Shown: piece by piece, positions 1 through 64,000 of the stretch
Layout of the letters: every line of letters begins with the position of its first letter
How positions within the stretch are numbered: position 1 is the stretch's first letter
NCBI GenBank assembly: GCA_004297305.1
Contig: SCTR01000005.1
Coordinates: forward strand, 62,001 to 126,000
Source: Actinomycetota bacterium
GTDB taxonomy: Bacteria; Actinomycetota; Actinomycetes; S36-B12; FW305-bin1
Length of the DNA stretch: 64,000 nt
Direction of reading: 5' to 3'
Translations under genes and position numbers: made by a program
The notes under the pieces: model-generated
What the model saw: only the letters and a program-made list of their open reading frames with translations
Database searches by the model: none
What the model was told of the DNA's origin: nothing

Positions 1-602
1 GCGAAGCGGGCCACGACCACGTTGGGTACGGCGGCGACCGGCGTGGCCGGCCCCGAGGAGCCCATGCTGCCCGCGTAGCCATCCAGCGTCGCGGTCACGG
101 TGCTGCTGCCGTCGGCCGCCACGGTCAGTTTCGGGTTGGTGATACTGAACGGCGCCAACCCGCCGTACATGTTGACCGACCAGGTCCCGGTCCACTGGAT
201 GGTGCCCGCACCGGTGGCCGGGTCGGTCGTGCCGGTACCCCCGGTGACCACGACCTGTTGGTCGACCCCCGCCGCGGTGGTCGCACCGTCGCACCGGGTC
301 GCGTACGTCGCGGCCGCGGCTGCCTTGCGGATCGAGACGTTGCCGGCAGTCGCGGCGTAGCTGTCGGCGAGGTCGCCGGGATCCGACAGGCCGGCCGAGA
401 AGTAGTGGCACTGACCAGGTATCGGTGCCGCGGACTGCAACAGCCGGCTGCCGCTCCAGGTCAGGACCGCGCCGGTCACGTCGATCGGCGCGGCGCTGGC
501 CGCCGGGGCCGCCGCGATCCCGAGGGTGCCGATGAGGGCGGTCGACGCTGCGGTCGAGACGGCCGCGATGGCGGTACGGCGCAACCGGCTGCGGTGGGGC
601 AT
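1..602 (-). CDS. HtaA-domain exported haem-binding surface protein (3' end outside window)
   Basis: About 200 residues are visible; the C-terminus lies beyond the left edge. The protein begins with a signal peptide: basic residues MPHRSRLRR, a hydrophobic Ala-rich core, and an Ala-rich cleavage region near residue 38 (APAASAAP). The mature part resembles the HtaA repeat, in which a beta-rich unit contains GTGTIQWTGTWSVNMYGGL and then a conserved ..ITNPKLTVAADGSSTVTA stretch. HtaA proteins in corynebacteria sit on the surface and bind haem for delivery to HmuT; the family call is from pattern recognition. The ATG at 602 has a GAGGAG ribosome site at 609-614. It lies 90 bp downstream of the neighbouring surface-protein gene on the same strand and is probably co-transcribed with it, downstream of the haem importer. 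Confidence 0.72.
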   Translation of the reverse strand, partial: MPHRSRLRRTAIAAVSTAASTALIGTLGIAAAPAASAAPIDVTGAVLTWSGSRLLQSAAPIPGQCHYFSAGLSDPGDLADSYAATAGNVSIRKAAAAATYATRCDGATTAAGVDQQVVVTGGTGTTDPATGAGTIQWTGTWSVNMYGGLAPFSITNPKLTVAADGSSTVTATLDGYAGSMGSSGPATPVAAVPNVVVARF

Positions 603-692
603 GGGGATCTCCTCGGGGTCGACGGGTAGGACGGGAACTGCAGACGACCTGGCGGGGTCAGCCGGATCGGTCGGTCAACCGGCTCTGCCCGG

Positions 693-1721
693 TCAGCCGG
701 ATCCGGCCGAGCGGCGGGTCAGGACCAGCACCGCGCCACTGACCGCGGCGACGAGGACCGCCGCCGCGACGACCCACCACCCCCGGGGGGCGGCGTCCGT
801 GCCGGGCGACGACCCGGCCGCCAGGGCAATGGCGGACTGCTCAGCCGTGGGCGTGGCTGCCGAGGGTGCCCCCGCGGAGGCGGCGGGATCGGTGCTGACC
901 GAACTGGTGGGAGTCGCTGCGGCCGTGGGGGTATCGCTCGTCGCCACGGACGGCACGGGGTCGCTGGGCTGCTGCGCCGGGGCACTGGCGGAACTGGCCT
1001 TCGGCGTGGGCTTGGGTGTCGCCGTGGCCGACGCCTGCGGCGTGGCGCGCGCCGTCGGTTTGGCCGAGGCCTGGCCGGACGCCCCGGCCTTGCCGACGAA
1101 GGTGAGCGGGGCGAACACCTCGTTCGTCGCACTGGCCTTGCCGTGGGCGCCGATCGTGAACACGCCGCATTGGACCTGCTGGCAGTCGACGGTGTGCTTG
1201 GCGCCGGCGCTGTCCAGGTAGCTGAACCTGGCGCCCGGGACGACCAGCGTCACCGGCTTCGGCCCCGCCGGCCAGTTCCCGCCCGGGTCCATGTGGAAGG
1301 CCGTCGCCTCGCCCGACAGTCCGCCGCCGGTGAACGAGATCAGCCGTACGCCACCGCTGCCGTCGTCGCGGGTGTCGGCTCCCCCACCGTCCCCGGGATA
1401 CGCGTAGCTGACCCCGAATGTCCCGTTGTCGCTGCTGGACGACCGGTGGCTGGGACCCCAGGACCCGCCCGGCTTCACCCAGCCGAAGGCGAGATACACC
1501 CCGCCGAAGACCTCGGCGCCCGGCGCGTGCGGCGGGACCAGGTAGCCGGTCCCGGTGACCGTGATCGTGGTGGGACCGGTGGCGGTGAGCCGGCTGGCGG
1601 ACAACTGCAGAGCCGGCGCCGGAGCCGCCGTGGCCGGCAGGGCCGAGATCGTGCCGACCGCAGGCACCGCGAGGACCGCGGCGGCAAGCACGCTGCGGGT
1701 AATCCGATGCCTGCCCGTCAC
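693..1721 (-). CDS. Exported, membrane-anchored protein of the haem-uptake locus
   Basis: This is a 342-residue protein. It has a signal peptide (MTGRHRITRSVLAAAVLAVP...ATA), a beta-rich ectodomain to about residue 205, a Pro/Ala/Ser/Thr-rich stalk of about 100 residues (PTARATPQASATATPKPTPK type), and a C-terminal membrane segment (WWVVAAAVLVAAVSGAVLVL) followed by RRSAGSG. This is the layout of a wall-spanning, membrane-tethered surface protein. One Cys pair (DCQQVQCG) may form a disulfide. I recognise no catalytic motif. It lies between an HtaA-domain gene and hmuV, so a role in capturing or relaying haem is inferred from context. The GTG start at 1721 is preceded by GGAGGACGAGG. A DtxR-like box at 1749-1767 sits just upstream, which predicts iron repression. 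Confidence 0.7.
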   Translation of the reverse strand: MTGRHRITRSVLAAAVLAVPAVGTISALPATAAPAPALQLSASRLTATGPTTITVTGTGYLVPPHAPGAEVFGGVYLAFGWVKPGGSWGPSHRSSSSDNGTFGVSYAYPGDGGGADTRDDGSGGVRLISFTGGGLSGEATAFHMDPGGNWPAGPKPVTLVVPGARFSYLDSAGAKHTVDCQQVQCGVFTIGAHGKASATNEVFAPLTFVGKAGASGQASAKPTARATPQASATATPKPTPKASSASAPAQQPSDPVPSVATSDTPTAAATPTSSVSTDPAASAGAPSAATPTAEQSAIALAAGSSPGTDAAPRGWWVVAAAVLVAAVSGAVLVLTRRSAGSG

Positions 1722-1748
1722 CCTCGTCCTCCGCTCGCCGCCCGTTGA

Positions 1749-1767
1749 TTAGGAGAGGCTAACCTCA
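1749..1767. promoter_or_regulatory. DtxR/IdeR-like iron box upstream of the surface haem protein genes
   Basis: The 19-mer TTAGGAGAGGCTAACCTCA differs at three positions from the DtxR consensus TTAGGTTAGSCTAACCTAA and keeps its dyad. It lies 28 bp upstream of the GTG at 1721 and 14 bp after the hmuV stop. That position suits repression of the two surface-protein genes, or of an internal promoter in the hmu operon, by an iron-loaded DtxR/IdeR protein. The regulator itself is not in this window. Confidence 0.7.
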
Positions 1768-1780
1768 GTTGGGCGATTCG

Positions 1781-2617
1781 TCACGCCGGGCCCCGCCACG
1801 GCACCACCAGCAGTGCGCCGGTCCGCGGGTGGGTGATCAGTTCCACCCGGACCTGGTAGACCTCGCTGAGCAGGTCCTCGGTGAAGACCTCGCGCGGCGC
1901 ACCCCACGCCCGCAGCCGGCCGTCGGCCATGAGCGCCACCTGGTCGGCATACGCGGCGGTGAGGCCGAGGTCGTGCAGGACGACGACCACGGCGTCGCCA
2001 CGGCGGGCGCGGTACCGGGCCAGCGACAGGACCTGCTCCTGATGGCGAATGTCCATCGCCGCGGTCGGTTCGTCGAGCATGAGCACACTGGACCCCTGCG
2101 CCAGAACCCGCGCCAACGCCGCCCGCGCTCGTTCGCCTCCGGACAGGGAGTTGAACTGCCGCAACAGGAAGTCGCGCATGTCCGTGTCCTCGATGGCCTC
2201 GGCCACCGCGACGTCGTCACCGTCCTCGCCGTCGGTCCCGAGCCACGGCGAGCGGCCCATCCGGACGACCTGCAGCACCGTGAACGGAAAGCTGAGCGTC
2301 ACCTGCTGCAACAGCACCGAACGACGGAGGGCCAACTCGCGGCCGGTCCACGCCGACAGCGGGGCGCCGCCCAACCGGACCTCGCCGGAGGTCGGGACGC
2401 GGTCGCCGGCCAGCACGCTCAACACTGTCGATTTCCCGGCGCCGTTCGGGCCGACCAGCGCGAGGACCTCGCCGGCGCGGACCGGCAGGCTGACATCGGT
2501 GACGATGGCGCTGCCGTCGATGACGACCGAGACATCCGTTGCCTGCAGCACGACCTGTCCGGTCTGCCACGGCTCCGGCAGCCGCAGCGAGCGCTGCCAC
2601 GGCAGGGTCAGGCTCAC
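1781..2617 (-). CDS. hmuV: Haem/iron ABC transporter ATP-binding protein
   Basis: This is the 278-residue ATPase of a haem importer, acting at the inner face of the membrane with the adjacent permease. Walker A is GPNGAGKST at residues 56-64; the signature is LSGGERARAALARVL; Walker B is VLMLDEPTAAMD, followed by the HDLGLTAAYADQ switch-histidine region. The start is GTG at 2617, whose TGA overlap with hmuU (GTGA) shows translational coupling. A longer in-frame reading upstream is Arg-rich antisense-like sequence within hmuU and was discarded. It is the last gene of hmuO-T-U-V; the surface-protein genes follow after an iron box. The Fe3+-siderophore importer ATPases are the nearest alternative, but the heme oxygenase and HtaA neighbours favour haem. 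Confidence 0.9.
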   Translation of the reverse strand: MSLTLPWQRSLRLPEPWQTGQVVLQATDVSVVIDGSAIVTDVSLPVRAGEVLALVGPNGAGKSTVLSVLAGDRVPTSGEVRLGGAPLSAWTGRELALRRSVLLQQVTLSFPFTVLQVVRMGRSPWLGTDGEDGDDVAVAEAIEDTDMRDFLLRQFNSLSGGERARAALARVLAQGSSVLMLDEPTAAMDIRHQEQVLSLARYRARRGDAVVVVLHDLGLTAAYADQVALMADGRLRAWGAPREVFTEDLLSEVYQVRVELITHPRTGALLVVPWRGPA

Positions 2618-3723
2618 GCCCAGCCCCCCGCCCGGTCGCGGGTACGCCGCAGCAGCCAGAAGAAGAAGGGTCCGCCGACCAGCGCGGTGAGCATGCCGAT
2701 GGGCAGATCGGCGTACGCCACGGCGGTCCGGGCCACCAGATCGGCCACGACCAGGACGAGGGCACCGGCCAGCGCGCTGGCCGGGATCAGGGCGCGGTGC
2801 GCCGGGCCGATCACCATGCGGATCACGTGCGGCACCACCAGGCCGACGAACGCGATGATCCCGACGAAGGCGACACCGGCCGCCACCAGCAGGGCGACCA
2901 GGACGATCGCGACGATGCGGAGCCGCTCGATGTGCAGGCCCAGGTGCCGGGCTGCCCGTTCGCCGAGGGAGAGCAGATCCAACTGACGGGCGATCAGCAC
3001 GGTCCCGATCAGACCGACGCACACCAGGGGCGCCACCACCGCGACCGACTCCCATCGCGCGCCGTTGAAACTCCCCAACTGCCAGAAGACGATCTGCTCA
3101 CGCGCGGCCTGGTCGCCGATGAACACCAGGAAGGCGATGGCCGCGGCCGCCACGGCGTTCACGGCGATTCCCATCAACACCAGCGTGACGACCTCGGTCC
3201 GGTTGTCCGAGCGCGCGAGCGTGTACATGACGAAGGTGGTCACCAGCCCGGCGACGAAGGCGGCGACGGCCGTCGTGTAGGCGCCGAGGACCGTCCAGCC
3301 CATCACGATCACGAGGCAGGCACCGACGGCGGCGCCGGAGGAGACCCCGATCACGGCCGGTTCGGCCAGTGGGTTGCCGAAGACGCCCTGCATGACCGCG
3401 CCGGCCGCCCCGAGCGACAGGCCCACCAGCAACGCCATGACAACCCGGGGAAAGCGCACCTCCCACAGGGCGGCCTCCCCTTGCGGGTGCGCCGGCAGCG
3501 GCCCCCAGTCCAGGCCGAGATGGTGCAGCAAGGACCCCACGACCTGCGCCGGTGGGACGCTGAGCTGCCCGAGACTCACTGCCACGATCACGGCGATCCC
3601 GAGCGCGACCACCAAGCACGCGACCAACGCCATCGCGCGGCCGGACCGAACCTGTGGCAGGCCCGGCGACCGCGGTGGACCGGCCGCTTCGTCGACCGCC
3701 CGCCGAACGGTGGGGGCGGTCAC
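2614..3723 (-). CDS. hmuU: Haem/iron ABC transporter permease (FecCD family)
   Basis: This is a 369-residue polytopic membrane protein of the FecCD/BtuC type with about nine or ten hydrophobic segments. Family landmarks include GAAGAVMQGVFGNPLAEPAV in the first half and FVGLVVPHVIRMVIGPAHR, the cytoplasmic coupling region, in the second. It would dimerise, dock two HmuV subunits and receive haem from HmuT. The start was set at GTG 3723 because it overlaps the hmuT stop as GTGA; the longer upstream reading lies inside hmuT out of frame. The N-terminus carries an unusually long hydrophilic stretch (about 30 residues) before the first membrane helix. It is co-transcribed with hmuT and hmuV, with overlaps on both sides. 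Confidence 0.9.
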   Translation of the reverse strand: MTAPTVRRAVDEAAGPPRSPGLPQVRSGRAMALVACLVVALGIAVIVAVSLGQLSVPPAQVVGSLLHHLGLDWGPLPAHPQGEAALWEVRFPRVVMALLVGLSLGAAGAVMQGVFGNPLAEPAVIGVSSGAAVGACLVIVMGWTVLGAYTTAVAAFVAGLVTTFVMYTLARSDNRTEVVTLVLMGIAVNAVAAAAIAFLVFIGDQAAREQIVFWQLGSFNGARWESVAVVAPLVCVGLIGTVLIARQLDLLSLGERAARHLGLHIERLRIVAIVLVALLVAAGVAFVGIIAFVGLVVPHVIRMVIGPAHRALIPASALAGALVLVVADLVARTAVAYADLPIGMLTALVGGPFFFWLLRRTRDRAGGWA

Positions 3724-4823
3724 GACGAGGCGCCCGGCGATGCCGTCGCGGCGGGCGGGCCGCCGTACACGGCGCGGGCGAGTGCGGTCAGCGTCGCGGG
3801 GAACTGCGGCCCGAAGGACAAAATCTGGGAGTCGGCCATGTCCACGACGCATCCGTCGCGCCCGGCCGTCGTCGTGCCGACCCCCGGAATGCGTCCCAGT
3901 CCCGCGACACCGCCGACCGACTCCAGGCCGTGACTCATCATCAGGTAGAGGTCTGGGGCCGCCTTGACCAGCCCCTCTGCCGTGATCGGCCGCTCCCCTA
4001 GCAATCCCGTCTGAGTCGCGACGTCGACGCCGTCCAGCGCGGCGATCAGATCGTCGGCGCCCGAACCCTTGCCGAACCAGTAATAGACCCCCGCCTGGCC
4101 GCGCAGGTAGAGGAAGACGATGCGCGGCCGGTCCGCCTCGGCCGCTGGCGCCAGCCGGGCCACCTCGGCCTCGGCGGCCGTGACGTCGGCCGTGACCCGA
4201 TCGGCCAGCGCCCGGCCGGCCGCGGGTACGCCGAGCGCGGCGGCCACCGCCTCGATCTGGGGCTCGATCGTCGCCCGGCTGCGGCCACCATCGAGGATCA
4301 CGACCGGAATCCCGGCATCGCGCAGCTGAAGCTGGACCTCCAGCGGCCCGATGCTGTAGTCCGTCAAAATGACGCTCGGGTTGAGGTTGAGAATGGCCTC
4401 GGCATTCAGTTCGTGACCGTTGTGCGTCACGACCGGCAGGTGCGCCAGGGCCGGAATTCCGGTGGACACGTCACGCCCCACCAGCCGATCTCCCAGGCCG
4501 AGCGCGTACACGGTGGTCGCGAGCGTGCCGTAGGTGTCCAAGGCCAGGATCCGCCGCGTGTCGGTGACGGTGACCGCCCGGCCTGAGAAGTCGGTGACCG
4601 TCACCGGCAGGGTGGCGCTCGGCGCAGCGCCGATGGGCCACACGGCATCCGCCGGCGTCGTCGCGGTACGCGGACCCGCGCAGGTCCACGGGCCGCCGGT
4701 GGCGGCGCTGCGCGCTCCCCCGCCGGCGGCGTTGTCCGGCTCCGGCGGGCTCGCCAGCAAGCCGCACCCGGCGAGCACGAGCGCGGCGGCGCCGGCCAGC
4801 ACCCCCGGGACGAGACGGGCCAC
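3720..4823 (-). CDS. hmuT: Haem-binding lipoprotein of the ABC importer
   Basis: This is a 367-residue substrate-binding lipoprotein. The signal peptide ends in the lipobox LAGC with the lipidated Cys at residue 20. The remainder is a class III periplasmic-binding-protein fold: an N-lobe starting VTVTDFSGRAVTV, then LALDTYGTLATTVYALGLGDRLVG. In corynebacterial HmuT haem is held by one His and one Tyr. Candidates here are His134 or His137 (VVTHNGHELN) and Tyr247/Tyr248 (AGVYYWFGKG); this assignment is inference from local similarity. The start is GTG at 4823, 5 bp after the hmuO stop, and the gene ends overlapping hmuU. It lies in the iron-regulated hmuOTUV unit. Confidence 0.88.
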   Translation of the reverse strand: MARLVPGVLAGAAALVLAGCGLLASPPEPDNAAGGGARSAATGGPWTCAGPRTATTPADAVWPIGAAPSATLPVTVTDFSGRAVTVTDTRRILALDTYGTLATTVYALGLGDRLVGRDVSTGIPALAHLPVVTHNGHELNAEAILNLNPSVILTDYSIGPLEVQLQLRDAGIPVVILDGGRSRATIEPQIEAVAAALGVPAAGRALADRVTADVTAAEAEVARLAPAAEADRPRIVFLYLRGQAGVYYWFGKGSGADDLIAALDGVDVATQTGLLGERPITAEGLVKAAPDLYLMMSHGLESVGGVAGLGRIPGVGTTTAGRDGCVVDMADSQILSFGPQFPATLTALARAVYGGPPAATASPGASS

Positions 4824-4828
4824 GGCCG

Positions 4829-5479
4829 TCAGTGCCGCACGAGCAGGGCGTCGAAGACCGCGGCGTTCAGCCGGAAGGCGCGGGCCACCTCCGCCACCAC
4901 CCGGTCACGCTCGTCGGCATCCCAGTCGGCCGAGTCGAGCAGGTCGTGGTAGCGCCGCTTGTACTGCACGGGCTTGTCGATGCCGTCGAAGGCGTAGAAC
5001 GTCAGCTCCTCCGGCCGCAGCCCGTAGTGGGTGGCGAGCATCCGCGCGACGATCTGGCCACCGGAGAGGTCGCCGAGGTACCGGGTGTAGTGATGCGCCA
5101 CGTAACCGGCCGGCCAGCTTGCCGACCCACGGATGCGTTCGACGTACTCCTCGGTCTGCGGCAGCGCGACCACGGCGTCGCGCCAGTCCGGTCCGACGAG
5201 CAGCCGAAGGTCGTGGTCGATGGCGGCCTGGCGCAGCAACCGGTCGTCGAGGAACGGACCGGCCACCGGATCGGCCGCCAGCGTCGCTCCGACGTCCTCC
5301 AGGGCCTGGTAGATCACGGAGTGCTGCAGCGCGAGCGCGACGTAGTCAGCACGGCCGAGTTCCCCGGCGACAAGCCTGCGGACGTACGGGGTGTCCTCGG
5401 CGAGCCGGTGCTCCTGCGCGGTGTCGGCTTTGAGTCGAGCGGCGAAGGACGATCGGGTGTCGGGGACCACCGCGGACAT
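4829..5479 (-). CDS. hmuO: Heme oxygenase, biliverdin-producing
   Basis: This is a 216-residue soluble alpha-helical enzyme that opens haem to biliverdin, CO and Fe2+, releasing imported iron. The proximal haem ligand is predicted to be His24 (TAQEHRLAEDT), matching the early-His pattern of corynebacterial HmuO. The distal-helix glycine motif is YLGDLSGGQIVARML. Length matches the family. The ATG at 5479 has a GAGGAG ribosome site about 7 bp upstream. It is the first gene of the hmuO-T-U-V run, and a DtxR-like box lies 36-54 bp upstream of the start. Capture, import and degradation of haem are therefore encoded as one unit. Confidence 0.93.
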   Translation of the reverse strand: MSAVVPDTRSSFAARLKADTAQEHRLAEDTPYVRRLVAGELGRADYVALALQHSVIYQALEDVGATLAADPVAGPFLDDRLLRQAAIDHDLRLLVGPDWRDAVVALPQTEEYVERIRGSASWPAGYVAHHYTRYLGDLSGGQIVARMLATHYGLRPEELTFYAFDGIDKPVQYKRRYHDLLDSADWDADERDRVVAEVARAFRLNAAVFDALLVRH

Positions 5480-5514
5480 GCTGCTCCTCGGTCGTGGGCT
5501 GATGATCGGCGAAC

Positions 5515-5533
5515 TTAGGTGAGGATAACCTCA
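5515..5533. promoter_or_regulatory. DtxR/IdeR-like iron box upstream of hmuO
   Basis: The sequence TTAGGTGAGGATAACCTCA matches the DtxR consensus TTAGGTTAGSCTAACCTAA at 16 of 19 positions. It lies 36 bp upstream of the hmuO ATG, and a TAAGTT-like -10 element on the minus strand abuts it, so a bound repressor would block the promoter. The rest of the 234-bp gap up to 5713 shows no gene. Confidence 0.75.
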
Positions 5534-5713
5534 TCACCGGACGCCGGGAACCCCGTCCCCGCCCACCCCATCGATACGGCGACCACGTCAGCCGCGTCGA
5601 TGGCGGTGACTCCGGCGTCGCCTTCAACCAGGCACACTCGACCACTCGATGCCGCGCCGACGGTCGGTGCCATCCACTCCGCGGTTCGCGTTGTCGACGT
5701 CGGTGCGCGGACC

Positions 5714-6082
5714 TCAACCGCCGCTGGAGCCGTTCGCCGCCCATGCGACGGCGTCGTCATGTTCGGCCCGGGTGAAGCCACGGCACTCGCCAGGTATCGC
5801 CCACGAGAACAGGCGCATGCCGTCGCGGATCCACGCCACGTCGGTGATGACGGCGAGGCGCTCCCAGGATGTCCATTCGGCCACGCCGATCTTGAGGTCC
5901 TGCCAGACTGCACCAGCCTCCATCCCGCCCCACCCCTCCGGGATATCCAGCACAACGCGGAGCCGACCGTCGTGGTGGCGCAGTGCCGGCTCCAGGATGG
6001 TGGTGTAGTCGGCCTTGGTGACCTGCCCGGTGAGCTCCACGCCGAGGACGCCGGCGGGCATGTCGTCGAGGATGCGGATCAT
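5714..6082 (-). CDS. SpoIIAA/STAS-like small protein
   Basis: This is a 122-residue protein that looks like the SpoIIAA-like STAS-fold family: MIRILDDMPAGVLGVELTG at the N-terminus, then TKADYTTILEPALR, a beta strand LRVVLDI, and GAVWQDLKIGVAEW...WERLAVITDVAWIR. Such proteins are generally small cytosolic proteins of unclear role, sometimes linked to stress responses. The start was placed at ATG 6082 because GGAG lies just upstream; a reading 24 codons longer lacks such a site. It stands alone, transcribed toward hmuO, with a tRNA terminator upstream. No catalytic residues are evident. Confidence 0.65.
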   Translation of the reverse strand: MIRILDDMPAGVLGVELTGQVTKADYTTILEPALRHHDGRLRVVLDIPEGWGGMEAGAVWQDLKIGVAEWTSWERLAVITDVAWIRDGMRLFSWAIPGECRGFTRAEHDDAVAWAANGSSGG

Positions 6083-6244
6083 CGCGGCTCCTTCTGTCCT
6101 GATGGTCCCTGCTTGCGTGACGGTATCGCCGCGACTGGAGCCGGTGGCCGGCAAAGCCGGCGCGTGGCCACAGGGCAGGTCAGCGGTCTCGGGATGCGGT
6201 GGTCCACATCCGCGGTCAGGAGCGCTTCAGCAGGCGACGAAACG

Positions 6245-6273
6245 AAAGGCCCAGGTCTGCGACCTGGGCCTTT
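6245..6273 (-). terminator. Intrinsic terminator after tRNA-Glu
   Basis: The 13-bp arms AAAGGCCCAGGTC and GACCTGGGCCTTT are separated by a 3-nt loop. On the minus strand they are followed by T-rich sequence. The hairpin sits 5 bp beyond the 3' end of tRNA-Glu, so it should end the tRNA transcript. Confidence 0.85.
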
Positions 6274-6278
6274 CCACG

Positions 6279-6351
6279 TAGCCCCGACGGGATTCGAACC
6301 CGCGCTACCGCCTTGAGAGGGCGGCGTGCTAGGCCGCTACACAACGGGGCC
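6279..6351 (-). tRNA. tRNA-Glu (anticodon CUC)
   Basis: This is a 73-nt tRNA without an encoded CCA. The acceptor strand GGCCCCG pairs with CGGGGCT (closing G1-U72 pair). The D arm is GTGT/GCAC, the anticodon arm CCGCC-CTCTCAA-GGCGG gives anticodon CTC, and the T loop is TTCGAAT. It lies just downstream of tRNA-Gln and gltX on the same strand and is followed by a strong terminator. Confidence 0.95.
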
Positions 6352-6442
6352 GTACGGTCGCGACGCCTGGGCCAGGGCCGACCGGGGCAGACCATATCCG
6401 ACGGCGCACAACGGTCCCAAATCGCCAGGAGCGCTGCACCAG

Positions 6443-6514
6443 CTGGGGTACCAGGACTCGAACCTAGACTAACGGAGCCAGAATCCGTCGGGCTGCCAAT
6501 TACCCCATACCCCA
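6443..6514 (-). tRNA. tRNA-Gln (anticodon CUG)
   Basis: This is a 72-nt tRNA. Acceptor TGGGGTA pairs with TACCCCA, the anticodon arm ACGGA-TTCTGGC-TCCGT gives CTG, the T loop is TTCGAGT and the discriminator is G. It lies 46 bp downstream of gltX. In organisms with GatCAB this tRNA is first charged with Glu by GltX and then amidated. Confidence 0.95.
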
Positions 6515-6560
6515 TGGGTCCGCGCCCCGGTCGGCACGGCGGACGCGAGTATAGCCAGGC

Positions 6561-8063
6561 TCAGCGGTCGCCCAACGCCGCGGCGATCCGCCGCAAGGTC
6601 CGCTCGCGGCCGAGCAGCTCGACGGACTCGAACAACGGCGGCGACACCCGCCGACCGGTCACCGCGACCCGGACCGGGCCGAACGCGTGCTTGGGCTTGA
6701 GCCCCAGCCCATCCACCAGCGCGGAGCGCAGTGCGGCCTCGATCTGCGGGGCCTGCCACGTCGTCACGGCGGTCAGTGCCGCGAGCGTGGCCTGCAACGC
6801 CGGCTGCGCCTCGGCAGACAGCTGTGCGGCGGCCTCGGCCGGGTCCACGGCGTACGACGCCTCCGGCACGAACAGGAACGCCAGCATCGCCACGCCCTGG
6901 GTGAGCACCTCCATGCGCGGCTGCACCAGGGGGACCGCAGCCAACAGCAACGCCCGTTGCTCGACGGTCGGCGTCGCCGGCAGCAGCCCCTCGGCCGTCA
7001 GGAAGGGTGTCAGCCGATCGGCGAGCTCGTCGACCGGCAGCGCCCGGATCCAGTCAGCGTTGATCGCGGTGCACTTCTTCAGGTCGAACCGCGCGGGATT
7101 CGGGTTGACCCGGCTCAGCTCGAACGCTTCTGCCAGCTGCGACAACGAGAACATCTCGCGGTCCTCCCCGATGGACCAGCCCAGCAGCGCGAGGTAGTTC
7201 AGCAGGCCCTCGGGCAGGAACCCGCCCTCGCGGTACATCGACAGCGACGACTCCGGATCGCGTTTGGAGAGCTTGCGATTGCCCTCCCCCATCACGTACG
7301 GCAGATGGCCGAACTGCGGGGTCGCCCCGCTGCCGACGCCGATGGCCGCGAAGGCCTCGTACAGCGCCAGTTGCCGCGGCGTCGAACTGAGCAGATCCTC
7401 GCCGCGCAGCACGTGGGTGATGCCCATCAGCGCGTCGTCGACCGGGTTGACCAGCGTGTAGAGCGGATCACCGTTGGCCCGCACCAGCACGAAGTCCGGG
7501 ACGTGCTCGGCACCGAATCGCAGCGGGCCGCGCACCAGGTCGTCCCACGCCAGGTCGTGGCCGGGCATCCGGAACCGCAGCGCCGCCTGGCGCCCCTCAG
7601 CCCGGTACGCCGCCACCTGCTCCGCAGGCAGTTGCCGGCAATGGTTGTCGTAGCCGGGCGCCTCGCCGCGGGCCCGCGCCGCCTGCCGGCGGGACTCCAG
7701 TTCCGCTGGGGTACACCAGCATTCGTAGGCGTAGCCGGCCGCCGCCAGTCGCGCGGCCACGTCGGCGTACCGCTCCAGCCGCTGCGATTGCCGGTACGGC
7801 CCGTACGGGCCGCCGATCTCGGGGCCTTCGTCCCAGTCCAGGCCGAGCCAGCGCAGGGCGTCGAGCAGATCGGTGTAGGACTGCTCGCTGTCGCGCGCCG
7901 CGTCGGTGTCCTCGATACGAAACACGAACGTGCCGCCGGTATGCCGCGCGTACGCCCAGTTGAACAGGGCGGTCCGGATCATGCCGACGTGCGGATTCCC
8001 CGTCGGCGACGGGCAGAATCGCACCCGGACGTCGCTGCGTGCCCCCGCGGCGGCGCTAGTCAC
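6561..8063 (-). CDS. gltX: Glutamyl-tRNA synthetase
   Basis: This is a 500-residue class I aminoacyl-tRNA synthetase that charges tRNA-Glu. The nucleotide-binding motif is [11 protein letters not shown] (residues 18-28, the HIGH equivalent) and the second ATP loop is [13 protein letters not shown] near residue 265 (KMSKS equivalent). The C-terminal anticodon-binding half is complete. gatC, gatA and gatB are present in this window and no glutaminyl-tRNA synthetase is seen, so it is probably non-discriminating and also glutamylates tRNA-Gln; that is inference. The start is GTG at 8063, overlapping the end of the upstream FAH-family gene by 8 bp. Both its tRNA substrates follow immediately. Confidence 0.94.
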
Positions 8064-8847
8064 GGTCGCCGACCAGGTTCGTCAGGACGCCGACGTCCTC
8101 GATCGCGACGCTGACCTCGTCGCCCGGCGACAGGGCAGCCACTCCCGCAGGCGTTCCGGTGAGGATGACGTCGCCGGGCAGCAGCGTCATCACAGCCGAG
8201 ATGTAGGCGACCAGTTCGGCCACGCCGTAGGACAACTGCGAGGTACGGCCGAGCTGGCGCACCTCGCCGTTCACGGTGCAGGACACCGCCAGATCCGCCG
8301 GGTCCGCGTCGGTGCTGACCCAGGGACCGAGTGGGCAGAACGTGTCGAAACCCTTGGCCCGGCCCCACTGTCCGTCGCGTTGCTGCAGATCCCGGGCGGT
8401 CACGTCGTTGGCCGCGGTGTAGCCGAGCACGACCTGATCGACGCGTTCGACCGGGACATCGCGGCAGAGCCGGCCGATGACCACGGCGAGTTCAGCCTCG
8501 TGGTCGACCTGGGCGGACTGCCACGGCAACCGGATCACATCGGCCGGGCCGATCACCGACGTGTTGGGCTTCAGGAACAGCATCGGCTCGGCCGGCTGGG
8601 CGTTGCCCAGTTCGGCGGCGTGCTCGGCGTAGTTGCGCCCCACGGCCACGATCTTGCTCGGCAGCACCGGGGCCAACAGCCGGACGTCGGCGAGCCGGTG
8701 GACGACGCCGGTGGGTTCCGGCGGTGCGAACGGATGGCCGGCGATCGCCGCGATCACGGTGTCCGGCCCGGGGCGGCCGGCCTCGTCCAGTCCGTCGACG
8801 AGGCCGAAGCCGACGTCGCCGGCGGTCGAGAACCGGGCGATGCGCAC
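8056..8847 (-). CDS. Fumarylacetoacetate hydrolase family protein
   Basis: This is a 263-residue member of the FAH superfamily. An N-terminal cap ([19 protein letters not shown]) is followed by [20 protein letters not shown], the metal-binding region [13 protein letters not shown], then [14 protein letters not shown], and the C-terminal [15 protein letters not shown]. Members hydrolyse or decarboxylate small beta-keto acids (acylpyruvases, homoprotocatechuate enzymes); the substrate cannot be told from the sequence. The start is GTG at 8847. Much longer open frames upstream are antisense-like sequence within cimA. It lies 59 bp after cimA and overlaps gltX, so all three may share a transcript. 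Confidence 0.88.
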
Positions 8848-8906
8848 GGTCGGCGACCCTATCCGACCGCCGGCCGCCCGCCCGGCAGCGGCCGGCCGGT
8901 CCGTCG

Positions 8907-10487
8907 CTAGCGGCCGGAACGCAACAGCCCGTAGGCCAACGCGTCCTCCAGCGCGGTCCACGACGCCGCGATCACGTTCTCGTGCACCCCGACCGTGGTC
9001 CATTCCGCGTCGCCGTCGGTGGTCCCGACCAGCACCCGGGTCACCGCCCCGGTCCCGGTGACCCCGGCCAGGATCCGCACCTTGTAGTCGACCAGCTCCA
9101 GCTTGTCGACCTCCGGGCACAGCTGCACCACGGCGGTCCGCAGCGCGTTGTCGAGGGCGTTGACCGGCCCGTTGCCCTCGCCGGTCGCCACGATCCGGTC
9201 GCCGTCGGCCAGGACCTTCACGGTCGCCTCGCTGACGACCTCGCCGTCGGGCCGCTGCTCGACGATGGTGCGCCAGGACTCGACGGTGAACAGCCGGTGC
9301 CGGCCCGCCGATTCCTCCCGCAGCAACAACTCGAACGACGCGTCGGCGGCCTCGAACGTCCAGCCCCTGGCCTCGAGTTCCTTGACGCGGTCGACAACGC
9401 GCCCGAGCAGGTCGGGGTCGCCGGACAGGTCGAATCCCAGTTCGCGGCCCTTGAGTTCGACCGAGGCGCGACCGGCCATCTCGGTGATGAGGACCCGCAT
9501 GTCGTTGCCCACCAAGGCCGGATCGATGTGGTTGTACAGCTCGGCGGAGACCTTGAGCGCGCTGGCGTGCAGGCCCGCCTTGTGCGCGAACGACGACGTA
9601 CCGGCGTACGCCTGGTGGGTGTCGGGCGTGAGGTTGGCGATCTCGGCGATGGCGTGCGACACCCGGACCGTTTCGCGCAGTTTCCCGGCCGGCAGCACCG
9701 TCATTCCGAGCTTGGTCTCCAGATTCGCGACCACGGCGAACAGGTCCGCGTTGCCGGTGCGTTCGCCGTACCCGTTGGCAGTGCACTGCACGTGGGTCGC
9801 CCCGGCCTCGACCGCCGCCAGGGTGTTGGCCACGGCGCAGGCGGTGTCGTCCTGGCAGTGGATGCCGAGCCGGACGCCGGTCCGTGACGCGACGTCGCTG
9901 GCGATCGCCAGCACCCGGGACGGCAACATGCCGCCGTTGGTGTCGCACAGCACCCCGACGGCGGCACCGGCGTCGGCGGCAGCGACCAGCAGGCGGACCC
10001 CGTAGTCCGGATCGTGCAGGTAGCCGTCGAAGAAGTGCTCGTGGTCGACGAAGACCCGCCGGCCTGCCGCCACCAGGTGGGCCACGGTGTCGGTGACCAT
10101 CGCGAGGTTCTCGTCCAGCGTGGTACGCAGGGCCTGCGTGACATGGCGGACGTCGGACTTCGCCACGATCGTCACCACCGGCGCGCCGGACTCGAGCAGC
10201 GCCGCGACCTGCGGATCGCTGGCCGCGGTGGCACCGGCGCGACGGGTCGCCCCGAACGCCACCAGCTGCGCGTGCTGCAACTGCAGTTCGCTGGCGGCGC
10301 GGGCGAAGAACTCGGTGTCCTTCGGCATCGCCCCCGGCCAGCCGCCTTCGATGAAGCCGACCCCGTAGTCGTCGAGCAACCGCGCGACGGCGAGCTTGTC
10401 GTTCACCGAGTACGAGATCCCCTCGCGCTGCGCGCCGTCGCGCAACGTCGTGTCGTACACGTGGAACGAGTCGTCTGGACCGGTCAT
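8907..10487 (-). CDS. cimA: Citramalate synthase
   Basis: This is a 526-residue enzyme condensing pyruvate and acetyl-CoA to (R)-citramalate, the threonine-independent entry to isoleucine. The LeuA/HMGL-like TIM barrel has the metal/substrate motif YDTTLRDGAQREG (residues 11-23), the CimA-typical FIEGGWPGAMPKDTEFF, and LGIHCQDDTACAVANT. A C-terminal LeuA-type regulatory domain ends at the stop. Length and the GGWPG signature separate it from LeuA and homocitrate synthases. The ATG at 10487 is chosen because AGGAC lies about 11 bp upstream; GTG at 10496 is too close to that site. A leader peptide and attenuator precede it, and the FAH-family gene and gltX follow. Confidence 0.93.
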   Translation of the reverse strand: MTGPDDSFHVYDTTLRDGAQREGISYSVNDKLAVARLLDDYGVGFIEGGWPGAMPKDTEFFARAASELQLQHAQLVAFGATRRAGATAASDPQVAALLESGAPVVTIVAKSDVRHVTQALRTTLDENLAMVTDTVAHLVAAGRRVFVDHEHFFDGYLHDPDYGVRLLVAAADAGAAVGVLCDTNGGMLPSRVLAIASDVASRTGVRLGIHCQDDTACAVANTLAAVEAGATHVQCTANGYGERTGNADLFAVVANLETKLGMTVLPAGKLRETVRVSHAIAEIANLTPDTHQAYAGTSSFAHKAGLHASALKVSAELYNHIDPALVGNDMRVLITEMAGRASVELKGRELGFDLSGDPDLLGRVVDRVKELEARGWTFEAADASFELLLREESAGRHRLFTVESWRTIVEQRPDGEVVSEATVKVLADGDRIVATGEGNGPVNALDNALRTAVVQLCPEVDKLELVDYKVRILAGVTGTGAVTRVLVGTTDGDAEWTTVGVHENVIAASWTALEDALAYGLLRSGR

Positions 10488-10521
10488 GCTGGTCACGTCC
10501 TTCGGGCGGATCCGGGCAACG

Positions 10522-10554
10522 AAAAACCCCCTCGCCGGGGTGGCGTAGGGGGTT
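10522..10554 (-). terminator. Attenuator terminator upstream of cimA
   Basis: Arms AACCCCC (10525-10531) and GGGGGTT (10548-10554) enclose an inner CGCC/GGCG pair. On the minus strand the hairpin is followed by TTTTTCG. It lies between the leader peptide stop at 10573 and the cimA start, the expected place for a ribosome-controlled terminator. Confidence 0.8.
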
Positions 10555-10572
10555 GGCGCGTCGACGGGGAAC

Positions 10573-10617
10573 TCAGTCGACGCGCAGTCCAATAATCAGG
10601 CGGGTGGCGCAGGTCAC
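10573..10617 (-). CDS. cimA leader peptide (Leu/Ile codons)
   Basis: The short frame reads MTCATRLIIGLRVD (14 residues). It contains the codon run CTG ATT ATT GGA CTG, that is Leu-Ile-Ile-Gly-Leu, with two ATT codons that are uncommon in this GC-rich DNA. A terminator hairpin follows at 10522-10554, then cimA. A ribosome stalled at the Ile codons under isoleucine shortage would favour the antiterminated form. An alternative GTG start at 10635 would add six residues and lie 2 bp after the ilvE stop, giving translational coupling. No clear ribosome site is seen for either start. Confidence 0.72.
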   Translation of the reverse strand: MTCATRLIIGLRVD

Positions 10618-10637
10618 CGTGGCAGTGTGCCACACGC

Positions 10638-11747
10638 CTACCCGAGTGGATACATCCAGCCGTGCGGATCTGCCGCGGCCCCGGTCTGGATGTCCAGCAG
10701 CGCCTCGCGCAGCTGCAAGGTGATCGGCCCGGCCGTCCCGCCGGAGATCGACCACTGGGCGTCGCGGCTCTTAACGTGCCCGACCGGCGTGATCACCGCG
10801 GCGGTCCCGCACGCGAACACCTCGGTGAGCTGCCCGCTGGCGTTGCCCGCGCGCCACTCCTCGACGCTGACGCGTGCCTCCTCGACGCCGTAGCCCAGAT
10901 CGGCGGCCAGGGTGAGCAAGGACGAGCGGGTCACGCCTTCGAGCAGGGCGCCGGTCAGCGCCGGGGTCACCACCCGGGCGTCGCGACCGCTGCCGTAGAC
11001 GAAGAAGAGGTTCATGCCCCCCATCTCCTCGACCCATCGGTGCTCGGCGGCATCCAGCCAGACCACCTGGTCGCACCCCTGCTCGATCGCCTCCGCCTGG
11101 GCGATCAACGAGGCCGCGTAGTTGCCGGCGCACTTGGCCTCGCCGGTCCCGCCGGGGGCCGCGCGCACGTAGTCGTCGCACAGCCACACCGACACCGGAT
11201 GCACCCCGCCGGCGAAGTACGCGCCGGCCGGCGACGCGATGAGCAGATAGTCGTAGGCGTTGGCCGGCCGAACGCCCAGACCGACCTCGGTCGCGAACAT
11301 GAACGGCCGCAGGTACAGCGACCGTTCGGCATCGGCGGGGACCCAGGCGGAATCCACGCCGACGAGCGCCTGCAGCGATCCCAGGAACAGTTCTTCGGGC
11401 AGTTCCGGCATCGCCAGCCGCCGGGCGGACTTGGCGAAGCGGGCGGCATTGGCCCAGGGCCGGAAGGTCTTCACCGTCCCGTCGGCGTGCCGGTAGGCCT
11501 TGAGTCCTTCGAAGATGGACTGCCCGTAGTGGATGACGTTGGTCGCTGGGTCGATGGTGAGCGGGCCGTACGGCACCAGCTCGGGGTCGTGCCAGCCGCG
11601 GTCGGCGTCCCAGCGCACCCGCGCCATGTGGTCGGTGAAGGTCCGGCCGAAACCGGGGTCGGCGAGGATCGCGGCCCGCTCGGCCACCGGCAGCGGCGCG
11701 GGATTGCGGTGCAGCGCGAATGCCTCGGCGTGGGAGGTCGTGGTCAT
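10638..11747 (-). CDS. ilvE: Branched-chain amino-acid aminotransferase
   Basis: This is a 369-residue fold-type IV PLP aminotransferase that makes Leu, Ile and Val from their 2-oxo acids. The Schiff-base lysine is Lys205 in [15 protein letters not shown]. Other family marks are [15 protein letters not shown] near residue 72, [15 protein letters not shown], and VDGR-equivalent [12 protein letters not shown]. Length fits the BCAT-II group. ATG 11747 is chosen. It lies 92 bp after leuB on the same strand, and the cimA leader begins within 2-20 bp of its stop, so leuB, ilvE and cimA may form one readthrough unit with an internal attenuator. Confidence 0.95.
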
Positions 11748-11839
11748 GGTCGGACGCTACCCCTTCGGCTCAGCACGGATTCGGTGGAGCGCACGACCCG
11801 GGGGCGGCGTTCGCCTCGGCGATCCGCCGGCGTCCCGGG

Positions 11840-12889
11840 TCAGCCGGCTACTGCGGTTGCCAAGGCATCGCCGATCTGGGCGGTCGAGCGGGCCCCGTTG
11901 CCCTGCCGGCCGGACAGGTCCGCGGAAACGGCGGCCTGCACACGATCCGCCGCCTTCGACGCCCCGACGTGGTCCAGCAGCATCGCCAGCGACAGCACCG
12001 TCGCGGTGGGGTCCGCCTGACCGGTCCCGGCGATATCGGGGGCCGAGCCGTGCACCGGCTCGAACATCGACGGGTTGGTGCGGCTGACGTCGAGATTGCC
12101 GCTGGCGGCCAGGCCGATGCCCCCGGTGATCGCCGCGCCGATGTCGGTGAGGATGTCGCCGAACAGGTTGTCGGTGACGACGACGTCGAAACGCTCCGGA
12201 GCGGTGAGGAAGAACATCGCCGCCGCGTCGACGTGGCAGTAGTCGGTGGTGACGTCGGGAAACTCCGCCGCGACGCGGTCGAAGGTCCGCTGCCACAGCG
12301 AACCGGCGTACACCAGCACGTTGGTCTTGTGCACCAGCGTGACCTTGCGCCGGCGCTTCGTGGCCCGCTGGAAGGCATCACGGACGATGCGCTCCACGCC
12401 GAACGCGGTGTTGAGGCTCTCTTCGGTGGCCACCTCGTGCGGGGTGCCGCGCCGCAGCGTTCCACCGGCACCGACGTACGGACCCTCGGTCCCCTCACGG
12501 CACACCACGAAGTCGATGTCCTCGACGCCCTTGCCTGCCAGCGGCGTCGCGACACCGGGGTACAGCTTGACCGGCCGGAGGTTCACGTGGTGATCCAGCG
12601 CGAACCGCAACGGCAACAGCACGCCGCGCTCCAGCACGCCCGGCGGCACACTCGGATCGCCGATGGCGCCCAACAGGATCGCGTCGTGGCCGCGCAGTTC
12701 CTCGAGCACGGTGTCCGGCAACGTCTCGCCTGTGGCGTTGTAGCGCCGCGCCCCCAGGTCGTACTCCTGCGTGGCGACGGCGAGGTCGTCGGCCGGCGCG
12801 GCGGCGGCCAGCACCTTCAGGGCCTCGCCGACCACCTCCACACCGATGCCGTCGCCGGGAATGACTGCCAGACGCAGGGAGCGGGACAT
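11840..12889 (-). CDS. leuB: 3-Isopropylmalate dehydrogenase
   Basis: This is a 349-residue NAD-dependent beta-decarboxylating dehydrogenase, step 3 of leucine synthesis. Family marks are [20 protein letters not shown] at the N-terminus, [10 protein letters not shown], the active-site Lys in [11 protein letters not shown], the Asp residues in [18 protein letters not shown], and [21 protein letters not shown] near the C-terminus for NAD binding. The start was set at ATG 12889 ([14 protein letters not shown]), 12 codons into the longest frame, to match family N-termini. It is separated from the upstream TM2 gene by a 15-bp-arm hairpin, so it probably has its own promoter in 12890-12985. Confidence 0.94.
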
Positions 12890-12985
12890 GGCCGGCAGCG
12901 TACGCCGCCGTCCACGCCTCGACATCCTCGTCTCGGCATACGGACGCAGTTCCGTGGAGACGGGGGGAACCGGCCGAACCGGCGA

Positions 12986-13025
12986 ATCGGGGAAACTCGC
13001 GGGAAGGACGGCGAGTTTCCCCGAT
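12986..13025. terminator. Perfect 15-bp inverted repeat, probable terminator
   Basis: ATCGGGGAAACTCGC (12986-13000) and GCGAGTTTCCCCGAT (13011-13025) are exact reverse complements around a 10-nt loop. There is no U-tract. The hairpin lies 11 bp beyond the end of the TM2 gene, so it most likely terminates that transcript. Confidence 0.7.
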
Positions 13026-13035
13026 CGGCCAGCCG

Positions 13036-13359
13036 CTACCAGTTCTGCAGGGCCTTGCCTTCCTTGTCGCGGAACGAGCCGATCAAGATCATGATGAAGT
13101 CGACGAGCACCCAGATGCCCAGGCCGCCGAGCGTCACGATCATGAGGATGGCCGTGCCGACCTTGCCGACGTAGAAGCGGTGGATACCCAGGACGCCCAG
13201 GAACCAGGCCAGCAGCGCGGCTGCGAGCCGGGACTTCTCCGATACGGGGTTGCCTGCGGCGTCGAGCATCGGCTTGCCATTGGGGAACACCGGTACCGGT
13301 GCGCCGTAACCGCCGGGCGGCGGCAGCGGAGCAGCGGGCGGCGGGGTCGGGGTGCTCAC
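13036..13359 (-). CDS. TM2-domain membrane protein
   Basis: This is a 107-residue protein. A Pro/Ala-rich cytosolic N-terminus ([20 protein letters not shown]) is followed by the TM2 domain: [20 protein letters not shown], a short turn YVGKVGTA, and a second helix [22 protein letters not shown]2 proteins are small two-helix membrane proteins of undefined function, common in Actinomycetota. GTG 13359 is chosen because AGGAGG lies upstream; the longer frame has no such site. It is divergent from the leuA leader and ends at a strong hairpin. Confidence 0.85.
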
Positions 13360-13412
13360 GGCGGATGCCTCCTGGTCGCCCCTCGGGCGAGGGGCCTCGC
13401 GACAGACCGTAG

Positions 13413-15425
<2,013 letters not shown>

Positions 15426-15518
15426 CGCCCGGTTCAGCGGGCCCGACAGTCGACTCTAGTTCCGTGACGTCAGCGAGGCCGGCGGCGCGGTTCCGCTGGA
15501 CCCACGGCGCGCGTCGCC

Positions 15519-15584
15519 AGACCGACGGCGCGGGCAATTCGCAGGTCCGCTAGACCGACGGCGCGGGCAATTCGCAGGTCTGGT
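15519..15584. repeat. Tandem 33-bp duplication, 29 bp identical
   Basis: AGACCGACGGCGCGGGCAAT... occurs at 15519 and again at 15552, identical over 29 bp (15519-15547 and 15552-15580). The second copy contains the last codons and stop of the CGSC-partner gene; the first lies just beyond it. It looks like a local duplication of that gene's 3' end. Confidence 0.85.
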
Positions 15585-16626
15585 CGACCAGGCGCTGGGT
15601 GACCGGCCGGTTGAAGTGGCTGCCCAGCGGACCCGCGCTCGGCATCAGGTAGGTGTAGTTCCCGCTGTCACCGGCGACCAGCAGCAGGATGTCAGCGGGC
15701 TCCTTGACGACGTTGAAGCGACTGCCGGGCGGGTACGTCGCCCCGGTGTAGTACGCGAGTTCCTCCGCGGTCCGCCAGGTGCGCGAGAACAGTTCCGCTT
15801 GGAGCTGTTCTCGCGTATAGCCGGCCTCCGCCATCGGCTGCGCGTGAGCCGGGTTCAGCACGACGGTCACGGTGCCCGCCTCGTGTTGGCTGTTGTTCGA
15901 GGCGGGACTGGCCAGCGCGGCGCTGACCGTCCGCAGCCAACGGTCGGCGAAGGGGAGGTCGGAATGGGTGGTGCCGATCGCCACCAGGACCGAGTGGGGT
16001 GCCTCGGCCCCGACCACGGTCACCGCGCTGTCCTCGGCAGCACAGCCGCGGGTGGTGTGCAACGGCGGGAACGGGCTGTGCTCCTCGGCTTCGGCGAGGC
16101 AGTAGCTGAACTTGCCAGGCTGTCCCATGATCGCCATGTCGCCGACCCCGGGCCGGGCGCCACCGAGGTTGAGCAGGCACAACCGCAGCGCCCGGCCGAT
16201 GGTGGCGTTGGCCCGGAAGCCGGCACCGAGCGCGCCGACGCCGCTGGCGATGGGGCCACAGTCGATCCGGGCCGGTCCGTTCACGATGATGAGCGGGGCC
16301 ACGTTGTGCGTGGTCGCCTGCAACTCGGTGAGGTCGAACTCCGGGCGGGTGACTGCCCGGACCGCGGCGATCACCACCGGAAAGTGCTCGGGCAGACAGC
16401 CGGCCATCACGGCGTTGATCGCGACCTTCTCGATGGTCGCGACGCCGAGCCGCGGCCCGATCTCACCGAGGACGAACTCGGCATCCAGGCCGCCGGCCTG
16501 GATGAGCTGCTCCACCCGCGCCGGCGTCGGTACGACGACCGGCAGGCCGTCGGTGAGCCCGTGCTCCTGCAAGGCGTCCTGGGCGGCAGCCTCGTCGGCT
16601 GCCTGCAGCTGTCGAGCCCCGCTCAC
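15550..16626 (-). CDS. Uncharacterised partner of the CGSC (UGSC-type) protein
   Basis: This is a 358-residue protein I cannot assign to a characterised enzyme. The N-terminus reads DALQEHGLTDGLPVVVPTP, then TIEKVAINAVMAGCLPEHFP, ATTHNVAPLIIVNGPARIDC, RANATIGRALRLCLLNLGG and MAIMGQPGKFSYCLAE; the second half has AGDSGNYTYLMPSAG near the end. Several Cys residues occur in these conserved-looking blocks, and there is no signal peptide or membrane helix. It starts at GTG 16626, overlapping the upstream CGSC gene as GTGA, so the two are surely co-translated and probably form one complex or pathway. An 80-codon open extension upstream is out-of-frame sequence of the CGSC gene. A reductase or lyase role is possible, but that is guesswork. 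Confidence 0.6.
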   Translation of the reverse strand: MSGARQLQAADEAAAQDALQEHGLTDGLPVVVPTPARVEQLIQAGGLDAEFVLGEIGPRLGVATIEKVAINAVMAGCLPEHFPVVIAAVRAVTRPEFDLTELQATTHNVAPLIIVNGPARIDCGPIASGVGALGAGFRANATIGRALRLCLLNLGGARPGVGDMAIMGQPGKFSYCLAEAEEHSPFPPLHTTRGCAAEDSAVTVVGAEAPHSVLVAIGTTHSDLPFADRWLRTVSAALASPASNNSQHEAGTVTVVLNPAHAQPMAEAGYTREQLQAELFSRTWRTAEELAYYTGATYPPGSRFNVVKEPADILLLVAGDSGNYTYLMPSAGPLGSHFNRPVTQRLVDQTCELPAPSV

Positions 16627-17156
16627 GCGGCCAGCCCACGCAGATCGGACAGAATCTCCGGGCTGAACTTGGTGGCGACCACGCGCAGGTTCTCCAGCCC
16701 GGTCCCTGCCAGCGGGTGCGGCAGGACGACCTGCGGCAATCCGGTGAGACCGAGCGAGAACGCGACCTGCGCCGCCAACGGATGAAACACCTCGGTGACC
16801 AGCAGGACGACGGGCAACCCGTAGCCGGCGATGGTGACCGCGTCGCGCGTGGACGCCGCCGTACACGATCCGCAGTGCCCGATCGCGACGACGAGCGCGT
16901 CGCAGTCACCGAAATGCTGCCCGATCTCGTCGGGGGTGAGCGACGTCCCGAGCCGGGGCTTGGTGTAGAGCACGAAGGACGCGTCCGGCTGGTGTGCGCC
17001 GATCGCGGCTTGGACCTCCTGCAGGAACGCGGTCGAGTCGGGGAACCCGTTCGCCAGCAACCCGATCCGGACTGCCCCGTCGCCGGCCAGTCGGAGCTGG
17101 TACTCGTGCGTCTCGTGCGGCGGCCCGGCGTCCGGATCCAGATACGTGATGGGCAT
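16623..17156 (-). CDS. UGSC-family (seleno)protein homologue, Cys form
   Basis: This is a 177-residue protein whose hallmark is IGHCGSCTAAS, with Cys95 and Cys98 forming CGSC. I recognise this as the position where the UGSC family carries selenocysteine (U-G-S-C). Here both codons are ordinary Cys (TGC, TGT), so it is the non-selenium form. A Rossmann-like alternation surrounds it: VRIGLLANGFPDST, DCDALVVAIGHCGSC, GYGLPVVLLVTEVF, LPQVVLPHPLAG. A redox-active dithiol is therefore likely; the substrate is unknown. The start was placed at ATG 17156 (MPITYLDPDAG) behind GAGGGA. It overlaps the 358-residue partner by GTGA. Confidence 0.65.
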   Translation of the reverse strand: MPITYLDPDAGPPHETHEYQLRLAGDGAVRIGLLANGFPDSTAFLQEVQAAIGAHQPDASFVLYTKPRLGTSLTPDEIGQHFGDCDALVVAIGHCGSCTAASTRDAVTIAGYGLPVVLLVTEVFHPLAAQVAFSLGLTGLPQVVLPHPLAGTGLENLRVVATKFSPEILSDLRGLAA

Positions 17157-17358
17157 GGACCCGTCCCTCACTTCCGCCCCCGACCGTGGACCAAGCGGAA
17201 CGCCCCCGATCAACCGGAACGCCCTGACAGGCGACAGCCTCAGGCGATCAGGACGCCATTGATCAATCGGAACGTAGCGTCGCGACCACCACCGGTCAAG
17301 GTGCCCGCGGGCAGCCCGGCGAGCGGCACCGGGCTATCCGTGTCCGGGATCGACAGGC

Positions 17359-18948
17359 CTAGTCGGCCAGGTCCACCGTGCGGCCGGAGTCGGCGCCGAT
17401 GGCGCCGCTGATGGCCGAGAGCACCTCGGCGGGCACCGCGGTGTCGACGGTGAGCGCGATGAGCGCCTGGCCGCCGGCCTCGTCACGACTGACCTGCATG
17501 CCGGCGATGTTGATGCCGGCGTCGCCCAGGACGCGCCCGGCGATGCCGACGACGCCCGGGCGGTCGACGTACCGGAAGAACGCCAGGTGCGCGCTGATCG
17601 GCACGTCCACGCCGAAACCGTCGACTTCGACGATCCGCTCCACGCCTCGCGGACCGGTCACCGTCCCCGCGACGGACACCGCCTGACCGTCGGTGAGCGT
17701 CAGCCGGACGCGTACCACGTTGCGGTAGTCCGGGCTCTCCGGGTCGGTCACCAGCGACACGCTCACGCCGCGCTCGGCCGCGATGACCGGGGCGTTGACG
17801 TAGGAGACCGGCTCGTCCACCAGCGCCGCGAAGACGCCCTTGGTGGCCGACAGTTCCAGGATCTTGACGTCCTGCGAGGCGATCTCGCCGCGAACCTCGA
17901 CCTCGATCCCGGCGACCGGCGCCGCCGCCAGCGCAGCCGCGATCTGGCCGAGCTTCTCCGACAGCGCCAGGCCCGGGCGGACGTCCTCGGCGATCGTGCC
18001 GCCGCGGACGTTGACCGCATCGGGAACCAGTTCGCCGGCCAGGGCCAGCCGTACCGAGCGGGCCACCGCGATCCCGGCCTTCTCCTGCGCCTCGTCGGTC
18101 GACGCACCCAGGTGCGGGGTGGCCACGACGTTGTCGAGGGTGAACAGCGGGGAGTCCGTGCACGGCTCCGTGGCGAACACGTCCAGCCCGGCACCGGCCA
18201 CCCGGCCGTCCCTGAGCGCCTCGTACAACGCGGTCTCGTCGACGATGCCACCGCGCGCGGCGTTGATCACCCGGACCGTCGGCTTCACCGTCTTCAACGC
18301 CTCGGCACCGATCAGGCCCACCGTCTCCGGCGTCTTCGGCAGGTGGACGGTGATGAAGTCGCTGTCGCGCAACAACTCCTCAAGGGGAACCATGCGTACG
18401 CCGATCTGCGCGGCGCGGGCCGGCTGCACGAACGGGTCGTAGGCGATCAGCGTGACACCGAACGCCGAGAGCCGCTGCGCGACCAGGATGCCGATCCGGC
18501 CCAGCCCGACGACGCCGACGACCTTGTCCGCGAGCTCGACCCCGGTGTACTTGGAACGCTTCCATTCCCCGTGGCGCAGCGCCTGATGCGCCGGGGAGAT
18601 GTTGCGAGCGCTGGCCAGCAGCAGTCCGACGGCCAGCTCGGCCGCGCTCACGATGTTCGACGTGGGCGCGTTGACGACCATCACGCCGGCCTGGGTGGCG
18701 GCCTTGACGTCGACGTTGTCCAGACCGACGCCGGCGCGGGCCACGACCTTCAGCTGCCGGGCCGCGGCGATGGCCTCGGCGTCCACCTTCGTCGCCGACC
18801 GCACCAGGATCGCGTCGACGTCGGCGATCGCCGCGAGCAGCGCCGTACGGTCAGCGCCGTCGCAGTAGCGAATCTCGAACTCCGGACCCAGCGCCGCCAC
18901 GGTGGCGCCGGAGAGCTCTTCGGCGATGAGGACGACAGGCTTGCTCAC
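17359..18948 (-). CDS. serA: D-3-phosphoglycerate dehydrogenase
   Basis: This is a 529-residue type I PGDH, the first step of serine synthesis (3-phosphoglycerate to phosphohydroxypyruvate, NAD-linked). The substrate/NAD domains include VVARAGVGLDNVDVKAAT, GVVGLGRIGILVAQRL (dinucleotide loop), RVINAARGGIVDETAL with the catalytic Arg, and VVATPHLGASTDEAQ with the catalytic His. The long C-terminal half holds the allosteric-substrate-binding insertion and an ACT domain (YVDRPGVVGIAGRVLGDAGI), as in mycobacterial SerA, so serine feedback is expected. GTG 18948 was chosen to match family N-termini (SKPVVLIAEELS). It lies downstream of ilvC and the phosphatase gene on the same strand. Confidence 0.94.
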   Translation of the reverse strand: MSKPVVLIAEELSGATVAALGPEFEIRYCDGADRTALLAAIADVDAILVRSATKVDAEAIAAARQLKVVARAGVGLDNVDVKAATQAGVMVVNAPTSNIVSAAELAVGLLLASARNISPAHQALRHGEWKRSKYTGVELADKVVGVVGLGRIGILVAQRLSAFGVTLIAYDPFVQPARAAQIGVRMVPLEELLRDSDFITVHLPKTPETVGLIGAEALKTVKPTVRVINAARGGIVDETALYEALRDGRVAGAGLDVFATEPCTDSPLFTLDNVVATPHLGASTDEAQEKAGIAVARSVRLALAGELVPDAVNVRGGTIAEDVRPGLALSEKLGQIAAALAAAPVAGIEVEVRGEIASQDVKILELSATKGVFAALVDEPVSYVNAPVIAAERGVSVSLVTDPESPDYRNVVRVRLTLTDGQAVSVAGTVTGPRGVERIVEVDGFGVDVPISAHLAFFRYVDRPGVVGIAGRVLGDAGINIAGMQVSRDEAGGQALIALTVDTAVPAEVLSAISGAIGADSGRTVDLAD

Positions 18949-19099
18949 AGGACACCTCTGGTGGCGGGGGAACTCTTCTCGCCGGCTGTCGGCGAACTCG
19001 CATCCACCCGGCGCGGGTACTGCCGGGATCACGTCCGGCGGCGAGCCGGGCCATCCTACCGACGGCCCTCATCACCGCCGACGGCCGTCGGCCGGGCCG

Positions 19100-19822
19100 C
19101 TAGCCGACGAACCGCGACCGCCAGCGGTCCAGCAGCTCCGGCGAGGCTCCGGCCGCGGTCCACCACCCGACGATGCCGCCGTCCACCGCCTCGATCGCGT
19201 CGACCAGCCGGCGGATCGCGACCAGGGTGGGCGGCAGCACCTTGCCCTGCTCGTCCACGCCGATCAACGGCACCTTGGAATGCAGCCGCAGCCGCGCCTC
19301 GATGCCGGGCAGGTTCTGCTCGGTGAGGACGAAGTCGACCTCGACCGCCTCACGCTGCACCCCCGCGGCCAGCAGCAGCAGCGCGACCGCCACGCCGGTG
19401 CGATCCTTGCCGGCCGCGCAGTGCACCAGCAACGGCGAGGCGGCATCGGCCGCGGCCGTCAGGATCGGCAGGAAGCGAGGCGCCCGGTGTCCGGCGATCA
19501 TGCGGACGTACCGCTCGCCGCTGAGCAGGCCCTCGTTGGTCTTGGTCACGTCGAGGTCGGTATCGGGGTACTGCGGACGGGCCACGTCGCGCAGCACCGG
19601 CACCTGCAGCACGACGGTGTCCGGCGAGTCCAGCGGGTGGCTGACCCCCGCGGTCTCGGTGTCGCCGCGCAGGTCCACCACCGTCCCCGGTGGCCAGGTC
19701 GGCAGCTCGGCAGGCACCGGGTCGCCGAGGACCGGCGCGTCGCTGCGCAGCAGGACGCCGTACCGGGTCAGCTCTCCGCCGGTGGTCGGCAGGCCCCCGA
19801 GGTCGCGGATGTTCGCCAGCAT
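19100..19822 (-). CDS. Protein-tyrosine/lipid phosphatase of the MptpB type
   Basis: This is a 240-residue phosphatase with P-loop HCAAGKDRTG (Cys135, Arg141), the variant with Lys-Asp typical of MptpB-like dual-specificity and phosphoinositide phosphatases. The N-terminus ANIRDLGGLPTTGGELTRYG...LRSDAP is the usual opening of the family. No signal peptide is seen. The ATG at 19822 lies 29 bp after the ilvC stop; family members often have about ten more residues here, but only CTG codons are available upstream. It may be carried on the ilvBNC transcript. The biological substrate is unknown. Confidence 0.82.
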   Translation of the reverse strand: MLANIRDLGGLPTTGGELTRYGVLLRSDAPVLGDPVPAELPTWPPGTVVDLRGDTETAGVSHPLDSPDTVVLQVPVLRDVARPQYPDTDLDVTKTNEGLLSGERYVRMIAGHRAPRFLPILTAAADAASPLLVHCAAGKDRTGVAVALLLLAAGVQREAVEVDFVLTEQNLPGIEARLRLHSKVPLIGVDEQGKVLPPTLVAIRRLVDAIEAVDGGIVGWWTAAGASPELLDRWRSRFVG

Positions 19823-19851
19823 GTGCTCGCCGCCGGTCAGCGATGCGACCG

Positions 19852-20910
<1,059 letters not shown>

Positions 20911-20980
20911 TCAGTGCTGTCGTCGTTGCGGATCGTGGTCGTGCTGGTCGTCGTCGGCCGGCCGCGCGGCGGGGCTGAGG

Positions 20981-21505
20981 CTACGCGGTTCGATCAGCCG
21001 GGCGCAGGGCACGGTCGGTCATGGACCGGGTGCCCCGGGCCAGGCCGACGACGCCGGACTGCACCAACTCGCGGATGCCGAACGGTTCCAGGGCAGCCAG
21101 CAGCGCGCTGACCTTGTCCGGCCCGCCGGTGGCCTCGATCGTGACCGCGTCCGTGCCGACGTCGACGACGTGCGCCCGGAACAACCGGACGATGTCCAGC
21201 ACGTGGGGTCGCTGGTCGAGTTCGGCACGGACCTTCACCAGCACCAGCTCTCGCTGCACCGACGCTTCGCGTTCCAGCTCCACGATCTTGAGTACGTTCA
21301 CGAGTTTGTTGAGCTGTTTGGTGACCTGTTCCAGCGGGAGGTTGTCGACGTTGACCACGATGGTCACCCGCGACACCTCGGGCAGTTCGGTCGGCCCGAC
21401 CGCCAGCGACTCGATGTTGAACGAGCGCCGTGAGAACAGGCTGGCGACGCGCGCCAGCACGCCGGGCTTGTCCTCGACGAGCACCGACAGCGTGTGCCTG
21501 GTCAT
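20981..21505 (-). CDS. ilvN: Acetolactate synthase small (regulatory) subunit
   Basis: This 174-residue regulatory subunit binds valine and activates IlvB. An N-terminal ACT domain (HTLSVLVEDKPGVLARVASL, FNIESLAVGPTE) is followed by VTIVVNVDN...VTKQLNKLVNVLKIVEL and a C-terminal ACT-like half. Length matches actinobacterial IlvN/IlvH. ATG 21505 lies 2 bp after the ilvB stop, so translation is coupled. The very long frame that runs upstream from it inside ilvB is out of frame with ilvB and is not real. Confidence 0.95.
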   Translation of the reverse strand: MTRHTLSVLVEDKPGVLARVASLFSRRSFNIESLAVGPTELPEVSRVTIVVNVDNLPLEQVTKQLNKLVNVLKIVELEREASVQRELVLVKVRAELDQRPHVLDIVRLFRAHVVDVGTDAVTIEATGGPDKVSALLAALEPFGIRELVQSGVVGLARGTRSMTDRALRPADRTA

Positions 21506-21507
21506 GC

Positions 21508-23268
21508 TCAGACCTCCCGGTCCCAGACGGGCGCGAGATCCCGCGCGACCTTGATGTCGTCGTTGCTGGTACCGGCGGCGACCATCGGCCAGACCATCGC
21601 ATCCTTGTGCACGACGAAGTCCACGACGACGGGGACATCGTTGATGGACATGGCCTTCTCGATGGTCTCGTCCACCTGCTCGGGCGTCTCGCAGCGCAGG
21701 CCGACCGCCCCGTAGGCGTCGGCCAGCTTGACGAAGTCCGGCACCCGCGTCCCGCGCTGCTGGCCGGTGTGGTGCAGGTCGGTGTTGGAGTACCGCTGGT
21801 CGTAGAACAGCGTCTGCCACTGCCGGACCATCCCCAGCGCCGAGTTGTTGATCACCGCGACCTTGATGGGGATGTCGTTGATGGTGCAGGTCGCCAGTTC
21901 CTGGTTGGTCATCTGGAAACAGCCGTCGCCGTCGATCGCCCAGACCGTCGCGTCCGGACGGCCGGCCTTGGCCCCCATGGCGGCCGGTACGGCGAAACCC
22001 ATGGTGCCCAGGCCACCGGAGTTCAGCCACCGGCCGGGCTGCTCGTACCCGATGAACTGCGCGGCCCACATCTGGTGCTGCCCGACACCCGCGGCGAAGA
22101 TCGCGTCGGGCCCGGCCAGCGCGCCGAGCCGCTGGATGACGTACTGCGGCGCAACGGAACCGTCGGCCGGGGTCTCGTAGCCCAACGGGTACGTCCCCTT
22201 CCACCGCGCGACGTCGGCGCGCCAGCCGTCGTAGTCCCCGGTCCGTCCGGCCGCCGCCTCGGCCTGCAGCAGCGCGGTCAGTTCGGCGATGACCTCGCCG
22301 ACGTCGCCCACGATCGGGATGTCGGCGGTCCGGTTCTTGGAGATCTCGGCCGGATCGATATCGGCGTGGATCACCTTGGCGCCCGGGGCGAACGTCGACA
22401 GTTTGCCGGTGACCCGGTCGTCGAACCGGGTCCCGAGCGCGATCAGCAGGTCGGCCTTCTGCAGCGCACCGACGGCACTCGCGGAACCGTGCATCCCCGG
22501 CATACCCAGGTGCAGCGGATGGCTGTCGGGGAAGGCGCCGCGCGCCATCAGGGTCGTGACGACCGGGATGCCGGTGAGTTCCACCAACCCGCGCAGCGCG
22601 GCGCTGGCTCCCGCCTTCACCACTCCCCCGCCGACGTACAGCACCGGCCGGCGCGAGTCGAGGATCAGCCGCGCGGCGTCGCGGACCTGCCGGGAGTGCG
22701 GCCGGGTCACCGGCCGATACCCCGGCAGGTCCAGCTGCGTCGGCCACGAGAACGTGGTCATGGCCTGCAGCGCGTCCTTCGACACGTCGACGAGCACCGG
22801 ACCAGGCCGGCCGGTGGCGGCGATGTGGAAGGCCTCGGCGACCGCCCGCGGGATCTCCGTGGGATCGGTCACCAGGTAGCTGTGCTTGGTGATCGGCATG
22901 GTGATGCCGCGGATGTCCGCTTCCTGGAACGCGTCGGTACCGATCGCCGGGGCCGCCACCTGCCCGGTGACCGCGACCATCGGCACCGAGTCCATGTACG
23001 CGTCGGCGATCGGCGTCACCAGGTTCGTCGCGCCCGGACCGGAGGTGGCCAGGCACACCCCGACCCGTCCGGTGGCCAGCGCGTATCCCTCGGCGGCGTG
23101 ACCGGCACCCTGCTCGTGGCGCACCAGGATGTGCCGGATCTGCTGCGAGTCCATGAGCGGGTCGTACGCCGGCAGGATCGCGCCGCCCGGAATCCCGAAC
23201 ACGGTCTGGACGCCGGCAGCTTCCAGCGAGCGGATGAGGCTCGCGGCTCCGGTGATCTGCTCACTCAT
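21508..23268 (-). CDS. ilvB: Acetolactate synthase large (catalytic) subunit
   Basis: This is a 586-residue thiamine-diphosphate enzyme condensing pyruvate with pyruvate or 2-oxobutyrate. The cofactor-activating Glu is in [17 protein letters not shown], the ThDP/Mg motif is [15 protein letters not shown], and the FAD region is present though catalytically silent in the family. Only the N-terminus ([20 protein letters not shown]) is free of the long Pro/Thr extensions seen in some relatives. ATG 23268 is used. The leader peptide and terminator at 23311-23410 precede it, predicting control by Leu, Ile and Val together. ilvN and ilvC follow. Confidence 0.96.
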
Positions 23269-23310
23269 GGGGTTCGTTCCTGCTCGTCGTCGGTGGTTCA
23301 GGTCAGGGCA

Positions 23311-23345
23311 ACGAAAAACCCCCCGGCCCGAAGGCGACGAGGGGT
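23311..23345 (-). terminator. Attenuator terminator upstream of ilvB
   Basis: On the minus strand ACCCCTCGTCGCCTTCGGGC... folds against GGGGGGTTTTTCGTT: a C-run/G-run stem with an inner CGCCTTCGG turn, followed by five T. It lies between the leader stop (23366) and the ilvB ATG (23268), as in an attenuator. The cimA attenuator ends with nearly the same TTTTTCGTTGCCC sequence. Confidence 0.8.
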
Positions 23346-23365
23346 GCGCGCAAACTCACTCGAGG

Positions 23366-23410
23366 TCAGCTGGCGCGCTGCCCGAGTACGAGGATCAGTG
23401 TGGTCTGCAC
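23366..23410 (-). CDS. ilvB leader peptide (Leu-Ile-Leu-Val-Leu)
   Basis: The GTG-initiated frame reads MQTTLILVLGQRAS, 14 residues, with codons CTG ATC CTC GTA CTC. This is the multivalent control region expected for an ilvB operon and resembles known actinobacterial ilvB leaders. A terminator lies 20 bp downstream. There is no ribosome site, but a TTGACA lies 31 bp before the GTG, which would put transcription start at about the GTG itself, so the leader may be translated from a leaderless mRNA. Confidence 0.82.
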   Translation of the reverse strand: MQTTLILVLGQRAS

Positions 23411-23441
23411 GACACGAAGGGTCGTCGTACCGACCCGGTCA

Positions 23442-23447
23442 TGTCAA
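23442..23447 (-). promoter_or_regulatory. -35 element (TTGACA) for the ilvB leader
   Basis: A perfect TTGACA on the minus strand has a weak -10 (GACCCT) 18 bp further on and a start site predicted at the leader GTG near 23410. The -35 is strong, the -10 is not. Confidence 0.55.
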
Positions 23448-23471
23448 GCCGGCGCCCCTGTCGGGCAGCGG

Positions 23472-25154
23472 CTAGTCACACACCGCACCGCGCGCAGCCG
23501 ATCCCACCAGCCGGGCGTACTTGTGCAGCACGCCGCGCGAGTAGGTCGGCGGCAGCGGCTGCCAGCCTTCACGGCGCCGGGCCAGTTCGGTGTCCGGCAC
23601 CAGCAGCTCGAGGCTGCGACCCGGGATGTCGATGCGGATCCGGTCGCCGTCGCGGACGAACGCGATGGGCCCGCCGTCGACCGCTTCGGGAGCCACGTGG
23701 CCGATGCACAGCCCCGTACTGCCACCGGAGAACCGGCCGTCGGTGACGAGCATGACGTCCTTGCCCAAGCCGGCACCCTTGATCGCCCCCGTGATCATGA
23801 GCATCTCGCGCATCCCGGGGCCGCCCTTGGGGCCCTCGTACCGGATGACCACAACGTCGCCCGGCTGGATCGTGCCGTCCTCCAGCGCATCCATCGCGGC
23901 GCGTTCGCGTTCGAAGACGCGCGCCGTCCCCTCGAAGGTGGTGATCGGGATCCCGGCTGACTTCACCACCGCGCCGTCCGGGGCCAGCGAGCCGCCGAGG
24001 ATGGTGATGCCGCCGGCCTGACCGAGCGGATGCGTTGTGGCGTGGAGGATGTCGCCGTCGGGATCGGGCGGGGAGATCCCGGCCAGGTTCTCCGCCATCG
24101 TTTTGCCGGTCACGGTCAGGCAGTCGCCGTCCAGCAGGCCGGCGTCCAGCAGGGCACGCAGCACCACCGGGACCCCGCCGACCCGGTCGATGTCGGTCAT
24201 CACGTAGCGGCCGAAGGGCTTCACGTCGGCCAAGAGGGGAACTCGGGAGCCGACCCGGTGGAAGTCCTCCAACTCCAGGTCCACGTCGGCCTCGTGTGCC
24301 AGCGCAAGTAGGTGCAGCACCGCGTTCGTCGAACCGCCCAGCGCCATGACGACGGCGATGGCGTTGAGGAAGGCGGGGCGGGTCATGATGTCGCGGGCGG
24401 TGATCCCCTGCCGCAGGAGTTCCACGACGGCCTCACCGGAGCGGCGGGCGTACCCGTCGCGGCGCCGGTCGACCGCCGGCGGCGCGGCAGACCCGGGCAG
24501 CGACATACCCAGCGCCTCGGCCGCCGACGCCATCGTGTTCGCGGTGTACATACCGCCGCAGGCGCCTTCGCCCGGGCAGATCGCCCGTTCGATGCGGTCG
24601 ACCTCGTCCCGGCCGATCAGCCCCCGCGCGCACGCGCCGACCGCCTCGAAGGCATCGATGATCGTCACGACCCGGCCGTCGACAGTGCCGGGCAGCGTCG
24701 ATCCGGCGTACACGAACACCGACGCGATATCGAGCCGGGCAGCGGCCATCAGCATGCCCGGCAGGCTCTTGTCGCAGCCGGCGAAGTTGACCATCCCGTC
24801 CAGGCGCTCGGCGCGCATGACCGTCTCGACGGAGTCGGCGATCACCTCGCGCGACACCAGCGAGAAGTGCATCCCCTCGTGTCCCATGGAGATGCCGTCG
24901 GAGACCGAGATCGTCCCGAACTGTAGCGGGTAGCCGCCGGCGGTGTGGACGCCTTCCTTCGCCGCGACCGCGAGCCGGTCCAGCGACAGGTTGCACGGGG
25001 TGATCTCGTTCCACGACGACGCGATCCCGATCTGGGGCTTCTCCCAGTCGTCGTCGCCGAGGCCGACGGCCCGCAGCATCCCGCGGGCCGCCGCCCGCTC
25101 CATGCCGTCGGTGACGGCTCGGCTGTGCGGCTTGAGATCCGGAGCGTCGGTCAT
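23472..25154 (-). CDS. ilvD: Dihydroxy-acid dehydratase
   Basis: This is a 560-residue iron-sulfur dehydratase, the step shared by Val, Leu and Ile before transamination. Cluster-binding cysteines occur in [23 protein letters not shown] and [16 protein letters not shown]. The C-terminal half has [19 protein letters not shown] with the catalytic Ser region. Length and motifs place it in the short, [2Fe-2S]-type group typical of Actinomycetota; that detail is inferred. ATG 25154 is used. It lies just upstream of the ilvB leader but with its own stop and a 61-bp gap, so the ilvB promoter is separate. It is divergent from the sugar dehydrogenase gene. Confidence 0.95.
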
Positions 25155-25319
25155 GCGCGGAGCCTAGACGGCCACCGCCGCGGGCCACCTCGGGCACGGG
25201 CGGTGATCCACTCGCCCCCGGGCGAGGCCCGCGGGCACCGCGTCGCGGCCCCGCTCGCCAGGCAGGGACGGCCACGACGCGCACGAGCGCGGTCGCGGTG
25301 GCCGGGCGACACTGGGCGA

Positions 25320-26534
25320 ATGAGGTCCTTCCGGTCGCGCCGCCGCACGTTCGCCGCGATCGTGCTGGGTTCGTCGCTGCTGGCCGTCGCCGCGGCCGGA
25401 TGTTCCTCGGCCCCACCGGCGGCCGGCGACGCCTCGGAATCGGCCGGCGGTCCGTCGGGTGTCACACCGCCGCCGGCATCGATCGACCCAACGCCGCCGG
25501 GAGCGAGCAGTTCCTCGGCTGCGCCGCCCGTGGCAGCGCCGCCGGCCACCCAGGCTTCGCTCGCCGGCACCATCGCCACCGGTCTCGACGCGCCCTGGGG
25601 CCTGGCGTTCCTGCCCGACGGTTCGGCGCTGGTGACCGAGCGCGACAGCGCTCGCGTCAAACGGATCTCCGCCGCCACCGCCGGCGGCCCCGCAGCGGTG
25701 ACCGTCGTCGGGACGGTGGCCGGCGTGCGGCCCGGCGGTGAGGGCGGCCTGCTGGGCATCGCCGTACCGCCGGGACCCGCGCCGTCGTCCGTCCTGGTGT
25801 ACTACACCGCCGACGACGGCAATCGGGTCGACCGGATCGCCTGGAACGGCTCGTCCCTCGGCGCTCAGCAGCGGGTCCTCGGCGGGATACCCCGAGGGAC
25901 CATCCACAACGGCGGTCGGATCGCGTTCGGACCGGACGGCCTGGTCTACGTCGCGACGGGCGAGACCGGTAGCGCAACGCTCGCCCAGGACCGCGACTCG
26001 TTGGCGGGCAAGGTGTTGCGGATCACCGCCGACGGCAAGCCGGCGCCGGGCAACCCGTTCCCCGGCTCACCGGTCTTCACCCTCGGTCACCGCAACGTGC
26101 AGGGTCTGGCGTTCGACCCGCAGGGCAGGCTGTTCGCCAGTGAGTTCGGCAACCGGGACGTCGACGAACTGAACCTGCTGGCCGCCGGCGGGAACTACGG
26201 CTGGCCCGTGGTCGAAGGCCCCGGTGGCGCGGGACGTTTCACCGATCCGGTGGCCCACTGGTCGCCCACGGCCGTCGCGTCACCGAGTGGGACCGTCATA
26301 CTGCGCGGCAGCGCCTGGGTGGCTTCGCTTCGCGGCCAACGACTCTGGCAGGTGCGACTGGACGGCGGGCGCGCTGTCGGCGATCCGGTGGCGTGGTTCG
26401 ACGGTCAACTCGGGCGGCTGCGCGACGTGGTGGCCGCACCGGATGGCTCGTTGTGGGTGCTCACCAACAACACCGACGGGCGTGGCTCGCCTCGCGCCGG
26501 CGACGACCGCATCGTCCGGATCGTGCTGTCCTGA
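25320..26534 (+). CDS. PQQ-dependent sugar dehydrogenase lipoprotein
   Basis: This is a 404-residue exported lipoprotein. The signal peptide has lipobox AAAGC with Cys28, followed by about 60 residues of Ser/Ala/Pro linker. The rest is a six-bladed beta-propeller of the soluble aldose dehydrogenase type (Asd/YliI, GSDH): IATGLDAPWGLAFLPDGSAL, GEGGLLGIAVPPG, GRIAFGPDGLVYVATGETG, TLGHRNVQGLAFDPQGRLFA with the catalytic-site His-Arg, and NYGWPVVEG. Such enzymes oxidise aldoses with PQQ and Ca; sugar and electron acceptor are unknown. ATG 25320 has no clear ribosome site. It converges with gatB. Confidence 0.85.
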   Translation: MRSFRSRRRTFAAIVLGSSLLAVAAAGCSSAPPAAGDASESAGGPSGVTPPPASIDPTPPGASSSSAAPPVAAPPATQASLAGTIATGLDAPWGLAFLPDGSALVTERDSARVKRISAATAGGPAAVTVVGTVAGVRPGGEGGLLGIAVPPGPAPSSVLVYYTADDGNRVDRIAWNGSSLGAQQRVLGGIPRGTIHNGGRIAFGPDGLVYVATGETGSATLAQDRDSLAGKVLRITADGKPAPGNPFPGSPVFTLGHRNVQGLAFDPQGRLFASEFGNRDVDELNLLAAGGNYGWPVVEGPGGAGRFTDPVAHWSPTAVASPSGTVILRGSAWVASLRGQRLWQVRLDGGRAVGDPVAWFDGQLGRLRDVVAAPDGSLWVLTNNTDGRGSPRAGDDRIVRIVLS

Positions 26535-26565
26535 GTCGGCGCGTTCGGCCGGCCGGCGCGACGGA

Positions 26566-28089
26566 TCAGGACGAGACCCCGAGGCGCTGCAGCACGAGTT
26601 CGCGGACCCGGGCAGCGTCGGCCTGCCCGCGGGTCGACTTCATCACTGCGCCGACGACGGCGCCGGCCGCCTGGACCTTGCCACCGCGGATCTTCTCTGC
26701 CACATCCGGTTGCGCCGCCAGCGCCTCGTCGATCGCCGCCAGTAGCGAGTCGTCGTCGGACACCACGGCGAGACCGCGCGCATCGACGACGGCCTCCGGT
26801 GTCCCTTCGCCGGCGAGCACTCCCTCCAGGACGCGCCGCGCCAGCGTGTCGTTGATGCGACCGGAGTCCACCAACGACACCAGTGCGGCCACGTCGGCCG
26901 GCGTCACCGGCAGCCCGGGCAGTTCCAGGCCGCGCTCGTTGGCGATCCGGGCGAGCTCCCCAGTCCACCACTTGCGCGCCGCCGCGGCGTCGGCGCCGGC
27001 GGCCACGGTCTGCTCGATTAGGTCAACCGCACCCGCGCCGCGGACCCACTGCATCTCGACGTCACTCATCCCCCAGTCACGTTGCAGCCGAGCGAGTCTG
27101 ACCGATACCGGCTCCGGCATCGACTCACGCAGCTGGGCGATCCACTCCGGCGACGGCGCGATGGGCACCAGGTCCGGCTCGGGGAAATAGCGGTAATCCT
27201 CCGCCTGCTCCTTCGAGCGTCCCGGCGTGGTCGTGCCGTCGTTCTCGTGGAAATGACGCGTCTCCTGGCGTACCGATCCGCCGGCGTCCAGCACGGCTGC
27301 CTGGCGTTCGATCTCGTGGCGGACCGCGCGCTCGACCGATCGCAGCGAGTTGACGTTCTTGGTCTCGGTACGAGTCCCGAGCGGCTCCGACGGCGCCGTG
27401 CGCAACGACACATTGGCGTCGCAGCGCAGCGAGCCCTCCTGCATCCGGACGTCGGAAACCCCCAGCGAGCGAACCAGATCGCGCAACTCGGTCACGTAGG
27501 CCCGGGCGACCGTCGGTGCCAACGCGCCGGTGCCCGGGACCGGCCGTGTCACGATCTCGATCAGCGGGATGCCGGCGCGGTTGTAGTCGACCAGGGAGTA
27601 CTCGGCGCCGTGGATGCGACCGGTCTGGCTGCCGGCATGCGTGAGCTTGCCGGTGTCCTCCTCCATGTGGACGCGCTCGATCTCCACCCGCACGACCGTG
27701 CTGCCACCGTCGGGCAGCGGGACCGGCACGTCCAGATACCCGTCGAAGCACAACGGTTCGTCGTACTGACTGACCTGGTAGTCCTTCGGCATGTCCGGAT
27801 AGAAGTAGTTCTTGCGGGCGAACCGGCACCACGACGCGATGTCGCAGTGCAGCGCAAGGCCGATCCGGATCGTGGACTCAACTGCCGTCCGGTTCAACGC
27901 CGGCATCGAACCGGGCAGTCCAAGACAGGTCGGGCACACCTGGGTGTTCGGTGGGGCGCCGAAGGTCGTCGGGCACGAGCAGAACATCTTCGAGGCCGTC
28001 CCGAGTTCGACGTGAACCTCGAGCCCGATGACGGGGTCGTAGCGGCTGATGGCGTCGTCGTACGACGATGCCGTCACAGGCGCGGTCAC
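26566..28089 (-). CDS. gatB: Asp-tRNA(Asn)/Glu-tRNA(Gln) amidotransferase subunit B
   Basis: This is the 507-residue tRNA-binding and kinase subunit of GatCAB, which activates Glu on tRNA-Gln with ATP before amidation. Opening [20 protein letters not shown] is followed by the zinc/cysteine cluster CSCPTTFGA...CPTCLGLPG, then [20 protein letters not shown] and [13 protein letters not shown]. The helical and YqeY-like C-terminal tail ends [16 protein letters not shown]. The start is GTG 28089, overlapping the gatA stop as GTGA. Gene order is gatC-gatA-gatB, each overlapping the next. Confidence 0.96.
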
Positions 28090-29582
28090 AGCGACGGCAC
28101 CTCCTCGACCAGCAGGTGGCCCCACCGGTCGAACAGCGCCGCTTCCAGCGCGCCGCCGACGCGGTAGAGCCGGTCGTCGGCCATCGGCGGCGCCATGACC
28201 TGCAGGCCCACCGGCAGACCGTCTTCCGGGGCGAGGCCGATCGGGATCGACATCGCGCAGGTACCGGCCAGGTTCACCGGGATCGTGGCAACGTCGTTCA
28301 GATACATGGCCAACGGGTCGTCGACCTTCTCCCCCAGCCGGAACGCCGTCGTCGGCGCCGTCGGCGACAGCAGGACGTCACAGGTTTCGAACGCGGCGGT
28401 GAAGTCGCGCATGATGAGGGTGCGGACCTTCTGGGCCTGGCCGTAGTAGGCGTCGTAGTACCCGCTGGACAGCGCGTACGTCCCAATCATGATGCGGCGC
28501 TTGACCTCCGGGCCGAAGCCTGCCTCGCGGGTGAGGGCCATGACGTCGTCCACCGACCGCGTGCCGTCGTCGCCCACCCGCAACCCGTAGCGCATGGCGT
28601 CGAAGCGGGCGAGGTTGCTCGAGCACTCACTCGGCAGGATCAGGTAGTACGCCGCCAACGCGTGGTCGAAACTCGGGCAGGAGACCTCGACCACCTCGGC
28701 GCCCAGCTCCTGCAACAACTCGACGGCTTCGCTGAAGCGTTGCGACACACCGGCTTGGTAGCCCTCGCCGGCGAGCTGCCTGACCAAGCCGACCCGCATC
28801 CCGCGGATCTCGCCGAGCCGGGCGGCCGCCACCACGTCAGGGACCGGCGCCGCCGTGGACGTCGAATCCAACGGGTCGTGCCCGGCGATCGCCTCGTGCA
28901 GCAACGCAGCGTCCAGGACGGTACGAGCACACGGGCCGGCCTGGTCCAGCGACGACGCGAGCGCGACCAGGCCGTACCGGGAGACACCGCCGTACGTCGG
29001 CTTCACGCCGACCGTGCCGGTCACCGCGGCAGGCTGCCGGATCGACCCGCCCGTGTCGGTCCCGATCGCGATCGGCGCCTGGTAGGACGCCACCGCGGCG
29101 GCCGAACCACCGCCACTGCCACCGGGAATACGGTCGAGGTCCCACGGATTGCGGGTCGGTCCGTAGGCGGAGTGCTCGGTGGACGAACCCATCGCGAACT
29201 CGTCCATGTTCGTCTTGCCGAGGATCACCACGCCGGCCGCGCGCAGCCGGGCGACGACGGTCGAGTCGTACGGCGGCAGCCAACCCTCGAGGATCTTCGA
29301 GCCGCACGTGGTCGGAACGCCGCGCATGGTGAGAACGTCCTTGAGCGCCAACGGAACGCCGGCCAGCGGCCCGAGCGGCTCGCCGGCAGCACGCTTGGCG
29401 TCCACCGCTGCCGCCGCGTCCAGTGCGCCGGCGGAGTCGACGTACAGGAACGCGTGCACCCGGTCGTCCACCTCGGCGATGCGATCCAGATGCGCCTGCG
29501 CGACCTCGGCGGCGCTGACGTCACCGGCCCCGATCACACCGGCGAGCTCGGTCGCCGACAGCCCGGTCAACTCCGAACTCAT
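28086..29582 (-). CDS. gatA: Glu-tRNA(Gln) amidotransferase subunit A (amidase)
   Basis: This is the 498-residue amidase-signature subunit, which hydrolyses glutamine and channels ammonia to GatB. The Ser-cisSer-Lys triad is visible as [12 protein letters not shown] (Lys), [14 protein letters not shown] (cis-Ser), and [13 protein letters not shown] (nucleophile Ser). The N-terminal and C-terminal helices match GatA length. ATG 29582 overlaps the gatC stop (ATGA). It acts in the cytosol as a heterotrimer with GatB and GatC. Confidence 0.96.
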
Positions 29583-29887
29583 CGGTCGGCCGCATCCTCG
29601 TCGAGGATGCGGGGCACCCGGAACCTGCCGTCCTGCACCGCGGGAGCGCCGGCGAGCGCCTCGTCGTGCGACAGCCCGGGGAGCACCTGGTCGTCGCGGA
29701 AGACGTTGACCACCGGGACCGGATGGGAGGTGGGCGGAATGTCGTCGGCAGCGACCTGTGAGACCGACGCGACAGCGTCGAGGATCACCTCGAGCTGGGC
29801 GGCATAGTGCTCGAGCTCGGCGTCGTCGATGGCCAGCCGGGCCAGTCGGGCGAGGTGGGCAACCTCGTCACGGGTGATCGCGGGCAT
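29579..29887 (-). CDS. gatC: Glu-tRNA(Gln) amidotransferase subunit C
   Basis: This is the 102-residue stabilising subunit that wraps around the GatA-GatB interface. Typical start [22 protein letters not shown], then [14 protein letters not shown], and the C-terminal [26 protein letters not shown]. The start is ATG 29887, since the longer frame lacks a family-like N-terminus. It lies 56 bp after the ligA stop on the same strand and overlaps gatA by ATGA. Confidence 0.94.
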
Positions 29888-29943
29888 GGCGGTCATCCTA
29901 GGGCGGGCGCCGAACCCGCTCCGAGCGGGGAAACCTCGCGCCA

Positions 29944-33401
<3,458 letters not shown>

Positions 33402-33529
33402 GCGGCGGAGGCTACCGACGGCCCGTGGTCCCTCTCCTTCCGGTGTTGCGCGCCTTGCGGGCGTCAGACGGCCGGTTACCGGCCGGTATGGCGACGACAA
33501 AGCGCGCCACACGGGGACGGACGGTCGGT

Positions 33530-33598
33530 CGGCGACAGACCTGGCGGTGGTCAGGCGGTGGTGGCGGCGGCGGCCGGCCGGCGACCGACCTGGCGGTG
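33530..33598. repeat. Imperfect direct repeat in the mnmA downstream region
   Basis: CGGCGACAGACCTGGCGGTG (33530-33549) recurs as CGGCGACCGACCTGGCGGTG (33579-33598) with one mismatch, in a GGT/GGC-rich 230-bp gap between mnmA and the MetE-like gene. No gene is seen in the gap. Confidence 0.6.
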
Positions 33599-33634
33599 TC
33601 GGCGGTGGCAGTCGGCGACGGCCAGGTGGGGTGG

Positions 33635-34723
33635 TCAGGTGATGGGTGTGGCGGTGGCTGCCACGGTGGCGGAACCCAGGACGCGGGTGCCGTCGTACAG
33701 CACTGCCAACTGGCCGGGGGCGACCCCGCGTACGTTCTCGCGCAACGAGATCACGACGTCGCCGCCGGTGACCGTCGCCCGCGCCGGCACCGGCGTACCG
33801 TGGGCGCGCAGTTGTACGTCGGCATCGAAGCCAGGTCCGGCGGACTCCCGACCGCACCAGCGCCAGCCCGTACCGGTCACCTCCGAAACGCCGAGGAGTT
33901 CCGACGAGCCGACGAACACCTTGTGCGACAACGGGTCGACGTCCACCACGTACCGTCGTTGCCCGTCCGGCGCCGGATCCGCCAACGCCAGGCCACGGCG
34001 CTGGCCCACGGTGAAGCCGTAGGTCCCGTGGTGCGCGCCGACCACCTGGCCGGTCTGGACGTCGACGACGTCACCGGGCTGCTCCCCCAGTCGGTCGCGC
34101 AACCAGCCGGCCGTGTCGCCGTCGGGGATGAAACACACGTCGTGACTGTCCGGCTTGTCCGCCACCAGCAGCCCGCGCTCGGCGGCCTCGCGACGCACGG
34201 CGTGCTTGTGGCTGTCGCCCAACGGGAACAGTGCCCGGTCCAGTTGCCAGCCGTCCAAGACGCCCAGCACGTACGACTGGTCCTTGGCTGTATCGACGGC
34301 CCGGTGCAGCTGCCGGCCGGTCGGTCCGTCGACCAGGCGCGCGTAGTGGCCGGTGCACACCGCGTCGAAACCCAAGGCGACGGCACGCTCGAGTACGGCG
34401 GCGAACTTGATGCGTTCGTTGCACCGGACGCAGGGGTTCGGGGTACGTCCCGCGGCGTACTCGGCCACGAAGTCGGCGATCACGTCGTCATGGAACCGAT
34501 CGGCGAGATCCCAGACGTAGTACGGCACTCCGACGACGTCGGCGACGCGCCGGGCATCGCGCGAGTCCTCCAGGCTGCAGCAACCCCGGGCCCCGGTCCG
34601 GTGGGAGCGGGGGTCACGGGCCAGCGCGAGGTGGACGCCAGTCACATCGTGACCGGCGTCGACCGCCCGGGCCGCGGCAACCGCGGAGTCCACGCCACCG
34701 GAAAGCGCTGCCAGCACACGCAT
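33635..34723 (-). CDS. mnmA: tRNA-specific 2-thiouridylase
   Basis: This 362-residue enzyme thiolates U34 of tRNA-Lys, -Glu and -Gln. The PP-loop is [12 protein letters not shown] at the N-terminus, the first catalytic Cys is in [12 protein letters not shown] (Cys98 or Cys101), and the second in [11 protein letters not shown]. The central GHYARL and [10 protein letters not shown] blocks match the family, and a C-terminal beta-barrel is present. Sulfur would come from the adjacent cysteine desulfurase, 1 bp upstream, via a relay or directly. ATG 34723 is used. Confidence 0.95.
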
Positions 34724-34724
34724 C

Positions 34725-35900
34725 TCAGGACCTGTCCGCCGTTGCCACCAGCCCGGCTCGGCGGGCCCGGGCGACTGCGGGCGGCAGGGCGGCCAGCAGT
34801 TCGTCGACGTCGGCGGCCGTGGTCTGTCGGCCGTACGACAGCCGCAGCGAGCCCCGCGCCCGCTGCGGCTGTATGCCGATGGCCATCAGGACGTGACTTG
34901 GCTGCAGAATCCCTGCCGCACAGGCCGATCCGGTCGAGCATTCGACGCCGGCGGCATCGAGCAACATCAACAGCGCATCGCCTTCGCAGCCGGGGAAGGT
35001 CAGGTGGGAGATACCCGGCAGCCGGACGGCATCGGCAGCCGTGATCATCGCTTCCGGTACGGCAGCAGTGATCCGGCGCTCGGCATCGGCGCGCAGCGTG
35101 GCGAGGCGGGCGGCGTGCTGGTCGCGTTCGGCCACGACCACGCGCAGCGCTGCCGCCAGCGCGGCCGCGTCGGCCGGAGCGAGCGTGCCGGAACGGACGT
35201 CGCGTTCCTGTCCTCCGCCGTGCAGCACCGGAACGACGTCCACGTCGCGTCCGAGGACGAGGACGCCGACGCCGACCGGAGCCCCCAGCTTGTGGCCGCT
35301 GACGGTGAGCGCGTCGACCAGACTGGCTGCCACTGGCAGCGTGGAAACCGCCTGGACGGCATCGCTGTGCACCGGGATCCCGTACTGCCGGCACAGCTCG
35401 GCGACCTCGGCCACCGGTTGCACGGTGCCCACTTCGTTGTTCGCCCACATCACCGAGACCAGGGCGACCGATGCCGGGTCGCGTTCGATGCTGAGCCGGA
35501 ACGCCGCCAGGTCCAGCCGGCCGCTCGCGTCGACGGGGAGGAGTTCGACGGTGGTGTCGCCGCGGGCCGCCAGCCAGCCGGCCGGGTCGAGCACCGCCTT
35601 GTGCTCCACCGCACTGACCAGCACCCGCCGCCGCATCGGATCCCCGGCGCGCCGGGCCCAGGCGATTCCCTTGAGCGCCAAGTTGTCTGCTTCGGTGCCG
35701 CCGGAGGTGAAGATGACCTCACCGGGTCGGGCGCCCAGACTCTGCGCGATCGACTCCCGCGCCTCCTCGACGGTACGCCGTGCCCGCCGGCCGGACGCAT
35801 GCACCGACGAAGCGTTGCCGACCCGGCCGGCCGCAGCAGTCCAGGCGGCGAGCGCTTCGGGGAGCACCGGCGTCGTCGCGGCGTGGTCGAAGTAGGCCAC
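34725..35900 (-). CDS. Cysteine desulfurase, IscS/NifS type
   Basis: This is a 391-residue PLP enzyme delivering sulfur from cysteine. Start [23 protein letters not shown] Lys204 in [15 protein letters not shown], His100 in SAVEHKAVL, catalytic Cys in [13 protein letters not shown] (Cys327, with Cys321 nearby). The loop length fits group I (IscS). No IscU or SufE partner is next to it, and its position directly upstream of mnmA suggests a tRNA-thiolation role. ATG 35900 is used. It lies 91 bp downstream of the SGNH hydrolase gene on the same strand. Confidence 0.92.
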
Positions 35901-35991
35901 GCCGCGATGCTACCTGCGTGTCGGCGTCGTCCCGGGTCGCGCAGTGCGCACCAGGTTCCGCGGTCCCGCCGCAGTCGCCGACGAAGGAAGG

Positions 35992-37104
35992 TCAGGACAC
36001 GCGGCCGTAGTCGTCGGCGACCGCGGCGAGCACGAGGCGAGCCGGCTGCTTGGCGGCCGCGAACGTCCAGTGGATCCCGTCGGCCTGGCGGGCGTTGAGC
36101 GTCGTGCCGTCCAAGGTCACCGTGTCGGAGTACCGACCGTCCACCGCGGTGCCGTGGTAGAGATCGACGTACCGCGCTCCTGGCACCGCGGCCGCCGCGC
36201 GAGCGATGGCCGTATTGACCGCGGCGTACGCGCTGTCCCAGGCGTCGTCACGGGCAGTCGGCGGCCCGGCCCAGTACACCCGCTCGACGCCGGCCTCCCG
36301 CACACTGGCCATCACCACCGCAACCCGGCGGGCGTACTCGGTATCCCACGCAGCCGTTCCCAGCCGCAGCGGCTGACCGTCCTTGGTCATCTCGGTCCGA
36401 TCGTTGCCACCGAGGACCAGGACGACCGCCTTCGGACGGCGCTTGGCCACCTGGTCCAGCGCGAACGACTGCCAGTTGAAATAGCCCGGCGTGGTCAGCC
36501 CTGTTCCGTTGCGCCACACCGTGGTCACGTCGACCATTCCCGCGTCCGTCGTGAGGTTCTGCAGTTGTTGCCCGACGTACGTCGCCAGCGAGTCGCCCAA
36601 TACCAGGACCGGGACCGGGGCGGTCACCGAGGGCGTGGTGACCGGGGTGAGCACCGGCCCGGTGGACGCGGTCGGCGCCGGAGTCTTTCCCACAGCCGGG
36701 GTCTTGCCCGCAGCCGGCGCGGCTGGCGGTGCTGACGGGGGCGTCAGGATGTCGTCGGAGCCGGCCAGCAGATCGCGACCGGCCGCATCGTCGAGTTGGG
36801 TGCCGGCCAGCAGCGCCAGTCCTTGCGCGGGCTTGTCCAGCCACACCGCGGCGGCGAACCGGTCGATCGGTTCTGCCACAGCGAGAATCATCGATTGGAC
36901 CGGGCCGGCGGCCATGCCGCGAGCGGTGCGGACCATGGTGGCACTGCCCAGCAGCGCGGCAGTCAGGCAGGCCACGATGCAGACCACGATGACCTTGCCG
37001 GCCGGCAACCGGCGCGCCGGTGACTCGTCGAAGGCCGGATGCGACGCCGGCTCGCTGACGGCCGTCGCGGAACGGACGCGGCGGGGATCTGTGGTGGTGG
37101 TCAT
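35992..37104 (-). CDS. Membrane-anchored SGNH hydrolase, partner of MBOAT
   Basis: This is a 370-residue protein with one N-terminal membrane helix (VIVVCIVACLTAALLGSAT, about 38-56), a Pro/Thr-rich linker near 120-165, and an extracytoplasmic SGNH fold. Nucleophile Ser172 sits in VLVLGDSLATYVGQQL, the Asn block is VLGGNDRTEM, and the Asp-His pair is ADGIHWTFA (Asp342, His345). It looks like the DUF459/DltD-PatB-type hydrolases that move acyl groups onto wall polymers or glycans. It lies 6 bp after the MBOAT gene, so the two probably form an acylation pair; the acceptor is unknown. Confidence 0.84.
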   Translation of the reverse strand: MTTTTDPRRVRSATAVSEPASHPAFDESPARRLPAGKVIVVCIVACLTAALLGSATMVRTARGMAAGPVQSMILAVAEPIDRFAAAVWLDKPAQGLALLAGTQLDDAAGRDLLAGSDDILTPPSAPPAAPAAGKTPAVGKTPAPTASTGPVLTPVTTPSVTAPVPVLVLGDSLATYVGQQLQNLTTDAGMVDVTTVWRNGTGLTTPGYFNWQSFALDQVAKRRPKAVVLVLGGNDRTEMTKDGQPLRLGTAAWDTEYARRVAVVMASVREAGVERVYWAGPPTARDDAWDSAYAAVNTAIARAAAAVPGARYVDLYHGTAVDGRYSDTVTLDGTTLNARQADGIHWTFAAAKQPARLVLAAVADDYGRVS

Positions 37105-37110
37105 GGCACT

Positions 37111-38922
37111 TTAGAACCGGAAGTAGAGGAAGGGGGCGACGCCGGCCTGCCCGATGACGACATTGCACGCCACGATCAGCAGACCCAGCAGTACCCCTTG
37201 GAAGACAACCGAAAGCGCGGCGAAGCGTTCTTGGACGCCGTACCAGAAGCGATCCGGCACCCACTGCGTCCCGAGCCCGGCAGCCACCAACAGCACGACG
37301 GTGGGCGTCACGATCGTCAGCGGCACCGACCATCCGGTCACCAGTCGACCGAGAACCTCCAGCGCCACAGTCAGATCGGGCGCCCGGAAGAACACCCAGG
37401 CCAGGCAGACGACGGCGAACGTCAGCGCCCAGGCGAGACCGGGCGGCAGACCGCCGGCCGGCCCCGACGTACCCGGTCCGGTGGCCGCCGGGCCGGTGCT
37501 GCTCGGTCCGGTGGTCCCTGGTCCGGTGGCGTCTGGTCCCGCGGTGGGACGCCCGGTCGCGGCCGATCGGCCGGTAGCCGCGCCGGGAGTGGTCGAGCCG
37601 GGCGCGGGCCGTCCGGTCGCCGACGGGCGACGCCGGAGCACCAGCCGCCGCGGCGCGAGAACACCGACTGCCACCGGCCCGGAGCCGTCGAAGCCGGGGG
37701 CCACCGGATCCGGCCGGATCACCACGGTCGCCCGGTCGGCACCGGTCGAGGCGGCCGACACCGGCGCGACGCCGTACCCGAGCGGACCTACCTCCTCGAC
37801 AGACCCACCGTCGTCGTCGTGAGCCGTCCCGGCGCGAGCGACCGTGGCGCCGACCGGCTCTCGGCGGCGACCGGCCCACCATCGCTGCACGACGAGGCCG
37901 CCACCATGGATCGCGCCCCAGATGACGAAAGTCCAAGCGGCCCCATGCCACAGACCACCGATGAGGAACGTGAGCATGAGGTTGAGGTAGGTACGGCGGA
38001 CGCCACGGCGGCTGCCGCCCAACGGGACGTAGACGTAGTCCCGCAGCCATCGCGACAACGTCATGTGCCAGCGGTGCCAGAAGTCTCGGAGCGAACGGGC
38101 CCGGTACGGCCGATCGAAGTTCTGCGGGAATCGGAATCCCAGCAGCATCGCGAAACCAATGGCCATGTCGGTGTACGCGGAGAAGTCGCAATAGATCTGG
38201 GCGGCGTAGCCCAGCACGGCCAGCCAGACCTCGACGGGGTTGTACGACGACGGACTACCGAACACCGGATCGACCAGCCGAGTCGCGAGGACGTCGGCGA
38301 TCACGACCTTCTTCACCAGACCGCCCGCGATGAGCATGAGTGCCGGCGCTGCGGGAACTCGGCGCGGATCGCGCGGCCCTGAGGTCAACTGCGGGATGAA
38401 CTCTCGAGCGCGCACGATCGGACCGGCGACCAGGTGCGGGAAGAACGTCAGGTAGATGGCGGTGTCGATCGGCCGGGCCAGCGGGACATCACCGCGGTAG
38501 ACGTCCACCACATACGAGATCGCCTGGAACGTGAAGAACGAGATGGCGATCGGCAGGGCCAGATGCAACAGCGGCAGGGGCATGCCGATGCCGAGCCGCT
38601 CGAGCATCGCGTCGATACTCGTGGCGAAGAAATCGACGTACTTGAACACCGCGAGTACGGCGATGTCCGCCACCACCGCGCACCACAGGACACGGCGGCG
38701 GTACACCGGATCCGCGCTGCTGGCGATGAGGGTCGCAGCAGCTTGGTTCAGGACCACCGACAGCAGCAGCAGGCCGACGAAGCGCCAGTCGGCGTAGGCG
38801 TAGAACGCCAACGAGGCCAGCAGGATGAACGGCCTCCACCAGCGCGGATTCGGCATCAGCAACCACGAACCCACGAGCACGACGACGAAGAAACAGGCGA
38901 ACTCGATGGTCGGGAAGATCAC
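37111..38922 (-). CDS. MBOAT family O-acyltransferase with large insertion
   Basis: This is a 603-residue polytopic membrane enzyme of the DltB/AlgI/PatA type, which carries acyl groups across the membrane for O-acylation of cell-envelope glycans. Key motifs are FQAISYVVDVYRGD, TFFPHLVAGPIVRAREF, FCDFSAYTDMAIGFAMLLG-like YCDFSAYTD, FWHRWHMTLSRWLRDYVYVPLGG and the catalytic His326 in GGLWHGAAWTFVIWG. About 140 residues (351-490) of low-complexity Ala/Gly/Pro/Thr-rich sequence, ending in TGPGT-type repeats, interrupt the normal core before the last helices. GTG 38922 is used. It is 6 bp upstream of the SGNH hydrolase. Confidence 0.88.
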   Translation of the reverse strand: MIFPTIEFACFFVVVLVGSWLLMPNPRWWRPFILLASLAFYAYADWRFVGLLLLSVVLNQAAATLIASSADPVYRRRVLWCAVVADIAVLAVFKYVDFFATSIDAMLERLGIGMPLPLLHLALPIAISFFTFQAISYVVDVYRGDVPLARPIDTAIYLTFFPHLVAGPIVRAREFIPQLTSGPRDPRRVPAAPALMLIAGGLVKKVVIADVLATRLVDPVFGSPSSYNPVEVWLAVLGYAAQIYCDFSAYTDMAIGFAMLLGFRFPQNFDRPYRARSLRDFWHRWHMTLSRWLRDYVYVPLGGSRRGVRRTYLNLMLTFLIGGLWHGAAWTFVIWGAIHGGGLVVQRWWAGRRREPVGATVARAGTAHDDDGGSVEEVGPLGYGVAPVSAASTGADRATVVIRPDPVAPGFDGSGPVAVGVLAPRRLVLRRRPSATGRPAPGSTTPGAATGRSAATGRPTAGPDATGPGTTGPSSTGPAATGPGTSGPAGGLPPGLAWALTFAVVCLAWVFFRAPDLTVALEVLGRLVTGWSVPLTIVTPTVVLLVAAGLGTQWVPDRFWYGVQERFAALSVVFQGVLLGLLIVACNVVIGQAGVAPFLYFRF

Positions 38923-39038
38923 GGCTGGTCGTCCTGCTGTGCGGATTCGGCAGTGGCAAGTGGAGATTCGTCGGGGGCCAGTGCGCCCTTGGCGGTGCCC
39001 AGTCCGGCGTTGTCGGCGGTACGGCGGTCAACGGTCAC
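38919..39038 (-). CDS. Possible 39-residue ORF coupled to the MBOAT gene
   Basis: A GTG-initiated frame encodes 39 residues (TVDRRTADNAGLGTAKGALA then PDESPLATAESAQQDDQP). Its TGA overlaps the MBOAT GTG as GTGA, like most true gene junctions here. It has no ribosome site and no recognisable domain, so it may only be 5' leader sequence of the MBOAT message. Confidence 0.3.
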   Translation of the reverse strand: MTVDRRTADNAGLGTAKGALAPDESPLATAESAQQDDQP

Positions 39039-39331
39039 AGCGTGCGGAGCGTAACCCGGCAGAGGCTCGGGAACGGGGACCCTGGGGACCGCCGGTGTTG
39101 CGCGCGCTGTTGCTGCTCAGCGGCCGATTCCGGCCCGCTGAGCGGCAGTACGGCGCGCAAAGCCAGAAGGGCTGTGGAAGGAGCCGGGCAGCGCGAGCCA
39201 CGGTCCGATCGTGGCTTGCCCGACGGCGTACGCCGACGCCCGCCCCCGTCGGAGCCGGTGTCGCGCCGTACGGTCGCTCAGGGCACCCACCAGGCCGCCG
39301 ATCGCGACGCGAAGGCGCGCAAAGCAGGGGG
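39039..39331. other. Gap between MBOAT and etfA with one hairpin
   Basis: No convincing gene is seen. A hairpin at 39193-39219 (GCGAGCCACG pairing with CGTGGCTTGC, 7-nt loop) could end etf transcription; it has no U-tract. Confidence 0.45.
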
Positions 39332-40297
39332 TCAGCCGGCGCGCTTGGTGATCTCGTCGGTGAGTTGCGGTACGACGGCGAACAGGTCGCCGACGACGCC
39401 GTAGTCGGCCAGTTCGAAGATGGGCGCTTCGGCGTCCTTGTTGACCGCCACGATGAGCTTGGAGGTCTGCATACCGGCGCGGTGCTGGATGGCGCCGGAG
39501 ATGCCGGCGGCGATGTACAGCTGCGGCGACACCGTCTTGCCGGTCTGCCCGACCTGGTACGTGTGCGGGTACCACCCGGCGTCCGTGGCGGCGCGCGACG
39601 CACCGACAGCCGCGTGCAGCGAGTCGGCGAGGCTCTCGATCAGCGCGAAACCTTCCGGACCCCCGACACCCCGGCCGCCGGACACGACGATTGACGCCTC
39701 GGTCAGCTCCGGACGGCCGCCCTTCTCCGCCACCACCCGCGAGGTGACCGCCGCGGCGGAGTCCGCCGCGGACAAGGTGACCGACACGGGGACCACGGTG
39801 GGGGTGGCCGGGGCGGCCTCGACGGCCACCGAGTTCGGCCGGACCGTGATGACCGGCGTCCCTGTGGTCACCCGCGAGTGCACGACCGTCGAGCCACCGA
39901 AGACGCTCTGCGTGGCCAGCAGGTCGGCGGCGACGTCGACGGCGTCGGTCAGCACGCCGCTGCCGATCCGCAGCGCGAGCCGCCCGGCGATCTCCTTGCC
40001 CTCCGCAGTCGAGGCGATCAGCACACCACCGGCGGGCGTCCCGGCAGCCGAGAGCTGCTCCAGGACAGCGGCCAGCGCGGCGAGCCGGCCGGTCACCGGG
40101 TGGTCGAGCAACTCTGCCGGTCCGACGTGCACCGCGGTCGCGCCGTACTCGCCGAGCGCGGCGACGATCGCGTCGCCGGCCTCACCGACGACGACCGCCT
40201 GCGGCTCGCCGGCCCGGCGGGCCAACGTGAGCAGTTCGTTCGTGGCCTTCTTGACCGAACCGTCGGCTGCCTCGACGAGGACAACGATCGGAGCCAT
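39332..40297 (-). CDS. etfA: Electron transfer flavoprotein alpha subunit
   Basis: This is the 321-residue FAD-carrying subunit of ETF, which takes electrons from acyl-CoA dehydrogenases to the respiratory chain. N-terminus [25 protein letters not shown]-binding C-terminal half with [38 protein letters not shown] and [23 protein letters not shown] 40297 follows AAAGG at good spacing. It lies 37 bp after etfB on the same strand. The long frame upstream is not coding. Confidence 0.95.
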
Positions 40298-40334
40298 CAG
40301 GGCACCTTTCTTTCGGGCGAGATCGCCAGCGCGG

Positions 40335-41114
40335 TCAGATGATCTTCTGGGCGGCGAGGAAGTCGGCGATCGCGACGCCGCCGTTGCCCTCGTCGGTGAC
40401 CACCTGGCCGGCGGCCTTCGGCGGGCGCGTGGCGTGATCGACCACCGTGGTCCACGCCGCCGCAAGGCCGACGGTCGCGGCGTCGACGCCCAGGTCGGCG
40501 ACCGACAGCGACTCAACCGGCTTCTTCTTCGCCGCCATGATGCCCTTGAAGGAGGGGTACCGCGGCTCGTTGATCTTCTCCACCACGCTGATGACCGCCG
40601 GGGTCGGCGCCTCGACCACGTCGTAGCCGTACTCGGTCACCCGCTGGGTCCGCACCGTGCTCCCGTCGACCTCGACCTGCTGGGAGAAGGTCAGGCCCGG
40701 CCAGCCCAACCGCTCGGCGACCATGGTCGGCACGACGCTCATGCGGGCGTCGGTGGATTCGGAGCCGAAGACCACCAGGTCGAACTCGCGGCCGTTCAGC
40801 GCAGCGGCGAGGACGGCGGACGTCGCGACGGCGTCGGACCCGTGCAGCGCGTCGTCGACGACGTGGACGCCGGCGGCGGCACCCATGCTCAGCGCCTTCC
40901 GCACCACCTCCGCGGCACGGTCCGGCCCCACGCTGACGACGATCACCTCACCGCCGTGGGCCTCGACCAGCTGCAGCGCGGTCTCGACGGCGTACTCGTC
41001 CAGTTCGTTCATGACCCCGTCCGCGGCCGCACGGTCGAGCGTCGCGTCGGATGCCGAGAGGGTCTTCTCCGCCCACGTGTCGGGCACCTGCTTCACGCAC
41101 ACTGCGATCTTCAT
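40335..41114 (-). CDS. etfB: Electron transfer flavoprotein beta subunit
   Basis: This is a 259-residue subunit that holds AMP and pairs with EtfA. N-terminus [40 protein letters not shown], then [19 protein letters not shown] with [27 protein letters not shown]-terminal recognition-loop region [19 protein letters not shown] is present. It is the first gene of etfB-etfA. The upstream 215 bp to the GNAT gene shows no gene on this strand. Confidence 0.95.
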
Positions 41115-41329
41115 AGCGGCTGCGGAGCCTCCGTCGCGTCAGGGCGCGGTCACCTGATCCCCGCCCGAGGTTGGCGAACAGCATGCCCTAGCCGCTGCGC
41201 CGGCCACACCGCGGGTCGGCGCCGCGCTCCGGCGGCGCGGCGGCGCGGTAGCCGCAGCGCAGCCGCGGTGAAACCTGTCAGTCGTGTCGGTGAAACCCGG
41301 TCGTAACGGCGCGAGAGGACCCTGTCGCC

Positions 41330-41911
41330 ATGGACGCGACCCGCCGAGGCAGCGCCCTGGTGTGGGCAACGCGCCCTCGCTCGGTCGACCTGCGGGACAA
41401 CCGCGTCGTCACCGTCCGGGCCGCCCGGACCTCCGACGTCGATGCGCTGGCGCTGATGCACGGTCGCTGTGCGCCGGACACCCTCTACGGCCGCTACCAG
41501 AACGCTGCGCCGCCGGTCAGCCGGACCTGGCAGCGCCGGCTGCTGTCCACCGAACTCGCCCTGGTCGCGTTCGACCGCAAGCGGCTGGTCGCCCTGGCGA
41601 ACCTGTCCCCACGCGATGGCGGTTCGGCCGAGCTGTCAGTGCTGGTCGAAGACGCGTTCCAGGGGGTCGGCCTCGGCAGGGCGCTGGCCCGGCAGGTCGC
41701 CGCTACGGCGCGGCTGCTCGGCTACCGCCGGCTCGTGGTGATGGTGGTGCGGTCGGCGCTAGCGGCCCGAAACCTGCTCGCCACGATCGGCCCGGCCGTG
41801 GTGGTCGACGGCGCCGACGGGGATCCGGTCGCCGTCCTGCAGTTGGGCATGGACGTCCTCGGCGGGCTGCCGGACCCCGACGCCGTCGGCACCCGCCAGG
41901 TGGCCGGCTGA
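41330..41911 (+). CDS. GNAT family N-acetyltransferase
   Basis: This is a 193-residue protein with the GNAT core: VTVRAARTSDVDALALMHGRC (beta1-alpha1), ELALVAFDRKRLVALANLSP, ELSVLVEDAFQGVGLGRALARQV with the acetyl-CoA P-loop GVGLGRA, and a C-terminal beta strand. The substrate is unknown. The N-terminal 25 residues are Arg-rich and not part of the fold. ATG 41330 follows GAGAGGA. It is transcribed toward the convergent metzincin gene and divergent from etfB. Confidence 0.85.
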   Translation: MDATRRGSALVWATRPRSVDLRDNRVVTVRAARTSDVDALALMHGRCAPDTLYGRYQNAAPPVSRTWQRRLLSTELALVAFDRKRLVALANLSPRDGGSAELSVLVEDAFQGVGLGRALARQVAATARLLGYRRLVVMVVRSALAARNLLATIGPAVVVDGADGDPVAVLQLGMDVLGGLPDPDAVGTRQVAG

Positions 41912-41945
41912 CCTGCTCAACCGCGGCGACATCGTCCGCCGGTGT

Positions 41946-42800
41946 TTACAGATCCGGCCAGACGGCCGTCGGCGCCTCGATACAACCGGCCGCCGCACCG
42001 ACCGCGGCCAGCCCGGCGAGGTCGCCCGCCGAGTAGCCGGCGACCTTGCGCGGCACGATCACCGGGTACATCACCTCGGATGCGCTCGACACGTGCTGCA
42101 GCCCAACCGCGTGCCCCAGTTCGTGCAGCAGCAGGTCACCCCGGGTCACGCCGGCGCCGAAACCGGGCTTGAAGGACTGCCGCGCAGCAGCGTTGAGCAC
42201 GACGTAGCCCCGACCGATCTCGGCACCCGACCCCGGACCGCCGGACCACATCGAGTACGCGACGCCGCCGGTCCCGGCGACCCCGCCGGCTCCCGACCGC
42301 GACAACAGATCGCTGCTGCGACGACCGCCGGGGGTCACCCACGCCACGACGATCTCTGCCGGGTTGGCCCCTGCCCAGCCCGGTCCGCGCGGCACGTACG
42401 ACGTGCGGCCCTGGTACACGAAACGCATCCCGGTGGCCGCCGACAACCGCGCGAGCGCACCCTTGACATCCCGGACGGCGGACCGCCTCGCCGCGGCGTT
42501 CCGGCCGGCGGCCGCCACGTTGGCGCGCACCGTGATCTGGGCCTGACACGGGTTCCACCGCGCCGCTAGCGGCGAGCCGGCGACCGACACCGTGGTCAGC
42601 GCGTACGTCGTGGCATCGCCGGCCGCCGTCCCGATCCGGAGCACGGGAGCCGTGCCGACCGCAGCAGTGCCACTCGGCCCGACCGCAGCCGCAGCCGCAG
42701 CCGGCGCCGGGGCCTGGCCGAGCGGTCCGGTCACGGCCAGAGCAGCGGCCGTCGCCGCCAGGACAGCCGTGCCCACGGCGTTGCGCCGCCTTGATGTCAT
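41946..42800 (-). CDS. Secreted metzincin-like zinc metalloprotease
   Basis: This is a 284-residue exported protein. The signal peptide (MTSRRRNAVGTAVLAATAAALAVTG) is followed by an Ala-rich spacer and a catalytic domain beginning near YALTTVSVAGSPLAARWNPC. The zinc site is LLLHELGHAVGLQH with HExxHxxxxxH (His226, Glu227, His230, His236), and Met244 in SEVMYP is the Met-turn. This is the matrixin/metzincin pattern used by secreted proteases. ATG 42800 follows CGGAGG. No prodomain cysteine switch is obvious. The substrate and role are unknown. Confidence 0.88.
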   Translation of the reverse strand: MTSRRRNAVGTAVLAATAAALAVTGPLGQAPAPAAAAAAVGPSGTAAVGTAPVLRIGTAAGDATTYALTTVSVAGSPLAARWNPCQAQITVRANVAAAGRNAAARRSAVRDVKGALARLSAATGMRFVYQGRTSYVPRGPGWAGANPAEIVVAWVTPGGRRSSDLLSRSGAGGVAGTGGVAYSMWSGGPGSGAEIGRGYVVLNAAARQSFKPGFGAGVTRGDLLLHELGHAVGLQHVSSASEVMYPVIVPRKVAGYSAGDLAGLAAVGAAAGCIEAPTAVWPDL

Positions 42801-43045
42801 CGACGTACCTCCGCGGGCCCTGTCGTCGCCGCACTCGGCCGTCTTGAGCGATCGCGGCACCGGCCACCGGGACGGACCAACCGCGGCACTCGAGCGGGCG
42901 CGGCGGCGCCCGGGCAGCTGCGCAGATCCGGCACGATCGCCCCGGACGTACGGCGACACCCGGCCGGCCGACCTGCTGTCGGGCACCATCGCCGCGGACG
43001 GCACCGGTCGCCGGACCGGGCACCGGAAGGCAGGAGGCGCCGAGG

Positions 43046-45265
43046 ATGGCGACAGGAATGCGCCCCGGGGCAGACCCCGGACCGACTGCCCGGGTGAGCC
43101 CGGAGCCGACCGCCGGGACCGCCGCCGGACTGGTGACCGCGCCGCTACCGCCGCCGGGCGCCACGGCCGCCTTGCCAGGGCGGCGCGACGCGCTCGGCGT
43201 CACCGTGGACGGCGACGGCGCTCACGTCGCCGTGCGCGCGGCCGGTGCCGAGGCGGTCGACGTGTGCGTCTTCGACGAGGTGGGGGCCGAGTCCCGGATC
43301 CGGCTGCCGGAGCAGACTTTTCACGTCTTCCACGGCTTCGTCCCGGGACTGTCAGCGGGCACCCGGTACGGCCTGCGGGTGCACGGGCCGTGGGATCCGG
43401 CACGCGGCCAGCGGTTCAACGCCGCGAAGCTGCTGGTCGACCCGTACGCCAAGGCAATCACCGGATCGTTCACCGATCACCCCGCCACCGGCGGCAGCGT
43501 GCCCGGCGACGACCTGGTGCGCGACGACACCGACTCGGCGCCGTTCGTCGGCCGGTCGGTCGCCGTGCTCGACCGATTCGACTGGGGAACCGACGCGCCA
43601 CCGGCGACGCCGTGGGGCGATTCGGTGCTGTACGAGTTGCACGTCAAGGGTTTCACCGCCCGCCATCCCGGCATCCCGCCGCAGCTGCGGGGCACGTACG
43701 CCGGGCTGGCCCATCCGGCTGCGCTGGACTACCTGCGACAACTCGGGATCACCGCCGTCGAGCTGCTGCCGATTCACCAGTTCGTCAGCGAACAGGGCCT
43801 GCTGCGGCGCGGGACGACGAACTACTGGGGCTACAACACCCTGGGCTACTTCGCGCCGCACGCCGGCTACAGCGCGTCGGGTTCCCTCGGATCGCAGGTC
43901 ACCGAGTTCAAGCAGCTGGTGCGAGCGTTCCACGATGCCGGCCTCGAGGTCATTCTCGACGTCGTCTACAACCACACCGCCGAAGGCAACGAGAACGGCC
44001 CCACGCTGTCCTGGCGCGGCATCGACAACTCCGGCTACTACCGGTTGACCGGCGGTGGGCGCCGGTACGCCGACCTGACCGGCACGGGCAACACCGTGGA
44101 CACCACGAGTCCGGTGGCGCTGCAACTGGTGACCGACTCGCTGCGGTACTGGGTGCAGGAGATGCACGTCGACGGTTTCCGTTTCGACCTGGCAACGGCG
44201 CTAGCCCGCGGTCACGACGACGTCGACATGCGCAACGCCCTGATGTGCGCGATCGGTCAGGATCCGGTACTGCGGCAGGTGAAACTCATCGCCGAACCGT
44301 GGGACGTCGCGCCGGGTGGCTACCAGGTCGGCCGATTCCCGCCCCCGTGGAGTGAATGGAACGGCAAGTACCGGGACCGGGTGCGCGACTTCTGGCGGGG
44401 ACACGGTGGGGTCGGCGAGCTCGGCTGGCGGCTGTCGGGCTCCGCTGACCTCTACGGACACGACGGCCGACGGCCGTATGCCTCGGTGAACTTCGTCACC
44501 GTGCATGACGGCTTCACGATGCTCGACCTGGTCTCCTACGACGCCAAGCACAATCTCGCCAACGGCGAGGACAACCGCGACGGGACCGACGACAACCGAT
44601 CGTGGAACAGCGGCGCTGAGGGCGGCACCCGGGACCCCGAGATCGGCCGGCTCCGCCGTCGCCGGCTGCGCAGCATCCTCACCACGCTGCTGCTGTCGAC
44701 CGGTGTGCCGCTGCTGCTGGCCGGCGACGAACGCGGACGGACCCAGGGCGGCAACAACAACGCGTACTGCCAGGACAACGAGGTCTCCTGGCTGGACTGG
44801 GAACTGCAGCCGTGGCAGGACGACCTGCTGGCGTTCACCCGGCGGGTCCTGGCGATCCGGGCCGGCCACCCCAGCTGGCGGCAGCGCCACTTCTTCGACG
44901 GCAAGCCCGCGACCGAGGGTGGCGCAGCAGACCTGGCCTGGCTCGGCCCGGACGGGACGGAACTGACTGCGGCCCAATGGCGGGACCCGGCGACGGCGAC
45001 CCTGGGCATGTTCGTCAACGGTCAGCTGCGCGCCCGTGGCGCCACCGGACAGCGGCTGTCGGACTCGTCGTTCCTGCTGCTGCTGCACGGTGCGGACTCA
45101 CACCGCGGGTTCGTGCTGCCCGGCCCGCCGTACGGCCGGACCTACCGGCGCCTGGTGGACACCGCCGACGAGCACGGCGGTGACGCGCCCTGGACCGACC
45201 CCGCCGGGGCGACGGTAATGCTCGCCCCGTTCAGCGCGGTCCTGCTTCGCGTGGAAGAAGTCTGA
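43046..45265 (+). CDS. glgX: Glycogen debranching enzyme (GlgX, GH13)
   Basis: This is a 739-residue GH13 enzyme, hydrolysing alpha-1,6 branches of phosphorylase-limit glycogen. An N-terminal CBM48-like domain (LGVTVDGDGAHVAVRAAGAE to about residue 135) precedes the barrel: LDVVYNHTAEGNENGPTLSW, VDGFRFDLATALARG with nucleophile Asp, IAEPWDVAPGGYQVG with the acid Glu, and FVTVHDGFTMLDLVSY with the third acidic residue. A beta-sandwich C-domain is present. ATG 43046 is used. The first 45 residues are Pro/Ala/Gly-rich. It converges with glgP (9-bp gap), which supplies its limit dextrins. Confidence 0.94.
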   Translation: MATGMRPGADPGPTARVSPEPTAGTAAGLVTAPLPPPGATAALPGRRDALGVTVDGDGAHVAVRAAGAEAVDVCVFDEVGAESRIRLPEQTFHVFHGFVPGLSAGTRYGLRVHGPWDPARGQRFNAAKLLVDPYAKAITGSFTDHPATGGSVPGDDLVRDDTDSAPFVGRSVAVLDRFDWGTDAPPATPWGDSVLYELHVKGFTARHPGIPPQLRGTYAGLAHPAALDYLRQLGITAVELLPIHQFVSEQGLLRRGTTNYWGYNTLGYFAPHAGYSASGSLGSQVTEFKQLVRAFHDAGLEVILDVVYNHTAEGNENGPTLSWRGIDNSGYYRLTGGGRRYADLTGTGNTVDTTSPVALQLVTDSLRYWVQEMHVDGFRFDLATALARGHDDVDMRNALMCAIGQDPVLRQVKLIAEPWDVAPGGYQVGRFPPPWSEWNGKYRDRVRDFWRGHGGVGELGWRLSGSADLYGHDGRRPYASVNFVTVHDGFTMLDLVSYDAKHNLANGEDNRDGTDDNRSWNSGAEGGTRDPEIGRLRRRRLRSILTTLLLSTGVPLLLAGDERGRTQGGNNNAYCQDNEVSWLDWELQPWQDDLLAFTRRVLAIRAGHPSWRQRHFFDGKPATEGGAADLAWLGPDGTELTAAQWRDPATATLGMFVNGQLRARGATGQRLSDSSFLLLLHGADSHRGFVLPGPPYGRTYRRLVDTADEHGGDAPWTDPAGATVMLAPFSAVLLRVEEV

Positions 45266-45274
45266 CGCTCCCGA

Positions 45275-47878
45275 TCAGCGCAGCAGCGCGGCCGGTTCAG
45301 CCGGTGCTGCCAGGTTCGGCAGTACCTGCAGGCCCAGCTCCGCTGCCGACGCCAGCGCGGCATGACGGGGCAACACCCGCACGGTGTAGCCGAACGGACC
45401 GGGACGTGCGAGGTCCACGGTCGCCTCGAACCGCCAGCGGTTGCCGTCGTCGTCGGTGGCTGACATGACCAGTTCGTCGGGGCTCACCAGCCGGTCGTGG
45501 GTGTCCACCCGGCCGTAGGCCAAGGTCACCGCGACGTCCTCGGGCGCCAGCGAGCCCAGAGTGACGAAGGCCCGCACCGTGACCGAGGTCCCCAACGACG
45601 GCGCGTCTCCCACGCCGGTCGCCTCGACGTGGTCGACGGCGACGCCGCTCCACGCCTCGCGCACCCGTACCTTCCAGGCAGCCAGTTCCTTGGCCACGAC
45701 GTAGCCGCCGCCACCGGTCCGCCGCGCGGCGACGGCCGCCGGCGTGTACAGCTGCGTGATGTAGTCGCGCACCATCCGCGACGCCAACACCTTCGGCCCC
45801 AAGGACTGCAGCGTGTGCCGCAACAACGCCACCCACCGCTGCGGCAGGCCGTCGTCGGCCAGTTCGTAGAACGGCGGCGTCACGGCGTTCTCGATGAGGT
45901 CGTACAGCGCCGCGGCCTCCAGGTCGTCCCGGCGGTCGGGATCCTCGACTCCGTCGGCGGTGGGGATCGCCCAGCCGTTCTCCCCGTCGTACCACTCGTC
46001 CCACCAGCCGTCGAGGATCGACAGGTTCAGCGCCCCGTTCAGCGCCGCCTTCATGCCCGAGGTCCCGCAGGCCTCCAGCGGTCGCAGCGGGTTGTTCAGC
46101 CAGACGTCGCAGCCGGGATACAGCGTGAGCGCCATGCCGATGTCGTAGTCGGGCAGGAACACGATGCGGTGCCGGACCTCCGGATCGTCGGCGAACTGGA
46201 CCAGATCCTGGATCAGCCGCTTGCCGCCGTCGTCGGCCGGATGCGCCTTGCCGGCGATGACGAGTTGGATCGGCCGTTGCGGGTGCAGCAGGAGGGACTT
46301 GAGCCGGGCCTTGTCCCGCAACATGAGGGTCAGCCGCTTGTACGACGGCACCCGCCGAGCGAACCCGATGGTCAGGACGTCAGGATCCAGCACACTGGCG
46401 GTCCACCCCAGTTCGGCGTCACTGGCCCCGCGCTGCAGCCACGAGGCCCGTAGCCGCCGGCGGGCGTCCTCGACGAGTTCCGCGCGCAGGGCGCGCTTGG
46501 TCGACCACAGCCGCGCCGCCGGTACCGCACCGATGGCCTCCCAGCTGGCCGGGTCGTCCACCAGTTGCGGATCGCCGTCGCCGACCAGCAGGACCCGCAT
46601 CTGGCGGGCCACCCAGGTCGGCGCGTGGACGCCGTTGGTCACCGACGTGATCGGGACGTCCTCGGCGTCGAAACCCTGCCAGAGGCCCTGGAACATCTCC
46701 CGGCTCACCTTGCCGTGCAACAGCGACACGCCGTTGGCCCGCTGGCCGAGCCGCAACCCCATGACCGCCATGTTGAACACCTCGGGGTCCCCGCCGGGGT
46801 AGTCCTCGAAGCCCAGCGCCAGCACCTGCTCCACGGGAACACCCGGCAGCGCGGCGTCGCCGCCGAAATGGGCCGCCACCAGCGACCGGGGGAACCGGTC
46901 GATGCCGGCCGGCACGGGAGTATGCGTGGTGAACACCGTGCCGGCGTGAACCGCTTCGAACGCCTCGTCGTAGTCCAGCCCGGCGCCGGTGACCAGTTCA
47001 GAGATCCGTTCCACCCCAAGGAAACCCGCGTGCCCCTCGTTGGTGTGGAACACCTCGGGTTCGGGCGCTCCGGTGATCCGGCAGAACGCCCGGATGGCCC
47101 GCACACCGCCGATGCCGAGCAGCATCTCCTGCAGTAGCCGGTGCTCGCCGGTCCCGCCGTACAACCGGTCGGTGATCTCCCGCTCGCTCGGCTCGTTCTC
47201 CTCCACGTCGGAGTCCAGCACCAGCAACGGGACCCGGCCGACCTGCGCCTTCCAGATGTGCGCTGCCAGATGCCGGCCACCGGGCAGCGACAGCGACACC
47301 CGCGCCGGGCTCCCGTCGGCCTCGGTCAGCAGCGACAACGGCATGCCGTCGGGGTCCAGGACCGGGTAGCGCTCCTGCTGCCAGCCGTCGCGGGACAGCG
47401 ACTGCCGGAAGTACCCGGCCCGGTAGTACAGGCCGACGCCGATGATCGGGACGCCGAGGTCGCTGGCCGCCTTGAGGTGGTCGCCGGCCAGGATGCCCAG
47501 CCCGCCGGAATACTGCGGCAGCGCCGCAGCGATCCCGAACTCCGGCGAGAAGTAGGCGATCGAGCCCGGCGCGGACGACCCGAGCGTCTGGTACCACCGG
47601 TCGCCGGTCAGGTACTCGTGCAGCTCGGCGGCGGCCGCGGCGACGGCCGCGACGTACGCCGGATCCGCGGCGAGTTCGGCGAGCCGTTCGGAGGACACGT
47701 CGCCGAGCAGCCGCACCGGGTCCTCGCCGACCACCGACCACAGGTGCGGGTCGACCGCGGCGAACAGATCCCGGGTGCTCGTGTGCCACGACCACCGCAG
47801 GTTGGTGGCGAGCTCCTCCAGCGGAAGCAGCGGCGCAGGAAGGACGGTACGGACGGTGAACCGGCGGATCGCTCTCAC
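45275..47878 (-). CDS. glgP: Glycogen/alpha-glucan phosphorylase (GT35)
   Basis: This is an 867-residue enzyme releasing glucose-1-phosphate from alpha-1,4-glucan. The actinobacterial long-N-terminal type begins LATNLRWSWHTSTRDLFAAV, then YFSPEFGIAAALPQYSGGLG, VFHTNEGHAGFL, FTTHTPVPAGIDRFP, TIGFARRVPSYKRLTLML and the PLP-binding GTSGMKAALNGALNLSILDG with the cofactor Lys. A C-terminal domain without the animal-type regulatory helices ends it. The start is GTG 47878 because the longer frame is Arg-rich antisense-like sequence over glgE. It is divergent from glgE and convergent with glgX. Confidence 0.93.
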   Translation of the reverse strand: MRAIRRFTVRTVLPAPLLPLEELATNLRWSWHTSTRDLFAAVDPHLWSVVGEDPVRLLGDVSSERLAELAADPAYVAAVAAAAAELHEYLTGDRWYQTLGSSAPGSIAYFSPEFGIAAALPQYSGGLGILAGDHLKAASDLGVPIIGVGLYYRAGYFRQSLSRDGWQQERYPVLDPDGMPLSLLTEADGSPARVSLSLPGGRHLAAHIWKAQVGRVPLLVLDSDVEENEPSEREITDRLYGGTGEHRLLQEMLLGIGGVRAIRAFCRITGAPEPEVFHTNEGHAGFLGVERISELVTGAGLDYDEAFEAVHAGTVFTTHTPVPAGIDRFPRSLVAAHFGGDAALPGVPVEQVLALGFEDYPGGDPEVFNMAVMGLRLGQRANGVSLLHGKVSREMFQGLWQGFDAEDVPITSVTNGVHAPTWVARQMRVLLVGDGDPQLVDDPASWEAIGAVPAARLWSTKRALRAELVEDARRRLRASWLQRGASDAELGWTASVLDPDVLTIGFARRVPSYKRLTLMLRDKARLKSLLLHPQRPIQLVIAGKAHPADDGGKRLIQDLVQFADDPEVRHRIVFLPDYDIGMALTLYPGCDVWLNNPLRPLEACGTSGMKAALNGALNLSILDGWWDEWYDGENGWAIPTADGVEDPDRRDDLEAAALYDLIENAVTPPFYELADDGLPQRWVALLRHTLQSLGPKVLASRMVRDYITQLYTPAAVAARRTGGGGYVVAKELAAWKVRVREAWSGVAVDHVEATGVGDAPSLGTSVTVRAFVTLGSLAPEDVAVTLAYGRVDTHDRLVSPDELVMSATDDDGNRWRFEATVDLARPGPFGYTVRVLPRHAALASAAELGLQVLPNLAAPAEPAALLR

Positions 47879-48066
47879 GCGCGGCAACCTACCCGCCGAC
47901 AGAAGACATCCCGGCGTCATCGCAGTTTCGTCGACGTTACAGCGCGGTGGCCGTCGAGCGCGGCCGCCGACCGCGCGGCGCCCAGGCTGCGGTGACCGAT
48001 CCGACAGCGGCTCACCGCGCCGCGCACAGCCTGCCTCGACACCCTCGCGCCGGTAGGGTCGACGCG

Positions 48067-50298
48067 ATGAGCCGAGATCGCCGTACCGCCGCGACCGCCG
48101 TGAGCGGGGCTCCCCCCGCCCCCCCGGCGACGACCGGCACGACCGGCTCCGGCACCCGCGCGACGGGCTCGATCGCACCGTCCGCCGCGGCGCCCCCGGA
48201 CCACACGACCCCATCGGAGCACTCGGCGCCGGCGGCCCAGCGGCGCGGCGGCGGCGCGGCGGTCGGTGCCCACGCCGCGCCGGTCCATCACGACCTCGGG
48301 GTCGCCGGCGGGCTGCTTCCGCCGCCACTGCTGGACGGCCGGTTCGCCGTGCTCGACGTCAGCCCGGTCGTGGAGAGCGGACGGCGTCCGGCCAAGGCTG
48401 TCGTGGACGAGCCGGTGACCGTCGCGGCCACGGCGTTCCGCGACGGTCACGGCGAATTGGGCGTCGCCGTTCTGGCACTGCGGCCGGACGGGACGACGGC
48501 GGCCCGCCAGCCGATGACCGCGGTCGGGGTGGGCTTGGACCGCTGGCAAGGCGTGATCCGGCCTGATGCCATGGGCGACTGGGCTTTCGCCGTCCAGGTG
48601 TGGGCGGACCCGTGGGCCACCTGGCTGCACCGCGCCCAGATCAAGATCCCCGCCGAACTCGACGTGGAACTGGAACTGGCCGACGGCGCCACGCTGCTCG
48701 AGCGGGCGGCGGACGAACGGGAGCAAACGGCGGCCGGGTCCGCCGACGGGTTGGTGCTGCGGACCGCCGCGGCGGCCCTGCGCGACACCACGACGACGGC
48801 CGCCGCCCGGCTCGCGGTCGCGCTGCGGGCGGACCTGACCGACGTGCTGCGAGCCCACCCGCTGCAGGACGGGGTGACCACCTCCGGACCCTGGCCGCTG
48901 CGGGTCGAGCGGCGGACCGCGGCCGTCGGGTCCTGGTACGAACTGTTCGTCCGCAGCGAGGGAGCCTCGGTCGACCCGCCGAGGTCGGGCACGTTCGCCA
49001 CCGCCGCCCAGCGGCTGCCGGCCGTGGCGGCCATGGGATTCGACGTGGTCTACCTGCCGCCCATCCATCCCATAGGACGACGGTTCCGCAAGGGCCCGAA
49101 CAACTCCCTGGTCGCGGGACCCTACGATCCGGGGTCGCCGTGGGCGATCGGGTCACCCGACGGCGGACACGACGCGGTGCACCCCGACCTCGGGACGCTG
49201 GCGGACTTCGACGCGTTCGTGGCGGCCGCGGACGGCCTCGGCCTGCAGGTCGCCCTCGACCTGGCGCTGCAGGCGTCCCCCGACCACCCGTGGGTGACGA
49301 CTCACCCGGAGTGGTTCACGCAGCGAGCCGACGGCTCGATCGCCTACGCGGAGAACCCGCCCAAGCGGTACCAGGACATCTACCCGCTCAGTTTCGACAC
49401 CGATCCGGAGGGCCTGTACGCCGAGATCCGCCGGATCGTCGGGCACTGGATGCAGCACGGCGTACGAATCTTCCGGGTCGACAATCCCCACACCAAGCCG
49501 TTGTGGCTGTGGGACAGGCTGATCGGCGAGGTCAACGCGACCGATCCCGACGTGATCTTCCTGGCCGAGGCCTTCACGCGGCCCGCCATGATGCGGGCGC
49601 TGGCCGAGGTCGGCTTCCAGCAGAGCTACACGTACTTCACCTGGCGCAACGGCCGCGACGAGCTGACGGAGTACTTCAGCGAACTGGCCGGTCCGGCGGC
49701 GGCGTACATGCGACCCAACCTGTTCGCCAATACGCCGGACATCCTGCCGGGGTACCTGCAGGACGGCGGCCCGGCCGCCTTCAGCATCCGTGCCACGCTG
49801 GCGGCCACGCTGTCGCCGACCTGGGGGATCTACGCCGGCTTCGAGCTGTTCGAGAACGTCGCCGTCCACGCCGGCAGCGAGGAGTACCTGGACTCCGAGA
49901 AGTACCAGTACCGGCCGCGGGACTGGGCAGCTGCGGCCCTCCAGGGCCGCACGCTGGCGCCGTACCTGACGAAACTGAACGCGCTGCGCCGGGCGCACCC
50001 GGCGCTGCAGCAGTTGCGCGACCTTCGGTTCCACCGCACCGACGACCCCGGTGTCATCGCCTACTCCAAGACCGACGGCGCCGACGTGGTCCTGGTCGTG
50101 TGCACGCTGGATCCGCACTCTCCCCGCGAAACCCTGGTCCACCTCGACATGGCGGCGCTCGGGCTGGGTCCGGCCGACACCTTCGACGCCCACGACGCGA
50201 TCACCGGCGCGACGTGGACGTGGGGCCCCGAGGTGTTCGTACGCCTCACGCCGTGGGTCGACGTGGCGCACGTCGTCACCGTCCGCCGGCTCCGCTGA
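48067..50298 (+). CDS. glgE: Maltosyltransferase GlgE
   Basis: This is a 743-residue GH13_3 enzyme adding maltose from maltose-1-phosphate to alpha-1,4-glucan. The nucleophile Asp is in [19 protein letters not shown], the acid Glu in [13 protein letters not shown], and [15 protein letters not shown] and [18 protein letters not shown] are family blocks. The N-terminal dimerisation domain ([22 protein letters not shown]) follows about 80 residues of low-complexity Ala/Thr/Pro sequence that is unusual for the family. ATG 48067 is the most plausible start. glgB follows 38 bp later; treS and maltokinase genes do not. Confidence 0.94.
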
Positions 50299-50336
50299 CA
50301 CCGCCTGACGCCGTCACTGGTAGGAGGTCGATCGAA

Positions 50337-52526
50337 GTGGTCGCTGCAGCCGTTGCGCGCCCGGTGGCCGTCGCTGAGCTGGACCGCCTGGTCGATGGCG
50401 CGCACCACGATCCCCATACCGTGCTCGGGCCGCACCTGCACGCCGGCGCGGTCACCATCCGGGTGCTGCGGCCCGGCGCGACCGCGGTCGAGGTGCTGAC
50501 CGCCGACACCACGCTCGCGCTGGTACCCGAACACCGCGGCGTCTGGGTGGGCGTGCTGGCACGCCCGTCGGTCCCGGACTACCGGCTGCGGGTCAGCTAC
50601 GGCACCGAGGTGATCGACACCGACGACCCGTACCGGTTCCTGCCGACGCTCGGTGAACTGGACACCTACCTCATCGCCGAAGGGCGCCACGAACAGTTGT
50701 GGACCGTGCTCGGCGCCCACGTACGCACCTTCGCCACCCCCCAGGGCGACGTCACCGGGACGTCCTTCGCGGTCTGGGCCCCCAATGCCAGCTCGGTACG
50801 CGTCGTCGGCGACTTCAACTTCTGGGACGGGTCGTGGACCCCGATGCGCGCGCTGGGCAGCACCGGCGTGTGGGAACTGTTCGTGCCCGACGTCGGGGAC
50901 GGCACGCGTTACAAGTACGCGGTGCGCGGGGCGGACGGGGTGTGGCGCGACAAGGCGGACCCGCTGGCGTTCGCGGCGCAGCTGCCGCCGCAGACCGCCT
51001 CGGTCGTGTTCACCTCCCGCTTCGCCTGGACCGACCAGCAGTGGTTGGCGGCCCGGGCGGAACGCGACCCGCACACCGGTCCGATGAGCATCTACGAGGT
51101 GCACCTGGGCTCCTGGCGCGCCGGCCTCGGCTACCGCGAACTGGCCGAGGAACTGACCGGCTACGTCACCGAGCAGGGATTCACCCACGTCGAGTTCCTT
51201 CCGCCGGCCGAGCATCCGTACGCGCCCAGCTGGGGTTACCAGGTCACGTCGTACTTCGCGCCGACGTCGCGCTTCGGCGACCCGGACGACTTCCGCTACC
51301 TGATCGACCGGCTGCACGCCGCCGGCATCGGCGTCATCGTCGACTGGGTGCCGGCGCACTTCCCCAAGGACGACTGGGCGCTGGCCCGGTTCGACGGCAC
51401 CCCGCTGTACGAACATGCCGATCCCCGGCAGGGCGAGCACCCGGACTGGGGGACGCTCGTGTTCAACTTCGGCCGCAACGAAGTGCGGAACTTCCTGGTC
51501 GCCAATGCGGTGTACTGGCTGGAGGAGTTCCACATCGACGCGCTGCGCGTCGATGCGGTGGCCTCGATGCTCTACCTGGACTACTCCCGCGAACCGGGCC
51601 AGTGGACTCCCAACGCCTACGGGGGCAGGGAGAACCTGGACGCGGTGTCGTTCCTGCAGGAAACCAACGCCACGGTCTACCGCCGCGTGCCCGGCGCGAT
51701 GATGATCGCCGAGGAGTCCACCGCGTGGCCGGGAGTGACCCGGCCCACCCACTTGGGCGGCCTGGGGTTCGGCTTCAAATGGAACATGGGATGGATGCAC
51801 GACACCCTCGACTATGTCGGGCATGACCCGATCCACCGGCAGTGGCATCACGACGAGATGACCTTCGCGCTGATGTACGCCTGGAGCGAGAACTTCATCC
51901 TGCCGGTGTCGCACGACGAGGTCGTCCACGGCAAGGGCTCGCTCGTTCACCGCATGCCCGGCGATCGGTGGCAGAAGCTCGCGAACCTCCGGGCGTACCT
52001 GGCGTTCATGTGGGCGCACCCGGGCAAGCAGCTGCTGTTCATGGGATCGGAGTTCGCCCAATCGGACGAGTGGGACTCCAGTCACTCGCTGGACTGGTGG
52101 CTGCTGGAGTACGCCGAACACAGTGGCGTGCAGCGATGTGTCGCGGACCTCAACCACGTCTATCGCGCTCAGCCCGCGTTGTGGCAGTTGGACCACACTC
52201 CGGCCGGCTTCGAATGGATCGACGCGAACGACGCGCAGGACAACGTGTTCTCGTGGTTGCGCCGCGGCGCGGATGGCGACGTGATCGCCTGCGTGGCGAA
52301 CTTCTCCCCCGTCGTTCGAGACGGGTACCGCCTGGGCCTGCCGGCCACCGGCCGCTGGACGGAGATCCTCAACACCGACGCTGTGGCCTACGGCGGCTCC
52401 GGCCGGGGCAATCTCGGTGCGGTGCAAGCGGATTTGCCGCCGTGGCACGGCCGTCACACCAGTGCACAGTTGACACTGCCTCCCCTGGCGACGCTGTGGC
52501 TCAGGGCGCCAAGCGATATCCGCTGA
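50337..52526 (+). CDS. glgB: 1,4-alpha-glucan branching enzyme
   Basis: This is a 729-residue GH13_9 enzyme making alpha-1,6 branches. Two N-terminal sandwich/CBM48 domains ([42 protein letters not shown]) are followed by the barrel with [49 protein letters not shown] (nucleophile Asp) and [15 protein letters not shown] (acid Glu). GTG 50337 is chosen because GGAGG lies nine bases upstream; the open frame much further upstream is glgE shadow. It forms the downstream partner of glgE, branching what GlgE elongates. Confidence 0.94.
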
Positions 52527-52732
52527 GCGGACGACGAAAGCGTTGTGGCACTTGTGACAGGAGACGTCTCAGCAATCGGACAGCGTCTCGACGTCACATG
52601 AGCACTGCGTGACCCCGCCGTGACCCAGCGCCGACGACACGCCGACGGTCGTGAAATGCCGCGCAGTTCGTCCGGAACCAGTGAGTTGCATCACGGCTGA
52701 TCTCGCGGTCAGGTTCCCTAGAGTCCGGCCCC
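52527..52732. other. Non-coding leader region before the small ORF
   Basis: No gene is seen after glgB. TAGAGT at 52719-52724 is a possible -10 element for the 68-codon ORF, 8 bp before its ATG, which would make its message leaderless; no convincing -35 is present. Confidence 0.35.
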
Positions 52733-52939
52733 ATGAACTCGATGCAGCACGCGGTGATCTCCCGTGCGGGAGAGCCCCTCCACCAGAAGCCGCATCGCAC
52801 CCTCGCTTCCCCGGCGATGCAGTTCATGTCCGAGACGGTCTCCGCCTCGCTCGCCCTCGACGTCCTGCGCACCCCCCCGCGTACGACGCCGTCGGCTGCC
52901 ATTGCTCCGTCCGCGGTCCGCCGATCGGGTGACCATTGA
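52733..52939 (+). CDS. Hypothetical 68-residue protein
   Basis: An ATG-initiated frame encodes MNSMQHAVISRAGEPLHQKP... Third-position GC is roughly 84 percent, in line with real genes here, which is the main support. No domain, signal peptide or membrane helix is visible, and the composition (many Pro, Ser, Thr, Arg) is not decisive. It has no ribosome site, so it would be translated from a leaderless message. The GH16 gene begins 44 bp after its stop. Confidence 0.4.
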   Translation: MNSMQHAVISRAGEPLHQKPHRTLASPAMQFMSETVSASLALDVLRTPPRTTPSAAIAPSAVRRSGDH

Positions 52940-52983
52940 GGCGTCAGGTCAAGGCACGCAACGGTGGCTTCGATAGCCCCGTC

Positions 52984-54024
52984 ATGCGAGCCAAGAAGAC
53001 GCAACGCAGGAACAAGGTCCTCGTCCTCGGCGCAGCATCGCTGGGCGTCGCACTCGTCGCAGCAACCGTTCCGCTGGCCACCGGAGGCGTCGACAGCGCC
53101 TCGGCCGCCGGATGGGGATCTGCCTCCAGCTACTACCAGGCCTGGAAGGCCTGGAAGGCGCAGAAGCTGAAGAACGCCCGTGAGGGCTCAACGCTGCAGC
53201 GGCGCTACGGCTCGCCGTGGCGTCCCTACGTCAACCCGACAGCGTCGGCTACGCCGTCGGCCACCGCCAGCAGCACGGCCAAGCCGACGACATCGGCGAC
53301 GCCGAAGCCGACCAGCACGCCCAAGCCCACCAGTACCGCCAAGCCGGCGACGAGCAGTGGCTCGGGGGCCACGCCGCCGACCGGGAGCACCTCGGGCTGG
53401 AACCTCCGTTTCGTCGACAACTTCGACGGGTCGTCGCTCAACCGCTCCTACTGGGGCACCTACAGCGCCGGCGCGGGCGGCGGTAACAGCAACCGCCTGT
53501 GGCGACCGGAGAACGTCCAGGTCGGCAACGGCAAGCTGACCATCGTCGGTCAGGCGTCCGGCGGCACCATGGCCACCGGCGGTATCTCCAACAGCCAGTA
53601 CGCCCAGACGTACGGCAAGTGGGAGGTCCGCATGCGGATGGACCAGGGCTCGGCGGTCAAGTACGTCGCCCTGCTCTGGCCGACCTCAGGCTGGCCGCCG
53701 GAGATCGACTTCGCCGAAGGTTTCGGTGGGTCGTACGGCAACCGCATCGGGACCAACGCCTTCCTGCACTACGGCGCCAACAACTCGCAGGTCGCGAGCA
53801 AGCTGGCCGGCGTCGACATGTCGCAGTGGCACACCGTCGGGGTCGAGTGGACGCCCGGCAAGGTCGTCTACACGATCGACGGCTCGCCGTGGGCAACGGT
53901 CACCGGATCGATGGTGCCGTCGCAGCCGATGTGGCTTGCCCTGCAGACCGAAGGGTACGGCGGCACCAACGCCGGCCAGGTCAACATGGAGGTCGACTGG
54001 GTCGCGGTGTACTCCCGCGCCTGA
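52984..54024 (+). CDS. Exported GH16 family glycoside hydrolase
   Basis: This is a 346-residue enzyme. The signal peptide (MRAKKTQRRNKVLVLGAASLGVALVAATVPL...SASA) is followed by a Trp/Lys-rich helix-like segment (YYQAWKAWKAQKLKNAREGS), a Pro/Thr/Ser-rich linker (85-137) and a GH16 jelly-roll. The catalytic motif is PPEIDFAEG: Glu240 nucleophile, Asp242, Glu245 acid/base. GH16 enzymes cut beta-1,3/1,4-glucans, agars or related glycans; the substrate is not clear. ATG 52984 is used. It ends before a very stable hairpin. It may remodel a self-made or environmental beta-glucan. Confidence 0.87.
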   Translation: MRAKKTQRRNKVLVLGAASLGVALVAATVPLATGGVDSASAAGWGSASSYYQAWKAWKAQKLKNAREGSTLQRRYGSPWRPYVNPTASATPSATASSTAKPTTSATPKPTSTPKPTSTAKPATSSGSGATPPTGSTSGWNLRFVDNFDGSSLNRSYWGTYSAGAGGGNSNRLWRPENVQVGNGKLTIVGQASGGTMATGGISNSQYAQTYGKWEVRMRMDQGSAVKYVALLWPTSGWPPEIDFAEGFGGSYGNRIGTNAFLHYGANNSQVASKLAGVDMSQWHTVGVEWTPGKVVYTIDGSPWATVTGSMVPSQPMWLALQTEGYGGTNAGQVNMEVDWVAVYSRA

Positions 54025-54056
54025 TCGATCTCACCCGCACACCGCACTACCCGTTC

Positions 54057-54097
54057 CCAGCGAGGCTGGTCACCCCCGGGGTGACCAGCCTCGCTGG
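54057..54097 (+). terminator. Very long hairpin terminator after the GH16 gene
   Basis: Two 20-nt arms, CCAGCGAGGCTGGTCACCCC (54057-54076) and GGGGTGACCAGCCTCGCTGG (54078-54097), are exact reverse complements around one base. The tip must open to a 3-5-nt loop, leaving about 18 pairs. It lies 33 bp after the GH16 stop and has no U-tract. Confidence 0.8.
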
Positions 54098-54210
54098 CGT
54101 CCTGGTACCCGGCGTACCGGAAGTGCGCGCCGTGAGCGGCCGTTCCGGCGCCACGGGGCACGATGGGCCAGCGTGACCGCTTGTCCCCGAACCGACCGGA
54201 GGCGCACCCC

Positions 54211-54978
54211 ATGATCGACGGCGGCCTGTCGGTCCTGCTGCTGCACGCCCACCCCGACGACGAGTCGCTGTTCACCGGGGCGCTCGCCCGGCGACTTGCC
54301 GATCGCGGCCACCACGTGCACCTGCTGACCGCGACCGGTGGCGAACTGGGCACGGCGCGCCGCCGCCTGGTGAACCGCAGCCGGGTCAGGCGCCGGCGGC
54401 TGGGGGAACTGCGGCGCGCCGCAGCCGTTCTCGGCATCGAGTCGGTCGGTCTGCTCGGCTACCGCGACTCCGGCATGCCGGGCGACCCGGCACACCAGCA
54501 CGCCGAGGCATTCGTGGGGACAGACCTCGCCGCTGCCGCCACCCGCGTCGTGGCCGAACTCGACCGGGTCCGCGCCGACGTGCTGGTCCACTACGACGAC
54601 ACCGGGATCTACGGGCACCCCGACCACCTGATGGTGCACCGCGTCGGCCGGCTGGCTGTCACGCAGACCGCGATCCCGTCGTACGAATGCGCCCTGGAAC
54701 GGGAGTACCTCGCCCAGCACGGTCCTCACTACGTCGAGGGCCCCCGGGCTGCCGGCGAGCCGGTCGTGGTCGGGCGGCCTCGTGCCGAGTTGACTGCCGT
54801 CCTCGTGCCCAGCCGGGAGGAGGTGGCGGCCAAACGGGACGCGCTGCGGGCCCACGGCAGCCAGCTGGGGCCGGCAGTCGTCGACTACCCGGACTTCGCC
54901 GCGCGGTACGGGCCGGAATGGTTCGTCCGGTGCGGTGAGGCGGTCTTCGAGCAACGGCACATCGTCGAAGCCTGCTAG
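54211..54978 (+). CDS. PIG-L family deacetylase
   Basis: This is a 255-residue LmbE/PIG-L protein. The zinc-binding start is LLHAHPDDESLFTGALA, with the second His in GIYGHPDHLMVHRVGRL. Relatives remove acetyl groups from GlcNAc in mycothiol precursors, lipids and antibiotics. The substrate here is unknown; the convergent polysaccharide genes suggest a possible sugar N-deacetylase role. ATG 54211 follows CGGAGG. It ends with TAG that shares CTAG with the stop of the convergent flippase. Confidence 0.85.
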   Translation: MIDGGLSVLLLHAHPDDESLFTGALARRLADRGHHVHLLTATGGELGTARRRLVNRSRVRRRRLGELRRAAAVLGIESVGLLGYRDSGMPGDPAHQHAEAFVGTDLAAAATRVVAELDRVRADVLVHYDDTGIYGHPDHLMVHRVGRLAVTQTAIPSYECALEREYLAQHGPHYVEGPRAAGEPVVVGRPRAELTAVLVPSREEVAAKRDALRAHGSQLGPAVVDYPDFAARYGPEWFVRCGEAVFEQRHIVEAC

Positions 54979-56279
54979 CGGACTTCGGCCGCCACCGGTG
55001 ACCCGGCCGGGGCACGCAGTCCCCGCCCGTCGAGGATCCGCCGGACACGTATCGCGGTGGGCGGCAGGCACGCCAGCCCGCTGGCGATCGTGGTCGACAG
55101 GAACGCCACGCCGACTCCGTTGATCCCCCACGGCTCGATGAGAACCGCGGTGAGCCCGAGCAGGGCGCCCGTGGTCACCAGCTGGATGACCACGAGCAGC
55201 CACACCCGACGTTCCAGCCAGACGAACGTCGAGTAGACGACCTCGATCGTCACGAACGGAATGCCCAACATGATCAACCGGAACAACGTGGTGCCGTTGT
55301 CGGCGTACTCCGGACCCACCAGCCGCAACAGGAACGGCGCCAGCACGATCCCGGCGGCAGCTCCGCCGATCGACAACACCGCGAGGATGCGCAGGGTGCG
55401 CAACAGCAGGCCGCGTAGCGCGGCAGGGTCGGCCGCAGCATGGACCCCGAAGGACAGCGCGACGGAGAACAGCACGCCCATCGCGGTCGTGCCGACCAGC
55501 CACGGCAGGTAGAAGTAGGCGCTCTGCGTCGACCCGAGCACCGACAGCACCACCAGCGGTAGCAGCAGACTGCCGGCGGACTCGATCAGGCTGTTGGCGT
55601 ACTCGGCGACCACGAAGCCCGCCGCCGGCCGCCGCGCCGGCAGCTCGTGTGTGCCACCGCTGGCCCGTTCATGCGCGGGAAGGATCCGCCAGAACAGGAC
55701 GGCGTTGACCGCCAGCACGGCCGCCAGGGCGGGCAGCAGATAGGCCAGCACCAGCGGATCCGTTGCGGCCGTGGCGCACAGCAGCGGGACCGCGGCCAGT
55801 CGGAGTCCCGCCGTGGCGGCGTTCTCGACCATCACCCAGAACGACTCCCGCAAGGCGGTGAGCGCGGCGTCCTGCAGCGCGAACACGGTGAGAATCGGCA
55901 CTGCCAGAATGAAAGTCGCGATCTCGGCGCCGCCGTGCAGGAAACCCGAACCCCAGCCGACCGCGACGAAGCCGGACGCGACGACGACGGACAGCGCGGC
56001 GGTGGCGGCGTACCCCAGCGCGACCAGGCGCCGCGACCGCGGCCCGGCGACCGGCAGGAACCTCGGCAGTATGGTGCCCAGCGACAGCTGCGACACCTTG
56101 CTCAGCAACAGCGCCGTCGAGATCTCGGCCGACGCGTCGCCGACCGCCGAGACCGGCAACAAGCGACCGGCGATCGCCCAGAAGACCAGTCCGGCCGCCG
56201 CCGTGACGATCGTCGTCAGCATCAGCGAGAAGGCGTTGACCAGGAACGAGGCCCGCCGGACCCGCACCGGTGTCGTCAC
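54975..56279 (-). CDS. Polysaccharide flippase, Wzx/MATE-like (copy 1)
   Basis: This is a 434-residue protein with about 12-14 hydrophobic helices, resembling Wzx-type lipid-linked oligosaccharide flippases of the MOP superfamily. The N-terminal LVNAFSLMLTTIVTAAAGL, GDASAEISTALLLSKVSQL and FAGPRSRR-like PVAGPRSRRLVALGYAATAAL blocks are shared with copy 2 (57742-59073). It acts at the inner membrane moving an undecaprenyl-linked repeat unit outward. GTG 56279 is used; the frame upstream overlaps the GT4 gene. It lies 28 bp after the GT4 stop, so they are a unit. Confidence 0.84.
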   Translation of the reverse strand: MTTPVRVRRASFLVNAFSLMLTTIVTAAAGLVFWAIAGRLLPVSAVGDASAEISTALLLSKVSQLSLGTILPRFLPVAGPRSRRLVALGYAATAALSVVVASGFVAVGWGSGFLHGGAEIATFILAVPILTVFALQDAALTALRESFWVMVENAATAGLRLAAVPLLCATAATDPLVLAYLLPALAAVLAVNAVLFWRILPAHERASGGTHELPARRPAAGFVVAEYANSLIESAGSLLLPLVVLSVLGSTQSAYFYLPWLVGTTAMGVLFSVALSFGVHAAADPAALRGLLLRTLRILAVLSIGGAAAGIVLAPFLLRLVGPEYADNGTTLFRLIMLGIPFVTIEVVYSTFVWLERRVWLLVVIQLVTTGALLGLTAVLIEPWGINGVGVAFLSTTIASGLACLPPTAIRVRRILDGRGLRAPAGSPVAAEVR

Positions 56280-56307
56280 CGCGGCATCATCTCGCGCCCC
56301 GGCCCCG

Positions 56308-57432
56308 TCATGCCCGTTGCGCGACCGCCCGGGTGAGGAGCGCTTCGGTGCCCTCGACGGTGCGCGACAGCGGATAGCGCGCACGTACCACGGCCGTGCA
56401 GCTCTCGCCGAGAGCCGGGTCGGCGCTGCGCCAGGCCAGCAGGTCGGCGATCGCGGTGGCCAACGCCTCGGGGTCACCCGGTTCCACCAGGAGCCTCGAC
56501 AACGGCCCATCGAGGATCTCCGGGATGCCGCCCTTGCGACTGGCGACCACGGGGAGCCCGGTGGCCATCGCCTCGATCACCACGCGGCCGAAGGACTCCT
56601 CCGCCAGCGTGGGAACCGCGACCAGGTCCGCTGCATGCAGGAAGGTCACCGGATCGCGACGCGGGTGGTACCACACCACTCCGGCCGGGGCGGTGTCGCG
56701 CAGCGGACCGAGGTAGGACCCTCGATCGGCCGGGTCCGGCGCACCGAGGACGACCAGGACATGGTGCGCCGGATCGAGCCCGAGCCGCCGCCACGCCTCC
56801 ACGAGAACGTGGACGCCCTTCTGGCGGATCACCCGGCCGTAGCAGAGGACGACGAACGCGTCCGGTGGCAGGCCCAACTCACCTCGGGCCTTCAGTCGCA
56901 TGCTCTCGTCGGCGACGGCGTACTCGTCCGGATCCACGCCGTTGGGGATGATCGTGATCCGGTCGGGCGACAGCCCGAGCGCGACGTAGCGTTCCTTCAG
57001 GAACTGCGAGACCGCCGCGATGTGGTCGACCCCGCTCAGCAGGCGGACCAGCAGGTCCGGCGCGTAGCCGGTCACGTGGTGCAGGTGGCACACCAACGGG
57101 ATCCTGGCAAACCGGCTCGCCAGCTGGGCCCAGACGATCTCTTCGATCCGGCTCAGGTACAACACGTCGCCGTGCCGGTCGCGGACCCGAGCCACGGCCG
57201 GCGCGATGCGCGCGAGGTCGATCACCGCCGTACGACGCGCCACGTCGAAACTCGGCACCACGCTCACCGAGCGGGCCAGCTGGTGGTACTGCGCCGCGAA
57301 CGGGCCGGTGTCAGACCGGCACAGCACGTCCAGGTCGTGCCCCCGCAGCGCCAGTTCCCGCGCAACCTGGAACAACTGCACCTCGATGCCGCCCAGCGGT
57401 GCCAACTCGCGGGTATTCAGGACGATCCGCAA
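56308..57432 (-). CDS. Glycosyltransferase family 4
   Basis: This is a 374-residue GT-B enzyme. N-terminal LNTRELAPLGGIEVQLFQVA binds the acceptor side, and the C-terminal donor domain has LCYGRVIRQKGVHVLVEAW and the E-x7-E motif EESFGRVVIEAMATG. It would add one sugar to a lipid-linked glycan; donor and linkage are unknown. It uses TTG 57432, since an in-frame TGA lies two codons upstream and GGGGGGTGA sits at the right distance. It heads the GT4-flippase unit with a candidate promoter at 57545-57572. Confidence 0.88.
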   Translation of the reverse strand: MRIVLNTRELAPLGGIEVQLFQVARELALRGHDLDVLCRSDTGPFAAQYHQLARSVSVVPSFDVARRTAVIDLARIAPAVARVRDRHGDVLYLSRIEEIVWAQLASRFARIPLVCHLHHVTGYAPDLLVRLLSGVDHIAAVSQFLKERYVALGLSPDRITIIPNGVDPDEYAVADESMRLKARGELGLPPDAFVVLCYGRVIRQKGVHVLVEAWRRLGLDPAHHVLVVLGAPDPADRGSYLGPLRDTAPAGVVWYHPRRDPVTFLHAADLVAVPTLAEESFGRVVIEAMATGLPVVASRKGGIPEILDGPLSRLLVEPGDPEALATAIADLLAWRSADPALGESCTAVVRARYPLSRTVEGTEALLTRAVAQRA

Positions 57433-57741
57433 TGCTCACCCCCCGGCGCGCCGTTGCGCCGTTGCGCCGACCGTCCGCTGGTCGACCGTCGCCCTACTGA
57501 GTCCTACAAACACCAGCGGCTGAGATCTTTCTCAGGACCTGTCGAGCCTAGGGCGCGGTTCGGGATGGTCAACCCACCGTTAGGACGATCGAGCGCTCAC
57601 CGGTCCGGCCGGTGACGCCGGACGGCCCCGGGCCACAGCGGACGCCGGGCGGTCCAGGGATTGCAGGACGCGCTGCGGCGGCCTGCTGGGCCCTGGGCGA
57701 GGCCGGACGCCAGCGGCCGCCGGGCTGACCGGCCGCGCGCG
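57433..57741. other. Intergenic region holding the GT4 promoter
   Basis: No gene is seen. On the minus strand it contains the candidate promoter at 57545-57572 and, between it and the GT4 start, a short CTGAG/CTCAG dyad (57519-57534) that could be an operator or weak hairpin. It separates the GT4 unit from the second flippase gene. Confidence 0.5.
57545..57572 (-). promoter_or_regulatory. Candidate promoter for the GT4-flippase unit
   Basis: On the minus strand TTGACC (57572-57567) is followed 16 bp later by TAGGCT (57550-57545). This is a good -35 and a TANNNT-type -10, about 110 bp upstream of the GT4 start. Confidence 0.55.
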
Positions 57742-59073
57742 CTAGGACGGTTCGACGACGGTCGCGCGATCGGTGTCCGGCTCGGCACTGACCACGTCGG
57801 CCGGCGGCCGGCGCCACAGCTGGCGCAGCCGCTTGCTCACCGGGTAGATCGACGCCAGGCCGAGGAACGTCCAGGTCACGAACAAGGCGATACCGACGGC
57901 GTTGATGCCCTGCGAGCCCATCAGCAGGCCGCTGATCGCCAGGGTCGCTCCGGACGCCACGGTCTGCAGGCCCAACAGCCACCAGACCCGCCGCTCGATC
58001 CAGGCAAACGTGACGTAGAACGAATAGATGCCGATGAACGGCAGGGCGGCGAGGATGAGGCGGAACAACGTCGTGCCGTTCTCGGCGTACTGCGGACCGA
58101 GGATCGACAGGAAGAACGGTGCTCCGATGATGCCGATGACGGTCGCCGGGACGGTCGCCCCGATGATGAGACGCATGGTGCGGCGCGCCAGCGTGCCGGT
58201 CTGCTCCGGATGCGACACCGCTTCCACACCAAAGGACATCGCGATGTTGACCAGCAACAGGTTCAACGTCGAGCCGATCAGCCACGGCATGTAGAAGTAC
58301 GCGCTGGCCTCGCTGCCCAGCACCGTCAGCACGATGAGCGGCAGCAGCAGCGTGCCGAGGCTCTCCACGATGCTGCTGGCGTACTCCGCGGTGACGAACG
58401 ACGCCATACCGCGCCGGTCCGGCAGTTCGTGTTTGCCCTCACTGCGCGCCTCGTGCGCGGGTATCAGTCGCGAGGACATCAGGACGTGGACCACGACGAA
58501 GGCCACGACCAGCGGGATCATCCACGACAGGAAGATCCCGGAGTCGGTCGCCAGCAGGGCGAGGACCGGCAGGAGCAGGAGTTTCGCCACCGAGAACACG
58601 GTGTTCTCGACCATCACCCAGACCGACGCCCGCAGTCCGATCAGCGCCGCGGCCTGCAAGGCGAACAGCGTCATCATGGGGACACCGATGACGAAGATGA
58701 CACGGTTGAACGTCGAGGGCAGGAACTCGTCGCCCAAGCCCACGACGACGAAGACCGTCCCGACGATCGTGCCGAACGCGGCGGTCACGCCGTAACCGCC
58801 GATGATGAGCGCCTTGGTCCGCGGTCCTGCCACCGGGACGAAGCGGGCGAAGATCCGGGTGAGATTGAGCTGCGTGAGCGTCGCCAGCAGCGTCGCTGTC
58901 GAGATCTCCACCGAACTCTCACCGATGGTGGTGACCGGATAGACCCGGGCTGCCAGCGCCCAGAAGGCGAGCCCGAGGACGGCGGTCAGGATCGTGGTGG
59001 CCATCAGGGAGAAGGCATTGACCAGCAACCCCGGTCGCAACCGCGGGATGCGGCTAGGCGTCATCGCCGTCAC
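57742..59073 (-). CDS. Polysaccharide flippase, Wzx/MATE-like (copy 2)
   Basis: This is a 443-residue polytopic membrane protein, paralogous to copy 1 (54975-56279): LVNAFSLMATTILTAVLGLA, GESSVEISTATLLATLTQL, PVAGPRTKALIIGGYGVTAA, SYFYLPWL-like AYFYMPWLIGSTL, and GPQYAENGTTLFRL. About 13 helices are predicted by eye. Its role is to flip lipid-linked sugars. GTG 59073 is chosen because it overlaps the upstream gene's TGA (GTGA); ATG 59064 is the alternative. It ends 309 bp before the GT4 gene. Confidence 0.84.
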   Translation of the reverse strand: MTAMTPSRIPRLRPGLLVNAFSLMATTILTAVLGLAFWALAARVYPVTTIGESSVEISTATLLATLTQLNLTRIFARFVPVAGPRTKALIIGGYGVTAAFGTIVGTVFVVVGLGDEFLPSTFNRVIFVIGVPMMTLFALQAAALIGLRASVWVMVENTVFSVAKLLLLPVLALLATDSGIFLSWMIPLVVAFVVVHVLMSSRLIPAHEARSEGKHELPDRRGMASFVTAEYASSIVESLGTLLLPLIVLTVLGSEASAYFYMPWLIGSTLNLLLVNIAMSFGVEAVSHPEQTGTLARRTMRLIIGATVPATVIGIIGAPFFLSILGPQYAENGTTLFRLILAALPFIGIYSFYVTFAWIERRVWWLLGLQTVASGATLAISGLLMGSQGINAVGIALFVTWTFLGLASIYPVSKRLRQLWRRPPADVVSAEPDTDRATVVEPS

Positions 59074-59300
59074 CCGGCCACGGTGACGAAACGCATGCCG
59101 ATCAGGAACACCACGCCGGCGGTGCCGAGCAGGGCCAGGCCGGTCACTGCCCACCGCAGCCCCCGCCGCCGCGAACGTGCCTCGCCGAGCGCCATCGCCA
59201 GCAGCAACAACGCGAGTACCAGGACCACCGCGGCGACACCGGCCGCTCGATTCGATAACAGGTGCGCCAGGACCGAGTCGTCCACGACCTCGCCGTTCAC
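59070..59300 (-). CDS. Small two-helix membrane protein
   Basis: This is a 76-residue protein with two hydrophobic helices: GVAAVVLVLALLLLAMALG and WAVTGLALLGTAGVVFLIGM, joined by the basic loop EARSRRRGLR. No known domain is recognised. It is real by context: it starts at GTG 59300 overlapping the upstream gene (GTGA) and ends overlapping the flippase (GTGA). It may be a small accessory of the polysaccharide export machine. Confidence 0.7.
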   Translation of the reverse strand: MNGEVVDDSVLAHLLSNRAAGVAAVVLVLALLLLAMALGEARSRRRGLRWAVTGLALLGTAGVVFLIGMRFVTVAG

Positions 59301-59842
59301 CGTTGCTCACCGGGCTGCAACTGGCGATGCCCGTAGCGGGCGAAGACGGCTGTCAACGACTGTGCCGGAAGGCCTTCGCGGATACGCCGGCGGTTGGCAC
59401 GGTCGGTACGGCGGGTGACCTCCGCCGCGATCAGCACCACGACCACGCAGGCATCCAGTACCCACTGCGGCGACCAGACCCCGGCGTAGAGCACGACCAG
59501 GCTGGCCACGATGAGGAAGGACGGCCCGACCATGAGCGCCGCGACCACGGCGACCGGGCCCCGCAGTCCCAGCGCGGTCGCCACGGCGATGCCCGGACCC
59601 AGTAGGGCGAACGCGGCCACCACCGGCAACCGCAGCACCGGCCCGGCCGAGGTCAGATCGACCAGCACCGCGGCGATCCCCCACACCGCCACCAGGCCCG
59701 CAACCAGGACGCCGTGCTGCCGCGGCAACACGATCGGCACCGGCTGCGACCCGGGCTCCGGAACGGCAGCTGAGGCATTGCCGGGCTGGCCACCGGCCGG
59801 CGGCGAATGGTGACTGTGCACCGAGGAGTGGTCGTCAGCCAC
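59297..59842 (-). CDS. Membrane protein of the polysaccharide locus
   Basis: This is a 181-residue protein with a His/Ser-rich cytosolic start (MADDHSSVHSHHSPPAGG) and about four hydrophobic segments, VLVAGLVAVWGIAAVLVDL, LPVVAAFALLGPGIAVATAL, VAVVAALMVGPSFLIVASLV and WVLDACVVVVLIAAEV, then a basic tail. I do not recognise a family. It begins with GTG 59842, overlapping the end of the larger membrane protein by 8 bp, and is coupled to the 76-residue gene by GTGA. Its role is likely in glycan assembly. Confidence 0.7.
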   Translation of the reverse strand: MADDHSSVHSHHSPPAGGQPGNASAAVPEPGSQPVPIVLPRQHGVLVAGLVAVWGIAAVLVDLTSAGPVLRLPVVAAFALLGPGIAVATALGLRGPVAVVAALMVGPSFLIVASLVVLYAGVWSPQWVLDACVVVVLIAAEVTRRTDRANRRRIREGLPAQSLTAVFARYGHRQLQPGEQR

Positions 59843-61820
59843 CGCTGGCCTCCCCTGCCGTCGATCGTGCGGCAGTCGATCCGGCGGCCGTGGCCCCGGT
59901 CGCCGTCAAGCCGGCCGCCACCGGTCCGGCGACCGGCGCGGTCGCTGCCGCGGCCTGCGCCGGTGTCGACCCGGGCGCCGGGCGCACGTACACCGCGCCG
60001 TCGGGGTTGGCGTAGACCTCCTTGAAGCCGGCCTGCGACTCCAGCCTGGCCAGCACCGCGTCGATCTGCTCCGGCGTGGTGTTGGCGTTCTCGTGGGCGA
60101 ACGCGATGCCGCCGCGGGTGACCACCAGCACGATCTCGGTGGGGATCGTCTCGATCAGCTCCCGCAGCTTGGCCTCGTCGTCCAGTCCGACGTCGAGCAG
60201 GCCGGCATAGGTGTGGTCGGCCACGTCGCGGTAGCGCCACGGCATGTACGTCGTGATCCCCGCGATCATGCTGCCCTGCGGCGCGACGTCGTACGCCACG
60301 TCGATGGCCTCCAACTCCAAGGCGGTCACCCGCTCGAAGGACTCGTTGCCGTACTTGGCGAGCATGAACCCGGGAGTGAGGGCGAGCAGCACCGCCGCGA
60401 GCGCGGCCGCCGACCACCGGCCGAGCACCCGGACCGGGATGAACAGCCGCGCGACCAGCAGGCCGGCACCGGCCAGCGAGAACAGGAAGACCCGCAGCAG
60501 TCCTTCGCCGCCGTAGCTCTGCGCGGCGATCATCATCATCGGGGTCGCGAACAGGACCGCGGTCGCCAGATCGATGCTGCCGGCGGACCGCCAGCGCCGC
60601 AGGAAGCCCAACGACGCCAGGCCCCAGATCGCCAGCGTGAACAGAATCCGCACCCGGGCGATGTCCAGGTGCTCGGGGCTCCCGACGACGCGGTTCTGGA
60701 CGCCCTGGTCGATGACGTTCCCCACCTCGCCGACGCCGCCGAAAATCTCGTCGATGTGCCCGACCCAGAATGCTTCGGCGCCGAAGCTGATCCACGCCAG
60801 CGCGATGAGGCCCGCGGCGACCCCGAGCAGCCAGGGCCGCAGCCGGCCCACGAACGCCAGGCCGCACAGCGTCGCCGACAGCAGGATCGGCGTCAGCTGG
60901 TGGCTGGCCGCCATCGCTGTGAAGACCAGCAGCAAAACCGCCAGCAGCCAAATTCGCGCCGGGGCCGACAGCGGCAGGTCGGCGCGGTCCCGGGAGCGGC
61001 CGAGCCAGCCGCTGATCTTGGGAATGCGCGACGTGACCGGTGCGGTCAGCCGGGTGATCCAGCCCGGATCTCGCCGTCGGAAGTACGTCAGGACCAGTGC
61101 CATCACGCTCAGGTAGAGCAAGAGGTTCACCGACTGCGGGGCGAAGTAGTCCTGCCCCACCCAGTTGGCGAAGATGAACACCACGACCGCAAGCCAGGCG
61201 GCCCGCCAGCCCTCGCTGAGCGCGCGGAACAGGACGTAGACGGCCGGCAGGTAGGCCAGCACCATGGCGATCGGTGCCCACCGCAGCCACGCGGTGGAAG
61301 CGTCGAACCCGGCCAGTTCGGTGAGGGCTCCGGCCGCGGAGAAGAAACCCGGCCAGCTGAAGCGGGCGTCCAGCTGGGGCAGGGTCTGGCCAGTCTGGCC
61401 GATGTAGTCGGCGAACCCGGCGTGCAGGAAGGCGACGGGGAATCGCGCGACGTCCTCGGCGATGTTGGCGGCGGCATGCAGCAGCACCGCCAGCGTGGTC
61501 ACGACCAGGACCAGCAACACCGTGGCCTGCGTCGAACGCCGCAGCGCCCAGACCAGCACCACCACCGGGACCGCGATCGTCGGCCAGTAGATCCGCGGCA
61601 GCGCATCGACCAGTCCCCGGCCCGCGATCGCCTCCGGATCAACCCGGGTCAAGGCGACCACACCGACCAGGAGGGCCGCCACGACCAGGACCCCCGCGAC
61701 GGTGGTCGCCCGGTAGCGCAGCCAGCGCAGCACCGGCGCGAGATCCAGGGCTCGCGAACCCGAGGCCGCCGCCGCGGCCGAAGCGGCGGGCGGTGCCGAG
61801 GTATCCGGCGCTGCGGTCAC
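59835..61820 (-). CDS. Polytopic membrane protein, glycosyltransferase/polymerase-like
   Basis: This is a 661-residue protein with about 12 membrane helices between residues 38 and 480 and a soluble, probably extracytoplasmic, domain (about 480-620), followed by an Ala/Thr/Gly-rich tail. Loops such as GFADYIGQTGQTLPQLDARFSW and SHQLTPILLS resemble GT-C or Wzy-type proteins with a conserved acidic residue in the first loop, but I cannot assign the family. It may polymerise or ligate the repeat unit. GTG 61820 follows the GT2 stop by 2 bp; all genes here are tightly linked. Confidence 0.68.
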   Translation of the reverse strand: MTAAPDTSAPPAASAAAAASGSRALDLAPVLRWLRYRATTVAGVLVVAALLVGVVALTRVDPEAIAGRGLVDALPRIYWPTIAVPVVVLVWALRRSTQATVLLVLVVTTLAVLLHAAANIAEDVARFPVAFLHAGFADYIGQTGQTLPQLDARFSWPGFFSAAGALTELAGFDASTAWLRWAPIAMVLAYLPAVYVLFRALSEGWRAAWLAVVVFIFANWVGQDYFAPQSVNLLLYLSVMALVLTYFRRRDPGWITRLTAPVTSRIPKISGWLGRSRDRADLPLSAPARIWLLAVLLLVFTAMAASHQLTPILLSATLCGLAFVGRLRPWLLGVAAGLIALAWISFGAEAFWVGHIDEIFGGVGEVGNVIDQGVQNRVVGSPEHLDIARVRILFTLAIWGLASLGFLRRWRSAGSIDLATAVLFATPMMMIAAQSYGGEGLLRVFLFSLAGAGLLVARLFIPVRVLGRWSAAALAAVLLALTPGFMLAKYGNESFERVTALELEAIDVAYDVAPQGSMIAGITTYMPWRYRDVADHTYAGLLDVGLDDEAKLRELIETIPTEIVLVVTRGGIAFAHENANTTPEQIDAVLARLESQAGFKEVYANPDGAVYVRPAPGSTPAQAAAATAPVAGPVAAGLTATGATAAGSTAARSTAGEASGG

Positions 61821-61822
61821 GG

Positions 61823-63223
61823 TCAGGCCGCCGCGCCCGCCGTGGCACGGTCAGGCCGCAGGCCCCGCCGCCGGGCATCGACCCGGGCTCGCACGTACAG
61901 CGCGGGGCCGGCCACGAACCCGAACAGTTCCAGCCGGGTCAGTTCCCGGGGGTACTGCGCGCCCTTCTTCTCGTTCTTCGTCGAGCCCGGATCCAGCAAC
62001 CGCTTCACTCCGGCAGGAACCCGGGCGGCGATCGTGCCGAGTTCGCGCGGCGAGGTCAGGACCCGCTTGGCGAGCATCGCGGTCAGCCCGATGCCGTAGT
62101 TCTTCATCTGGGTGCGCAGGGCGTCGTAGTCACTGCGGTGGTAGTGCCGGACCATGGCGCGCGGCTCGTAGACCAGTACGCCGCCGCCCAGCAGCACCGT
62201 CAGGTAGGCGTCGAGGTCCTCGCCCCCCTTGGCGAGACTGCCGGCACCCAGGGCGACGTCGAACCCGCCCATGGCCACGAGCACGTCACGCCGGAACGCC
62301 ATGTTGTTGCCGGAGCCGTAGTAACCGGCGGAGTACGGGAACACCGGGCCGCCGTCACCGGCGGGACCGAGCGCGTCGGTGGGGCCGGTGAGCCGGGGCA
62401 GCCGCCATACCAGCCGCTGGTAGCCCCGATCGAAACCGCCGAACTCCTCGAACCACGCCTGCGCCTGGGTCGCAGCCTCGGCCGGCAGGACCAGACCGGT
62501 CACGCACGCCACCCGCGGGTCCTCGGCGAACACCGCCGCCACGGTGCGCACCCAGCCGCGGTCGGCGATGGCGTCGTCGTCGGTGTAGGCGACCAGCTCG
62601 CCGCGCGCCGCGGCCAATCCGGTGTTGCGGGCCACCGACAATCCGCGACGGGTCTCCGGTACATAGCGCAGCCGGGGGTCGGCCAGTTGCTCGACCAGGG
62701 TCCGGGTCGTCGGGTTGTCCGGGGCGTTGTCGACCACGACGACCTCATACGGCTCGTAGTCCTGGGCCAGCAGGGCACGCAGCGAGTCCGGCAGCCGCTT
62801 CTCGGTCCCGATCGTGCAGACGACCACGCTGACCAACGGCGCCGGCGTGCCCGGCTCGAGCCGCCGCTGGCACGTGCTCACATCCGATGCCCGGCAGGCC
62901 GCCGACAACAGCGCCCAATCTCCCCGGCCGTCGACGGTCGTCCCCTCGACCGGCAGGCCGTCAGCTCGCAGGTGGGCGGCGATCTGCCGGGCGTACGCCG
63001 CGGCGATCCGCTCGGCGAGCAGGTCCGCCGGGTCGCCCGCCGGCAGGTCAGCGACTGTCACGCCGCCCAGCGGCTCGCCGTGCAGCCGGACCAGGACCTG
63101 CAGGTCCCGGGTGCCGTCGGTCGGCAACTCCGGCCACGGTTCGCTGAGCTCGAGGTCGAGACAGTCGATGGGACGGAACGCCGGCGCAGTGCTGCCGGCG
63201 CCGGCCGCCTCGGACGGGGCCAC
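61823..63223 (-). CDS. Glycosyltransferase family 2
   Basis: This is a 466-residue protein. A 120-residue N-terminal extension (FRPIDCLDLELSEPWPELP) precedes the GT-A domain starting LVSVVVCTIGTEKRLPDSL, with nucleotide/metal motif LVAYTDDDAIADRGWV and the downstream GGEDLDAYLTVLLGGG acidic base region. A C-terminal segment with hydrophobic FGFVAGPALYVRARVD may touch the membrane. Donor and acceptor are unknown. GTG 63223 follows GAGGAG. It heads the visible run of polysaccharide genes that includes the 661-residue protein and flippase copy 2. Confidence 0.88.
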   Translation of the reverse strand: MAPSEAAGAGSTAPAFRPIDCLDLELSEPWPELPTDGTRDLQVLVRLHGEPLGGVTVADLPAGDPADLLAERIAAAYARQIAAHLRADGLPVEGTTVDGRGDWALLSAACRASDVSTCQRRLEPGTPAPLVSVVVCTIGTEKRLPDSLRALLAQDYEPYEVVVVDNAPDNPTTRTLVEQLADPRLRYVPETRRGLSVARNTGLAAARGELVAYTDDDAIADRGWVRTVAAVFAEDPRVACVTGLVLPAEAATQAQAWFEEFGGFDRGYQRLVWRLPRLTGPTDALGPAGDGGPVFPYSAGYYGSGNNMAFRRDVLVAMGGFDVALGAGSLAKGGEDLDAYLTVLLGGGVLVYEPRAMVRHYHRSDYDALRTQMKNYGIGLTAMLAKRVLTSPRELGTIAARVPAGVKRLLDPGSTKNEKKGAQYPRELTRLELFGFVAGPALYVRARVDARRRGLRPDRATAGAAA

Positions 63224-63536
63224 AGTCGCTCCTCTACTGTCGTCACGCAGTCTGGTCTGGTCACGCGGCTGCGTGCCGCGCTACGGCTGTCGTGCAGCTG
63301 TCGTGTCGCGCACGGTCCGCGCCACGCCGGAATCGAGCGCACGGCCACCGGTCACTCGGCAGAGCCGATCCTGCCACCGGACCGGAGCCGACGCCGGGCA
63401 TGTGTCGCTGGCCTGGACGAACGACGGCCAACGGTGATTCCCGGGTCAGGTCCGGATCGGTGGAACGGCCGGCTGCTGCGCCGTACGGCGGAGGCCGCGG
63501 TTGCCCGCCACTCGACGATGCTCCGAGCTGTGGCCC
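63224..63536. other. Intergenic gap between the two GT2 genes
   Basis: I see no gene and no clear promoter or hairpin in these 313 bp, apart from the ribosome site (GAGGAG, about 63229-63234) of the downstream GT2 gene. It probably holds that operon's promoter. Confidence 0.4.
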
Positions 63537-64000
63537 TCAGACCCGGGCGGAGCGGCGCAACGTCGCGCTGGCGTAACCGGTCGCGGTCACCACGAGGCCC
63601 ACCGGGATGGCCGCGGCGCGGGCCAGCCCGGACAGGTCGCCGCGCCGGATCGCGCCGGCGTGGCGCAGCGTCCCGCGTGGCAGCACCTTGGTCGCGTAGC
63701 TGCGTTCGGACGACAGGCCGTCGGTGGCGCCCACGGAAGCCGACAGGATCGCCTTGGACCGGCCCTCGTGGTAGCAGCGGCTGACGAAGTAGCGGAATCG
63801 GCGGCGGGCAGCCGGCACCCGATGCCGGACCACGGCGGTGGTGTCCCGGACCACGGCGGCGGCCGGCATGGCCTGCCGGACGCGGATACAGAGGTCGGTC
63901 TCCTCGCAGCCCACCGGCAGTGCGCCGACCCGGCCGACTGCATCGGAGAACCCGCCCACCGTCTCCAGCGCGGTTCGCCGGATCGCCATGCTGGCGCCGA
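63537..64000 (-). CDS. Glycosyltransferase family 2 (5' end outside window)
   Basis: Only the C-terminal 154 residues are visible; the frame runs open through the right edge. The visible part opens GASMAIRRTALETVGGFSDA and has GCEETDLCIRVRQAMP, the acidic ETDL region typical of GT2 GT-A enzymes of the rhamnosyl/galactosyl type. A C-terminal hydrophobic stretch (LARAAAIPVGLVVTATGYAS) may associate with the membrane. It would be the first or an early gene of the polysaccharide locus. Confidence 0.8.
   Translation of the reverse strand, partial: GASMAIRRTALETVGGFSDAVGRVGALPVGCEETDLCIRVRQAMPAAAVVRDTTAVVRHRVPAARRRFRYFVSRCYHEGRSKAILSASVGATDGLSSERSYATKVLPRGTLRHAGAIRRGDLSGLARAAAIPVGLVVTATGYASATLRRSARV

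Follow-up and report, generated by a model that had tools for sequence, protein, structure and literature searches.

What does a small redox-type protein do when its gene is tightly coupled to that of a larger partner of unfamiliar sequence, in a setting of amino-acid biosynthesis genes? We examined this question for a pair of genes in a 64,000-nucleotide stretch of DNA from an Actinomycetota bacterium, hereafter the window. The two overlapping minus-strand open reading frames, of 177 and 358 residues with a GTGA overlap, are as a preliminary description had reported them (Table 1), and each gene is present once in the 2.68 Mb genome. On one side of the pair lies serA, upstream in the same orientation and ending at 17359; on the other side is leuA, on the opposite strand. 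Both names were read from translations. Scans for promoters, terminators and Rfam families around the two genes found nothing. Between serA and the UGSC gene we noted direct repeats, GACCAAGCGGAACGCCC and GATCAACCGGAACGCCC, at positions 17189-17224, which could be an operator or could have arisen by chance, together with a similar 14-mer at 17261-17274.

Table 1. Coordinates of the gene pair and its main sequence features, as positions in the window.
Feature	Position	Strand	Remarks
UGSC-family protein, Cys form (CGSC), 177 aa	16623..17156	-	PF24696 8.2e-36, 124.2 bits; single copy in genome
Partner protein P, 358 aa, without Pfam/NCBIfam entry	15550..16626	-	Near-obligate UGSC companion, 27/27 genomes
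GTGA stop/start overlap of UGSC and P genes	16623..16626	-	From sequence; translational coupling
CGSC motif Cys95-Gly-Ser-Cys98 (TGC GGA TCG TGT)	16863..16874	-	TGA (Sec) at first position in most relatives
Codons of Cys95 (TGC) and Cys98 (TGT)	16874-16872 and 16865-16863	-	Context IGHCGSCTAAS
P Asp26-Gly-Leu-Pro29	16540..16551	-	D, G and P at 100% weighted identity, 140 relatives
P Arg145	16192..16194	-	100%, together with Gly144
P Glu179	16090..16092	-	100%
P Cys77	16396..16398	-	91% conserved, not invariant
P Cys176	16099..16101	-	87% conserved, not invariant

The smaller protein is of the UGSC type, in line with the family name given in the preliminary description, since it matched PF24696 with 124.2 bits (E = 8e-36) against a curated cut-off of 25. 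Because its 94.3 bits against the NCBI equivalog model NF041046, which is matched by all 48 aligned UGSC relatives, fall under the cut-off of 125, we regard it as a divergent family member; it is alike in sequence family, length and [U/C]GSC motif, and differs in carrying Cys for Sec and in that lower score. The [U/C]GxC motif is present as CGSC at residues 95-98, and the CxxC pattern is conserved in homologues, Cys95 (Sec or Cys) and Gly96 being invariant among the 48 aligned relatives and Cys98 retained in more than 90%. A 2008 selenoproteome survey of GOS data described a 'UGSC-containing protein' with a supposed thioredoxin-like fold and reported its fusion to an uncharacterised domain termed 'Unknown_1' (PMC2398784), which is perhaps the partner protein, P, considered below, and a 2026 review still lists UGSC among selenoproteins with largely uncharacterised roles (PMC13188914). 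In the open-access literature searched, the function, fold and obligate partner of UGSC are without description. With UGSC, neither phmmer nor a profile search against the PDB returned anything meaningful, and none of its occurrences in viral contigs was confirmed. Within the same order as the window organism, one genome (G046, L084:1522-1920) encodes a distant UGSC relative that adjoins P and has the motif CITC rather than CGSC.

We then considered selenium. Among 150 scored UGSC matches, Sec commonly stands in the place of Cys95: 134 carry TGA and 16 were scored as Cys. Twelve of the 16 show CGSC, and the 16 include at least one Sec form scored in error (L024). In the window the codon is TGC. 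Furthermore, the window genome has no SelB over the cut-off and no tRNA-Sec, its two best tRNA-Sec-like matches being tRNA-Ser according to ARAGORN, while the Sec-carrying genomes tested gave tRNA-Sec matches of 64-73 bits; the putative redox centre is thus selenium-free, as had been proposed from its codons. In the UGSC tree the window protein belongs to a clade of ten with full support, seven members of which are Sec forms. Overall, about six changes between Sec and Cys are needed, and well-supported branches force four of these. Since its relatives mostly carry Sec and the genome lacks both tRNA-Sec and any SelB over the cut-off, Cys95 has most likely taken the place of Sec secondarily. A comparison of fold energy in the 47 nt after the motif codon between TGA and TGC/TGT forms, as a SECIS test, gave p = 0.08. 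One could go further and read the window copy as a decaying relic of the change from Sec to Cys that has no present function, given that its UGSC protein sits on a long branch (1.01) and that the family is patchy in the order, occurring in 3 of 60 genomes; we consider this highly improbable, however, in view of the full length and overlap of both reading frames, the intact CGSC motif and the full set of invariant residues in P, and the fact that Cys forms have appeared repeatedly and been retained.

The pairing of UGSC and P proved to be general. A scan for P relatives yielded 80 loci, and among the 98 P genes scored in these and the window, P is followed by UGSC in 33, preceded by it in 27 and fused to it in one frame in 11, with 27 having no UGSC within 500 bp. 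Where a locus had no UGSC match (21 cases), UGSC was found elsewhere in the genome in all except one (20/21). In line with this, across 397 sampled actinobacterial genomes P was present in 27 of the 27 with UGSC over the cut-off (Fisher p = 7e-39), and it occurred without UGSC in three, two of these being weak fragments. Of 43 over-cut-off UGSC matches, 39 lie no more than 500 bp from P, and the two have the same copy number, which reaches five each, in all but two of the 27 genomes. The distance matrices of UGSC and P are also correlated (mirror-tree r = 0.75, permuted maximum 0.11). These genome sets are samples, and contigs of metagenome-assembled genomes may be chimeric. P is close to an obligate partner of UGSC, so the strict coupling suggested earlier is upheld, and a complex of the two is well supported, with a geometry that is for now predicted by modelling.

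P itself matched no known enzyme, as had been noted: searches of Pfam, NCBIfam and PDB sequences, with phmmer and profiles included, assigned it to no family. No Pfam or NCBIfam family recurs among 64 aligned members, and public plasmid records call it a 'hypothetical protein' where it is annotated. The window P was modelled with a pLDDT of 93.7 and a pTM of 0.92, and in the PDB Foldseek ranked class I fumarases (E 9e-4) and cyclic-amide hydrolases highest, with E values of about 1e-3 to 1e-2 and TM of at most 0.3. We regard this as a confidently predicted fold without a convincing PDB match. Three candidate assignments were rejected: class I fumarase (PF05681; hhalign 0.1% and TM 0.28, despite the best Foldseek E), a homologue of GrdE/PrdA (hhalign 0.1% against GrdE) and a fold shared with viral proteins (no match with E under 0.001). 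Across 140 relatives, Asp26, Gly27, Pro29, Ala75, Gly76, Gly117, Gly144, Arg145 and Glu179 show 100% weighted identity. The preliminary description had stressed cysteine-bearing blocks in P; five cysteines are indeed present, but only Cys77 and Cys176 are conserved, neither of them invariantly, and the invariant charged residues are instead Asp26, Arg145 and Glu179. Judged by this conservation, the acid-arginine-acid set would fit a candidate site for a small charged substrate.

P might then be an enzyme in its own right, a hydratase, hydrolase or lyase with a remote resemblance to class I fumarase or the cyclic-amide hydrolases, and UGSC would only protect or regulate it through thiol redox state. 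The Foldseek matches and the invariant Asp, Arg and Glu would suit such an arrangement, as would a P of 313 residues in Poribacteria that does not adjoin UGSC. We nevertheless think it distinctly unlikely, because the superposition on fumarase (TM 0.28, rmsd about 16 Å) is too weak for homology and hhalign of P against fumarase gives 0.1%, because Cys77 and Cys176 are not invariant, and because UGSC co-occurs with P even where the two are unlinked. As a separate observation, 13 Poribacteria loci (L037, L039, L048, L051, L054, L056-L058, L062, L067, L072, L073 and L078) encode a shorter P of 312-325 residues in shared surroundings with genes for PALP and POR-type 2-oxoacid oxidoreductase proteins; UGSC is not adjacent in these loci, and a Sec UGSC is found elsewhere in the genome for all except L073.

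A UGSC profile aligned to four GrdB sequences with an hhalign probability of 93.6 (E 2e-7), Sec falling on Sec, and with the six motif columns masked in UGSC the alignment to GrdB plus PrdB-like proteins kept its register (probability 86, E 5e-6); with the motif masked, the probability against the four GrdB alone falls to 55%, and to 45% when both sides are masked. As controls, 16 families all remained below 3% and a reversed profile gave 0.5%. Furthermore, the NCBI gly_red_sel_B model is matched by 21 of the 48 UGSC proteins (best 1.9e-6), several UGSC proteins match the GrdF, GrdH and PrdB models, and the GrdB-type proteins that we fetched carry UGSC, UGTA or UGTS at their Sec. The window protein scored 13.4 bits against TIGR01917, for which the cut-off is 602.2, and with 177 residues it does not have the full-length GrdB organisation of about 430. 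Sequence comparison thus provides good support for UGSC as a free-standing homologue of the Sec-bearing C-terminal catalytic domain of GrdB/PrdB, and the redox protein of the preliminary description can be refined to this more specific identity. A natural UGSC-P fusion (L043) was modelled with a pLDDT of 95.3 and a pTM of 0.92; in the model its UGSC half has alternating strands and helices in a Rossmann-like arrangement, with the Sec/Cys between strand 80-86 and helix 89-104. Its Foldseek matches were flavodoxin-like and other Rossmann or P-loop proteins, with no thioredoxin among the matches listed, and a thioredoxin fold for UGSC was rejected since both the fusion model and these matches disagree with it. 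Short PF07355 matches in UGSC genomes were also considered as Cys forms and set aside, as they are mostly PrdB-like proteins cut at the Sec TGA. At several loci (L095-L121), genomes with UGSC also hold many such short PrdB-like proteins, which correspond to the C-terminal half of PF07355, have a Sec-x-x-C motif and are read through an in-frame TGA; several carry a further C-terminal region, and GrdE/PrdA (PF09338) was not matched in most of the tested genomes with these proteins.

The genomic neighbourhood offers some indication of an electron donor. Thioredoxin-system genes accompany the pair as trxB-trxA-P-UGSC on an annotated plasmid of Arthrobacter sp. ERGS1:01, where trxA overlaps P, as P-UGSC-trxB on an annotated plasmid of Roseovarius sp. 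THAF8 and, from a sequence scan, as UGSC-P-trxB in Neorhizobium galegae, while trxB lies near the pair in Variovorax sp. SRS16 and in one further genome (G410); four of these five trxB-linked cases are Cys or Cys-like forms. Since such linkage was seen in none of the 80 loci of the main set, nor in the window, it is suggestive of the donor and not general. Other neighbours include TctC and tripartite tricarboxylate transporters, TRAP transporters, CoA-transferases, acyl-CoA dehydrogenases, short-chain dehydrogenases (SDR), PEP-mutase-like lyases and malonyl-CoA genes, among which no single recurrent neighbour dominates so as to name a pathway. The context of the relatives is the uptake and breakdown of small organic acids. 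Thus, although serA and leuA do flank the pair in the window, its placement inside amino-acid biosynthesis genes, to which attention had been drawn, is probably incidental, because relatives sit among transport and catabolic genes.

These neighbours also bear on whether UGSC-P could be a thiol or selenol peroxidase or a general disulfide reductase acting in oxidative stress, in which P would serve as scaffold or regulator. A UxxC motif is a usual feature of thiol oxidoreductases, a thioredoxin-like fold was guessed in the 2008 survey (PMC2398784), the title 'Peroxidase activity of selenoprotein GrdB' stands among the references of PMC3091704, and some operons include Trx or TrxB. Set against these points are the Rossmann-like UGSC model without thioredoxin among the Foldseek matches listed, neighbours that are transport and catabolism genes rather than stress genes, and invariant polar residues in P that resemble an active site, and we therefore find a stress-related role unlikely.

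Because UGSC is kin to the catalytic Sec domain of GrdB/PrdB, the pair is probably a two-part reductase, and we lean, by a little over an even chance, towards UGSC and P being the two parts of one enzyme, a two-component reductase of small organic molecules. P would occupy the place of GrdE/PrdA in the Stickland reductases and would use Asp26, Arg145 and Glu179 to bind a substrate that is probably an organic acid or amine of small size. Cys95 (Sec in most relatives), which opens the helix that follows a Rossmann strand, would attack the substrate, Cys98 would resolve the adduct to leave a disulfide, and thioredoxin and thioredoxin reductase would re-reduce the UGSC protein. In this reaction a small metabolite imported for catabolism would be reduced or reductively cleaved. 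The two-step chemistry of Cys95 and Cys98 is suggested by analogy, because UGSC is homologous to the PrdB/GrdB domain: in the mechanism proposed for D-proline reductase, PrdB uses its Sec to attack PrdA-bound proline at the alpha carbon, and one of its cysteines then resolves the selenoether, giving a mixed selenide-sulphide (PMC3091704). We infer the residue roles, reaction type and substrate in this scheme, as well as the electron donor in the window organism. Points that speak against the scheme are the lack of similarity between P and GrdE, the rarity of Trx linkage, the 27 P genes with no UGSC nearby, the lower masked probability against the four GrdB alone, and a Vibrio fusion with a degenerate motif that is described below.

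Compared with the glycine, sarcosine, betaine and D-proline reductases (GrdB/GrdF/GrdH/PrdB; PF07355), UGSC-P shares the homologous C-terminal Sec domain, aligned in register, and the two-subunit arrangement, and some of its operons parallel their Trx link. It differs in that UGSC has no counterpart of the N-terminal domain of GrdB and in that its second subunit is P instead of the pyruvoyl-forming GrdE/PrdA, P having 0.1% against GrdE and no invariant cysteine. As P has neither similarity to GrdE nor an invariant cysteine for a pyruvoyl group, substrate activation must differ. UGSC-P was also present without any PF07355 match in 16 of 30 genomes tested. A comparable departure is offered by the GrdB/GrdE-like proteins FarB/FarE, implicated in monofluoroacetate reduction, a reductive defluorination (PMC10838667): here GrdB-type Sec chemistry is recruited to another C-X bond, and FarE, like P, has no pyruvoyl-forming cysteines, although FarE is GrdE-like and P is not. 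More tentatively, and with somewhat less than even confidence, we suggest that UGSC-P may form a third branch of the selenoenzyme superfamily to which GrdB and PrdB belong. It would be a two-component Sec/thiol reductase of wide distribution, with aerobic bacteria and haloarchaea among its carriers; a substrate subunit of new fold would have replaced the pyruvoyl subunit, and the enzyme would cleave C-N or C-X bonds of metabolites.

What this analysis adds is the homology of UGSC to GrdB/PrdB, its near-obligate partner P, the secondary loss of Sec and the occurrence of trxB in some Cys-form operons. UGSC is an abundant selenoprotein family, for which the GrdB/PrdB link and the constant partner give a concrete enzyme hypothesis, and the Cys form in the window offers a practical starting point, since ordinary E. 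coli can produce it with no need for selenocysteine machinery.

Two unusual family members were also noted. The UGSC protein of the trxB-trxA-P-UGSC operon of Arthrobacter sp. ERGS1:01 (plasmid; L238:8982-9797) has a C-terminal NifU-like domain, with a PF01106 score of 27.2 bits just over the cut-off. On plasmid pVEu of Vibrio europaeus (L244:6323-8008), a UGSC-P fusion adjoining genes for aconitase X, DUF126 and enolase has a degenerate UGSC half, in which MGTS replaces [U/C]GSC and the PF24696 score of 24.9 bits lies just below the cut-off. This fusion is possibly catalytically dead or rewired and, given that it is without both motif residues, some members of the family would work differently or not at all.
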